Virus record (IMG/VR): IMGVR_UViG_3300046535_000883
Span: 1-39,778 of that record
Strand: one strand, 5' to 3'
Length of the DNA: 39,778 nucleotides
From: a virus
Position 1 is the stretch's first letter. The number at the start of each line of letters is the position of its first letter. Shown here in pieces: positions 1 through 39,778 of the stretch. The position numbers and the translations under genes are program-made. The notes beneath the pieces are model-generated. The model searched no databases. It saw only the letters and a program-made list of their open reading frames with translations, and was not told where the DNA came from.

Positions 1-127
1 GTCCACGCGGTCCAGGAAAAGAACGCGGACGCGTTCCGCTACGCGATGGGCTACAGCGCCGGCGTCTCGAACGCGATGATCGCCGGCGGTTTCGCAGCTG
101 CTCGCAACGTCGCGAGCGCAGCACTCC
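1..127. repeat. Terminal overlap, left copy
   Basis: Identical to 39652-39778. The length of 127, a common assembly k-mer, and the mid-gene position indicate a circular assembly overlap rather than a true terminal repeat. Confidence 0.9.
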
Positions 128-1455
128 TCAATTCCGCGATCCTCTCCTCATTCGCTGACACCGCGACGCTCGCGCTGACGGCCGCCTATAACCGGCAGTC
201 GATTTTCAACACGTTCCTAAACGGGCTCCGCACCATGAACCCGCTCGCCAAGGGAGCCAGGGCGGAAGCGGCGCGCGCCGGTCTGATGATCGAGTCGACC
301 ATGAACAGCATTCGCCGGTTCCAGGTCGACGCCCTGGGCCCGTCGTTCTCCGCCAGGTTGTCCGACGTAACCATGCGCGCCAGCGGGCTCACCGCCTGGA
401 CGGACGGATGGCGCGCCGGGTTCGGGCTCACGCGAATGCACGCGCTCGCGAGCATCATGCGCGGCGAGATCGATCCGGCGGATCTCAAACTGTTGCGAGC
501 TCACGGCGTCACGGACACGGATCTCGCAGTGTGGCGCGCAGCACAGCCAACGTCGACCAGGTTCGGCCCGCTGCTCACCGCGGAATCGATCTATCGCGTG
601 CCAGATGCGGCGATCGAGGCGATCAAGCTGCCGCGCGTGGGCGACGTGGATGCGTCCGCGATGTCGCTGCGACGCGAGGCGGCGATGCGACTCCTCGGGA
701 TGCTGGTCGAGGAGCAGCACATGGCCGTGGTCGAGCCTGGTTACAACGAACGGCTGCAGATGAGCTCGGGGCGGCCGCGCGGCGAGCTCAAGGGCGAGCT
801 CCTGCAATCGTTCTGGCAGTTCAAATCCTTCCCCTGGTCCGTGTTCCGCAAGCACCTACTCGAACGCGGCACGCGCGGCCAGGACACCGCCGGCGGCAAG
901 GCGCTCTACATCGGCCCGCTCGTGGTTGCATCTACGCTCCTGGGCGCTGCTGCGCTGGCTGCTGACGATCTTTTGAACGGCCGCGATCCGCGTCCGTTCT
1001 ACGGCGCCAACGGGCAAGTGCTGTTCCGCAATTGGGTGTCCGCGTTCTTGAAGGGCGGCGCGCTCGGCGTTTGGGGCGACTACCTGGGCGGCGAGCTCCA
1101 GGGGCAGACGAGCTCGGCGCTCGCGACGCTCGCGGGCCCGCTTGGATCCGGCGTCCACGACGCGCTGCAGCTGACCGTGGGCAACGCGATCCAACACTAC
1201 GCCGGCCAGGAGACGCACATCGGCGCGGAGGCTGTGCGCTTCGCGAAGCGTTGGATCCCGTTCCAAAATATGTGGTACACGAAAGCGGCGACGGACCACA
1301 TCATTTTTCAACAGCTGCAAGATCTGCTCACCCCTGGAACGTCGGAGCGTTCGATGGCGAGAGCGGCGCAAATGTTTGGACAAAAATACTTCTGGCCGCA
1401 GGCCACAACGACACCCGCTCGCGCGCCCAACCTGGCGCACATCCTCGGCCAATAA
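1..1455 (+). CDS. Large internal virion/ejection-type protein, C-terminal part (gene cut by contig ends)
   Basis: This is the 3' part of the gene that begins at 38575. Frame 1 is open from the first base, and the 127-base terminal overlap joins both pieces in frame, giving about 843 residues. The visible part is rich in Ala and Gly. It has a motif QFKSFPWSVFRKH near residue 270 of this fragment, of a kind seen in large phage and prophage proteins next to internal virion proteins. A hydrophobic stretch follows (LYIGPLVVASTLLGAAALAA). It comes after the giant 1699-residue protein and precedes the tail fibre, the place where T7-like phages put proteins ejected with the DNA. No catalytic motif is recognised. 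The role in ejection is inferred from position and size. Confidence 0.75.
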   Translation, partial: VHAVQEKNADAFRYAMGYSAGVSNAMIAGGFAAARNVASAALLNSAILSSFADTATLALTAAYNRQSIFNTFLNGLRTMNPLAKGARAEAARAGLMIESTMNSIRRFQVDALGPSFSARLSDVTMRASGLTAWTDGWRAGFGLTRMHALASIMRGEIDPADLKLLRAHGVTDTDLAVWRAAQPTSTRFGPLLTAESIYRVPDAAIEAIKLPRVGDVDASAMSLRREAAMRLLGMLVEEQHMAVVEPGYNERLQMSSGRPRGELKGELLQSFWQFKSFPWSVFRKHLLERGTRGQDTAGGKALYIGPLVVASTLLGAAALAADDLLNGRDPRPFYGANGQVLFRNWVSAFLKGGALGVWGDYLGGELQGQTSSALATLAGPLGSGVHDALQLTVGNAIQHYAGQETHIGAEAVRFAKRWIPFQNMWYTKAATDHIIFQQLQDLLTPGTSERSMARAAQMFGQKYFWPQATTTPARAPNLAHILGQ

Positions 1456-1464
1456 GGGGCAACC

Positions 1465-3108
1465 ATGACCGTATCCTCGAACCAACGGCAAACGCAGTGG
1501 AACGGCGACGGGCTCTCGTTCGTCTTTCCGACGCAGTTCACTTTTCTGCTGCCGACTGATGTCCAGGTTTACAAGAAGCTGATCGCCGCGACCACCTGGA
1601 ACCTCCTCGCCTACGGCACGCAATGGACGATGGCGGGCGGAGGCAACGGCACCGCCGGAAACATCCTGCTCGCGCAGAGCCCGCTGGTGACTGAGACGAT
1701 CCTGATCGTCCGCAACGTCCCCTATACGCAGCTGGTGAACTTCTCAGCTAACGACACGTTTCCGGCGGAGACGATGGAGGCGTCGCTCGACAAGCTGACG
1801 GAGGCGGATCAGCAGCTCGACGGGCGCCTGTCCGTGCTCGAAGCGGCCGCCGGCGTGATCGCGATCCCGTCGGAGCCCTACATCTTCACGAACAACGCGA
1901 TCATTGCGCTCAAGAACACGATCACGCAGAACGCGGCGATCCCTGCGGGTTACAACGCAATGGCGATCCTCCCCGTGATCTCGAACGGGGTCACGATCAC
2001 GGTTGCGGCGGGCTCGACGTTCATCACGCTCGACAACAGCCTGGGCGGCGGCAATCCGCCAGGCGGCGGCCCGTTCGCGCTGCTCACCACAAACGTGTTC
2101 AGCGGGCGCCAGGACTTCGGCGCAGTCACGGCGAACTACGTCAACCGAATTGACCCTGCATACGGCGACCATTACATCCTCAAGAACGCGGCCACGGCGC
2201 TGCCGGTCAACACGTTCACGGGGGAATTCAACGCGTTCGCCGGCGACGTGCAGGAACAGAGCGGCACGGATTCCCTGGTCGCGCTGCATGGGTTCGCGAC
2301 CTCGAAGCTCACGCACGCCGGCAATGCGGTTGGCGTCGAAGGCTTCGCCATCAACACGACGGACAAGAACGCGGCCGGCCTGGGCGCGACGCTCTACGGC
2401 GGGATCTTCATCGTCGAGAATCAGATGTTCACGCACACGTCGCCCACGAACAGCGGGCTCTACATCGATTTTCGCAACCGCTCGGGCACTGGCGGCGGCA
2501 CGCCGACCAACGGCTCGCCTGGCGCGAACCAGGGCTACAACAAGAATTTCTCCGCGATCACGATCGACTGTCTCCAGGAGCGCGGCACGCTGTCGGGGAT
2601 CACGTGCGGATGGCAGACGGGGATCATGTTCACGAAGCGCGCGCTCGACAAGATCAACGGCGGCGCGCTCGCCGTCGGGATCGATATGACGGCGTTCGAT
2701 CTCGGCAACGTGTTCGCCGGCGACGGCACGCCCTACGGTTCGCGCCTGGCGGCGTGCATTGCGCTGCCGACCGGATGGAACGGATCCACGCAGCTGCCGG
2801 GGATCACGTGGGACACCGCGAAAACCATCTCGACGCTCTACTCCAACGTCGGCACCTGGGAAGTGCGCCAGGCAACGTCGATGCGTTTTGCAGTGCATGC
2901 CGGCGTGGGGTTGATCTACGCCGGCGCGCCATCGATCGGCCAGGATTACAGCAAATATCTGGATCTGATCGGCTTCGGGCAGTACCTCCTGTCGTTCTCG
3001 TTGCAGGGAGGCAAAGCAGGGACCGCGCCATCCAACACGGCCGCACCGCAAGCCTTCATCAAAGTGCGCGCGGACAGTGCGGACGCGTGGATCCCGTTGT
3101 ATTTCTAA
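1465..3108 (+). CDS. Tail fibre protein with T7 gp17-like N-terminal adaptor
   Basis: 547 residues. The first about 125 residues have the pattern of the T7 tail-fibre N-terminal domain, which docks the fibre on the tail: an aromatic-rich start (FVFPTQFTF), a middle with YGTQWTM, then LIVRNVPYTQLVNFSANDTF and a short helix with LTEADQQLDGRL. The rest is Gly/Thr/Asn-rich, as in beta-structured receptor-binding shafts, and is not recognised. The ATG is preceded by AGGGG. It begins 9 bases after the ejection-protein stop and is followed by other adhesin-like genes, so it probably forms or anchors the host-recognition fibre. The N-terminal assignment is fairly safe; the receptor is unknown. Confidence 0.8.
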   Translation: MTVSSNQRQTQWNGDGLSFVFPTQFTFLLPTDVQVYKKLIAATTWNLLAYGTQWTMAGGGNGTAGNILLAQSPLVTETILIVRNVPYTQLVNFSANDTFPAETMEASLDKLTEADQQLDGRLSVLEAAAGVIAIPSEPYIFTNNAIIALKNTITQNAAIPAGYNAMAILPVISNGVTITVAAGSTFITLDNSLGGGNPPGGGPFALLTTNVFSGRQDFGAVTANYVNRIDPAYGDHYILKNAATALPVNTFTGEFNAFAGDVQEQSGTDSLVALHGFATSKLTHAGNAVGVEGFAINTTDKNAAGLGATLYGGIFIVENQMFTHTSPTNSGLYIDFRNRSGTGGGTPTNGSPGANQGYNKNFSAITIDCLQERGTLSGITCGWQTGIMFTKRALDKINGGALAVGIDMTAFDLGNVFAGDGTPYGSRLAACIALPTGWNGSTQLPGITWDTAKTISTLYSNVGTWEVRQATSMRFAVHAGVGLIYAGAPSIGQDYSKYLDLIGFGQYLLSFSLQGGKAGTAPSNTAAPQAFIKVRADSADAWIPLYF

Positions 3109-3128
3109 CCAGAGAGAGGAGCAACAAA

Positions 3129-3401
3129 ATGGACGGCGAAGTTAAAGACGGATTGCCTGTGATCCCGCTCGACAAGATCGAAAAGCCAAGCGACGGCGAG
3201 ATCGCGTCGGCGGAGCAAGAGGCGAAGATTGCATTCCTGGAACTCCAGAATTGTGAGCTCGCGATCCAGGGCGCTGAGGCTGCGGCCCAGGCGAACCAGA
3301 TGGCGATCCGCTCGAACAAGGAGCTCCACCCGAAACTGATCCAATCCTTCGAGCAAGCGAAGGCGCGGGTCGAGATGCTTAAAAAGCTCGCGGGCAAGTA
3401 A
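3129..3401 (+). CDS. Small helical protein between fibre genes
   Basis: 90 residues, not recognised. It is mostly charged and helix-forming, with a likely coiled coil from about residue 25 to the end (IASAEQEAKIAFLELQNCEL, then ELHPKLIQSFEQAKARVEML). A good AGAGAGGAG ribosome site lies upstream of the ATG. It sits between two fibre or adhesin genes, where small chaperones or trimerisation factors are often encoded. A fibre-assembly chaperone is therefore a possible but unproven role. Confidence 0.7.
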   Translation: MDGEVKDGLPVIPLDKIEKPSDGEIASAEQEAKIAFLELQNCELAIQGAEAAAQANQMAIRSNKELHPKLIQSFEQAKARVEMLKKLAGK

Positions 3402-3421
3402 GCCCGCTAGAGGGGACCGCT

Positions 3422-5182
3422 ATGTCGACAGTGCAATGTAATTTCATCAAATCGCTCGATGGCCTGGTGAACATCGATGTCAAGACGATCGCCACGGGCG
3501 GCGCTGGCGTCATTACGTTCCCCTCGAACGCGAAAACATTTCTGCGCGGGGATAACACTTTCACGACCACGCTCTCGCTCACCGGATCGGAGGCGCCGCA
3601 CACGACCCAGGTTGCGAACTCGATGGACGTGCAGCGGTACATTTCCTCGGGCGACTCCGCGACCAATCGGGGGTGGACGTATCGCGTGAGCGCGGGGTTC
3701 GGCTTCTCGTTCTTCACGGGCGACGACGCGGGCCTCTCGGTCAATCCGATCTGGACGGCGAAGCGCACGGGCACGACGCCCACGGTGCTCGCGGTCATGC
3801 CGTTCTCGGGTCGCGTCACGATCGGCAACAACGGCGGCGCGTATCCGACGGACGATGGCGTGAACGCGCTCCAGGTCACGGGCACGATGAGCGCCACGTC
3901 GGGGCTCAACATGCCGGCGACCGGGCGCCAGATCGTCGCGCCCAATATCACCTACGATCTGTATGGCGCCGTGGTCGCGGCCTCGTACTACGTGAACGGC
4001 ACTTACAACGTCGCCGGCGCCGGCCAACAGAATGAGCTCATCAGCTTGCGGCCGTCCTCGGTCACGCTGTCGGGCGTGGGCGCCACGGCGTCGATGCTCA
4101 CCTTCGCCAACCAGGTTGTCTCCTCGATCGCGGGCACGACCGGCTACGGCATTATCGGCAGCGTCATCAATTCCGGCGCCGGCAAATCCACGGCGATCTA
4201 CGGCCGCGCAGTCGGCAGCGGCGCGCACAGCGGGATCCTGATCGGCGGCAATTTCAGCGTGAACACCGTCGCCGGCACGGACACGATCGCGACCTCGTGC
4301 ATCTACGCCTCATGGACCGGCGTTACCTCGTGCCACTTCGGGCTGCAGCTGACCGGCGAAGCGGTTGGCGACGCCGTGGATTACGCGATCTATGTCAACC
4401 AATCCGCGAAGGTCATCGGCTCGCACATCCTGCTCCAGCGCGGAGCGGCACCATGCAACACGTCCGCGAACTTCATGCAGTGCGACGACGTTACGGCGAG
4501 CGCGACGTTCTTCAAGATCACGTCTATCGGCTCGATCGTGTTCGGCGGCACGGCGCAACGGATCCAGGGCGACTTTTCTAATGGCACGATCGGCAATCGC
4601 CTGGCGTTCCAGACCACGACCTTGAACGGATCCACGATCGTGCCTTTCATCACGAACGGCACCGGCGTGGCCTCCGGCTTCCAGCTGCACGATTCGAGCG
4701 ACGCGGCAAACGCGGGGCGCATTGCCTACGCGGCGACGACGACCGGGCACTCGATCAACGTGACATCGATCGGCACCGGCGTGCTGCGCAGCTTGCAGAT
4801 CCAGATGAACACCGTCCCCGGAATCATCCTGCAGTCGACGGGGCGCGTGCTGCTCGGCAACAACCCAACGGACGACGCAGTGAACGGCGTCCAGGTGAGC
4901 AACGCGGATCTCTCGATCAATACGCTCGGGCGCGGGCTGCGCATCAAGCAGGGCGCGAACGCGAAGCAGGGGCGCGCGGTCCTGGTAGCGGGCACGGTCA
5001 CGGTTGCGAATACGAGCGTCGGCGCTAACAGCGACATCCTCATCACGTCGCAGATCGACGGCGGCGCGCCTGGCTTCCTGCGGATCTCGGCGCGCGTGAA
5101 TGGGACGAGCTTCACGATCACGAGCTCCAGCGGCACGGACACAAGCACCGTCGGATGGATGATGCTCGAACCGGCGCCGTGA
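3422..5182 (+). CDS. Probable tail fibre/spike-like structural protein
   Basis: 586 residues, low in charge and rich in Thr, Ser, Gly, Ala and Asn. Motifs typical of phage fibre proteins are present: TFLRGDNTFTTTLSL near residue 39, and two related segments (RVTIGNNGGAYPTDDGVNALQV and RVLLGNNPTDDAVNGVQV) suggesting internal repeats near residues 135 and 478. The C-terminal part (about residues 515-586) is beta-rich and could be a tip or knob. An AGAGGGG ribosome site precedes the ATG. Its place among the fibre genes supports host-surface binding. There is no recognisable enzyme domain, so fibre is preferred over depolymerase spike, but that is not certain. Confidence 0.65.
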   Translation: MSTVQCNFIKSLDGLVNIDVKTIATGGAGVITFPSNAKTFLRGDNTFTTTLSLTGSEAPHTTQVANSMDVQRYISSGDSATNRGWTYRVSAGFGFSFFTGDDAGLSVNPIWTAKRTGTTPTVLAVMPFSGRVTIGNNGGAYPTDDGVNALQVTGTMSATSGLNMPATGRQIVAPNITYDLYGAVVAASYYVNGTYNVAGAGQQNELISLRPSSVTLSGVGATASMLTFANQVVSSIAGTTGYGIIGSVINSGAGKSTAIYGRAVGSGAHSGILIGGNFSVNTVAGTDTIATSCIYASWTGVTSCHFGLQLTGEAVGDAVDYAIYVNQSAKVIGSHILLQRGAAPCNTSANFMQCDDVTASATFFKITSIGSIVFGGTAQRIQGDFSNGTIGNRLAFQTTTLNGSTIVPFITNGTGVASGFQLHDSSDAANAGRIAYAATTTGHSINVTSIGTGVLRSLQIQMNTVPGIILQSTGRVLLGNNPTDDAVNGVQVSNADLSINTLGRGLRIKQGANAKQGRAVLVAGTVTVANTSVGANSDILITSQIDGGAPGFLRISARVNGTSFTITSSSGTDTSTVGWMMLEPAP

Positions 5183-5186
5183 TCGA

Positions 5187-6491
5187 GTGGCGAATCAGTT
5201 TAAAACCGGGCTGAACCCAGGGCTCACCGCTGTAGATCAGCGGCGAGCTCGCCGGCGCATTGGGATCCTGGACGACGATACGACCGTCACATCGGGCGGG
5301 GGATCCGGCGCGCCGATCGACGCGGCCTATCTCCTGGTTGGCGGCGCCGACGGGCGCCTGTCCAATGCGCGGTTCTTGGGCGTCATCAATCCACCGCTGC
5401 AGCTGGTCGACGGCGGGCCAGGCGCGGCCCTGGTCATCAACATTACGGACTTCGCCGCGTCGGGCGGGAGTCATGCGCGCGGCACCGTGCCGGATCCTGG
5501 CGCCGTCGCGGGCTCGACGCGTTTCCTGCGCGAGGATGCAACCTGGGCAGTGCCAGGCGGCGGCAGTGGCACCGTCACCAACATCGCAACCACGCTGCCG
5601 ATCACCGGCGGCCCGATCACGACGACGGGCACGATCGGCGTCAACACAATGGTTGCGAGCGGCGGCGCGCACGCGAGCGGCGTTGTGCCGGATCCTGGTG
5701 CTGTTGCGGGCACGTCTAAATTCCTGCGCGAGGATGCAACCTGGGCGGCACCGCCGGTATCCGGCACGCTGCAGAGCCAGGAATTCACCGCCTCGGGCAC
5801 GTTCAACGTACCGCCAGGCGTCACCGGCGTATGGGTCACGCTGGTGGGTGCTGGCGGCGGCGGTTCCACCACGATCGCGGCGGCGACCGGCGGCGGCGGC
5901 GGCGGATCCGGCGAGAGCATTGTCAACATGCCGGTTGTTGTCGTTGCATCCGGCACGGTCACGGTCACGATCGGCGCGAAAGGTACGGGCGGCGCCGCGG
6001 GCCAGGCAAGCGCCCAGCCAGGCGCCAACGGCGGCGATACGTCCTTTGGCTCGCAGATCATTGCGCGCGGCGGGCTCGGCGCAGCTGCGAGCGCGACGAG
6101 CGGCGCGGGCGGCGGCGCGGGCGGTTCAGCTGCAAAAACGTCGGGCACCGTTGGCACGATCGGAATCGCAGAATCCGTTACCGGGTTCGGCGGCTCGTCG
6201 GGCGGCGGCGGCGGGGCAACGACTGGATCCAACGGCGCGACGGGCGGCCCTGCCGGCGCCTACGCCGGCGCTGCTGGCGGCTCCACTGCGGCAGTGCAAG
6301 CGGGAGGGGGTGGCGGCGCGTCCTCCGTCTACGGCGCGGGCGGCGTCGGCGGCGCCGGCGGCGCGATCGGCGTCAATGCTGCCACGACAGCCTACGGCGC
6401 CGGCGGCGGCGGCGGCGGCGGCAAAGCGACGACCACGATCGGCGGCGGCAACGGCGCCGACGGCTATTGCCTGGTGGTGTGGGTCGCGTAG
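5187..6491 (+). CDS. Glycine-rich tail adhesin, long form
   Basis: 434 residues from a GTG start, 4 bases after the previous stop. Two copies of a fibre repeat (DPGAVAG, then KFLREDATW) occur near residues 104-122 and 170-188. In the DNA these carry a 26-base identical direct repeat (5523-5548 and 5721-5746). From about residue 197 the protein becomes a glycine-rich domain: an EFTASGTFNVPPGV lead-in, then many GGGG runs, ending in YCLVVWVA. Such domains pack as polyglycine helices in phage adhesins such as the T2-type gp38 tip. The C-terminal half is a paralogue of the next gene. A receptor-binding role is likely by family and position. Confidence 0.7.
   Translation: MANQFKTGLNPGLTAVDQRRARRRIGILDDDTTVTSGGGSGAPIDAAYLLVGGADGRLSNARFLGVINPPLQLVDGGPGAALVINITDFAASGGSHARGTVPDPGAVAGSTRFLREDATWAVPGGGSGTVTNIATTLPITGGPITTTGTIGVNTMVASGGAHASGVVPDPGAVAGTSKFLREDATWAAPPVSGTLQSQEFTASGTFNVPPGVTGVWVTLVGAGGGGSTTIAAATGGGGGGSGESIVNMPVVVVASGTVTVTIGAKGTGGAAGQASAQPGANGGDTSFGSQIIARGGLGAAASATSGAGGGAGGSAAKTSGTVGTIGIAESVTGFGGSSGGGGGATTGSNGATGGPAGAYAGAAGGSTAAVQAGGGGGASSVYGAGGVGGAGGAIGVNAATTAYGAGGGGGGGKATTTIGGGNGADGYCLVVWVA
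5523..5746 (+). repeat. 26-base direct repeat in adhesin gene
   Basis: Copies at 5523-5548 and 5721-5746 encode the repeated FLREDATW fibre motif. They could support recombination that changes the number of modules. Confidence 0.75.
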
Positions 6492-7232
6492 ATGGGGGGC
6501 AAAAGCCAGGCGCAGGAATTCACCGCAACCGGCGCCTTCACGTTCAACGTGCCGGCGGGTGTGTCTGTCGTTTTTGTCACGATGATCGCCGGCGGCGGCG
6601 GCGGCGGCGGCCAAGGCTCCGCCACGCCTGGCGCGGGTGGTGCGGGCTCAGGCGAACACTGCGAACGAGTGCCCTACCCCGTCACGCCTGGCGGCACCGT
6701 CTCGGGCTCCATTGGCACCGGCGGCGTGGGCGGAACGAACGCCAACGGGACGGACGGCGGCGCGACCACGTTCGGCACCTTGACGTGCGCGGGTGGCATC
6801 CACGGCACCGGCACGGCGAGCTCGGGGCCTGGCGCCGGCGGCGGCGTGGGCGGCGGGGCGGGTGGTAATCCTGGCGCCATTGGCAGCAAGGTAGGCCGCG
6901 GGCTATTCGGCGGCTCGGGTGGCGGCACGGGCGGGCCGACTGGCGCGGTAGGCAAGGCCGGCGGCGGATCTCAAAGCTACCCTGGCGGGGCGGGCGGCAG
7001 CACGGATCTGAATTGGGGCGGCGGCGGCGGCGGCGGCGCATCCCCCTGGGGCTCGGGCGGCCGTGGTGGCAACACGGCGCCAGTGCCTCATTTCGAGAAC
7101 GGCGTGAGCGCCGTGCCTACCGCCTACGGCGCCGGCGGCGGCGGGGGATCTGGACGGGGCACCGGCGGCACGACAACGACTGGCGGCGACGGCGCCCCAG
7201 GCTACTGCCTGGTCGAGTGGATGGCGCCCTAG
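6492..7232 (+). CDS. Glycine-rich tail adhesin, short paralogue
   Basis: 246 residues. The ATG directly follows the TAG of the previous gene with no spacer. The protein is almost entirely the glycine-rich domain found at the C-terminus of its neighbour: lead-in QEFTATGAFTFNVPAGV, then GGGGGGG runs, ending YCLVEWMAP. It lacks the N-terminal FLREDATW repeats. The pair looks like a tandem duplication of an adhesin tip. The stop codon overlaps the stop of the convergent leftward gene at CTAG (7229-7232). No good ribosome site is visible, so translation is probably coupled to the upstream gene. Confidence 0.65.
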   Translation: MGGKSQAQEFTATGAFTFNVPAGVSVVFVTMIAGGGGGGGQGSATPGAGGAGSGEHCERVPYPVTPGGTVSGSIGTGGVGGTNANGTDGGATTFGTLTCAGGIHGTGTASSGPGAGGGVGGGAGGNPGAIGSKVGRGLFGGSGGGTGGPTGAVGKAGGGSQSYPGGAGGSTDLNWGGGGGGGASPWGSGGRGGNTAPVPHFENGVSAVPTAYGAGGGGGSGRGTGGTTTTGGDGAPGYCLVEWMAP

Positions 7233-7465
7233 CCGTCGATCTTCCGGGACAGCAGACGCGCCAGGCCGACGACTTCGATCCCGCGCCCGTCCCAACCCAC
7301 GTAATAGCTTTCCTCTTTCTCGTTGGCGATCGAGACGGCAACCACGACAACCATTGCGCCGCGCACCTTCGCCGTCTTTATCAGTTCGCTGCAGATGAGC
7401 TCGGCGCGCACCGCCTGGGGAATTGGCGGCGCCGGCGGCGGGGTTGGCTTCTTGCGTTTGCTCAT
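7229..7465 (-). CDS. Small hypothetical protein, last gene of leftward operon
   Basis: 78 residues, not recognised. A basic, Pro-rich start (KRKKPTPPPAPP) leads into an alpha/beta-looking core (MVVVVAVSIANEKEESYYVG) ending GLARLLSRKIDG. A strong GAGGAG site lies upstream of the ATG. That ATG overlaps the stop of a 30-codon gene (ATGA). It is the last gene of the leftward operon and meets the rightward adhesin gene tail to tail. Function unknown. Confidence 0.7.
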   Translation of the reverse strand: MSKRKKPTPPPAPPIPQAVRAELICSELIKTAKVRGAMVVVVAVSIANEKEESYYVGWDGRGIEVVGLARLLSRKIDG

Positions 7466-7554
7466 TTCTCCTCCTCGAAAGTGCTAGGCGGCTCGGGGTC
7501 GATGACACCGAACCGCTCCAGCAGTTTGAAAACCCAACGTAGCAGCGCGTTCAC
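7462..7554 (-). CDS. 30-residue mini-protein between two coupled genes
   Basis: A very small gene: GTG start at 7554, TGA at 7464-7462. Its GTG overlaps the stop of the upstream 159-residue gene (GTGA), and its stop overlaps the ATG of the downstream gene (ATGA). GGAG lies 8 bases before the start. The product has an amphipathic helix (ALLRWVFKLLERFG), then an acidic Pro-containing tail (IDPEPPSTFEEEK). The last codons double as the next gene's ribosome site. Perfect coupling on both sides is the main reason to call it real. It might be mainly a coupling device or a membrane-associated peptide. Confidence 0.6.
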   Translation of the reverse strand: MNALLRWVFKLLERFGVIDPEPPSTFEEEK

Positions 7555-8030
7555 CGGCGAGCTCCGTCGCCCAGGAGCACCAGGCGAAACGACGCCTGGA
7601 TCTGCCCGTCGGCGCGCGGCGCTGTGCGAAAAACCTCGAGCCCGAACACGTCGCCCTCAATGGGCATTTCGACGCCGGCGTGCGCCTTCCAGAACGACTT
7701 AGGCCAGGAGATCACCAGGGGCGTGAACCGCTCTGGATCTTCGAGCATGGCGCCTAACGTGGGCGCGTCGCTGTTGAGCCTGACCACTTCCTCCGGTACC
7801 GGATACGCGACGGGTTGCTTATCCGGTACAGCGGGGGCGGCAGCCCTGCGCATCGCGCCATCGACCCAGACCCACTCCGCAGGCGGCTCCGCGCTCGGCG
7901 CTGCGGGTGCAGCGGGGGCGGCAGCCGGCCCTTTGAAGTAGGGGCACGCACCAGGCCAGGCCGCGCCGCAGCAGATCGTCGGCCCTGGGTGCGTCCACAC
8001 CGGGCCCGTGCATCCGGCCGGCGCGCTCAC
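7551..8030 (-). CDS. Hypothetical protein downstream of recT
   Basis: 159 residues from GTG at 8030, overlapping the recT stop by 4 bases (GTGA). The N-terminus is Cys/Pro/Gly-rich (CTGPVWTHPGPTICCGAAWPGACPYFKG), which might bind metal. An Ala/Pro linker follows (about residues 35-75), then a compact C-terminal part with VISWPKSFWKAHAGVEMPIEGDVFGL. No family recognised. Tight coupling to the annealase suggests it is made with the recombination proteins, but that is only context. Confidence 0.65.
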   Translation of the reverse strand: MSAPAGCTGPVWTHPGPTICCGAAWPGACPYFKGPAAAPAAPAAPSAEPPAEWVWVDGAMRRAAAPAVPDKQPVAYPVPEEVVRLNSDAPTLGAMLEDPERFTPLVISWPKSFWKAHAGVEMPIEGDVFGLEVFRTAPRADGQIQASFRLVLLGDGARR

Positions 8031-9046
8031 TTCTTCGCTCCCGCTTCCAGCTGCTTGCGCTTCGCCCTGGCTTCCACGTCGAGCTCGGCGCGCATGGCCT
8101 CAACCGGCAGGGACCGGATCATGTCGGCCGCCTGGTCGAGCTCGTCCGTGGTCTTTGCCTTCCCGATCGCGGCGGCGATCGTCGCGTAGCCTGGCGCGCC
8201 CGTTCCGCCGTCCGCACCCTGTACCTGGGTAGCTGCCGGGGGGTCGATCGTCGATCCTGGCTCGATCTGAGCGGCCGGTTTCGATGTTTGGGCCTCCGCC
8301 GGCGCCGGTTTGGCGGTTTCCGTCGCTTGCACGCCCTGGCCGCCTCCGGCCTTCGCGGCAGCCTCTGCTGAGATCTCGCGGTTCAGATCCGCAACGCCGT
8401 CGGGCGCGACCGTGTACGACGATCCCTGGATCACGCGCTCGCCCTCGTCCTCGTCGAAAATCCCCGTGAACCCGAACGCCATGCGCGCGCACTGCATCAT
8501 CGCTTTGTGGCGCAGCATGCGCGCCGGGTGTGACGTCCAGGGCGCCGTCGGGCGCCGGCACTCGGCCAGGTACTCGGTGACGATCGTCGGATGGTTCCGA
8601 TCCTTGCGGAACATCGTGCAAGTCACGGCGACCACCTTCGCGTCGGGCCCGTCGCCGGCGAATTGCGTCGCGAACGTCATCCCGTCGAAAGCCTTGTGAT
8701 CGTTGATGATCGAGCTCCAGCCGTCGACGCCGACGATCGGCACAATGCCGCCCTTGTCGGGGAACGCGTAGATCTCCCTGGTGAACGGGTTGAGCTTGTA
8801 CTGGTTGGCGACGACCAGGAGCGCCATCATCTGCTCGTCCGTGACCGGATCCTTTCCGTCCTGCTGGCGAAACGCCGTCGCTTTCAACGTCGTCAGCAGC
8901 TTGCGCGGATCCACGGAATAGCGCGCCGCGAATTGCTCCACCAGGCTCACGCGTTGCGCGTGCGCCGCCGGCACCTGGGGGACCTGGCCCGACTGCCCAT
9001 CGTGTCCGACGAGCTCACCCTGCACGACTTTTGTTGCCTCGTTCAT
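8027..9046 (-). CDS. recT: RecT/Bet-family single-strand annealing protein
   Basis: 339 residues. It pairs complementary single strands after exonuclease resection, for recombination-dependent repair and replication. Family signature: MALLVVANQYKLNPFTREIY (about residues 77-96), then FPDKGGIVPIVGVDGW and a SIINDHKAFDG core. The core ends near residue 215 with FDEDEGERVI. The last third is an Ala/Pro-rich tail, often the exonuclease- or SSB-contacting part. The start chosen is the ATG at 9046 with GAGGAG just before it; a longer open frame to 9538 lies inside the exonuclease gene and is ignored. It follows the exonuclease stop by 11 bases, the usual exonuclease-annealase pair. Confidence 0.93.
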   Translation of the reverse strand: MNEATKVVQGELVGHDGQSGQVPQVPAAHAQRVSLVEQFAARYSVDPRKLLTTLKATAFRQQDGKDPVTDEQMMALLVVANQYKLNPFTREIYAFPDKGGIVPIVGVDGWSSIINDHKAFDGMTFATQFAGDGPDAKVVAVTCTMFRKDRNHPTIVTEYLAECRRPTAPWTSHPARMLRHKAMMQCARMAFGFTGIFDEDEGERVIQGSSYTVAPDGVADLNREISAEAAAKAGGGQGVQATETAKPAPAEAQTSKPAAQIEPGSTIDPPAATQVQGADGGTGAPGYATIAAAIGKAKTTDELDQAADMIRSLPVEAMRAELDVEARAKRKQLEAGAKK

Positions 9047-9057
9047 GTTGTTGCTCC

Positions 9058-9939
9058 TCACTCGTTGAATTTCAGCGCGTACCGTGGGAACGGCAGCACG
9101 TCGATCGTATCCCCGTAGCCGATCCATTGCCCTGACTCGCGCGCTTTCGCGTACCGCTCCAGCGCGAGATCCAGGCGGCCGCTTGCATAGCGCACGGCCT
9201 CCGGCGGCAGGGTGTAGCACTTCACTGCATGCGGCTCCTCCGACTCGACCGCAATGAACACAAAAAACCGTGGCGTTTCGTTGAGCACCGCCTCGGCGCC
9301 GGCGAAGTAGTGCGCGTTCTGCACGTGATAGAGGAACGTCGCGCAGTCCTTCGCGAATTTCTCCGCGCTCGCGTCCTGGCACGTTTTGAGATCCGCCAGG
9401 CCGCCCAGGTTGCGAATGTCCCACCGCACTTTGCAGGGCACTTTGTACTTGCCATCGATCCAAAACAGCGACTCCTCGACGTTCGCGCCGGCGAGGATCT
9501 TCGCGGCCGCGCGGTTGCGGCGCACTGCATCCGCGCACCGCAACGCGCGCCGGAAGTCAGCGGCCGGCAGCACGATCCGGCCCGTTGCAGCTGCAGCGAA
9601 TTCGGCGCGCTCCGCTTTGCCGTCGTTGCTATTGCCGTGGAATTTCCACTCCGGCGCTGCGCACGCAATCGTGAGGAGTGTGTCGGGCTCCAGCACGGCC
9701 GCGTGGACGACGGTGCCAAACTGCATGGCGGCCGTCGGCGCGTTCTGCGTGGTGCGCGCCAGGAGGTAATGCTCGGGCGAGCGCAGGATCTTCTTTGCGC
9801 CGCTGGAGCTCATGGCCTCGATCGCGTGGTAATTGACCGCGGGCATGGTCGAAAAAAAACCCGGCTCGAAAGCCGGGGGCCGCAGGGCGGCGATGCGCGT
9901 CGCTTCGCGCTCCTCCTCCTCCGAGAACATATCGCTCAC
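9058..9939 (-). CDS. RecE/exonuclease VIII-like PD-(D/E)XK exonuclease
   Basis: 293 residues from a GTG overlapping the previous stop (GTGA). The fold signatures run in order: VNYHAIEAMSSSGAKKIL (35-52), GTVVHAAVLEPD (75-86, with H79), EESLFW (155-160), KVRWD with D174, then LADLKT with D183 and K185 (metal-binding D-DxK core), and YHVQNAHY (Q207-Y211). These match the RecE-type exonucleases that make 3' single strands for RecT, encoded directly downstream. Unusually, residues 22-30 are encoded by a perfect hairpin plus eight T on the coding strand (see the terminator at 9852-9877). An ATG at 9846 lies beyond that hairpin but has no ribosome site. Confidence 0.88.
   Translation of the reverse strand: MSDMFSEEEEREATRIAALRPPAFEPGFFSTMPAVNYHAIEAMSSSGAKKILRSPEHYLLARTTQNAPTAAMQFGTVVHAAVLEPDTLLTIACAAPEWKFHGNSNDGKAERAEFAAAATGRIVLPAADFRRALRCADAVRRNRAAAKILAGANVEESLFWIDGKYKVPCKVRWDIRNLGGLADLKTCQDASAEKFAKDCATFLYHVQNAHYFAGAEAVLNETPRFFVFIAVESEEPHAVKCYTLPPEAVRYASGRLDLALERYAKARESGQWIGYGDTIDVLPFPRYALKFNE
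9852..9877 (-). terminator. Intrinsic terminator inside the exonuclease gene
   Basis: Read on the minus strand: CCCGGCT, TTCG loop, AGCCGGG, then eight T. The 7-bp GC-rich stem with a UUCG loop and long U-run is textbook Rho-independent form. It lies about 20 codons into the exonuclease reading frame and points along its transcription. It could stop the leftward transcript before the recombination genes unless ribosomes or an antiterminator prevent folding. Confidence 0.75.
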
Positions 9940-10157
9940 GTCGCGACGCCGGTGATCTCCAGCTGTGCCGGCTCTCCGATCGTTTCGAGCACGCTGCCGC
10001 TGTGCATGGCGGCGATGATCTCGTGCTGACTTGCGACGGCCGCCGTGAATCCGCGCGCCGCGTGGCGCACCGCCTGGGCGGGGCTCGTGGCCTCGATCAG
10101 TCGCGCGCCGTCTTTGCCGTGTTCCTTGACCAGGTACACCCGTTTTTCTGTTGCCAT
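9936..10157 (-). CDS. Small hypothetical protein upstream of exonuclease
   Basis: 73 residues, not recognised. It begins KRVYLVKEHGKDGARLIEA, then SPAQAVRHAARGFTAAVAS, which reads like a small alpha/beta domain found in many short phage proteins. A CGGAG site precedes the ATG. Its 5' end overlaps the 3' end of the 94-residue gene by 61 bases, unusually long for this genome. Its stop overlaps the exonuclease GTG (GTGA). Confidence 0.7.
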   Translation of the reverse strand: MATEKRVYLVKEHGKDGARLIEATSPAQAVRHAARGFTAAVASQHEIIAAMHSGSVLETIGEPAQLEITGVAT

Positions 10158-10381
10158 GCGTTTGCTCCGTTGGTTGTGCGGCCGGATAGAAGGGAACTCG
10201 CGCGTGGCGCCCGACCAGCGCCCGCGCGTTCGAGAGACTGCTTCAGCTGCGCAATCTTCGTGTTGTAGAAATACTCGACCAGGGGGAACTCGTCGCGCGC
10301 CTTGCGCGCCGCCTTGAGCGCGAGCTCGTGCTCAAGGATCTGGCCGCGCAAGTGCCAGCGACGGATGAGGCGCCAGATCAC
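10097..10381 (-). CDS. Small basic helical protein
   Basis: 94 residues from a GTG that overlaps the stop of the small membrane protein (GTGA). A basic amphipathic helix (IWRLIRRWHLRGQILEHELA) leads into a likely coiled coil up to about residue 53 (YNTKIAQLKQSLERAG). The last about 20 residues overlap the next gene in another frame and look random. The true end may therefore once have been earlier, or the frame may have shifted. Not recognised. The exact GTGA coupling supports the start. Confidence 0.5.
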   Translation of the reverse strand: MIWRLIRRWHLRGQILEHELALKAARKARDEFPLVEYFYNTKIAQLKQSLERAGAGRAPRASSLLSGRTTNGANAWQQKNGCTWSRNTAKTARD

Positions 10382-10569
10382 CGCATCACCATGACGGCGG
10401 CCGCGCACGCGCCCCAAACGACGCACACCACGCCGGCGCCGGCGACGACGTGCCAGAGCGTGGTGCGTGGAGCTCCGACGACGACCAGGATGAGCGCGGC
10501 GCCGATCATCACCAGGCCCGTGCTCAACAGCTGCATGGCGAGGAACATCGAGACGGAGGATCCGTTCAT
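10378..10569 (-). CDS. Small membrane protein, two helices
   Basis: 63 residues. Two hydrophobic segments (about residues 8-32 and 40-62) are separated by a short GAPRTTLWH loop, and there is almost nothing outside the membrane. The ATG overlaps the stop of the upstream 68-residue gene (ATGA), and the stop overlaps the next GTG. Being in the early leftward operon, away from the lysis genes, it is more likely an inner-membrane modifier such as a superinfection-exclusion type protein than a holin. No homology is recognised. Confidence 0.65.
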   Translation of the reverse strand: MNGSSVSMFLAMQLLSTGLVMIGAALILVVVGAPRTTLWHVVAGAGVVCVVWGACAAAVMVMR

Positions 10570-10772
10570 GCCTTCCCCTTGGGCGGATCCTGGGGGCAAC
10601 GCCCCTCGACGACCCGCGCTGTGGTGCTGCCCTGCTTGTGGCACGCGTCGAGCGCCAGCTGCGCGCCCGTGAGCGTGGTGTGTCCGCACTGCGGCCGCCC
10701 CAGGCCCATCGTGCAGAGCGGGAAGCGGCCGATCCGGATGTGCCAATACCCGCGTTCGCCAATGCGTCTCAC
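10566..10772 (-). CDS. Small Cys/His-containing protein
   Basis: 68 residues from a GTG overlapping the previous stop (GTGA). It is basic at the start (RRIGERGYWHIRIGRF), followed by spaced Cys and His (CTMGLGRPQCGHTT, DACHKQG, EGRCPQD). This could form a zinc-binding fold, though the spacing fits no family I recognise. Coupled to the membrane-protein gene downstream. Confidence 0.6.
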   Translation of the reverse strand: MRRIGERGYWHIRIGRFPLCTMGLGRPQCGHTTLTGAQLALDACHKQGSTTARVVEGRCPQDPPKGKA

Positions 10773-11143
10773 AGCTGCACCGGCGGGGTGTAGGGCAACG
10801 CCTTCGCGACTTCGCGCTGCGATCCTTCCACGACCGTGTAACCGTCATAGCGTACCGTGTCCTCCGGCGGGCCCGACGCCTCAACCTTGCGCGAGACGAC
10901 GACGGCGGTAACGATGCCGTCCTGGAGCTCGGAGCGGCCCGACTTCGTGGAGACGGCGCGCGACGCCATGAACTCGAACAGCGCATCCGCGTCGATCGTG
11001 AGCGTGACGAACGCGACGGCCGCCATCGGTTGCGTCGTCAGCGCGATTTTGTTGATGCTGCCGTACTTGGACGCGACTTCGGCCTGGACGAGCACGCGGT
11101 CGCGTGGGCGGTACGGGAATTGCCGGGTGATGATCGTTGCCAT
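10769..11143 (-). CDS. Hypothetical early protein
   Basis: 124 residues, not recognised. The composition suggests a soluble beta-rich fold, with segments RDRVLVQAEV, VAFVTLTIDADALFEFMAS, DGIVTAVVVSRKVEA and RYDGYTVVEG. An AGGAG site precedes the ATG at 11143. It is the first gene after the only untranslated gap of the leftward operon, so it may have separate translational or transcriptional control. No function can be assigned. Confidence 0.7.
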   Translation of the reverse strand: MATIITRQFPYRPRDRVLVQAEVASKYGSINKIALTTQPMAAVAFVTLTIDADALFEFMASRAVSTKSGRSELQDGIVTAVVVSRKVEASGPPEDTVRYDGYTVVEGSQREVAKALPYTPPVQL

Positions 11144-11272
11144 GGTGGTGCTCCTGTGCGAGAGGTTTTGGAAGTGGCCGGAGCGCGCTAGATCTGCCGG
11201 CCGGCCGGCCAGCTGTTTCTCGTGATGGCGCAGGGTTACGCCAACACCCAGGGCGCGCGCCTGGTCGCGCTG
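11144..11272. other. 129-base gap in leftward operon
   Basis: No start-bearing open frame of note. It contains a self-complementary run of GGCC/CCGG (about 11196-11211) and no clear -10/-35 pair. It could hold a weak internal promoter or processing site; I see nothing decisive. Confidence 0.4.
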
Positions 11273-11515
11273 TTACCCGCGGAGCTCGGCCTCGTCGGCT
11301 TCGAGCTCGCGAGCGATCTGCTCCTTCGATTTACGTCCGGGTGACTTCGTGGTGAACCCGCCCCGATCGGCGCGCTCGTGCGTCGGCGCGTTCTCCGGCG
11401 CCACGGTCGCGCTGATCTGGTCGAGGAACTTGTGCGCCTGGTCTGGCGTCGCGACGCGTGCGGACGCGATCACGCGCCCGAATGCGTCGTACTTGGCAAC
11501 CTTGAACGAGCTCAT
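11273..11515 (-). CDS. Small hypothetical protein coupled to the transglycosylase-like gene
   Basis: 80 residues. The ATG overlaps the stop of the transglycosylase-like gene (ATGA). The start looks like a small beta-alpha fold (FKVAKYDAFGRVIASARVATPDQAHKFLDQI). The charged tail (RGGFTTKSPGRKSKEQIARE) contains a basic patch that might touch nucleic acid. Not recognised. The coupling hints at a shared role with the upstream protein, without further support. Confidence 0.65.
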   Translation of the reverse strand: MSSFKVAKYDAFGRVIASARVATPDQAHKFLDQISATVAPENAPTHERADRGGFTTKSPGRKSKEQIARELEADEAELRG

Positions 11516-12285
11516 GCCGCCTCCGCGAACGAGAATTGAACCGGCGCCGCGCCGATCAAACGGTGCAACGCTTGCGCGCGGCTCACGCCACGGTCAGGCT
11601 TCCAGATCGAGCGCAACCGATTCGCGTCGGCGCTGACCGGGCCATCGTAGCCGGCGGCCTCGATCACAGCAAGGCGCGGCGCAACCGCTTTCGCGCTTGC
11701 GGCGCCGAGAATGTGCAACGAGAAAATGCAATCACCGCGCTCCGCCAAGAGCTCGGCAAACTGCTCCGCGCTCACGGCCTCCGCCTTGCTCGGGATCCCA
11801 ACGTCAAGCATATCGGAGCCAAGGATCTCAGCGGCCACGTCGTAGAGCTCGACGAGTGAGAGCTCGCCGGCCTGGAGCGGCACGATCGCGCGAGCGGAGT
11901 GGAAGCGCGCGGCGAACGCGCGCCAGAGCTCGATCGTGGCAACCTGGTTGCCCACTACGTCGGGCATCACGAAATGCAAGCGATCGGCGGCGTAGCCGTC
12001 CGGATCCGCCTGGCTGACGGCGCACGCGATCGCGTCGTACTTGTCGAACACGGCCGCGAAATCGATCGCCTTGCGCTCGTCGCCGCGCATGGCTGCGCGG
12101 AAGTGACCGAACGCGCCGGAGTCGACGAACACGCTGGCCGTCGAGCTCGCCATCGCAACGGCAAGCTGCGCGATAGCGTTGGCGCTCATTTCCTGCACGT
12201 CGATGCCGATCGAATGATTTGCTGCGAGCGCCGGCGCGAAATCAGCGCGGCGGCTCATGCCACTGGAAAACACTTGATAGTCCAT
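11512..12285 (-). CDS. tRNA-guanine transglycosylase-like protein, possible DpdA-type DNA base exchanger
   Basis: 257 residues, first gene of the leftward operon, with GGGAG before the ATG. Motifs follow the order of the TGT (queuine/archaeosine transglycosylase) barrel: VFVDSGAFG (D55, in the place of the TGT DSGG aspartate), HFVMPDVVGNQVAT (D109), IVPLQAGE (Q138), HILGAAS (191-197) and GPVSADANR (D220, about where the nucleophile lies). The Cys3His zinc site of bacterial TGT is absent. Phage TGT relatives of the DpdA group insert 7-deazaguanines into DNA. No preQ0 synthesis genes (folE, queD, queE, queC) are present here, so host preQ0 would be needed. Superfamily assignment is fairly likely; the DNA substrate is inference. 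Confidence 0.6.
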   Translation of the reverse strand: MDYQVFSSGMSRRADFAPALAANHSIGIDVQEMSANAIAQLAVAMASSTASVFVDSGAFGHFRAAMRGDERKAIDFAAVFDKYDAIACAVSQADPDGYAADRLHFVMPDVVGNQVATIELWRAFAARFHSARAIVPLQAGELSLVELYDVAAEILGSDMLDVGIPSKAEAVSAEQFAELLAERGDCIFSLHILGAASAKAVAPRLAVIEAAGYDGPVSADANRLRSIWKPDRGVSRAQALHRLIGAAPVQFSFAEAA

Positions 12286-12322
12286 CTGGATCTCCCTGGT
12301 TTGCGCGAGGTGTTGCCCCTAT

Positions 12323-12350
12323 AGGATAGCAAAGATTTTGGGCATTGCAA
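12323..12350 (-). promoter_or_regulatory. Leftward promoter of the early operon
   Basis: On the minus strand: TTGCAA (12350-12345), a 16-base spacer, then TATCCT (12328-12323) preceded by TG one base upstream (extended -10). The predicted start near 12316 gives a leader of about 31 bases with a GGGAG site before the ATG at 12285. The -35 is shared with the rightward promoter. Confidence 0.6.
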
Positions 12351-12360
12351 AGTTTTTGGG
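12329..12360 (+). promoter_or_regulatory. Two direct-repeat operators
   Basis: GCAAAGATTTTGGG (12329-12342) and GCAAAGTTTTTGGG (12347-12360) differ at one position and are offset by 18 bases. The first lies in the spacer of the leftward promoter. The second covers part of the shared -35 and the spacer of the rightward promoter. They are the natural candidates for binding by the Cro-like protein encoded next door. Confidence 0.6.
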
Positions 12361-12372
12361 ATGCCGTAAAAT
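12345..12372 (+). promoter_or_regulatory. Rightward promoter of the Cro-like gene, probably leaderless
   Basis: TTGCAA (12345-12350), a 16-base spacer, then TAAAAT (12367-12372). The expected start is 12379-12380, on or next to the A of the ATG at 12380. No ribosome site precedes that ATG, which fits a leaderless mRNA such as the one lambda makes for its repressor. Confidence 0.6.
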
Positions 12373-12379
12373 TCAGCCC

Positions 12380-12562
12380 ATGAAATATCACGATCTAGAA
12401 CGACACTTTGGCCGCTCGCCAAGCAAGATTGCGCGCGGCCTGGGGATGTCCCCGCAACGCGTCTCGTACTGGCGCGCGAACGGGATCCCGCTACCTGTCC
12501 AGGCGCTCATTCAGCTGCGCACCAACGGCGCATTGCGCGCGGATCGGCACGTGCTGCTGTGA
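12380..12562 (+). CDS. Cro-like helix-turn-helix repressor
   Basis: 60 residues. A single HTH domain fills the protein: RSPSKIARGLGMSPQRVSYWRANGIPL (about 10-36), with the usual pattern of a Cro/YdaS-type regulator, followed by VQALIQLRTNGALRAD. It should bind the direct repeats in the 94-base region before it, controlling both divergent promoters. The ATG at 12380 is chosen because the predicted transcript begins there; a longer frame from 12338 would run through the promoter. The stop overlaps the next gene (GTGA). No second repressor or integrase is present. Confidence 0.8.
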   Translation: MKYHDLERHFGRSPSKIARGLGMSPQRVSYWRANGIPLPVQALIQLRTNGALRADRHVLL

Positions 12563-12990
12563 GCAAGGGCTTGCGACTGTCGGGCGACATCGAGCTCGCG
12601 CGGATCCAGGCGCGGCTGCGTGGTGCAAAGCCACGAGCTCAACACCCTGGTCCGATCGCCGGCGGCAAGGCGCCGACGCTCAAGCCTGACCGCTATCACC
12701 TGGCCGCGCTGTTCGCGCAGGAGCGATTGCCCAAGCTCTACCGCGAGTATCAATTCTCGTCGCGCGGCTGGCGCTTCGATTACGCGGATCCACCGCGCAA
12801 GATCGCGATCGAGATCGAGGGCGGGATCTTCACGCAGGGCGCGCACGGCAGCATCGAGGGCGCGCTCCGCGACATAGAAAAATACAATGCGGCGACGCTG
12901 CTCGGGTGGCGGATCCTGCGCTATCTTCCCGATCACGCAACGCGCGCAGTCGACGATTTTCGGCAGCTGCTCATGGAGGAACAACGATGA
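12559..12990 (+). CDS. Vsr/DUF559-like PD-(D/E)XK endonuclease
   Basis: 143 residues from GTG overlapping the repressor stop (GTGA). The core, about residues 58-125, reads YREYQFSSRGWRFDYADP, KIAIEIEGGIF, DIEKYNAATLLGWRILRYLPD. Likely metal ligands are D74 and E85/E87, with K108 close by. This pattern is common in small phage nucleases related to very-short-patch repair enzymes and DUF559 proteins. It may act in replication or recombination (nicking, junction processing) or on host DNA. The nuclease fold is well supported; the substrate is unknown. Confidence 0.75.
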   Translation: MSKGLRLSGDIELARIQARLRGAKPRAQHPGPIAGGKAPTLKPDRYHLAALFAQERLPKLYREYQFSSRGWRFDYADPPRKIAIEIEGGIFTQGAHGSIEGALRDIEKYNAATLLGWRILRYLPDHATRAVDDFRQLLMEEQR

Positions 12991-13400
12991 CCGAACAGGC
13001 GACGCTCGACTTCACGGCGCCGGAGTCGCGGGCGGATCAGATCTTCAAACGCTTCTGCGAATTCCACGCGGCGAACCCGCAGATCTGGACGCTGTTCGAG
13101 CGGTTTGCGTTGCAGATCACGAGCTCCGCGCGGCCGCGCTATTCCGGCCGGCTGATCTTCGAGCGGATCCGCTGGCACGTGAACGTGGAGACCGCGGGCG
13201 ACGAGGTGAAGATCAACAACGATTTTGCGCCGTACTACACGCGCATGTTCATCGCCAAGCACCCGCTCGCCGGCGCCGCGTTCGCGTTGCGTCGGCGCAC
13301 GTCGGAGAAGCGGCCGGCGTTCGACCAGGATCTCGCTGTGTTCCACGTCGGCGCGCCTGGCGACGAGAGCGCGCTGATGGCGCAGCTGCGGACGATGTGA
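12987..13400 (+). CDS. Conserved phage hypothetical protein
   Basis: 137 residues. The ATG overlaps the nuclease stop (ATGA) and GGAGG lies just upstream. The segment FKRFCEFHAANPQIWTLFER followed by YSGRLIFERIRWHVNV and KINNDFAPYYTRMF matches a protein type I have often seen beside nucleases and replication genes in phages, without known function. It is soluble, with many aromatic and Arg residues, possibly nucleic-acid binding. Confidence 0.75.
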   Translation: MTEQATLDFTAPESRADQIFKRFCEFHAANPQIWTLFERFALQITSSARPRYSGRLIFERIRWHVNVETAGDEVKINNDFAPYYTRMFIAKHPLAGAAFALRRRTSEKRPAFDQDLAVFHVGAPGDESALMAQLRTM

Positions 13401-13597
13401 TGGGCAAATCAGGCAAGCGCGCGAAGGGGCTGCAGAAGCGCCTCAGTCGCCTCGGTTGGGGTGCGGCAGTGAACCGCATACTCCCTGGCGATCACACGCA
13501 CCACGAGCACCAGATCGGCGGCGCCGGAGCGGCGTACGACGCGATCCAAGCAGCAGATGACAAGCGCCGGCGCAAAGCACGCCAGCGTCAACCGTAG
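13400..13597 (+). CDS. Small basic protein
   Basis: 65 residues. The ATG shares one base with the previous stop (TGATG). It is strongly basic at both ends (GKSGKRAKGLQKRLSRLGW and DKRRRKARQRQP), with a His-rich middle (DHTHHEHQIGG). This suggests nucleic-acid binding, but no family is recognised. Confidence 0.65.
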   Translation: MGKSGKRAKGLQKRLSRLGWGAAVNRILPGDHTHHEHQIGGAGAAYDAIQAADDKRRRKARQRQP

Positions 13598-13625
13598 AGG
13601 ACTCACCTTGAAAGGGAGCACCAGA

Positions 13626-13817
13626 ATGCCTCAAGCAATTGGTTCCGCGACGCGCTGTCCAGCGTGCGGGTTCCACGTGGAACAGCATCAACGCTCTAGC
13701 CTGGGATGGTGCATTCGCCCGGGGTGTCCGAACGAGGGCGTCACGTTCCCCCCGGCCTACTTCCTGCGAACTATCCCGCCGCCCCCTGCGCGTCATGCAG
13801 GGGCGGCCCGTGCCTGA
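13626..13817 (+). CDS. Small zinc-ribbon protein
   Basis: 63 residues. CPACG (C11, C14) and WCIRPGC (C29, C34) form a likely four-cysteine zinc ribbon. The C-terminus is Pro- and Ala-rich. A GGGAG site precedes the ATG at 13626; the frame is open further upstream but without a ribosome site. It directly precedes the replication-initiator-like gene and overlaps it by 8 bases, so a role in replication is plausible but unproven. Confidence 0.7.
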   Translation: MPQAIGSATRCPACGFHVEQHQRSSLGWCIRPGCPNEGVTFPPAYFLRTIPPPPARHAGAARA

Positions 13818-14502
13818 CCGCATCCTCCGCGCTGGCCTGTTCACGTCGGAGCCCTGGCTCGCGCTCAAGGGCAACGATGATCGCGTCTGCTATCTGGCGC
13901 TGTTCGAGCACGCCGACTGCCTGGGCAACCACCCCGCGGGCCTGTTCCTGCTCGCTCGATACTGGACACCCTACGGTCCAGACACGCCCGAAAAGGCGGC
14001 CAAAGTGCTCCTGGAGCTCGTCGACGTTGGGCTCGTGAGCACTTACACCGCTGTGGATAAGCCGTATCTTCACATTTTGCGGTTCCGACAGTCGACCAGG
14101 TTCCCAGGGAAGCTCTGGCCGCTCCATCCACACGCCGACGATTCAGAAAAACAAGTACATGCGCGAAAGTCTCGTGTGACTCTCGGAGATCCTCCTGCTT
14201 GGGGTTTGGGGTTAGGGGTAGATCTTAAAAACCCGCGCGAGGAGCCTGTGGATAAACTGGCAATTGTGGATAACTCCGCTTCCTCAGTGCCAACCCCGGT
14301 CGAAATATCGACCAAGGGCAAACCCCAGGAAAACTCGAGCCAGGCGCACGTCGACACGCGAGGGGTGAACTGGTCGGATCCCACGAGCCTTGCAGCCCTG
14401 GGCGTCCAGGTTGGGACACCACCGCGCACCGGCGAGCTCACGTTCGACTACGCGCTTCGTTTGCGCGCTGCGATTGCACGACCGCATAATCGCCGCCGAT
14501 GA
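13810..14502 (+). CDS. Replication initiator-like protein with N-terminal winged helix
   Basis: 230 residues from GTG at 13810, with AGGGG six bases before it (an ATG at 13795 is the alternative, 235 residues). Residues 1-100 resemble the N-terminal DNA-binding domain of phage replisome organisers: ILRAGLFTSEPWLALKGNDDRVCYLALFEHAD, then LLELVDVGLVSTYTAVDKPYLHILRF. A low-complexity linker follows, and this stretch of DNA holds three TGTGGATAA boxes. So, as in lambda O, the origin seems to lie inside the initiator gene. No helicase loader or primase is found, so host proteins must finish the replisome. Confidence 0.7.
   Translation: MPDRILRAGLFTSEPWLALKGNDDRVCYLALFEHADCLGNHPAGLFLLARYWTPYGPDTPEKAAKVLLELVDVGLVSTYTAVDKPYLHILRFRQSTRFPGKLWPLHPHADDSEKQVHARKSRVTLGDPPAWGLGLGVDLKNPREEPVDKLAIVDNSASSVPTPVEISTKGKPQENSSQAHVDTRGVNWSDPTSLAALGVQVGTPPRTGELTFDYALRLRAAIARPHNRRR
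14052..14273 (+). other. Probable replication origin with three DnaA boxes
   Basis: TGTGGATAA (complement TTATCCACA, the classic strong DnaA box) occurs at 14052-14060, 14247-14255 and 14265-14273, the last two 18 bases apart. Just before the pair are three GGGG tracts spaced by TTT and TTA (14201-14218) and an AT-rich stretch TAGATCTTAAAAA (14219-14231). I found no other copy of the box. All lies within the initiator-like gene. Confidence 0.65.
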
Positions 14503-14936
14503 CACCCGAACAATTCGACGCGATCCTGGAGGGCATTCGGGGCGGGCAACCCGCTCACAAGGCCATCAAGGGCGTCAAGATCAAGCCCCCCACGTTCTAC
14601 CTGGCAATCTCAAAGGACGAGCTCCTGGCTGACAGGTACGTGCGCGCGAAGATTGAGGGATGTCACGCGGTAGCCGACGAGATTGAACGCCTGGCCGACA
14701 CTCAGATGCGCGGCAAGGTGACCACCAAGGGCAAGGACGGAATCACAATAAAAATCGGGGACAACGTAGAGCGCACGCGCTTGCAGATCGACGCGCGCAA
14801 GTGGCTGCTCGCGAAGCTGATCCCCAAACGCTACGGCGACCGCTTGGAGCTCAACAGCGACGGCGGCCCGCTCGTGGTCATTCGCAACCTGACAGGCAAG
14901 GGAGATCCTGGTGGCAAAGAAAACCCTGACGGATGA
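14499..14936 (+). CDS. Terminase small subunit-like protein
   Basis: 145 residues; ATG overlaps the initiator stop (ATGA). It recognises phage DNA for packaging together with the large subunit. The N-terminal helix-turn-helix-like part runs PEQFDAILEGIRGGQPAHKAIKGVKI, then PPTFYLAISKDELLADRYVRAKIEG. The C-terminal part has NVERTRLQIDARKWLLAKLIPKRYGDRL, a segment typical of small terminases of this size. The large subunit lies three small genes downstream. Assignment rests on pattern and position. Confidence 0.75.
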   Translation: MTPEQFDAILEGIRGGQPAHKAIKGVKIKPPTFYLAISKDELLADRYVRAKIEGCHAVADEIERLADTQMRGKVTTKGKDGITIKIGDNVERTRLQIDARKWLLAKLIPKRYGDRLELNSDGGPLVVIRNLTGKGDPGGKENPDG

Positions 14937-15210
14937 GCAGCGCCAGGCCATGCGGGAGCGCATGGCCGTCGCGCGCTCAAAGCGGCACAACGGAGGGCGT
15001 GGTCCCCGCGGACCACGCGCAACGCGCACCAGGGCCGATCCTGGGGCTCCACAAGGCCGGTTCTCGATCGACAGCGCCGGCAACCTGGATCTGTTCGACG
15101 TGGATCTCAAGCACGGGCTCAGCCTGGACGTCTCAGGATCGCGCGAGCTCTACGTGTTCTTGCATCGCTACTGGCGCGACGCAGAGCTCCTGGCGCCGGC
15201 GGTAGCGTGA
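14911..15210 (+). CDS. Small hypothetical protein in the terminase region
   Basis: 99 residues from GTG at 14911 with GGGAG upstream, overlapping the previous gene by 26 bases. The basic start (KKTLTDEQRQAMRERMAVARSKRHNGGRG) looks like a nucleic-acid-binding tail. A small fold follows (GRFSIDSAGNLDLFDVDL, then SRELYVFLHRYW). Not recognised. Confidence 0.65.
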   Translation: MAKKTLTDEQRQAMRERMAVARSKRHNGGRGPRGPRATRTRADPGAPQGRFSIDSAGNLDLFDVDLKHGLSLDVSGSRELYVFLHRYWRDAELLAPAVA

Positions 15211-15488
15211 GCACGCGACCAGGCGAGTTCGTGATCCGCTTGCGCAAGCGGAGCGGCCGCGAGCGGATGGGCAAGAACCCGCAGCCGTATGCCTTCGAGG
15301 TTGGGTTCGCCGGCCGCGTCGGCGGCGCGATCGTCGTCTACGTTGGCGCCGACATCGATCTCACGCGCACGGACCAGATGGAGGAGCTATTCGCGCGAGC
15401 TCTGGAGATTTGGGAGCGTGAGCGCGCGCAGATCGTCGGCAAGCCGCAATTGATCGTGTTGCCAGGGACGGATCGACTGAGCTCGTGA
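15207..15488 (+). CDS. Small hypothetical protein
   Basis: 93 residues from GTG overlapping the previous stop (GTGA). Basic start (VIRLRKRSGRERMGKNPQ), then a beta-rich part (AIVVYVGADIDL) and a helical tail (MEELFARALEIWERERAQI). Not recognised. It is part of a tightly coupled run leading to the large terminase. Confidence 0.65.
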   Translation: MSTRPGEFVIRLRKRSGRERMGKNPQPYAFEVGFAGRVGGAIVVYVGADIDLTRTDQMEELFARALEIWERERAQIVGKPQLIVLPGTDRLSS

Positions 15489-15745
15489 CCTGTTACTCCG
15501 TCAACGTCGACAACGTGCGCGCGATCGTCTGCGTGGGCGGCCGCGCGAAGCGTTGCGCATGCGGCGCCAGGGCGACGCTGCTCTGCGATTGGAAAGTGCA
15601 GGGGTGCAAGCCGTCGGGCGCGTCCAAGACGTGCGATCGAGATCTCTGTGCGCACTGCGCGAAGGAGGTTGGCCCCGACAAGCACCTGTGCGGCGAGCAC
15701 CAGGTCGCATACACGCGCTGGAAGTCTCGTCGGGATTCGGCTTGA
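15485..15745 (+). CDS. Cys-rich zinc-binding-type protein
   Basis: 86 residues from GTG (GTGA overlap). Eight Cys and one His in ordered pairs suggest one or two zinc knuckles: CACG (C24, C26), C34, C41, C50, then CAHC (C55, C58), C69 and H72. The segment KTCDRDLCAHCAKEVGPDKHLCGEHQ resembles small B-box-like fingers seen in short phage proteins. Function unknown. Its TGA overlaps the TTG start of the large terminase. Confidence 0.7.
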   Translation: MTCYSVNVDNVRAIVCVGGRAKRCACGARATLLCDWKVQGCKPSGASKTCDRDLCAHCAKEVGPDKHLCGEHQVAYTRWKSRRDSA

Positions 15746-17199
15746 GCGGCGCGTCGCGCTTCGAGCTCAACTATCGGGCGCAGGGCCCGACGCTCGACGC
15801 GTACATCAGCGATCGATCGCGGCGCTGCATCATCACGGGCCCGCTCGGATCCGGCAAGACGAACGCCAGCTGCTTCCGGTTGCTCAGCCACATGGTCGAG
15901 CAATCACCAGGCGCCGATCGCGTGCGGCGCACGCGTTGGTGGGCTGTGCGCAACACCTACGGCGAGCTCCTGACCACGACGGCGCAGGACTGGCGCGACG
16001 CTTACGATGACCTGGGAGTGTTCACGCTTGGCGGCGTCGAGCCTCCGTGTCACGACATCAAATTTCGGATGGAGGATGGGACGCGCGTCGAGTGCGAGCT
16101 CTGGTTCGTTGCACTCGATCGCCCCGATCACATCCGCAAGCTGCGCGGCATGCAGCTGACAGGCGCGTATCTCAACGAGGTCAAGGAGCTCGCGCGTGCC
16201 ATCGTCGATATGGTCGACTTTCGCACGGGCCGCTATCAACCGAACGGCGTCGCACCCGACTGGCACGGGATCATCGGTGACAGCAACGCACCCGACACCG
16301 ATCACTGGCTGTATCTGATGGCGGAGGAGGAGCGGCCGGAGGGTTGGCGATTCTTGCGTCAGCCTGGCGGCGTGATGCGCGACCCTAACGGCAAGTGGAT
16401 CCCGAATCTGCGCGCCGAGAACGTGAGCAATCTACCGGGCGGGATCGCGTACTACGTCGAGGGCATGCAAGGGAAAAAAGACGACTTCATTCGCGTCAAC
16501 CTGGCGAACGAGTATGGCTACGTGCAGGATGGCAAGCCGGTCTACATCGAGTACCAGGATCCCATTCATTGCCGCGAGTTCGAGCTCCACCCGCGATCTG
16601 AGATCTACGTCGGGCTCGACTTCGGATTGACGCCGGCGGCGACGATCTCAGAGCGCACGCCATCCGGCGCCTGGCGCACCAGGCACGAGATCGTGACTGA
16701 GCGCATGGGCGCGACCAACTTCGGGATCCTGGTTGCCAAGCGGATCCGCGAGCTCGGGCTCGTCGAGCGCGTGACCAAGATCACTGGAGATCCGTCGGGC
16801 GACGCCGGCGGCCAGGACGCTGATGAGTCGACCGTGTTTCAGATCCTCGAAGCGAACGGCGTTCACGCGCGGCCGGCGCCGACGCAGGATCCGACAATGA
16901 GGCGCGAGGCGATCAGCACGAACATGGAGCGGATGGTCGACGGCGAACCCGCTTACGCTGTGCATCCGGATTGCCCCGTGTTGCGCAAGGGCCACCAGGG
17001 CGCGTATTGTTACCGGCGCGTGCTCGTCTCTGGCATGGGCGACCGTTACAAAGACACACCAGACAAGAACAGATGGAGCCACGTATGTGAAGCGGAGCAA
17101 TATGGGGCGCTTGGCGCCGGCGAAGGCCGGCGCGTTGTTGGGCGCCAGATCCAGGGGAACCGCGCAGCATTTGCAGACGCGGGCCCAGTGTTCGATTGA
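15742..17199 (+). CDS. terL: Terminase large subunit (packaging ATPase/nuclease)
   Basis: 485 residues from a TTG that overlaps the previous stop (TTGA), matching the coupling used throughout. ATPase part: Walker A GPLGSGKT (33-40), an Arg-rich strand with WWAVRNTYGEL, and a Walker-B-like strand AYLNEVKEL. Nuclease part (RNase H fold): YVGLDFGLTP (D293), then TGDPSGDAG (D350), and a C-terminal RWSHVCEAEQYGAL where the usual final Asp seems to be Glu. It pumps DNA into the prohead through the portal encoded downstream. The identification is firm; the start codon is inferred from overlap. Confidence 0.93.
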   Translation: MSGASRFELNYRAQGPTLDAYISDRSRRCIITGPLGSGKTNASCFRLLSHMVEQSPGADRVRRTRWWAVRNTYGELLTTTAQDWRDAYDDLGVFTLGGVEPPCHDIKFRMEDGTRVECELWFVALDRPDHIRKLRGMQLTGAYLNEVKELARAIVDMVDFRTGRYQPNGVAPDWHGIIGDSNAPDTDHWLYLMAEEERPEGWRFLRQPGGVMRDPNGKWIPNLRAENVSNLPGGIAYYVEGMQGKKDDFIRVNLANEYGYVQDGKPVYIEYQDPIHCREFELHPRSEIYVGLDFGLTPAATISERTPSGAWRTRHEIVTERMGATNFGILVAKRIRELGLVERVTKITGDPSGDAGGQDADESTVFQILEANGVHARPAPTQDPTMRREAISTNMERMVDGEPAYAVHPDCPVLRKGHQGAYCYRRVLVSGMGDRYKDTPDKNRWSHVCEAEQYGALGAGEGRRVVGRQIQGNRAAFADAGPVFD

Positions 17200-17213
17200 C
17201 GGGAGCCAGCAAC

Positions 17214-17420
17214 GTGAAATTCTTGGGTATGAAACCCCCCGGCGCGCCGCCTGTTCCGCCGCCGCCAGAAGCACCGCCTCCCGCTCCGACCGTCGACCAG
17301 GCGAGCGCACAATCCGACTACACCGATCGCTTGCGTCGCCGCCGTGGCTACGCGTCAACCGTGATCGTCCCCGAAACCACAAACTCACTCGGCGGATCTG
17401 CTGCCGTGCTCGGAGGCTGA
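17214..17420 (+). CDS. Small Pro-rich protein between terminase and portal
   Basis: 68 residues from GTG at 17214, with GGGAG nine bases before it; a TTG at 17196 overlapping the terminase stop is the alternative start. The Pro-rich N-terminus (PPGAPPVPPPPEAPPPAP) is followed by RRRRGYASTVIVPETTNSLGG and ends VLGG. A short protein with a basic RRG patch and a Gly-Leu-rich tail is often found here in podoviruses, with unknown role. Confidence 0.7.
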   Translation: MKFLGMKPPGAPPVPPPPEAPPPAPTVDQASAQSDYTDRLRRRRGYASTVIVPETTNSLGGSAAVLGG

Positions 17421-17422
17421 TC

Positions 17423-17746
17423 GTGTTCAACAACTATCAACTTGTCACGTCGATCGGCGGATCTCCGCTTGTGGCCGACGGTAACTCGGTCGCGTTCGTC
17501 TCGCGAGGCGGCAACAACATCCTGGCCGCCTGGGGCACGTTCGGAGGCGGCACGGTCAAGCTGCAGTGGAACAGCGACGGCGCCGGCACCTGGATCGATT
17601 ACACGCCGCAGAACGGCGTGGCGCTCACGCTCCTCGCGAACGGCACGCTCGCGTTCCGGCTGATGCCTGGACAGTTCCGCGTGGCGCTCACCGGATCCGC
17701 GGGGCCGTCCGTCAACTACCTGGTTGCCACCGCGGACGGCGAATAG
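17423..17746 (+). CDS. Small beta-rich virion-type protein
   Basis: 107 residues from GTG at 17423, with an excellent GGAGG seven bases upstream. The beta-strand pattern WGTFGGGTVKLQWNSDGAGTW, ALTLLANGTLAFRLMPGQFRVALTGS, ending VNYLVATADGE, suggests a small sandwich domain as in head-fibre or decoration proteins. It directly abuts the portal gene. The structural role is inferred. Confidence 0.6.
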   Translation: MFNNYQLVTSIGGSPLVADGNSVAFVSRGGNNILAAWGTFGGGTVKLQWNSDGAGTWIDYTPQNGVALTLLANGTLAFRLMPGQFRVALTGSAGPSVNYLVATADGE

Positions 17747-19408
17747 ATGAACGAGACGGCCGACGAGGATCTGGTCAAGCGCCTCAACGCGCGGCAGTCG
17801 CGCATGAAAACGGATCGCTCCGTTTTCGACACGCATTGGCAGGAGGTCGCGCTCCGCGTCTTTCCTGAGAATGACACGTTCCTCGCGTCGCACGTGATGG
17901 GCACCAAGCGCACGGAACGGATCTTCGATTCGACCGCTGTGCGAGCTCTGCCGCGCTTCGCGGCCGCCATGATCTCGTTGATCTGTCCCGCAACGCAGAA
18001 GTGGCACGATCTCACCGTCTCGGATCCGGCAATCGCAGAGCTCGATGAGGTCGAGGCGTGGCTGGAGAAAGTGCGGGATGTCATGTTCGCCGTGCGCATG
18101 GCGCCGCGCTCGCGCTTCTACCAGAACGTGTACCAGGTCATGCGCCAGATCGGCGCCTTCGGCAACGGTCCAATGTTCGTCGAGGACGTGCCAGGCAAGG
18201 CGATCATGTACCGCGCGACGGACCTCGCTAACGTGTGGTGGGAGGAGGACTACTGCGGTTCGATCGATGTCGTCCACCGCACCTACCAGGCGGATGCGCG
18301 CCGGCTGCTGCAGGAGTTCGGCACGCTGCCGCCCAAGATGGCGAGCGCGAACGATCAGCAGAAAACGCGCAAGTTCCAGATCCTCCACGCTGTCGAGCCA
18401 AACGACGCGATCGATTACTCCAGGCTCGACTACATGGGCAAGCCCTGGCGCTCGTTCTACGTGTGCGTCGACACGAGCGAAGTGCTCTCGCAATCCGGCT
18501 ATACGTCGTTCCCCTGGTGCATTGGCCGCTACGACCAGGCGGCCGCCGAATGGTACGGACGCGGGCCCGCGATGGAAGCCCTGGCCGACATCAAGACGCT
18601 CAACGAAATGAGCAAGACGCAGCTGCGCATGGGCCAGCGTCAGAGCGAACCGCCGCTGCTCGCCTACGAGGACGGGATCCTCCAGGCTTTCAGCACGCGG
18701 CCGAACGCGATGAACTACGGCGGCGTCAACGCCAACGGCCAGGCGCTCGTGCGTCCGCTCGAAGTGGGCGGCAACATGCAGAACCTCCTGGAGCAAGAGA
18801 ATCAGCGGCGCGCTTCGATCGAGGACTCGTTCCTGGTCACGCTCTGGAAGCTGATCGTCCAGAATCCGAACATGACGGCCACGGCCGTGCTCACCCTGGC
18901 GCAAGAGAAGGGCGAGCTCCTGGGCCCGATCGCGGGCCGGCTGCAGTCGGATCTGTTGGGCCCGCTGATTGAGCGCGAGATCGACATCCTGGGCCGCGCC
19001 GGCGTGCTGCCTCCGCCGCCCGACATCGTGATCGAGGCGGGCGCGCGGATCTCGGTCGAGTATTCGAGCCCGTTGAACCGCATTGCTCGCGCCGGCGACG
19101 CCGTGGCGATCCAACGCTGGTACGAGATCTGCACTCCGCTCGCACAGATCGACCCGACGGCGCTCGACGCCATCGAGCCCGATCGCGCGGCGAAGGAGCT
19201 CGCGGAGATCCTGGGCGTGCCGTTCGAGGTCATGCGCACGGAGCAGGAGCTCACCGCACTCAAGGACAACCGCGCCCAGGCGGCACAGGCACAGCAATTG
19301 ATCCAGGCGGCGCCTGTGGCCGCTGGCGCGGTCAAGGATCTCGCTGATGCCCAGGCGAAGGCGCAGAGCTCGCCGCCGCCCGCATCCGTGCTGCCGCTGG
19401 CCGCATGA
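17747..19408 (+). CDS. Portal (T7-like head-to-tail connector)
   Basis: 553 residues, close to the usual length of T7 gp8-type connectors. It forms the ring at the head vertex for packaging and ejection. Family features: RLNARQSRMKTDRSVFDTHWQEVALRVFP at the start; DSTAVRALPRFAAAMISLICPATQKWHDL; MRQIGAFGNGPMFVED; EMSKTQLRMGQRQSEPPLLAYEDG; and an Ala/Gln-rich C-terminal barrel region. The start abuts the previous stop with no spacer. It is followed by a Bbp19-like protein and the scaffold, the usual order. Confidence 0.92.
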   Translation: MNETADEDLVKRLNARQSRMKTDRSVFDTHWQEVALRVFPENDTFLASHVMGTKRTERIFDSTAVRALPRFAAAMISLICPATQKWHDLTVSDPAIAELDEVEAWLEKVRDVMFAVRMAPRSRFYQNVYQVMRQIGAFGNGPMFVEDVPGKAIMYRATDLANVWWEEDYCGSIDVVHRTYQADARRLLQEFGTLPPKMASANDQQKTRKFQILHAVEPNDAIDYSRLDYMGKPWRSFYVCVDTSEVLSQSGYTSFPWCIGRYDQAAAEWYGRGPAMEALADIKTLNEMSKTQLRMGQRQSEPPLLAYEDGILQAFSTRPNAMNYGGVNANGQALVRPLEVGGNMQNLLEQENQRRASIEDSFLVTLWKLIVQNPNMTATAVLTLAQEKGELLGPIAGRLQSDLLGPLIEREIDILGRAGVLPPPPDIVIEAGARISVEYSSPLNRIARAGDAVAIQRWYEICTPLAQIDPTALDAIEPDRAAKELAEILGVPFEVMRTEQELTALKDNRAQAAQAQQLIQAAPVAAGAVKDLADAQAKAQSSPPPASVLPLAA

Positions 19409-19713
19409 ATGGCCTGGAGCTCGTGCGCCGGCGCCTGTCGTCGAAGCACCGCGCGTTTGTCCGCACGTTCCTCGACGCGAACGGCGACCCCCAGGGCGAC
19501 GCGGCCCTGGTGCTATCGCATCTGCAAGCGTTCTGTCGCGGCGACCGCACGAGCATCGCGGTTGCGGTTGACGGGCACATCGACGCCTATGCGACGTGCG
19601 TCGCAGAAGGGCGGCGCGAGGTTTGGCTTGAGATCCAGAAGTTGCTCAACCTAGACGAGGGACGGCTCCACGAGTGGGCCGCTCGCGTCGCACAACAGGA
19701 GGGGATGGAGTGA
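19405..19713 (+). CDS. Bbp19-like phage protein
   Basis: 102 residues; ATG overlaps the portal stop (ATGA). The pattern RAFVRTFLDANGDPQGDAALVLSHLQAFCRG, then HIDAYATCVAEGRREVWLEIQKLL, matches the small family named after Bordetella phage BPP-1 Bbp19, which sits between portal and scaffold in many podoviruses. Its function is unknown. The fit of sequence and place makes the assignment reasonable. Confidence 0.75.
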   Translation: MNGLELVRRRLSSKHRAFVRTFLDANGDPQGDAALVLSHLQAFCRGDRTSIAVAVDGHIDAYATCVAEGRREVWLEIQKLLNLDEGRLHEWAARVAQQEGME

Positions 19714-19991
19714 GTATTCAGCTGCAAATCACAGACACGGACAACGCGCCGGTTCCGGATCTCGCGTTCGACGAGATCGTGTTCCGGCCGTCGATCGCGC
19801 ACGGCGGTTGGGACTGCAAGATGGTGGTCAACGGGCTCGGCAGCGTCGAGAACATTCGGATCAAGGATCTCCGGATCGCGAACGTCGTCGCCGCCATGAT
19901 CGAGGCGAGCAAGGTGCTCTACGCCGGCGCCAAGGATCTGCCGGTCAACGATTTCACAATGACAGTCACGCGAGGAAACAATGGCAGCTGA
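19710..19991 (+). CDS. Small head-region hypothetical protein
   Basis: 93 residues from GTG at 19710, overlapping the previous stop (GTGA) with AGGAGGGG upstream. It reads like a mixed beta/alpha protein: IQLQITDTDNAPVPDLAFD, then MVVNGLGSVENIRIKDLRI and MTVTRGN at the end. Not recognised. The 3' end overlaps the scaffold start by 11 bases. Possibly a minor head component. Confidence 0.65.
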   Translation: MSIQLQITDTDNAPVPDLAFDEIVFRPSIAHGGWDCKMVVNGLGSVENIRIKDLRIANVVAAMIEASKVLYAGAKDLPVNDFTMTVTRGNNGS

Positions 19992-21015
19992 CGCACCCGC
20001 ACCCCTCCCCGGCGCTGCAGCTGGAGGCGCTGCTCCCACTGGCACCCAAACCTCGAGCTCGACACCGGCGCCTGGCGGCGCTGCGCCGCTTCCTGGAGGC
20101 GCTGCAGGGGGTGCTGCTCCCACTGCGACGCAACCGCCTGGCATGCCGGCGGATGCCTGGTACAAGGACTGGCCGGAGGACGTGCGCGCGATCGGCGCCA
20201 AGTATCCGAACGCCGTCGAGCTCGCGAAGGGCCACGCGAATCTCCAGGCGCTCTACGGCAAGATCACCGGCGGCGCCGCTGAGGTTGTCATCAAACCCAA
20301 GGAGGGCGCGACAGCTGAGGAGGTCAACGCGTATCACAAGGCGCTTGGACGTCCAGACGCGCCGGAGGCGTACCTCACGGCCGTCAAGCTGCCGGAGGGA
20401 ATCCCTGACAGCACGCTCAAGGCGTTTGCGCCAGCGTTCCACAAGGCCGGCATTGATCCAGGTCAAGCGCAGATCCTCGTCGACGCTCAGATCGCCATGG
20501 CAGCGGAGGCGGAGAAGCAAGCCGACACCGTTCTGCGCTCCACGTCGGAGCGCGAGTTCGGTGAGGTCAAAAACGAGTGGGGGCAGAAGTTTGACGCGAA
20601 CATCGAGGCCGTGCGCCGGATCGCCAACGAAGCGGGCATCAACGTCCGCGGCGAGGACGGGCTCACGGATCTCGACAAGATCGAGCGCACGATCGGGACC
20701 AAGCGGATGCTCACGCTGTTCTCGAAGCTCGGCGCGCCGCTCATGGATGACACGTTCAAGGGCGGAGGCGGCGCCGGATCCTCGAATTACGCCGTGCCAA
20801 TGTCGCCGGCGGAGGCGGATACCGCGTTCAAGGCGAAGGGCGCGGATCGCGAGTTCATGGCGCGCGTCAATCGCGGAGATCCTGCAGCGGTCAACGAGCT
20901 CGACACGTTGAAGGCGGCGAAGCGCGGGCAATCGCTCGCGGACTGGCGCGCCGACCAGGCGGCCGTCGCGCAAGAGATCTCCGGCGGGCAACGGCAGCGC
21001 GGAGCTCGCCGGTGA
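19981..21015 (+). CDS. Scaffolding/capsid assembly protein
   Basis: 344 residues. The first about 55 residues are a low-complexity Ala/Gly/Pro stretch with a near duplication (PGAAAGGAAPTGTQ and PGGAAGGAAPTATQ). Then comes the conserved start of scaffold proteins of this group: WYKDWPEDVRAIGAKYPNAVELAKGHANL. A helical, charged body follows (KLPEGIPDSTLKAFAPAFHKAGI) with AMAAEAEKQADTVLRSTSE and a basic C-terminus (RQRGARR), which often binds the coat protein. It lies between portal and major capsid protein, as expected. Confidence 0.85.
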   Translation: MAADAPAPLPGAAAGGAAPTGTQTSSSTPAPGGAAPLPGGAAGGAAPTATQPPGMPADAWYKDWPEDVRAIGAKYPNAVELAKGHANLQALYGKITGGAAEVVIKPKEGATAEEVNAYHKALGRPDAPEAYLTAVKLPEGIPDSTLKAFAPAFHKAGIDPGQAQILVDAQIAMAAEAEKQADTVLRSTSEREFGEVKNEWGQKFDANIEAVRRIANEAGINVRGEDGLTDLDKIERTIGTKRMLTLFSKLGAPLMDDTFKGGGGAGSSNYAVPMSPAEADTAFKAKGADREFMARVNRGDPAAVNELDTLKAAKRGQSLADWRADQAAVAQEISGGQRQRGARR

Positions 21016-21203
21016 GCTCGGGCATTGACGGCGAGAGACTGGTTCGCCTAGAGTGCGCGAAGCTCGTGGGACCGATTGCAAGAAGCGAAGGCATTGAACA
21101 AGCTCTAATCGCCGCCGCTAGAATCGCTCAATACGTAGAGACTGGACTCGCTGTAGAAAGCACCGGAGCGGATACGAAACCGGCGCCCCGCACAAAGGGC
21201 TGA
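21012..21203 (+). CDS. Small hypothetical protein with unusual codon use
   Basis: 63 residues from GTG overlapping the scaffold stop (GTGA). Helical middle: IARSEGIEQALIAAARIAQYVETGLAVES. It uses codons that are rare in neighbouring genes (CTA, AGA, GTA, several AAG/AGC contexts), so it may be recently acquired or weakly expressed. It has a good overlap start but no recognised family, so its reality is moderately sure. Confidence 0.5.
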   Translation: MSSGIDGERLVRLECAKLVGPIARSEGIEQALIAAARIAQYVETGLAVESTGADTKPAPRTKG

Positions 21204-21284
21204 TTTTCCCCGCTGATTGAGCTAAGAGCTCCGCGCGGCCGGCGCGTCAAACTGGCAAGTGGTGCCCCTCACGGACACGCCCCA

Positions 21285-21312
21285 CGAGAACCCTTTCTAG
21301 GTTTTCGAGGAG
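21285..21312 (+). promoter_or_regulatory. Hairpin touching the capsid gene ribosome site
   Basis: CGAGAACC (21285-21292) can pair with GGTTTTCG (21300-21307), with one G-U pair and a 7-base loop. The right arm runs into the GAGGAG ribosome site (21307-21312) of the major capsid gene at 21320. It may tune translation or stabilise the message. Confidence 0.45.
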
Positions 21313-21319
21313 CGACAAA

Positions 21320-22231
21320 ATGTCCGCACCCGTAGCAACACTCCTGACGCAGCAATACACCGATTCGGTGGAATTGCTGCTTCAACAAAGCGGCCCGCGC
21401 TTGCGCGACGCCGTGATGGTCAAAGCCGGCTACATTGGCGAGGCCGCAAACCCCGTCGACCAGGTGGGCCAGGTCAAGCCGACCAGGGATCCGCCGCGCA
21501 ACAGCGACACGCCGGTGCTTTCCCTGCCGACGGATCGCCGTTGGGTCTACCCGCACGACTACGTGGCGAGCGATCTGATCGATCAATTCGATCAGCTGCG
21601 CACCGTCGACCAATTGACGAACCCGTGCGTGCAGGCTGGCGCAATGGCCGTCAATCGCGCCCAGGATGACGAGGTGTTGCTCGCCTCACTTGGCACCGCG
21701 CAAACCGGCAAGACGGGCGCTACCGCCACGTCGCTGCCGGCGGGTCAACAGATCGCCGCCAACTTCGGCGCGGCCGGTAACACGGGGCTCACCGTCGCGA
21801 AGCTGCGCAAGGCTCGGCAGCTGCTGATGAGCGCCGGCGCCGACTGGCTCAACGATCCCATGTATTGCGCCGTGACCACGCTCGACCACGACTCGATGCT
21901 GGCGGAGACGCAGATCATCAACAGCGACTATTCCGGCAACGTCGATCGGCCGGCCCTGGTCGATGGGATCGTGCAGCGTTTCCTGGGGATCAACTTCGTG
22001 ATTGTCGAGTTCACGGACACCGTGTACTCGGCCAGCACGACGATGGGCCAGGCGACGCGACTCGTTCCGCTGTGGGTCAAGAGCGGCCTTCACTTGGGTC
22101 TGTGGAACGACACCGAGACGAAGATCGATCAGCGCCCCGACAAGAACTACTCCTATCAGTGGTATGTGCGCTGCACCGTTGGCGCCACGCGACTGCAGGA
22201 GAAAAAGATGGTGCAGATCTCCACGGTCTAA
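21320..22231 (+). CDS. Major capsid protein
   Basis: 303 residues. The N-terminus (VATLLTQQYTDSVELLLQQSGPRLRDAV), then RRWVYPHDYVASDLIDQFD and NPCVQAGAMAVNRAQDDEVL, SLPAGQQIA, and SGLHLGLWNDTETKIDQRPDKNY match the phage capsid family found with T7-like connectors and scaffolds in podoviruses such as BPP-1. A strong GAGGAG site lies before the ATG. The gene is flanked by a hairpin upstream and two hairpins downstream, fitting high expression. A terminator two genes on limits read-through into the tail genes. Confidence 0.92.
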   Translation: MSAPVATLLTQQYTDSVELLLQQSGPRLRDAVMVKAGYIGEAANPVDQVGQVKPTRDPPRNSDTPVLSLPTDRRWVYPHDYVASDLIDQFDQLRTVDQLTNPCVQAGAMAVNRAQDDEVLLASLGTAQTGKTGATATSLPAGQQIAANFGAAGNTGLTVAKLRKARQLLMSAGADWLNDPMYCAVTTLDHDSMLAETQIINSDYSGNVDRPALVDGIVQRFLGINFVIVEFTDTVYSASTTMGQATRLVPLWVKSGLHLGLWNDTETKIDQRPDKNYSYQWYVRCTVGATRLQEKKMVQISTV

Positions 22232-22245
22232 GCCGTCATGCAGCA

Positions 22246-22270
22246 CGGCGCCAGGAGGATCCTGGCGCCG
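22246..22270 (+). other. Strong hairpin after the capsid gene
   Basis: An 11-bp perfect stem (CGGCGCCAGGA with its complement) has a GGA loop. No T-run follows, so it is not a normal terminator. An AGGAGG ribosome-site-like motif is buried in it. It may protect the capsid mRNA end after processing or bind a protein. Confidence 0.6.
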
Positions 22271-22281
22271 AACCATTCAGC

Positions 22282-22296
22282 GCCGCAGGATGCGGC
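22282..22296 (+). other. Second GGA-loop hairpin
   Basis: GCCGCA, loop GGA, TGCGGC: a perfect 6-bp stem only 11 bases after the first hairpin and directly before the GAGG ribosome site of the next gene (ATG at 22311). Both hairpins present GGA in the loop, the pattern bound by CsrA/RsmA proteins, though the match to the full consensus is only partial. Confidence 0.45.
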
Positions 22297-22310
22297 ATTG
22301 AGGCAACAAC

Positions 22311-22781
22311 ATGGCAGCGTTCTACACCCTGGAGCTCGGCGGCGTTTCTGGCACGTCGGGAACAAGCGGCACGGTCGACGGGCTCCCCGTCGTCAAGCCG
22401 TCAGCAACCGTCGGACACGGCGGGCGCATTCGCGTCTTTCGTGGCAGCTACACGTTGACGGGCACGGCCGTAACCACGGCCGACACGCTCAACGTCTGCA
22501 TCATGCCATCGGGCTCGATCTTCCAGTTCGGCATGATTACCTGCGGCGTCACGCTCGGCACGTCGACCGTCGCGCTCGGCATTGCCGGCACAACGGGCAA
22601 GTACCGCGCAGCGGCCGTGTTCACCGCAGTCGATACGCCGACGCCGTTCGGCGTTGCGTCGATCATGGCGAACCAGACACCGCTCGCCGCGGATGAGCGG
22701 ATCATCGGCACGATCGCGGTTGCGAACCTTCCGACCACGGGGCAATCGCTCGTGGTGCAAATGTTCGCCAGCAACGCGTAG
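22311..22781 (+). CDS. Probable head decoration protein
   Basis: 156 residues, beta-rich and low in charge: GHGGRIRVFRGSYTLTGTAVTTADTLNVCIMPSG, GTTGKYRAAAVFT, ADERIIGTIAVANLPTTGQ. It follows the major capsid gene, separated only by two hairpins, and is ended by a strong terminator. Phages of this type often encode an abundant decoration or minor capsid protein here. The role is inferred from place and composition, not homology. Confidence 0.6.
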   Translation: MAAFYTLELGGVSGTSGTSGTVDGLPVVKPSATVGHGGRIRVFRGSYTLTGTAVTTADTLNVCIMPSGSIFQFGMITCGVTLGTSTVALGIAGTTGKYRAAAVFTAVDTPTPFGVASIMANQTPLAADERIIGTIAVANLPTTGQSLVVQMFASNA

Positions 22782-22820
22782 CACCGCACTGATACCCTCC
22801 TCCGTTGGTGCGGCACTTCA

Positions 22821-22853
22821 TGGGGCGGGGAGCAATTCCCGCCCCACTTTTTT
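22821..22853 (+). terminator. Rho-independent terminator ending the head module
   Basis: Stem TGGGGCGGGGA with TTCCCGCCCCA (11 pairs, one G-U), GCAA tetraloop (22832-22835), then C and six T (22848-22853). It lies between the decoration-like gene and the tail genes, the same relative place as T7 T-phi after gene 10. No promoter is seen after it, so partial read-through must supply the tail and lysis genes. Confidence 0.88.
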
Positions 22854-22874
22854 GACCGTTAGGAGCACGCGAAC

Positions 22875-23096
22875 ATGGCAACCCGCCGTTTTTCCATTGG
22901 ACCGAACGAACGCGTCGAGGACGTTGTTGAAGCTGTCGGCGCCGCGACCGCAACCAAATCGATTGAGCTCACCGTCGACCTGGGCGCCATCAAGGCGACC
23001 GGCAATCCGTCCACGTCGATCTACCGCGATGAGCTCCTGCACGCGCTCATCGTTCTGGAGGACTACCTTCAAAAGCTGATCTGGCCGCCGGCGTAA
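22875..23096 (+). CDS. Small structural-region protein
   Basis: 73 residues; TAGGAGC ribosome site before the ATG. A compact alpha/beta protein: FSIGPNERVEDVVEAVGAATATKSIELTVDLG, then IYRDELLHALIVLEDYLQKLIWPPA. It precedes the tail tubular protein gene and directly follows the terminator, so its expression depends on read-through. Not recognised. It may be a head-tail joining or minor head protein. Confidence 0.7.
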   Translation: MATRRFSIGPNERVEDVVEAVGAATATKSIELTVDLGAIKATGNPSTSIYRDELLHALIVLEDYLQKLIWPPA

Positions 23097-23109
23097 CCAG
23101 GGGCTCGCC

Positions 23110-23715
23110 GTGTCAATCGCTGCTGTTGACGTTGCGAACACCGCGCTCGCGCTGCTCGGGATCCCAGGGATCTCCTCCCTGTCCGACGACAACGCGAAGG
23201 CGCGGGCGATGTCGCGCTCGTATGACATCCAGAGGCGCGCAGAGCTCCGTGCGCACCTTTGGAGTTTCGCCATGGCTCGAACCACCACGCCGGCGAGCTC
23301 GACCGTGCCAGCGTTCGATTTCGCGGCTCAGTACGCGTTTCCAACGGACGCCCTGCGGATCGTCCAGGCCGGCGACTGGTATCCGGGGGAGATCTCCGTC
23401 GACTACAGCAACGCGACCAACGCGGACTATCGCCTGGAGGGCCGGTTCATCCTGTCGAACGTCGTCGGCGCGCCGCTCAAGGTGCGTTACGTGTCCGACG
23501 TTACGGATCCCAACCTCCTCGATCCGCTTTTCGTGGTGGCCTTCGCCGCGCGCCTGGCGTCCGCGACGTGCTTGCTGCTGACGGAGAGCAACGTCAAGAA
23601 AAAGGACATCAGCGACGACTACAAGATGGCGATTACGCAAGCCGTCCAGGTGAACGCCGTCGAGAAAACGCCGGAGCAGCTGCCTGACAATTCCTGGATG
23701 ATCGCGAGGCTCTGA
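23110..23715 (+). CDS. Tail tubular protein A-like (T7 gp11 type)
   Basis: 201 residues from GTG, with AGGGG upstream. It is an adaptor between portal and nozzle. Family signs: DVANTALALLGIPGISSLSDD at the start, RRAELRAHLWSFAMART, FPTDALRIV, and LDPLFVVAFAARLASATCLLLTES near the middle-end. Length agrees with T7 gp11 (196). The next gene begins at TGATG overlap and is the gp12-like partner. Confidence 0.9.
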   Translation: MSIAAVDVANTALALLGIPGISSLSDDNAKARAMSRSYDIQRRAELRAHLWSFAMARTTTPASSTVPAFDFAAQYAFPTDALRIVQAGDWYPGEISVDYSNATNADYRLEGRFILSNVVGAPLKVRYVSDVTDPNLLDPLFVVAFAARLASATCLLLTESNVKKKDISDDYKMAITQAVQVNAVEKTPEQLPDNSWMIARL

Positions 23716-26066
23716 TGCCGAAGGCGTCGCCTCTGCTGTCGTCGTTCTCCGCCGGCGAGCTCTCCCCGCTGCTGGAGGGCCGCGCCGATTTCGACAAGTA
23801 CAAGAGCGGTTGCGCGATCCTGGAGAATTACATCGTCACGGTCCAGGGACCGGCCCGCATGCGCGTCGGCACGCAGATGGGAGGGCAGACCAAAACCGCG
23901 ACGGATCTCGCGTTCATGGTCCCATTCGAGGCCAACACGGATGCCGCGTTCATGCTCGAAGTGGGCAACGGCTATCTGCGCTTCTGGTTTCAGCGCAAGC
24001 GGATCCTGGTCGCGAGCGGAGGCTTCTGGAAACCCGGCGACGGGAGCTCGGATCCGATCGCGGAGCTCGCGACGCCGTGGACGCTGGCGGAGCTCACCGG
24101 CGAGGACGGCGCGCTCAATCTGCAGTTTGCGCAGAGCAACGACGTGATGTGGATCGTCCACTCCGCGCACCCGCCGCAGAAACTCAGCCGGATCGACAAG
24201 TATCAATTCGCCCTGGCGCCAATGGGCGACGGCACGCACCTACCCTCGCCGTTCAAGGATCAGAACATCGACAAGAGCAAGACGATCTACGCGAGCGCGA
24301 TCTCGGGCAACGGGATCCTGCTCACCGGATCGGCGCCTGGGATCTTTACGCAGGATATGGTGGGCACGGGCATCTACCTCGAACAGCCGGCCGCCGACTC
24401 GATCAAGCCCTGGGGCGTTGCGCTGCCGTTCGTCGCCGGCGACACGATCCGCTCCGACGGCAATAACTACCAGGCCGTCAACAGCGCCACGTCGGGCAAC
24501 CTCAAGCCGACGCACACGAGCGGCGCGAAGTTCGACGGTAAAACCGGCGTCCAGTGGACCTGGACGGATTCGGGTTTCGGCGTCGTCGACATCACTAGCG
24601 TATCGAGCGACGGATTGACGGCGCAGGGCAACGTGCGGGTGCAGCTGCCGCTCACGCTCAAGGGATCCACGACGCCGACACATCGATGGGCAAAGCAAGC
24701 CTGGAACACGACGGACGGCTATCCGGTTGCGATCTCGTTCTTTCGCGCTCGCCTGTGCTTCGGCCGCGGGCAAACCTTCTGGATGAGCGTCGTCGGGGAC
24801 TTCGAGAATTTTGCGACGACGGATGGCGGCGTGGCGACGGACGATATGGCGATCATCAACACCGTCGCCGCGAACCGCAACGACCGGATCCGCTGGTTCT
24901 GCAACCTGGGCCCGCTCGTCGTCGGCACTGCGTCGGGCGAGTACACCGTGGCGGAGCTCTCGAACAGCGGCCCGCTGTCAGCTGCGAACATCAACGTCAC
25001 GCCGCAATCCGGATTCGGATCTCGGCGCGTGGCGCCGGAGCGGATCCAGGAGGCCGTGCTGTACGTGCAGCGTGGCGGCCGCCGGCTGCGCGAGTGCCAG
25101 TTCGATTGGAACACGCAGGGATTCTCCTCGAAGGATGTCGCCGCGTTGTGCCAGGAGACTGTCGTCGGATCTCGCAGCGTGACCGGACAGAGCGGGATCA
25201 TTGCGCTCGCGTATCAGCGCGAACCGGACTCAATCATCTGGTGCGTGCGCGGCGACGGGCAGCTGCTCGGGTTCACGTACAGCAACGAGCACAACACGTT
25301 TGCCTGGCACCGGCACAAGATCGGCGGGATCTACGCCGGCACGACCGGCGTCACGCTCGACTATGGCCTGGTGCGCTCGATCGCGTGCATCCCTGGGCAA
25401 GATAACTCGACGGACGACGTGTATATGTGCGTCTCGCGCACGATCGCCGGCGCCGTGGTCAATACGATCGAAGTCATGGGCTCGCACACCGCCTGGACGA
25501 GCTCGAACGTGTACTACTACCACGACGTTCCGGACGCGACGGAGGCGTTCTATCTCGATGGCTGGACGCGTGGCGTGGTCGACACCGGCAACGGGATCAC
25601 CGTACCCGATTACACCGGCGCCACCGTCTCCGGCGTGGTCAATGGCATGTACGTGCTGCCGCAAACGCTCGACGACGGCTATTTCACCGTGCCGATCGGC
25701 CACGTCGGCAACAACATCATTGTTGGCTACGCCTACCAGGCGACGCTGCAGACGATGCGCGTTGACGCCGGCGGCGCCGACGGCACCGCCCAGGGCAAGC
25801 TCACGCGCATGCAGAGCGTTACCGTGCGGCTGCTCAATTCGCTCAACTTGCTCACGGGCCCGTCGACGGATCAGCTGTCGCGCGAGGAGTTCCGCAAGCA
25901 GAACGCCAAGATGGATAACCCGGTCGCGCTGTTCACCGGCGACCGCACGATCACGTGGGAGGGCGATTGGGACGAGGGCGCAAGGATCACGCTTCGCCAG
26001 GATCAGCCTTTTCCGTCGACGATCATCGCGCTCATGCCGCGGATGCACGTGGAGGACGAGCGTTGA
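23715..26066 (+). CDS. Tail tubular protein B-like (T7 gp12 type nozzle)
   Basis: 783 residues, close to T7 gp12 (794). It forms the tail nozzle through which DNA leaves. Family start: LLSSFSAGELSPLLEGRADFDKYKSGCAILENYIVTVQGPARMRVGTQ. Further signs are NDVMWIVHSAHPPQKLSRID, FFRARLCFGRGQTFWMSVVGDFENF, LVVGTASGEYTV and FGSRRVAPERIQEAVLYVQRGGRRLREC, all typical. The ATG overlaps the gp11-like stop by one base (TGATG). A GGAGG inside its last codons serves the following TTG-started gene. Confidence 0.92.
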   Translation: MPKASPLLSSFSAGELSPLLEGRADFDKYKSGCAILENYIVTVQGPARMRVGTQMGGQTKTATDLAFMVPFEANTDAAFMLEVGNGYLRFWFQRKRILVASGGFWKPGDGSSDPIAELATPWTLAELTGEDGALNLQFAQSNDVMWIVHSAHPPQKLSRIDKYQFALAPMGDGTHLPSPFKDQNIDKSKTIYASAISGNGILLTGSAPGIFTQDMVGTGIYLEQPAADSIKPWGVALPFVAGDTIRSDGNNYQAVNSATSGNLKPTHTSGAKFDGKTGVQWTWTDSGFGVVDITSVSSDGLTAQGNVRVQLPLTLKGSTTPTHRWAKQAWNTTDGYPVAISFFRARLCFGRGQTFWMSVVGDFENFATTDGGVATDDMAIINTVAANRNDRIRWFCNLGPLVVGTASGEYTVAELSNSGPLSAANINVTPQSGFGSRRVAPERIQEAVLYVQRGGRRLRECQFDWNTQGFSSKDVAALCQETVVGSRSVTGQSGIIALAYQREPDSIIWCVRGDGQLLGFTYSNEHNTFAWHRHKIGGIYAGTTGVTLDYGLVRSIACIPGQDNSTDDVYMCVSRTIAGAVVNTIEVMGSHTAWTSSNVYYYHDVPDATEAFYLDGWTRGVVDTGNGITVPDYTGATVSGVVNGMYVLPQTLDDGYFTVPIGHVGNNIIVGYAYQATLQTMRVDAGGADGTAQGKLTRMQSVTVRLLNSLNLLTGPSTDQLSREEFRKQNAKMDNPVALFTGDRTITWEGDWDEGARITLRQDQPFPSTIIALMPRMHVEDER

Positions 26067-26287
26067 CTGACAACAACATCTATCACAGCGGACGGCACCG
26101 GATGCGCGCGGCGCAGACGCCCTGGGAGCAGCACGTCGAGGATCGCCTGGACGCCCAGGACGTGAAGCTCGACGAGATCCTGGCGGCGTTCAAGGGCTCC
26201 AAGGTCGCGTTTGCTGTCATCAGTGGGCTCGCGAGCGTCGCGGCCGCGTTGGCAATCGTGTGGCACAACCTAATGGGGAAAGCATGA
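26063..26287 (+). CDS. Small single-span membrane protein (holin-like candidate)
   Basis: 74 residues from TTG at 26063, overlapping the previous stop (TTGA). A GGAGG seven bases before it settles the start. The charged N-terminus (MRAAQTPWEQHVEDRLDAQDVKLDEILAAF) is followed by one membrane span (VAFAVISGLASVAAALAIVW) near the C-terminus. Such proteins precede lysis or virion lysozyme genes in podoviruses and may be holin-like or membrane adaptors. The next gene encodes a candidate lysozyme (ATGA overlap). Confidence 0.65.
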   Translation: MTDNNIYHSGRHRMRAAQTPWEQHVEDRLDAQDVKLDEILAAFKGSKVAFAVISGLASVAAALAIVWHNLMGKA

Positions 26288-26733
26288 CCGACTTTCGCAA
26301 CCGCCTGGATCTGGAGCTCGGGATCCGCAGCAACAACCCCGGCAACATCCGACACTCCAACGAGTTCACCTGGAACGGACAGACCGGCGTGAACGGCAAA
26401 GGCTTCTGCATTTTCGACACGTGTGAGAACGGGATTCGCGCGCTCGCCAAGAACCTTCTCACCTATTTCGACAAGCACGGGCTCGACACCGTGACCGGAA
26501 TCGTTACGCGTTGGGCTCCGCCGAACGAGAACGACACGGCCGCCTACATCAAGAGCGTCGCCGGCACGCTTGGCGTCGCAGCTGATCGCGTGCTCGATCT
26601 GCATGACGTGTCGACCCTCGGCTCGCTGTGCGCCGCCATGGCGCGCCAGGAGAACGGCGCCGACGCGATCTCTGTCGTCACCGCCGCGATTTACATCGCC
26701 GGCACGTGCGACGCGTTGGGAGTTCCCGCATGA
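26284..26733 (+). CDS. Lysozyme-type/structural protein, candidate endolysin
   Basis: 149 residues; ATG overlaps the membrane-protein stop. The signature RSNNPGNIRHS near residue 16, then GFCIFDTCENGIRALAKNLLTYFDKHGLDTV and VTRWAPPNENDTAAYI, matches a family in phages annotated as structural protein or peptidoglycan hydrolase. It is soluble with no signal peptide. Between two membrane-protein genes it is the best endolysin candidate in the genome. A second muramidase-like activity is the transglycosylase domain of the 894-residue virion protein. The enzyme activity is not proven by the motif alone. Confidence 0.65.
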   Translation: MTDFRNRLDLELGIRSNNPGNIRHSNEFTWNGQTGVNGKGFCIFDTCENGIRALAKNLLTYFDKHGLDTVTGIVTRWAPPNENDTAAYIKSVAGTLGVAADRVLDLHDVSTLGSLCAAMARQENGADAISVVTAAIYIAGTCDALGVPA

Positions 26734-27176
26734 AATATTTTCGCAAGATCGTGCTCTGGTTGCTGTTCGCCGTCCTGGCCGACCAGAAGAAGATCCTCGC
26801 CCTGCTGGAGCGGATCATCGCTCTGCTAACCCGCCGCCCCGTGCGGCTCACTCTCGAAGGAAGTTCAATGAACCCTGTGATCGCTGGCGCTGCATTCGCG
26901 CTCGTTATCCGCTGCCTGGATAGCGAAACCCCTCCCGTCGCCGTCGTCGACACCAACGGCGTCCCGTCCGTCACGGCAACCCCGCCCGACACGGTTTGCA
27001 CCGTCTCGGAATCGGGCACGCCTGGCGTTTACAACGTCGCCGGCGTTGCTGGTCCCACGATCGGGCCCGTGAGCCTGGTCGCAACCGATGGCGTGCTCAC
27101 GTCGGCCGCGTTCACGTTCGACGTGATCGCTGACCCGACGAAGGCGCCGGCGTCGCTGGAAATCGCCGAAAGCTAA
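26730..27176 (+). CDS. Membrane-anchored beta domain protein with possible internal start
   Basis: 148 residues from ATG at 26730 (ATGA overlap). The first 46 residues contain a short hydrophobic helix (IVLWLLFAVLAD) and a basic region (LTRRPVRL). The rest is beta-rich and Ig-like in look: TPPVAVVDTNGVPSVTATPPDTVCTV, then VSLVATDGVLTSAAFTFDVIADP. An in-frame ATG at 26868 with AAGGAAG before it could make a soluble 102-residue form. Not recognised; may be a virion surface or lysis-associated protein. Confidence 0.6.
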   Translation: MKYFRKIVLWLLFAVLADQKKILALLERIIALLTRRPVRLTLEGSSMNPVIAGAAFALVIRCLDSETPPVAVVDTNGVPSVTATPPDTVCTVSESGTPGVYNVAGVAGPTIGPVSLVATDGVLTSAAFTFDVIADPTKAPASLEIAES

Positions 27177-27180
27177 AACC

Positions 27181-27540
27181 GTGACCCCTGCGAACCCGCG
27201 CTGTGTCGCCACGATCCACGCGATCAATTGCGCGTGGGCCGTGGCGGCCGCATTGGTTGTCGGCGCCGCAGGGGTTCACGATCGCGCGAAGCTCGGGAAA
27301 AAGATCATGCTGTACTCGGCCGGTTGGGCGACCTTTTGGGCTGGCAAGTGGTGTCTCGACTACGCCACGATCCTGCTCACGAAGGACGCGCAGACGATGG
27401 CCGCCGGCGCCCTGGTTATCACCGGCGTCACCGGGCCCATTTTCGCGCTGACCGGCTACATCCTCCGCAAGTACCTGGAGGAGGGCACCGAATCGCAACG
27501 GATCATTGCGAACACCCCGCTCAACGAAACCAAGGAGTAG
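27181..27540 (+). CDS. Three-span membrane protein, holin candidate
   Basis: 119 residues from GTG. Three hydrophobic segments (about 14-33 AINCAWAVAAALVVGAAGV, 43-63 IMLYSAGWATFWAGKWCLDY, 73-96 MAAGALVITGVTGPIFALTGYIL) and a charged C-terminal tail fit a class I holin. It lies between the candidate endolysin and the spanins. Two other small membrane proteins nearby (26063-26287, 28811-29065) compete for the role, so the exact holin cannot be named. Confidence 0.6.
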   Translation: MTPANPRCVATIHAINCAWAVAAALVVGAAGVHDRAKLGKKIMLYSAGWATFWAGKWCLDYATILLTKDAQTMAAGALVITGVTGPIFALTGYILRKYLEEGTESQRIIANTPLNETKE

Positions 27541-27542
27541 AA

Positions 27543-28061
27543 ATGAAACGTTATCTGATCCTCGCAGCAATCTCCGCGCTCACGCTGCCGGCGCTCGCAC
27601 AATCCGCGCAAGTGTGCATCTGCACCGCGCCCGCCGGCTGCACGATCGCGAGCGATCCGTTCCCCGCGCTGCCGACCGAACAGCCGACGATGTGTACGCT
27701 CAAGGCGGCCAACGGCAGCACGATCGCGCAGAACGCGCCCGTGGACTCCGCGACCATTCCGCTCTCGAACGCGACGCGCTGCTCGCCGGCGTCGCCGGCG
27801 TATAACCCAGGGCCCGCTGGTAGCAAGGCGTGCTCCGTGTTCGCCGGCAACACTTACGCCGTTGGCAATACGCTCACGTTCACGATGACCGCGACCTATG
27901 CGAGCTCGGGCGAGACTGGCGTCTCCGCTCCGCTCGCGTTCACTAACGTGGTTTCGCTGCCGATCAACACGCCGTCGAAACCGCTGAATCTGCGCGAGGC
28001 GCGTTGGGGCACGCCCGACGGCGAGCTCCTGCACGACATGCGCCTGGCCTGGATGGAGTGA
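27543..28061 (+). CDS. Secreted Cys-containing beta protein
   Basis: 172 residues with AGGAG before the ATG. A clear signal peptide (KRYLILAAISALTLPALAQS, cut near AQS-AQ) precedes a Cys-rich start (VCICTAPAGCTI, later MCTL, TRCSP and KACSV) and a beta-rich C-terminal half resembling a fibronectin type III-like domain (TFTMTATYASSGETGVSAPL). An exported protein among lysis genes may act in the host envelope, for example in receptor masking, or may be a virion protein. Not recognised. Confidence 0.7.
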   Translation: MKRYLILAAISALTLPALAQSAQVCICTAPAGCTIASDPFPALPTEQPTMCTLKAANGSTIAQNAPVDSATIPLSNATRCSPASPAYNPGPAGSKACSVFAGNTYAVGNTLTFTMTATYASSGETGVSAPLAFTNVVSLPINTPSKPLNLREARWGTPDGELLHDMRLAWME

Positions 28062-28065
28062 GGCA

Positions 28066-28236
28066 ATGCAGTGCCAGGGCGAGCATCGCGTGCGGAATAT
28101 GTACTTTTACTGCACGAAAGAAATGGGCCACGACGGGCGCCACCGCGACGTTGCGGGGCGCGAGTGGGTGCGCATGTTCGTGTGCGCGTGCTCTGGTCGC
28201 GCTCCCGCGCGCCCGCGTGAGAAAAAAGCAGCGTAA
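28066..28236 (+). CDS. 56-residue Cys/His protein
   Basis: A short gene with GGAG/GAGG just before the ATG; its stop overlaps the Rz start (TAATG). C3, H7, C16, H22, H26, C40 and C42 suggest a zinc finger. The pattern CQGEHR, YCTKEMGHDGRHRDVAGREW recurs in short phage proteins. Position, start signal and motif together make it a real gene. Function unknown. Confidence 0.65.
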   Translation: MQCQGEHRVRNMYFYCTKEMGHDGRHRDVAGREWVRMFVCACSGRAPARPREKKAA

Positions 28237-28814
28237 TGCCGTTCCTCACCGCGATCCCGTGGCTCACCGTCGCCAAATGGGCGGCGATTGCGTTCGCCGT
28301 CTGGTTCGCCTGGCACGAGCTCGATGCAGTCTGGTGTAACGGCGCGTGCTCGAAGCAAGCGAAGCGCGCGGACGCGGCAGAGGCGAAGATTGTGGAAATG
28401 CGCACGCGCGTCTCCGAGATCACGAGCACGCTGTCGAGCAAACTGATGGAGGCAATGGATGGAACCAAACGCGCAACGATCGACTATCTTCGAGTGTTTT
28501 CTGGAGTGGAGGCTGCCGCTAGTTCTGTGCATAGCGGTAGCGGCATTAGTCTCCCTCGCGATTTTGTCGGGGTGTCAGAGCGCGCCGCCCGTGCTGCCAA
28601 CGGACAAGGGGATCCCGAAACCGGACCAGGCGCGGCCGCTGCCGTTTCCGGAGTTCCCGAAACCGCGGCCGGCGCCGTCTACGACGAGCGCGAGCTCGCG
28701 GAGTTCAACGTAAAGGCTGCAAAAGCCTATCGCTCGTGCGTCGTCCTTCTGGACAGCTGCTACGTGCGCGAAAACGAGTACTTGGACGCATTTCACAAGG
28801 GAGCAACACCATGA
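28236..28814 (+). CDS. Rz: Rz-like inner-membrane spanin
   Basis: 192 residues, starting at TAATG. One N-terminal membrane span (TVAKWAAIAFAVWFAWHEL) is followed by a helical periplasmic part (AKRADAAEAKIVEMRTRVSEITSTLSSKLMEAM), as in i-spanins that, with an outer-membrane lipoprotein, fuse the membranes in the last lysis step. The partner gene lies wholly inside this one in the +1 frame (28459-28713), as in lambda. The part encoded across the embedded gene is low-complexity, as expected for overlapping frames. No similarity to lambda Rz is claimed beyond topology. Confidence 0.78.
   Translation: MPFLTAIPWLTVAKWAAIAFAVWFAWHELDAVWCNGACSKQAKRADAAEAKIVEMRTRVSEITSTLSSKLMEAMDGTKRATIDYLRVFSGVEAAASSVHSGSGISLPRDFVGVSERAARAANGQGDPETGPGAAAAVSGVPETAAGAVYDERELAEFNVKAAKAYRSCVVLLDSCYVRENEYLDAFHKGATP
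28459..28713 (+). CDS. Rz1: Rz1-like outer-membrane lipoprotein spanin, embedded in Rz
   Basis: 84 residues, entirely within the Rz gene, +1 frame, with GGAGG six bases before the ATG. A lipoprotein signal: hydrophobic stretch (LVLCIAVAALVSLAI), then lipobox LSGC with the lipidated C39. The mature part is Pro-rich (APPVLPTDKGIPKPDQARPL), the mark of o-spanins. Embedded gene, lipobox and Pro-rich tail together make the call firm. Confidence 0.85.
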   Translation: MEPNAQRSTIFECFLEWRLPLVLCIAVAALVSLAILSGCQSAPPVLPTDKGIPKPDQARPLPFPEFPKPRPAPSTTSASSRSST

Positions 28815-29065
28815 ACCGGACGAACCTAATGCGCGCGCTGCCGTGGATCATCGCGGCCGTCGTCGCGATCTGCTTTTTCGTTTTCTTGCGCGATCATCCT
28901 GCGATCCGCGTCCTGGCCGCGATCCTGTTCGGCGCCGTGGCCGGCGTTGCTGGCATGGCGATCCTCGCGATCAACGCGCCGGAAAAGGCGCAGGAGCTCG
29001 ACAACGCGCTCGCGGCCGCATTTCGCAAGGCGGCCGACGAAGTGGACGCCAAAGCCAAGAAGTGA
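28811..29065 (+). CDS. Small two-span membrane protein
   Basis: 84 residues; ATG overlaps the Rz stop (ATGA), with GGGAGC upstream. Two spans: LPWIIAAVVAICFFVFL (about 9-25) and VLAAILFGAVAGVAGMAILAI (about 32-52). An Ala/Lys-rich helical tail follows (FRKAADEVDAKAKK). It may be a holin or antiholin, or another envelope protein. Not recognised. Its stop overlaps the lipoprotein gene start (GTGA). Confidence 0.6.
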   Translation: MNRTNLMRALPWIIAAVVAICFFVFLRDHPAIRVLAAILFGAVAGVAGMAILAINAPEKAQELDNALAAAFRKAADEVDAKAKK

Positions 29066-29835
29066 AACGGCTCGCGTACCTGGTCGCGTTCGCGCTGTTG
29101 GCGTGCGGAGGCGGATCCGGCGAATCGCCGCCGGCGCCGCCGGTTGCTGATCGCACGGATCTGCTGTTCGGCTACTTTGGCGATTGCGATACGTGCGTGG
29201 GCGAAACGCTGCACGCGAACGTGCAATTTATCAACGGATGGGGAGCACCAGGGGCGATCCGTCGCCACGCGATCGAGGCCGTGAACGCGGACCAGAAGAT
29301 CATCCTCGCCGCGTGCTGGTTCTGTCCCGCCGGCCAGCTGGAGGCGCTGTTCGATCAGCTGCGCCAGGACGGCACGCTGTCCTCCGTCGTTGCGCTCTAC
29401 CCGCAGGACGAGCCCGACGTGGCGGGCATGAGCGCCGACCAGGTTGCGGCCATGATCGCGACCGTGCGGATCGCGAGCTCGAAGTTCCACGAGCTCGCCG
29501 GCGTTCCGATCGCGGCGATCTACGGATCCAAGGGCACAGAGGGAATCGAATACTTCGATTGGATCGGGCGCGATAACTACGGCACCGGGCCGATCGTTCC
29601 GATTCGCCAGGCGAACCAGAGGCTCATCCTCACACCAGGCGGAGCGAACCCGTGGCGTGAGAATCCGGCCGCGTTCATCGATATGGCGAACCGCACGCCG
29701 GCGGTTGTCGCAATCGTTGCGTTCCTGTGGCGCTGGCCGTCGCCTGGGCACGATCTGGCAATCGCGGAGAACGGCATGGCGCCGATATACTGCGCCGCCG
29801 CCCTGCGGCTCACCAGGAGAGGGGAAACATGCTGA
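29062..29835 (+). CDS. Lipoprotein with possible glycosidase-like TIM barrel
   Basis: 257 residues from GTG (GTGA overlap). The signal RLAYLVAFALLAC ends in a lipobox with C15 followed by GGGSGESPPAPP, a typical linker. The body reads like a TIM barrel: LLFGYFGDCDTCVGETLHANVQFINGW, QKIILAACW, VALYPQDEPDVAGM (D116/E117, the kind of strand-end acid seen in glycoside hydrolases), IAAIYGS and YFDWIGRDNYG. It is probably anchored in the host envelope, where it could modify glycans or block superinfection. The barrel is inferred from pattern only. Confidence 0.6.
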   Translation: MKRLAYLVAFALLACGGGSGESPPAPPVADRTDLLFGYFGDCDTCVGETLHANVQFINGWGAPGAIRRHAIEAVNADQKIILAACWFCPAGQLEALFDQLRQDGTLSSVVALYPQDEPDVAGMSADQVAAMIATVRIASSKFHELAGVPIAAIYGSKGTEGIEYFDWIGRDNYGTGPIVPIRQANQRLILTPGGANPWRENPAAFIDMANRTPAVVAIVAFLWRWPSPGHDLAIAENGMAPIYCAAALRLTRRGETC

Positions 29836-30254
29836 CCGTGCGCCCGCTGGATCCGGAAATGGCCGCCACGATGGCCGTGCAGTCAGTCCAGGGCGGAGGG
29901 ATGAGCGTCGAGATGCTGCGCGCGCTCGCGAAGGACTCTCCCGCGTTCATGGCGTGCGACGGCGACACCGTGATCGCGGCCGCCGGAATCATCCCGCAGT
30001 GGCAGGGCTGCGCGATTGCCTGGTCGACGCTCGCCGGCAACATTGGCGGCGCTCGCATGCTCGCTGTGCATCGTGCCGTGCGTCGTTACCTGGACGAGTG
30101 CGGCATTCGGCGCGTGGAGATGCTGGTCGCGATGGGACACAAAAAAGGCGTGCGATGGGCGCGCATGCTCGGCTTCGAGTGCGAGTCGCTGCAACACGCG
30201 AAGCTGCCGAACGGCGGGGACGCGTGGCTATTTGTGAGGCTCAAAAATGGCTGA
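29829..30254 (+). CDS. GNAT-like protein at the T7 gp13 position
   Basis: 141 residues, ATG with GGAGAGGGG upstream, overlapping the lipoprotein stop by 7 bases. It reads like a GNAT acetyltransferase: VRPLDPEMAATMAV, ACDGDTVIAAAGIIPQWQGCAIAW, ARMLAVHRAVRRYLDECGIRRVEMLV, then GVRWARMLGFECES. Similar proteins stand just before gp14-like genes in T7-related phages and are often labelled internal virion protein A. The catalytic function is not proven; an assembly role is equally possible. Confidence 0.75.
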   Translation: MLTVRPLDPEMAATMAVQSVQGGGMSVEMLRALAKDSPAFMACDGDTVIAAAGIIPQWQGCAIAWSTLAGNIGGARMLAVHRAVRRYLDECGIRRVEMLVAMGHKKGVRWARMLGFECESLQHAKLPNGGDAWLFVRLKNG

Positions 30255-30801
30255 CTTCGGAATCACGGAAGTGCTCGCGATTGCATCCGCTGCGACCGCT
30301 GCATCCGGCGCGCTTGCGGCCGGTCAAGCGCAGTCGCGCGCCTACAGCAACCAGGGCGCCGCGCTCAACTACAACGCGACGATTCAACGACAGAACGCGG
30401 CCGCCACCTATTCGCAGACCAACGCGGCAGAGGATCAGCAGCGCGCGCAGACCAAGCGCCAGCTCGGGCGCCAGGCTGCAGCGATCGGACAGAGCGGCGT
30501 GGATCCGGCGAGCGGCACGTCGCTCCTGGTCGCGCAGGATTCAGCGACGCAGGGCGAGCTCGACGCGCTCACGACGCGATACAAAGGGGACCTGGTTGCG
30601 CGCGGCTACACCAACCAGGCGGATCTCGACGCGGCCCAGGCCACGGAAGCGAGCAGCAATGCGTCGACAGCGCGCAACAGCAGCTATCTGCTCGCGGCCG
30701 GCAACATCCTCCAGGGCGCGGGCTCGTATTACGCGTCCACGTCGAAGCTCGACTATCTCAAACGCTACGGGCAAACGCCCTACGGCGGAGGCATGGGCTA
30801 A
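30247..30801 (+). CDS. Internal virion protein B-like (T7 gp14 type)
   Basis: 184 residues, Ala/Gln-rich. The N-terminal hydrophobic helix (EVLAIASAATAASGALAAGQAQSRAY) precedes a long polar helical region (ALNYNATIQRQNAAATYSQTNAAEDQQR), then GVDPASGTSLLVAQDSATQGELDAL. It fits gp14 (196 residues), which enters the host outer membrane during ejection. It overlaps the previous gene by 8 bases and abuts the transglycosylase gene. Confidence 0.8.
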   Translation: MADFGITEVLAIASAATAASGALAAGQAQSRAYSNQGAALNYNATIQRQNAAATYSQTNAAEDQQRAQTKRQLGRQAAAIGQSGVDPASGTSLLVAQDSATQGELDALTTRYKGDLVARGYTNQADLDAAQATEASSNASTARNSSYLLAAGNILQGAGSYYASTSKLDYLKRYGQTPYGGGMG

Positions 30802-33486
30802 ATGGCCGCGCAGATCAACACGATCGAATCGAAGCAGTCACCGATCACCGGACTGCCGTCGGCGGATGCGGTATCGCGTCGACAACCGGAGGCGTCGCTC
30901 GCGCCTGGGCTCGCCGGCCTCAGTCAGGGATTGAGCACGCTTGGGACCGGGCTCGCCGCGCAACAGGCGGAGGAGCAACGCGTCCAGAACGAACAGCAGT
31001 ACCAGGCGGGCATGGCCGACGCGAGCTCGCGCCGGAGCGCGGCTACGATCGAGTGGACGCAGAACCTAGAAGCGCGCAAGGCGGCCGTCCAGGGGCCCGA
31101 CGATCTCACCAATTTCTTTCCGACGTTCGTCGACGACTTCAAGCAATACAAAGCGGACACCGTGGCGGCCGTGCAGGATCCACGAGCTCGTGCGCACCTG
31201 GCGCAAGAAATGGACGCGCTGCAGTCGCATTTCGCCGTCCAGGCGATCGACTTCCAGGCGAAGCGCACCGTTCAATTCCGCGGCGATCAGCTGGCGCAAA
31301 ACGTCGACCAGGATCGGCAATCGGTCTACAAAGACCCGTCTCTCTACCAGACGGTGCTCGACGCGAACCTCCGCGCGATCGAGGCGGCGCAGCTGCCGCC
31401 GGAGCTCAAGACGCACCTACGCGATCACGCGAAGCAGAATCTAACGATGGATGCGGCGCGCGGTTGGGTGGATCTCAACCCTGCGGCTGCATACGCTCGA
31501 ATCACCGGCAACGTGCAGGATCGCCCGATGCTGCCGCCGCCGGCGCCGACGCCGACAACGGCGCCAGGCTTCCAGGCAACGAGCGGCGAGCCAACACGCG
31601 AGGACGTGATCGCAGAAGCGCGGCGCCAGGGCGTCCCGCCGGAGCTCGCGCTTTCCATCTGGCAGCAGGAGAGCTCCAGCGGCGCGAACACGGCCACGAG
31701 CTCGAAGGGCGCGAAGGGCGGATTCCAAGTGATGCCAGACACGTTCCGCGAGCTCCAGAAAGGCGGCGCCGTTCCGGCGCAGATGAGCAACGAGGGCATG
31801 GGCAACATGATCGCCGGCGTCGCCTACTTGAAGCGCGGGCTCGACGCCAGCGGAGGCGATGCGCGACAGACGGCCAAGTTCTATTACGGCGGCCCTGGTG
31901 CGCTGCAGGGCGACGAGTCGATCACGTCGGGCCCGAACACGCCGACGCGCGGACAGTACGCGGATCGCGTCGTCGCGCGCATGAAATCAATGGCGCCGGA
32001 GGATCTGAAACTCGCGAGCGCGGAACCCACATCGATGACGGATGTCGGCGCCGGCGTTGTGACTTCGCCCTATCGCGGCGCGAGCTCGGCGCGCGACACG
32101 AACGAACCGATTGGCGTCGCACCGTATGACAATGCAGAGCCACCGCAAAAGGAACAGATCAAAGCCTACGCGGAGGCACAGATGCGCAAGGGCCAGGTCG
32201 CCGGCCGCGCGCAGCTGGAGCGCGAAGTCAAAGCAGGGATGTCCGACGAGGACAACGGCCGCGTTTCGCCGCAGATCCCCGTCGAGCGATTCCGCGCTGT
32301 GTACGATCCTGGCACCGCTGACGAGAAGTTTGCCGAATACAACGATCACCGGCTTTTCGGTAACGTGGTGCGCACGATCTCGACGATGCCGGCCGACGAG
32401 GGCTTGCGCGTCGTCGAGGGCATGCGACCGGATCCCGCGTCTCCGGATCGCGCGACCGGGGACAAGCTCTACAACCAGGCGTCGAAAGCCTGGGCGCACG
32501 TGCAGGAGGCGCGCAACAAGGATCCGCGCCTGGCGTTGCATCTGCAGGGCGTCGCTCCGATCGAACCGATCAACCTCTCGGGGCCGGATCTCGTCGAGCA
32601 GCTGCAGCGGCGCCAGGCGTCGACGCAGCAAACGCGCGGCGTCTACACCGATAGCGCCAACCCGTTCACCGTGGCAGAGGCTTCGAGCCTGGCGCGCGAG
32701 CTCGCGGCGCGCTCGGGCACCGAACGGATCTCGATGCTGCGCACCCTGGGCAAGGGGCTCGACGATCCAGGGATCTACCAGGCGGCGCTGCAGCAGATCC
32801 GGCCGGATTCGCCCGTCACCGGCGCGATCGGCAATCTGCTGCAGATGGGCCAAACGCGCCAGTACCAGAATTGGCTCTCCCCGAACGTGGATCTCTCACC
32901 GGATGCGGCCGCGCGCCGGATCGACGTGGGCGAGTCGCTGCTGAACCCGACCAAGGGCCAGAAGGCGGAGGACGGCAAGCCAAAGGAGGCGTGGCCCATG
33001 CCGTCGGAGTCGGGGCCCAATTCCATGCAAGCGTTTTTCTCCGACAAGGAGGGCGACGCGTTTCGAGGGAACCCCGTCGGGCGCCAGATCGCCTACCAGG
33101 CGTATCGCGCCTATTACGCGGGCAAGGCGTCGGAGGTTGGGATCACAGACAAGAGCTCGCGCAACGACACGATTGCACAGGAGGCGTTCGACGCGGCCAC
33201 CGGCGGCGTGGTGAGCGTCAACGGCAAGAGCGTTATCACCCCCTGGGGCATGCCGAAGGGCGATTTTAAGGCCGCCCTGGACACTGAGTACAAGCGCACG
33301 GCCGCGACGGCCGGATGGGAGCTCCCGCCGCTATCTGACGTCACGGTTCGCAATTGGGCCGGCCACGGAGATCGCTATTTCGTCGAGAGCGCGAACGGGA
33401 TCCCGTTGCATGACTCGCGCGGTTATCCGCTCGTGCTGAACCTCACACCGGGCGACGCGTCGCGCGTCTCGCAGATCCCACAATGA
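30802..33486 (+). CDS. Internal virion protein with lytic transglycosylase domain
   Basis: 894 residues, beginning directly after the gp14-like stop. The first about 225 residues are helical (VQNEQQYQAGMADAS). An SLT-type transglycosylase domain follows at about 270-385: VIAEARRQGVPPELALSIWQQES with catalytic E290, GGFQVMPDTF, and AGVAYLKRGLDASGGDARQTAKFYYGGPG. The rest is helical and Ala/Gln-rich, ending in a compact part with GHGDRYFVESANGIPLHDSRG. It corresponds to the T7 gp15/gp16 core, which opens peptidoglycan and forms the DNA channel. The domain call is firm. Confidence 0.88.
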   Translation: MAAQINTIESKQSPITGLPSADAVSRRQPEASLAPGLAGLSQGLSTLGTGLAAQQAEEQRVQNEQQYQAGMADASSRRSAATIEWTQNLEARKAAVQGPDDLTNFFPTFVDDFKQYKADTVAAVQDPRARAHLAQEMDALQSHFAVQAIDFQAKRTVQFRGDQLAQNVDQDRQSVYKDPSLYQTVLDANLRAIEAAQLPPELKTHLRDHAKQNLTMDAARGWVDLNPAAAYARITGNVQDRPMLPPPAPTPTTAPGFQATSGEPTREDVIAEARRQGVPPELALSIWQQESSSGANTATSSKGAKGGFQVMPDTFRELQKGGAVPAQMSNEGMGNMIAGVAYLKRGLDASGGDARQTAKFYYGGPGALQGDESITSGPNTPTRGQYADRVVARMKSMAPEDLKLASAEPTSMTDVGAGVVTSPYRGASSARDTNEPIGVAPYDNAEPPQKEQIKAYAEAQMRKGQVAGRAQLEREVKAGMSDEDNGRVSPQIPVERFRAVYDPGTADEKFAEYNDHRLFGNVVRTISTMPADEGLRVVEGMRPDPASPDRATGDKLYNQASKAWAHVQEARNKDPRLALHLQGVAPIEPINLSGPDLVEQLQRRQASTQQTRGVYTDSANPFTVAEASSLARELAARSGTERISMLRTLGKGLDDPGIYQAALQQIRPDSPVTGAIGNLLQMGQTRQYQNWLSPNVDLSPDAAARRIDVGESLLNPTKGQKAEDGKPKEAWPMPSESGPNSMQAFFSDKEGDAFRGNPVGRQIAYQAYRAYYAGKASEVGITDKSSRNDTIAQEAFDAATGGVVSVNGKSVITPWGMPKGDFKAALDTEYKRTAATAGWELPPLSDVTVRNWAGHGDRYFVESANGIPLHDSRGYPLVLNLTPGDASRVSQIPQ

Positions 33487-36400
33487 GTTTTTTCGACCTG
33501 GATCCGAACGTCGCGCGTTCGCAGTACGTCGACGCGGGGGCGGCGCACGCCACGGCCGACGACCTGGCGCCGGGACTCTCGGCTGGATTGCTCAACGCCA
33601 TCCCGACCGGGATCGCGCGGCCCGCTTACGCGGCCCAGGGCGCGATCTCGCGGGCGATGATCCCGAACGGCCAGGAGTTCGATAAGGTTTTCGGCACGAG
33701 CACGGCCGCCTGGCTCCAGGGCAGCGCGGACGCCGCCGATCGCACGCTCACCGAAATGGGCAAGGACAGCGCCCGCAACGGTTGGGCGGCGAACACGCTC
33801 TCCGGCCTGGCCTCAGTCATCACTGGCGCAACCCTGGGCGGGGCCGCTGGCGCCCGTTTTGGGGCCGCTGGCGAGGTTGCGGGGGCAATGGGCGCTGTGG
33901 GGGTCACGAGCGGTTACGAGACGACGCTACAGGCTCAGAACGCCGGGATCCCCGACGAGATCGCGCGCAGCATGGGGATCGTCTCCGGCGCGGCGAACGC
34001 GGCCGGCCTGGTGCTGCCGATGTCCGTCCCTGGCGCCGGCTATGCGCTGAATACCGCCTTCGGCGCGGGCTCGATGGGCTACTTCGGCGCGATCAACCGC
34101 GCGTCGATGCACGAAACGCTCAACCGCGCAGGGCGTCCGGACCTGGCGGCGCAGTACCAGGTATTCGATCCAGGTGCGATGCTGGCCGACGCCGTGATGG
34201 GCGCCGGGTTCGGCGCCTGGGCCCGTTTCCACGCCGGCGCGCCGCCCGCCCCGCCGCCGAAAAACCTCGAGCCAGGCGTCCTGCCGCGCGACGCTGTGGA
34301 TGCAGCCACAGCCATGAACGCCGCTGTGCACCGGGCCGAAAGCACGCTCCCCGGCACGCCTATGGACTCGGCCACGATCAAGGCCCACAACGACGACCTG
34401 GATCTCGCGACGCGGCAGCTGATCGAGGGCGAACCCGTGGATCTGCCGACCAGGGGCCACGGCGACGACGGCGGCCAGTTCGAGAAGCATGATCCAGAAT
34501 TCGAGGCGTCGCGCCACGTTCCGGATGAGGAAGTGAACGCCGCGCTGCAGGAGCTCGCGGACCAGAACGACCAGGAGCTCGCCGCGCACCTGGATCTCCC
34601 GCCGGAGCGCGACAACGCACCGGCTGCAGCTGCGGGCCCGCTGTCGCCGGCGATGCTCCGCGGCGAGATCGGTTGGGCGCAACGTGGCGGGCAGCTGCAG
34701 CGGTCGACCGATTTCACGAGCTCGGATCTCGACGCCTCCGGCCAGCCGTTGATTGGCGCCGGCGAAGTGATCGGCCGCACGAAATGGGTGGAGATCTCAC
34801 CGTTCTGGCCCATGCGTCCGGACAAGCGTCTCACGGAGGCACAGGCACACAAGGCTTTCGACAAGCTGGAGGCGGGCGAGAAGCTGCGGCCGATCGAGCA
34901 GCGGTTCGTCGACTACGCGGCGCGCGAGCTCGAACGGCGCCAGGCGCCGACAGAGGCGGATCTCGAACGCGAAGCGATCCAGGGCGAGCCTGAGCTCACG
35001 CCGGAGGAGCGCGCGGCCGCCGGCGTCGACGGGCTCACGCCGGAAGCGCGCCAGGAGTTCGACCAATGGGCCGCGTACCATGACACTTGGAAGGATCTGA
35101 CCGATGACGAAATCGACGCCCTTTCGCGCGATGCTGCTGCGCCAGTTCGCGGCGAAAACGAAGGCTCTGGATCCGGAGGAACGCAGGAAGCTCCTGGTCG
35201 CCTTGCGGAGCCACGGCCAGGCGAAGGCGAAGGCGAATCAGCCCAAGCAGTAGCGCAGCCGTCCGTCGCGAAAAAGGGCGGCTATGTCGATGATCTTTTC
35301 GGCACGCCGCTGCCGCGTCCGGAGCGCGCGGCCGGCGTCACGCCCGAACCGAAACCGGAACCGGCGCGCGAGATCTCGCCGGGAGTGTTTGGGGCCACGA
35401 CCAGGTTGACCACGGTCGCGCGGATCCGCAGCGGATTCGAGCGCGTGACTGACGCCGCCAGCGCGGCGCACGTGTTCGCCTACTTGCGCAAGCTGCCGCA
35501 GGAAAACGTCGGCGTGCTGCTGCTCGACAAGGACGGCCGTCCGATCGCCGTTGTGCGGCACTCCCTGGGCCAACGCGCAGAGGCGACGGTCGAAGCGAGC
35601 TCGCTGCTCGGATCTGCGCTCAAGGATCCGCGCGTCGCGTCGATCTGGATCGCGCACAACCATCCGTCGAACACCGATCGTTTCTCGCCGCAAGATGCGG
35701 CCCTGCACAACAACCTGGTAGGCGCGCTCGAAGGCTCGCGCGTCAAGTACGGCGGATTCTTGGCAATCGCTGGCCGTCGTTACGTGGGCCTGGGCAATCG
35801 CCGGATCTCGGTCAACGAGGGCGGCGTCGCAGGGAAGCTCGAATTCCATGATGCGCTCGACGCGATCGGAGACGAGAACCAGACGATCCCCGCGCGAGCT
35901 CGGCATTTCGAGATCCCCGTGCAAGAGCGGATCTTCTCGCGCAACGGCACGTTGGGCCCGCCGATCAAGACGAGCCAGGACACGATCGACCTGGCGCGCC
36001 AGATCTCGAACGGCGAGGACGGGGTAATGCTCATCAATCACCGCCTGGCGCCCGTCGCCTGGTTGCCCATGCCGCTCGAAGCATTGCAGAACATTCGCGG
36101 GCCCGTCGCGGATCACTTGCTCAACGGGCTCGAATCCTCGAACGCGGCCGCGATGGTCATCGTCACGCGCAAGCCGATCGATGAGATCGACGTGGGAACG
36201 CTCGCCAACCTGGGCAATTTCGGCCGTGCCATGGGCACGCAGCTGCTCGACGCCGTGTCGATCGGCAAGCCTGGCAGCAGCGCCATGGCGGCTCGGAAAA
36301 TGCCGGCGAACGCGTCGCGCAATTTCCGCGAGGGTGAGGGGGATCTCCTCTCCACGTACACCAACGACGAAGTGCGCCAGCGCGAGGAGGCGGCGCTCGC

Positions 36401-38582
36401 GCTGCAGGAGAAAACGGCCGCGCAGAAAAAGGCGGCAGAGCTCAAGGCGAAAGCGGATGCAGAGCGCGACGCGTTCTCGCTCACCGGATCCGATCGGCCG
36501 GCCGACAAGGCGGGCCAGAGCTCGCTGTTCGAGCCCGCGACTGAGTACGGCAAAGAAAACCCCCTGTGGCGCTCCGCCCTGGAGGATGCCGTCGCCGGGA
36601 TCCGGACCACGAGCTCGCCGGCGGCGCAGTGGAAAGCGACGATCGCGAAGATCCCCGGCGTCAAGCCGGCGGAGATCGAGGCGACCGGGCTCAACGACTG
36701 GCTGGATATGCAACAGGGCAACGTCACGCGCGACCAGGTGCTCCAGTTCGTGCGCGACAACGGCGTGAAAGTCTCGGAGAAAATGCTCGGCTCGCTCTCC
36801 GATCTCGAACAGTCGCGCGCAGAGGCTCATCTATCTTCCGTGCGTGCTCAACGCAACGAGCTCCGCAATGAAATTTGGGGCTCACCGGACGAGCTCGCGC
36901 ACGTCGGGATTCTTCACGAGATCTCGGATCCGGCAACGCGCGCCAACGTCGGCGGCTGGGCGCACGACGCTACCTCGCCCACGGTCACGCCTGGCGTGAA
37001 GCGCGTCGCGCTGCGCAAGCTGGAGGCGCTGCCGTTGACGCCGGAGCAATTGGCGAAGGTTCTCAAGTGGGGCGAGCTCGCGCACGCGTCTGACGCCGCA
37101 GAGCGCGCGACGCTCGGGCCGGAGGCCGGATCCCCCAAGTACTCGAATTGGCAGCTGCCAGGCGGCCAGAATTACAAGGAGCTCCTGCTCACGCTGCCGT
37201 CCGCTACCGATCGGATCACGGACGCGGAGGCGGAGCGCGCCGGCATGGGCCCGCACGCCGGCTACGAGACGGATGCGTTCGTGAGCTCGCACTTCAAGGG
37301 CGTCTCTAACATCCTCGCGCACGTGCGGTTTAACGAGCGCACGGACGCCGACGGCAAGCGCGTGCTATTCCTGGAGGAGATCCAAAGCGACTGGGCGCAG
37401 AAGGGGCGCGCCGCCGGATTCAGGGGACCAGGCGAGTCTGTAACGCCGTTCGGATACCCCAACGAGTTCCGGATCACGCAGAGCGAGCACCAATATCACG
37501 TCGACAGCCCGAACGGCGATTATCACGTCGACATTGGCAAGGGCACCGTCGAGAGCGAAGCGGCCGCGCGTGAGTACGCGAATCGCTACTTTAAACAGCT
37601 GTGGGAGGCACGCGTGCGCGCGGGCCGCGACAAGGTTGCGCCGGCGCCGTTCGTCACGAAAACGGAGGCGTGGGTCGCGCTCGCGTTGAAGCGGATGATT
37701 CGCTACGCCGCAGATAACGGGTTCGATCGAGTCGCCTGGACGAACGGCGACCAACAGGCGGCCCGCTACTCTCTGGAGAAGCATCTGGAGGAGATCCAAA
37801 CCTCGCGCCGCGCGGACGGCTTGTATGAGGTTCATGCGTCCGACAAGCACGGTAGATCCGTGTTCGGCAGTGCCGGCTACGTTAACGTGAACGCGCAAAA
37901 TCTGGAGCACTACGTCGGCAAGGAAATGGCGCAGAAGATCATCGACGAAACGCCGCCCGAAGGTAAGGGCGCAAAGAAATGGCGCGGCCTGGATCTCAAA
38001 GTAGGCGGCTCGGGCATGCGCGAGTTCTACGACAAGATCCTCCCGAACATCGCCGGCGACGTGCTCAAGAAGATCGGCGGCGGCAAGGTCGACGAGAGCG
38101 GCATGGTGCTCGATACGAAGCGCGGCACGGGCCAGGAGTATGTGGGCCCGACGATGAACGAGGGCGAGCTCGACGCCATGATCGCGGACCATTCGATCAA
38201 CGCCACGATGCGCGCGCAGCTGCAGGATGTGCGGGCGCGCCTGGTCATGGGTGCGACGTTCCACCAGGCGATCAACGAGGAGGGCAGCATTGCGCTCGCG
38301 GAAATGATCGGCGGCCGCATGAAAGGCGTCGGCGCGCCGGAGACGAGGCAATCCGGTTTCGACATCACGCCGAAGATGGTCGAGCGCGCGCAACAGGGCA
38401 TGGCGCTGTTTGAACCGCAGCCGGGATATGGCGATTACCCCGGAGCTCCTGGTCGCGAGATCTCGTCGGAGCAATACCTCAAGGCCGCGGACCAACGCGA
38501 GGCGGAGGCAACCAAGAGCGCCGAGAGCGCGACCGGCACCGCAATCGCGTGCGCCCTGGCGAACGGAGTCGGCTATGCGTGA
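33483..38582 (+). CDS. Giant ejected-type polyvalent protein with JAMM (RadC-like) domain
   Basis: 1699 residues; ATG overlaps the previous stop (ATGA). Order: a Gly/Ala-rich hydrophobic region (about 1-260) that could enter membranes; acidic linkers; a JAB/MPN domain of RadC type (about 640-785) with IAHNHPSNTDRFSPQDA giving H725, H727, S735 and D738; a following domain to about 935; a coiled coil (about 958-1000). Then a segment with KPAEIEATGLNDWLDMQQGN common to large phage proteins, and a conserved domain (about 1220-1545) with FLEEIQSDWAQKGR (from about 1296), ALALKRMIRYAADNGFDRVAW and LKVGGSGMREFYDKILP. Such multidomain proteins are thought to enter the cell with the DNA and counter host defence. 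Virion location is inferred. Confidence 0.78.
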   Translation: MSFFDLDPNVARSQYVDAGAAHATADDLAPGLSAGLLNAIPTGIARPAYAAQGAISRAMIPNGQEFDKVFGTSTAAWLQGSADAADRTLTEMGKDSARNGWAANTLSGLASVITGATLGGAAGARFGAAGEVAGAMGAVGVTSGYETTLQAQNAGIPDEIARSMGIVSGAANAAGLVLPMSVPGAGYALNTAFGAGSMGYFGAINRASMHETLNRAGRPDLAAQYQVFDPGAMLADAVMGAGFGAWARFHAGAPPAPPPKNLEPGVLPRDAVDAATAMNAAVHRAESTLPGTPMDSATIKAHNDDLDLATRQLIEGEPVDLPTRGHGDDGGQFEKHDPEFEASRHVPDEEVNAALQELADQNDQELAAHLDLPPERDNAPAAAAGPLSPAMLRGEIGWAQRGGQLQRSTDFTSSDLDASGQPLIGAGEVIGRTKWVEISPFWPMRPDKRLTEAQAHKAFDKLEAGEKLRPIEQRFVDYAARELERRQAPTEADLEREAIQGEPELTPEERAAAGVDGLTPEARQEFDQWAAYHDTWKDLTDDEIDALSRDAAAPVRGENEGSGSGGTQEAPGRLAEPRPGEGEGESAQAVAQPSVAKKGGYVDDLFGTPLPRPERAAGVTPEPKPEPAREISPGVFGATTRLTTVARIRSGFERVTDAASAAHVFAYLRKLPQENVGVLLLDKDGRPIAVVRHSLGQRAEATVEASSLLGSALKDPRVASIWIAHNHPSNTDRFSPQDAALHNNLVGALEGSRVKYGGFLAIAGRRYVGLGNRRISVNEGGVAGKLEFHDALDAIGDENQTIPARARHFEIPVQERIFSRNGTLGPPIKTSQDTIDLARQISNGEDGVMLINHRLAPVAWLPMPLEALQNIRGPVADHLLNGLESSNAAAMVIVTRKPIDEIDVGTLANLGNFGRAMGTQLLDAVSIGKPGSSAMAARKMPANASRNFREGEGDLLSTYTNDEVRQREEAALALQEKTAAQKKAAELKAKADAERDAFSLTGSDRPADKAGQSSLFEPATEYGKENPLWRSALEDAVAGIRTTSSPAAQWKATIAKIPGVKPAEIEATGLNDWLDMQQGNVTRDQVLQFVRDNGVKVSEKMLGSLSDLEQSRAEAHLSSVRAQRNELRNEIWGSPDELAHVGILHEISDPATRANVGGWAHDATSPTVTPGVKRVALRKLEALPLTPEQLAKVLKWGELAHASDAAERATLGPEAGSPKYSNWQLPGGQNYKELLLTLPSATDRITDAEAERAGMGPHAGYETDAFVSSHFKGVSNILAHVRFNERTDADGKRVLFLEEIQSDWAQKGRAAGFRGPGESVTPFGYPNEFRITQSEHQYHVDSPNGDYHVDIGKGTVESEAAAREYANRYFKQLWEARVRAGRDKVAPAPFVTKTEAWVALALKRMIRYAADNGFDRVAWTNGDQQAARYSLEKHLEEIQTSRRADGLYEVHASDKHGRSVFGSAGYVNVNAQNLEHYVGKEMAQKIIDETPPEGKGAKKWRGLDLKVGGSGMREFYDKILPNIAGDVLKKIGGGKVDESGMVLDTKRGTGQEYVGPTMNEGELDAMIADHSINATMRAQLQDVRARLVMGATFHQAINEEGSIALAEMIGGRMKGVGAPETRQSGFDITPKMVERAQQGMALFEPQPGYGDYPGAPGREISSEQYLKAADQREAEATKSAESATGTAIACALANGVGYA

Positions 38583-39778
38583 GCAATGTATCCGCGCTGT
38601 CTCCGCCAACCTGGGCCGCGAGCTCACCCAGGACGAAGCGAACGGAATCGAAAACCGGATCCGCGACGCGTTGCGGCAGCTGAAAAGCAAGCCCCAGGCG
38701 TTCGCGCAGATGGACGCGCCAACCAGGCTGCAGGAGGCCGCCAGGATCGCGGCCGCGAACATCAAGCAAGACGCGTTTGAGGCGAAGCGGCGCGCGCAGA
38801 TCACCGTCGGGATCCACGATCGGATCGGTGAGTATTACCAGAAGGCTGTCGCCGCCGGCATGGATCCGCAGGAGGCGCTGCACCGCATGCTCAACACGGA
38901 GGCCGACGGCCGCTCGACCGTGCAATCGCAGGAATCGAAAACCGAAGGGATCAACCGCGACTACGCGCGGCGCCTGGTCACGCTGCTCGAACAGGCGCAC
39001 CCGCGCATGCTCGGTCTGTTCGCCAACCGCGAGGGCGCGCAGCTGGTAACGCGCGAGCTCTACGGCGAGGACACGGGGAGCTCGGTCGCGAAGGCGGCCG
39101 CGAAAGAATGGGGCACCGTGATCGATCAGATGGTCGCGCACTTTCGAGATCTCGGCGGCACCCTGCACCGCCTGGACGATTGGCGTTTTCCGCAGCACCA
39201 CGACAGCGCCCGCGTCTTTGGCGACGGATCCGTGAGCTCGCGCGAGTCATGGGTCGACTCGGTTCTCCCCAAGCTGAACCGCGAGCGGTATATCGCGGAC
39301 AGCGGCCGGATCATGGTCGACACGGAAGTGCGCGACGTGCTGCGCGACGTGTGGGACACGATCGCGACCAACGGCGCGAACAAGATCGACCCTGGTGCGC
39401 CGGCCGTCGGCGGCCGCATGGTCGCGAACCGCTACAGCGACCATCGTTTTCTCCACTTCAAGGATGCGAGCTCCTGGCTCGACTACCAGGGGGATTACGG
39501 CAGCAAAGATCTGTGGGCTGTGATGACGGGCCACGTGAACACGCTCTCGCGCAACATTGCCGCGATGGATACCTGGGGCCCAAATCCGGATGCGATGTTC
39601 GGCTATTGGAACGCGAAGGCCGCGCTCGAAGCGCGGCACAGCAAGACCAACGTCCACGCGGTCCAGGAAAAGAACGCGGACGCGTTCCGCTACGCGATGG
39701 GCTACAGCGCCGGCGTCTCGAACGCGATGATCGCCGGCGGTTTCGCAGCTGCTCGCAACGTCGCGAGCGCAGCACTCC
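38575..39778 (+). CDS. Large internal virion/ejection-type protein, N-terminal part (continues at position 1)
   Basis: Starts at ATG 38575, overlapping the giant gene's stop by 8 bases, and stays open to the end of the window (401 codons). It continues in frame through the terminal overlap to the stop at 1455, about 843 residues in all. The N-terminal part is helical (RRAQITVGIHDRIGEYYQKAVAAGM). The motifs RLDDWRFPQHHD, YSDHRFLHFKDASSWLDYQ and MTGHVNTLSRNIAAMDTWGPNP recur in large phage and prophage proteins beside internal virion genes. No catalytic site is known to me. The likely role is in DNA ejection or as a co-injected factor. Confidence 0.75.
   Translation, partial: MREQCIRAVSANLGRELTQDEANGIENRIRDALRQLKSKPQAFAQMDAPTRLQEAARIAAANIKQDAFEAKRRAQITVGIHDRIGEYYQKAVAAGMDPQEALHRMLNTEADGRSTVQSQESKTEGINRDYARRLVTLLEQAHPRMLGLFANREGAQLVTRELYGEDTGSSVAKAAAKEWGTVIDQMVAHFRDLGGTLHRLDDWRFPQHHDSARVFGDGSVSSRESWVDSVLPKLNRERYIADSGRIMVDTEVRDVLRDVWDTIATNGANKIDPGAPAVGGRMVANRYSDHRFLHFKDASSWLDYQGDYGSKDLWAVMTGHVNTLSRNIAAMDTWGPNPDAMFGYWNAKAALEARHSKTNVHAVQEKNADAFRYAMGYSAGVSNAMIAGGFAAARNVASAAL
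39652..39778. repeat. Terminal overlap, right copy
   Basis: Identical to 1-127. The offset of 39651 is a multiple of three, so the split gene stays in frame when the ends are joined. Confidence 0.9.

Follow-up and report, generated by a model that had tools for sequence, protein, structure and literature searches.

In the early layout of phage lambda the recombination genes lie leftward and the cro operon rightward. In the immunity regions of lambda and P22 and in N15 immB, a cro gene of the P22/N15 type stands first in the rightward early operon, and the divergent promoters, which are spaced apart, carry three operators. In the published bidirectional sigma-70 promoters of the Grainger group, defined for E. 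coli and Salmonella, the two directions share a -10 element and the start sites lie 7-25 bp apart (PMC10268837); the shared core element is bound in either orientation, with mutual exclusion between the two directions (PMC12825309, PMC10268837). Measurements at PacrA/acrR established that one auto-repressor, AcrR, controls a shared promoter in both directions (PMC12825309). The pLS20 conjugation promoters Pc and Pr, which are under the control of Rco, overlap, with the -10 of one promoter placed over the -35 of its partner, and are characterised by unequal strengths and DNA looping (PMC4207663). Finally, at Acinetobacter umuDAb/ddrR both divergent -35s overlap one repressor site and both directions are repressed (PMC7273328). 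A limited literature search returned related cases only; none of the papers described a palindromic -35 common to two promoters.

Here we analyse virus record IMGVR_UViG_3300046535_000883 (39,778 bases, 65.6% G+C), referred to at its full length as the window. The contig carries a 127-bp repeat at both ends, and the phage genome is therefore probably complete. The intergenic gap at 12286-12379, which divides a leftward gene of 257 aa from a rightward gene of 60 aa, is the most A+T-rich part of the genome (36% G+C in 50 bp). Re-reading of the sequence showed that the coordinates given for the hexamers, spacers and repeats in a preliminary description of this gap are all correct; they are collected in Table 1 together with the neighbouring genes.

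Table 1. Sequence features of the divergent promoter region and the genes around it
Feature	Position	Strand	Remarks
RecT-type annealing protein and DUF3799 PDDEXK exonuclease (recombination genes)	8027..9939	-	leftward
First leftward gene, 257 aa, predicted TIM barrel	11512..12285	-	structure model
Shine-Dalgarno AGGGAGA of leftward gene	12291..12297	-	sequence
Leftward extended -10 TGC-TATCCT	12323..12328 (hexamer)	-	16-bp spacer, or 17 with -35 TTTGCA
Left repeat GCAAAGATTTTGGG	12329..12342	+	putative Cro site, within leftward spacer
Dyad CAAAGATTTTG of left repeat	12330-12340		centre near -44 of rightward promoter
Shared hexamer TTGCAA, self-complementary	12345..12350	both directions	-35 of first- and second-ranked promoter-like sites
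Right repeat GCAAAGTTTTTGGG	12347..12360	+	putative Cro site over shared -35 and rightward spacer
Dyad CAAAGTTTTTG of right repeat	12348-12358
Longer dyad CATnnCAAAnnnTTTGnnATG of right repeat	12343-12363
Rightward -10 TAAAAT	12367..12372	+	16-bp spacer from TTGCAA
Cro-like repressor, 60 aa	12380..12562	+	matches to Pfam P22_Cro, phrog_409 and N15 Cro structure
Small nuclease-like protein, next after cro	12559..12990	+	phrog_503; nuclease-like by eye

To rank the promoters, we applied a sigma-70 matrix to all -35/-10 pairings of the window, both strands included. Of 397,500 pairings, the rightward TTGCAA-16-TAAAAT came first (11.2 bits) and the leftward TTGCAA-16-extended TATCCT second (11.0 bits), under a matrix of approximate E. 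coli frequencies, from which the sigma preferences of the host may differ. A separate consensus scan picked up the rightward promoter only; TTGCAA agrees with the consensus -35 at 4/6 positions, as does TATCCT with the consensus -10. The hexamer TTGCAA occurs twice in the window, the other copy being at 21076. Because A+T richness inflates the genome-wide rank, we also shuffled the gap itself with dinucleotides preserved: an equally good rightward site arose in 27 of 2000 shuffles and an equally good leftward one in 21 of 2000, while both together, with or without a common -35, arose in none of the 2000. The ranks and the shuffles support the original proposal of two divergent promoters with a common palindromic -35, both of them strong by score. 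Its further detail, a single -35 with 16-base spacers both ways, needs qualification: the 16 bp are there on each side, but on the leftward side the alternative -35 TTTGCA with a 17-bp spacer scores 10.8 bits against 11.0, so that 'one identical hexamer' is true only to within one base.

By sequence, then, the same bases form a promoter element in both directions. The leftward start is predicted near 12316-12320 and the rightward one at about 12379-12380, at the cro ATG, which places the two some 60 bp apart; since the rightward -10 ends seven bases ahead of the ATG, the cro mRNA is predicted to be leaderless. As in the Grainger-group promoters, a shared core element would be bound in either orientation with mutual exclusion; unlike in those promoters, the shared element is the -35 and not the -10, and the predicted distance between starts lies outside the published 7-25 bp. 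The next-best promoter-like sites of the window, TTGACG-18-TAGAGT and TTGAAC-19-TAGAAT, fall within 21025-21124, about 200-300 bp upstream of the major capsid gene, and could represent a late promoter; the second TTGCAA copy falls within the same stretch.

On the rightward side, the 60-aa protein matches PF14549 (P22_Cro) over residues 8-57 with 39.9 bits (cut-off 30.2, E 3.6e-10); with a score above the curated cut-off, what was initially called Cro-like is a true member of the P22-type Cro family. It also matches the transcriptional regulator phrog_409 (E 6e-14) and, weakly, the N15 Cro structure 2hin (E 0.0013). Its gene stands first on the rightward side, as cro does in lambda, P22 and N15, and the nuclease-like gene behind it has relatives in 23 viral contigs. 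With recombination genes leftward and cro rightward, the window resembles the lambda division, but without CI.

The window differs from lambda, P22 and N15 in that no repressor gene was found and the first leftward gene is enzyme-like. A family profile search with the 257-aa protein returned no match, including none to a helix-turn-helix family. Structure modelling (mean pLDDT 82) predicts a TIM barrel, which weakly resembles sugar epimerases and, in comparison with viral proteins, queuine tRNA-ribosyltransferases and phage queuine/guanine transglycosylases. This fold rules out the leftward gene as a repressor, and the place divergent to cro, where a lambda-type region has a second, antagonistic repressor, is thus taken by a TIM barrel. 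The protein has one relative, at 4986-5720 of contig L002 (33-35% identity), where it forms one domain within a protein of 588 aa; in both places it may act in DNA or tRNA base modification. Searches of the genome for a tyrosine integrase, a resolvase and an S24 repressor came back empty, and HTH_3 gave a weak match at cro itself and none elsewhere. The empty integrase and resolvase searches agree with the earlier remark that the genome has no integrase; a structurally close cousin, G001, has one.

The two 14-base direct repeats are near-identical as described, agreeing at 13/14 positions, and lie 18 bp apart; a 14-mer repeat was seen in 0/1000 gap shuffles. The dyad CAAANNNTTTG that they contain occurs twice in the whole window, where 0.22 are expected, both times within the gap; two such dyads appeared in 0/5000 gap shuffles. 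The repeats are plausible candidate Cro operators. The half-sites of their dyads are only 7 bp apart, closer together than helix-turn-helix dimers usually require (roughly 10 bp), and the true operator register is therefore uncertain. The preliminary description seated both operators in the spacers and assigned one to each direction. The left repeat does lie inside the leftward spacer, but the right one extends into the shared -35, covering four of its bases (its dyad covers three). Cro at the right repeat should therefore block both promoters, and the idea of an operator for each direction is not supported. As in the lambda/P22 and N15 regions, the operators would lie on divergent promoters; the window has one shared -35 and two candidate sites in place of spaced promoters and three operators. 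In repressor placement the window resembles umuDAb/ddrR, where the -35 elements of both directions likewise overlap the repressor site, although there the repressor is of another family, the two -35 sequences are distinct and the context is a chromosomal damage response. The pLS20 promoters similarly overlap and obey one regulator, but their -10-on-(-35) overlap, unequal strengths and DNA looping set them apart from the window.

We consider it reasonably probable that this region exerts early control in a phage in which neither a CI-like repressor nor an integrase was found, and, with similar confidence, that it does so by mutual exclusion of polymerases combined with one auto-repressor that damps both early operons. 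The host sigma-70 polymerase would bind the palindromic TTGCAA facing either way. Leftward transcription would yield an mRNA with a normal leader that encodes the 257-aa protein and the recombination genes; the rightward message, encoding the Cro-like protein and whatever follows it, would be leaderless. As both directions need the same six bases, two polymerases would exclude each other and only one direction could be used at a time. Rising Cro would then fill the two repeats: on the left site, in the leftward spacer, it would block the leftward promoter, and on the right site, covering part of the shared -35, it would block both directions. With a single repressor, Cro production would be self-limiting, and the outcome we infer is a shared, self-limiting early burst with negative feedback on both operons rather than two stable states. 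AcrR at PacrA/acrR provides a precedent for a lone regulator acting both ways. If this reading is right, a single repressor and a single shared -35 can suffice for early phage control.

Originally, the same elements were taken for a bistable lytic switch, in which polymerase exclusion and Cro at two operators give two heritable states. A possible route to it would have Cro on the left site alone shut the leftward promoter and free or even activate the rightward one, so that low Cro levels feed back positively and high levels repress; in favour of this, the left site is upstream of the rightward -35, and its distance (centre about -44) is one from which activators can act. In a simple equilibrium model that included exclusion between polymerases and the binding of Cro dimers, run over random parameter sets, bistability reached its maximum, about 1% of sets, when the left site was stronger and Cro activated 10-fold; it fell to 0 to 0.05% when the right site was as strong or stronger. 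It is the right site that has the longer dyad and lies over the shared -35, so that shutting off both directions is the likelier effect, and only one regulator was found. A bistable switch is therefore very improbable in our judgement; the claim is weak and should be dropped, barring experimental support.

Two further readings question parts of the arrangement. Only the rightward cro promoter may be real; the leftward genes would then be transcribed from elsewhere, through a different promoter or read-through, and the palindrome would be incidental to an operator sequence GCAAAG. In favour of this, the leftward -10 is no better than TATCCT, and TTGCAA is partly built from the GCAAAG of the repeat. 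Against this, the leftward site is still the second best of the genome and has an extended -10, and a Shine-Dalgarno sequence and an ATG follow at normal distance downstream of it, which makes this reading, to us, quite unlikely. A single central Cro dimer, bound to the inner half-sites TTTG-N7-CAAA (12337-12351, centre 12344) beside the shared -35, would have the normal one-turn spacing of 11 bp between half-sites, and the window holds just one other TTTG-N7-CAAA. Such a dimer would, however, leave the outward extension of the repeat without a reason, and the longer single dyad belongs to the right repeat; we regard it as unlikely. The reading we retain is that of a shared, self-damping early control.

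Among named phages, DNA and protein searches found nothing for the gap region or the leftward protein, and a search with Cro found one distant match, Acinetobacter phage BUCTT20. Among viral contigs, Cro alone had no close relative and the exact repeat-plus-hexamer pattern no match. Five Cro proteins, when aligned, proved too divergent for scanning bacterial genomes, and a two-sequence alignment found no match in them. The nearest Cro proteins are those of contigs L127 (47% identical) and L013 (36%), and no CI gene was found beside cro in either. In L127 an ERF recombination operon runs leftward, and cro with replication genes rightward; leftward transcription would start from TTGACG-17-TACGAT and rightward transcription from TTTACA-18-TACGGT, two promoters whose -35s are separated by about 60 bp. 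In L013 cro is followed by the same nuclease-like gene as in the window; a leftward TTGACA-16-TATACT and a weaker rightward TTGCGT-16-TATAGT have -35s about 48 bp apart, and three ACGG-N4-CCGT-like dyads lie on or beside the promoters. At 1430-1533 of L013 the near-consensus leftward promoter ends seven bases ahead of an ATG, so that leaderless messages are predicted both ways.

The G001 phage (L007/L008) has a capsid protein 96% identical to that of the window and an unrelated early region. It is a conventional temperate phage: it has an integrase, its leftward gene is CI-like, and its rightward gene, with the promoter TTGACT-17-TAGACT, is Cro-like. Its segments 5133-6959 and 38004-39068, set against the window, look like a lifestyle module exchange between near relatives. 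The distance from the -10 of the best or second-best cro promoter to the ATG is 7 bases in G001 and 6 in both L127 and L013 (= L149); Acinetobacter-type Cro loci have about 30-33. The preliminary description had looked to relatives with an unchanged gene order for conservation of the hexamer and of both spacer lengths. Among these distant relatives (Cro 36-47% identical), candidate dyads on the promoters and a predicted leaderless cro recur in L127 and L013, and in L127 the recombination genes also leave leftward; the hexamer common to both promoters does not recur, the -35s being kept apart in L127, L013 and G001. Candidate dyads on divergent promoters are thus a repeated trait of distant Cro loci, whereas the shared -35 was seen in the window alone; the searches yielded no close relative of the gap.

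Beyond phages, we scanned bacterial genomes for ATTATA-N16/17-TTGCAA-N16/17-TATAAT. At least 118 stretches matched, 80 of which were analysed (L183-L262); as the pattern requires consensus -10s and thereby selects the loci, these numbers speak to recurrence, not to unbiased frequency. Spacers were 17/17 in 56 of the 80, 17/16 in 12, 16/17 in 7 and 16/16 in 5, where 20 of the 17/17 class are expected by chance with equal classes and about 14 if the promoters are real on one side only. With homologous loci collapsed, 17/17 spacers remain in 40/62 of the analysed matches (p about 6e-11 against 25%). At least eight of the loci, from Clostridia and related bacteria, keep the arrangement at one common gene pair although their spacers average only 44% identity. 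These bacterial loci use the same palindromic TTGCAA for two divergent promoters as the window, but mostly with 17-bp spacers, between chromosomal genes and with no Cro seen. Judging by the pattern matches, the shared-TTGCAA divergent promoter is a recurring bacterial design; the window holds the phage form of it, in which the spacers are 16 bp long and a Cro gene is present. More speculatively, and with doubts that outweigh our confidence, the shared palindromic -35 could be a widespread, largely unnamed promoter class, by which the phage merged its two early promoters and placed the whole early programme under one Cro-type repressor acting at a single -35. If so, surveys restricted to starts 7-25 bp apart would miss such divergent promoters. 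By eye, the gene pair at the eight loci appears to be tRNA nucleotidyltransferase-like and diacylglycerol kinase-like.
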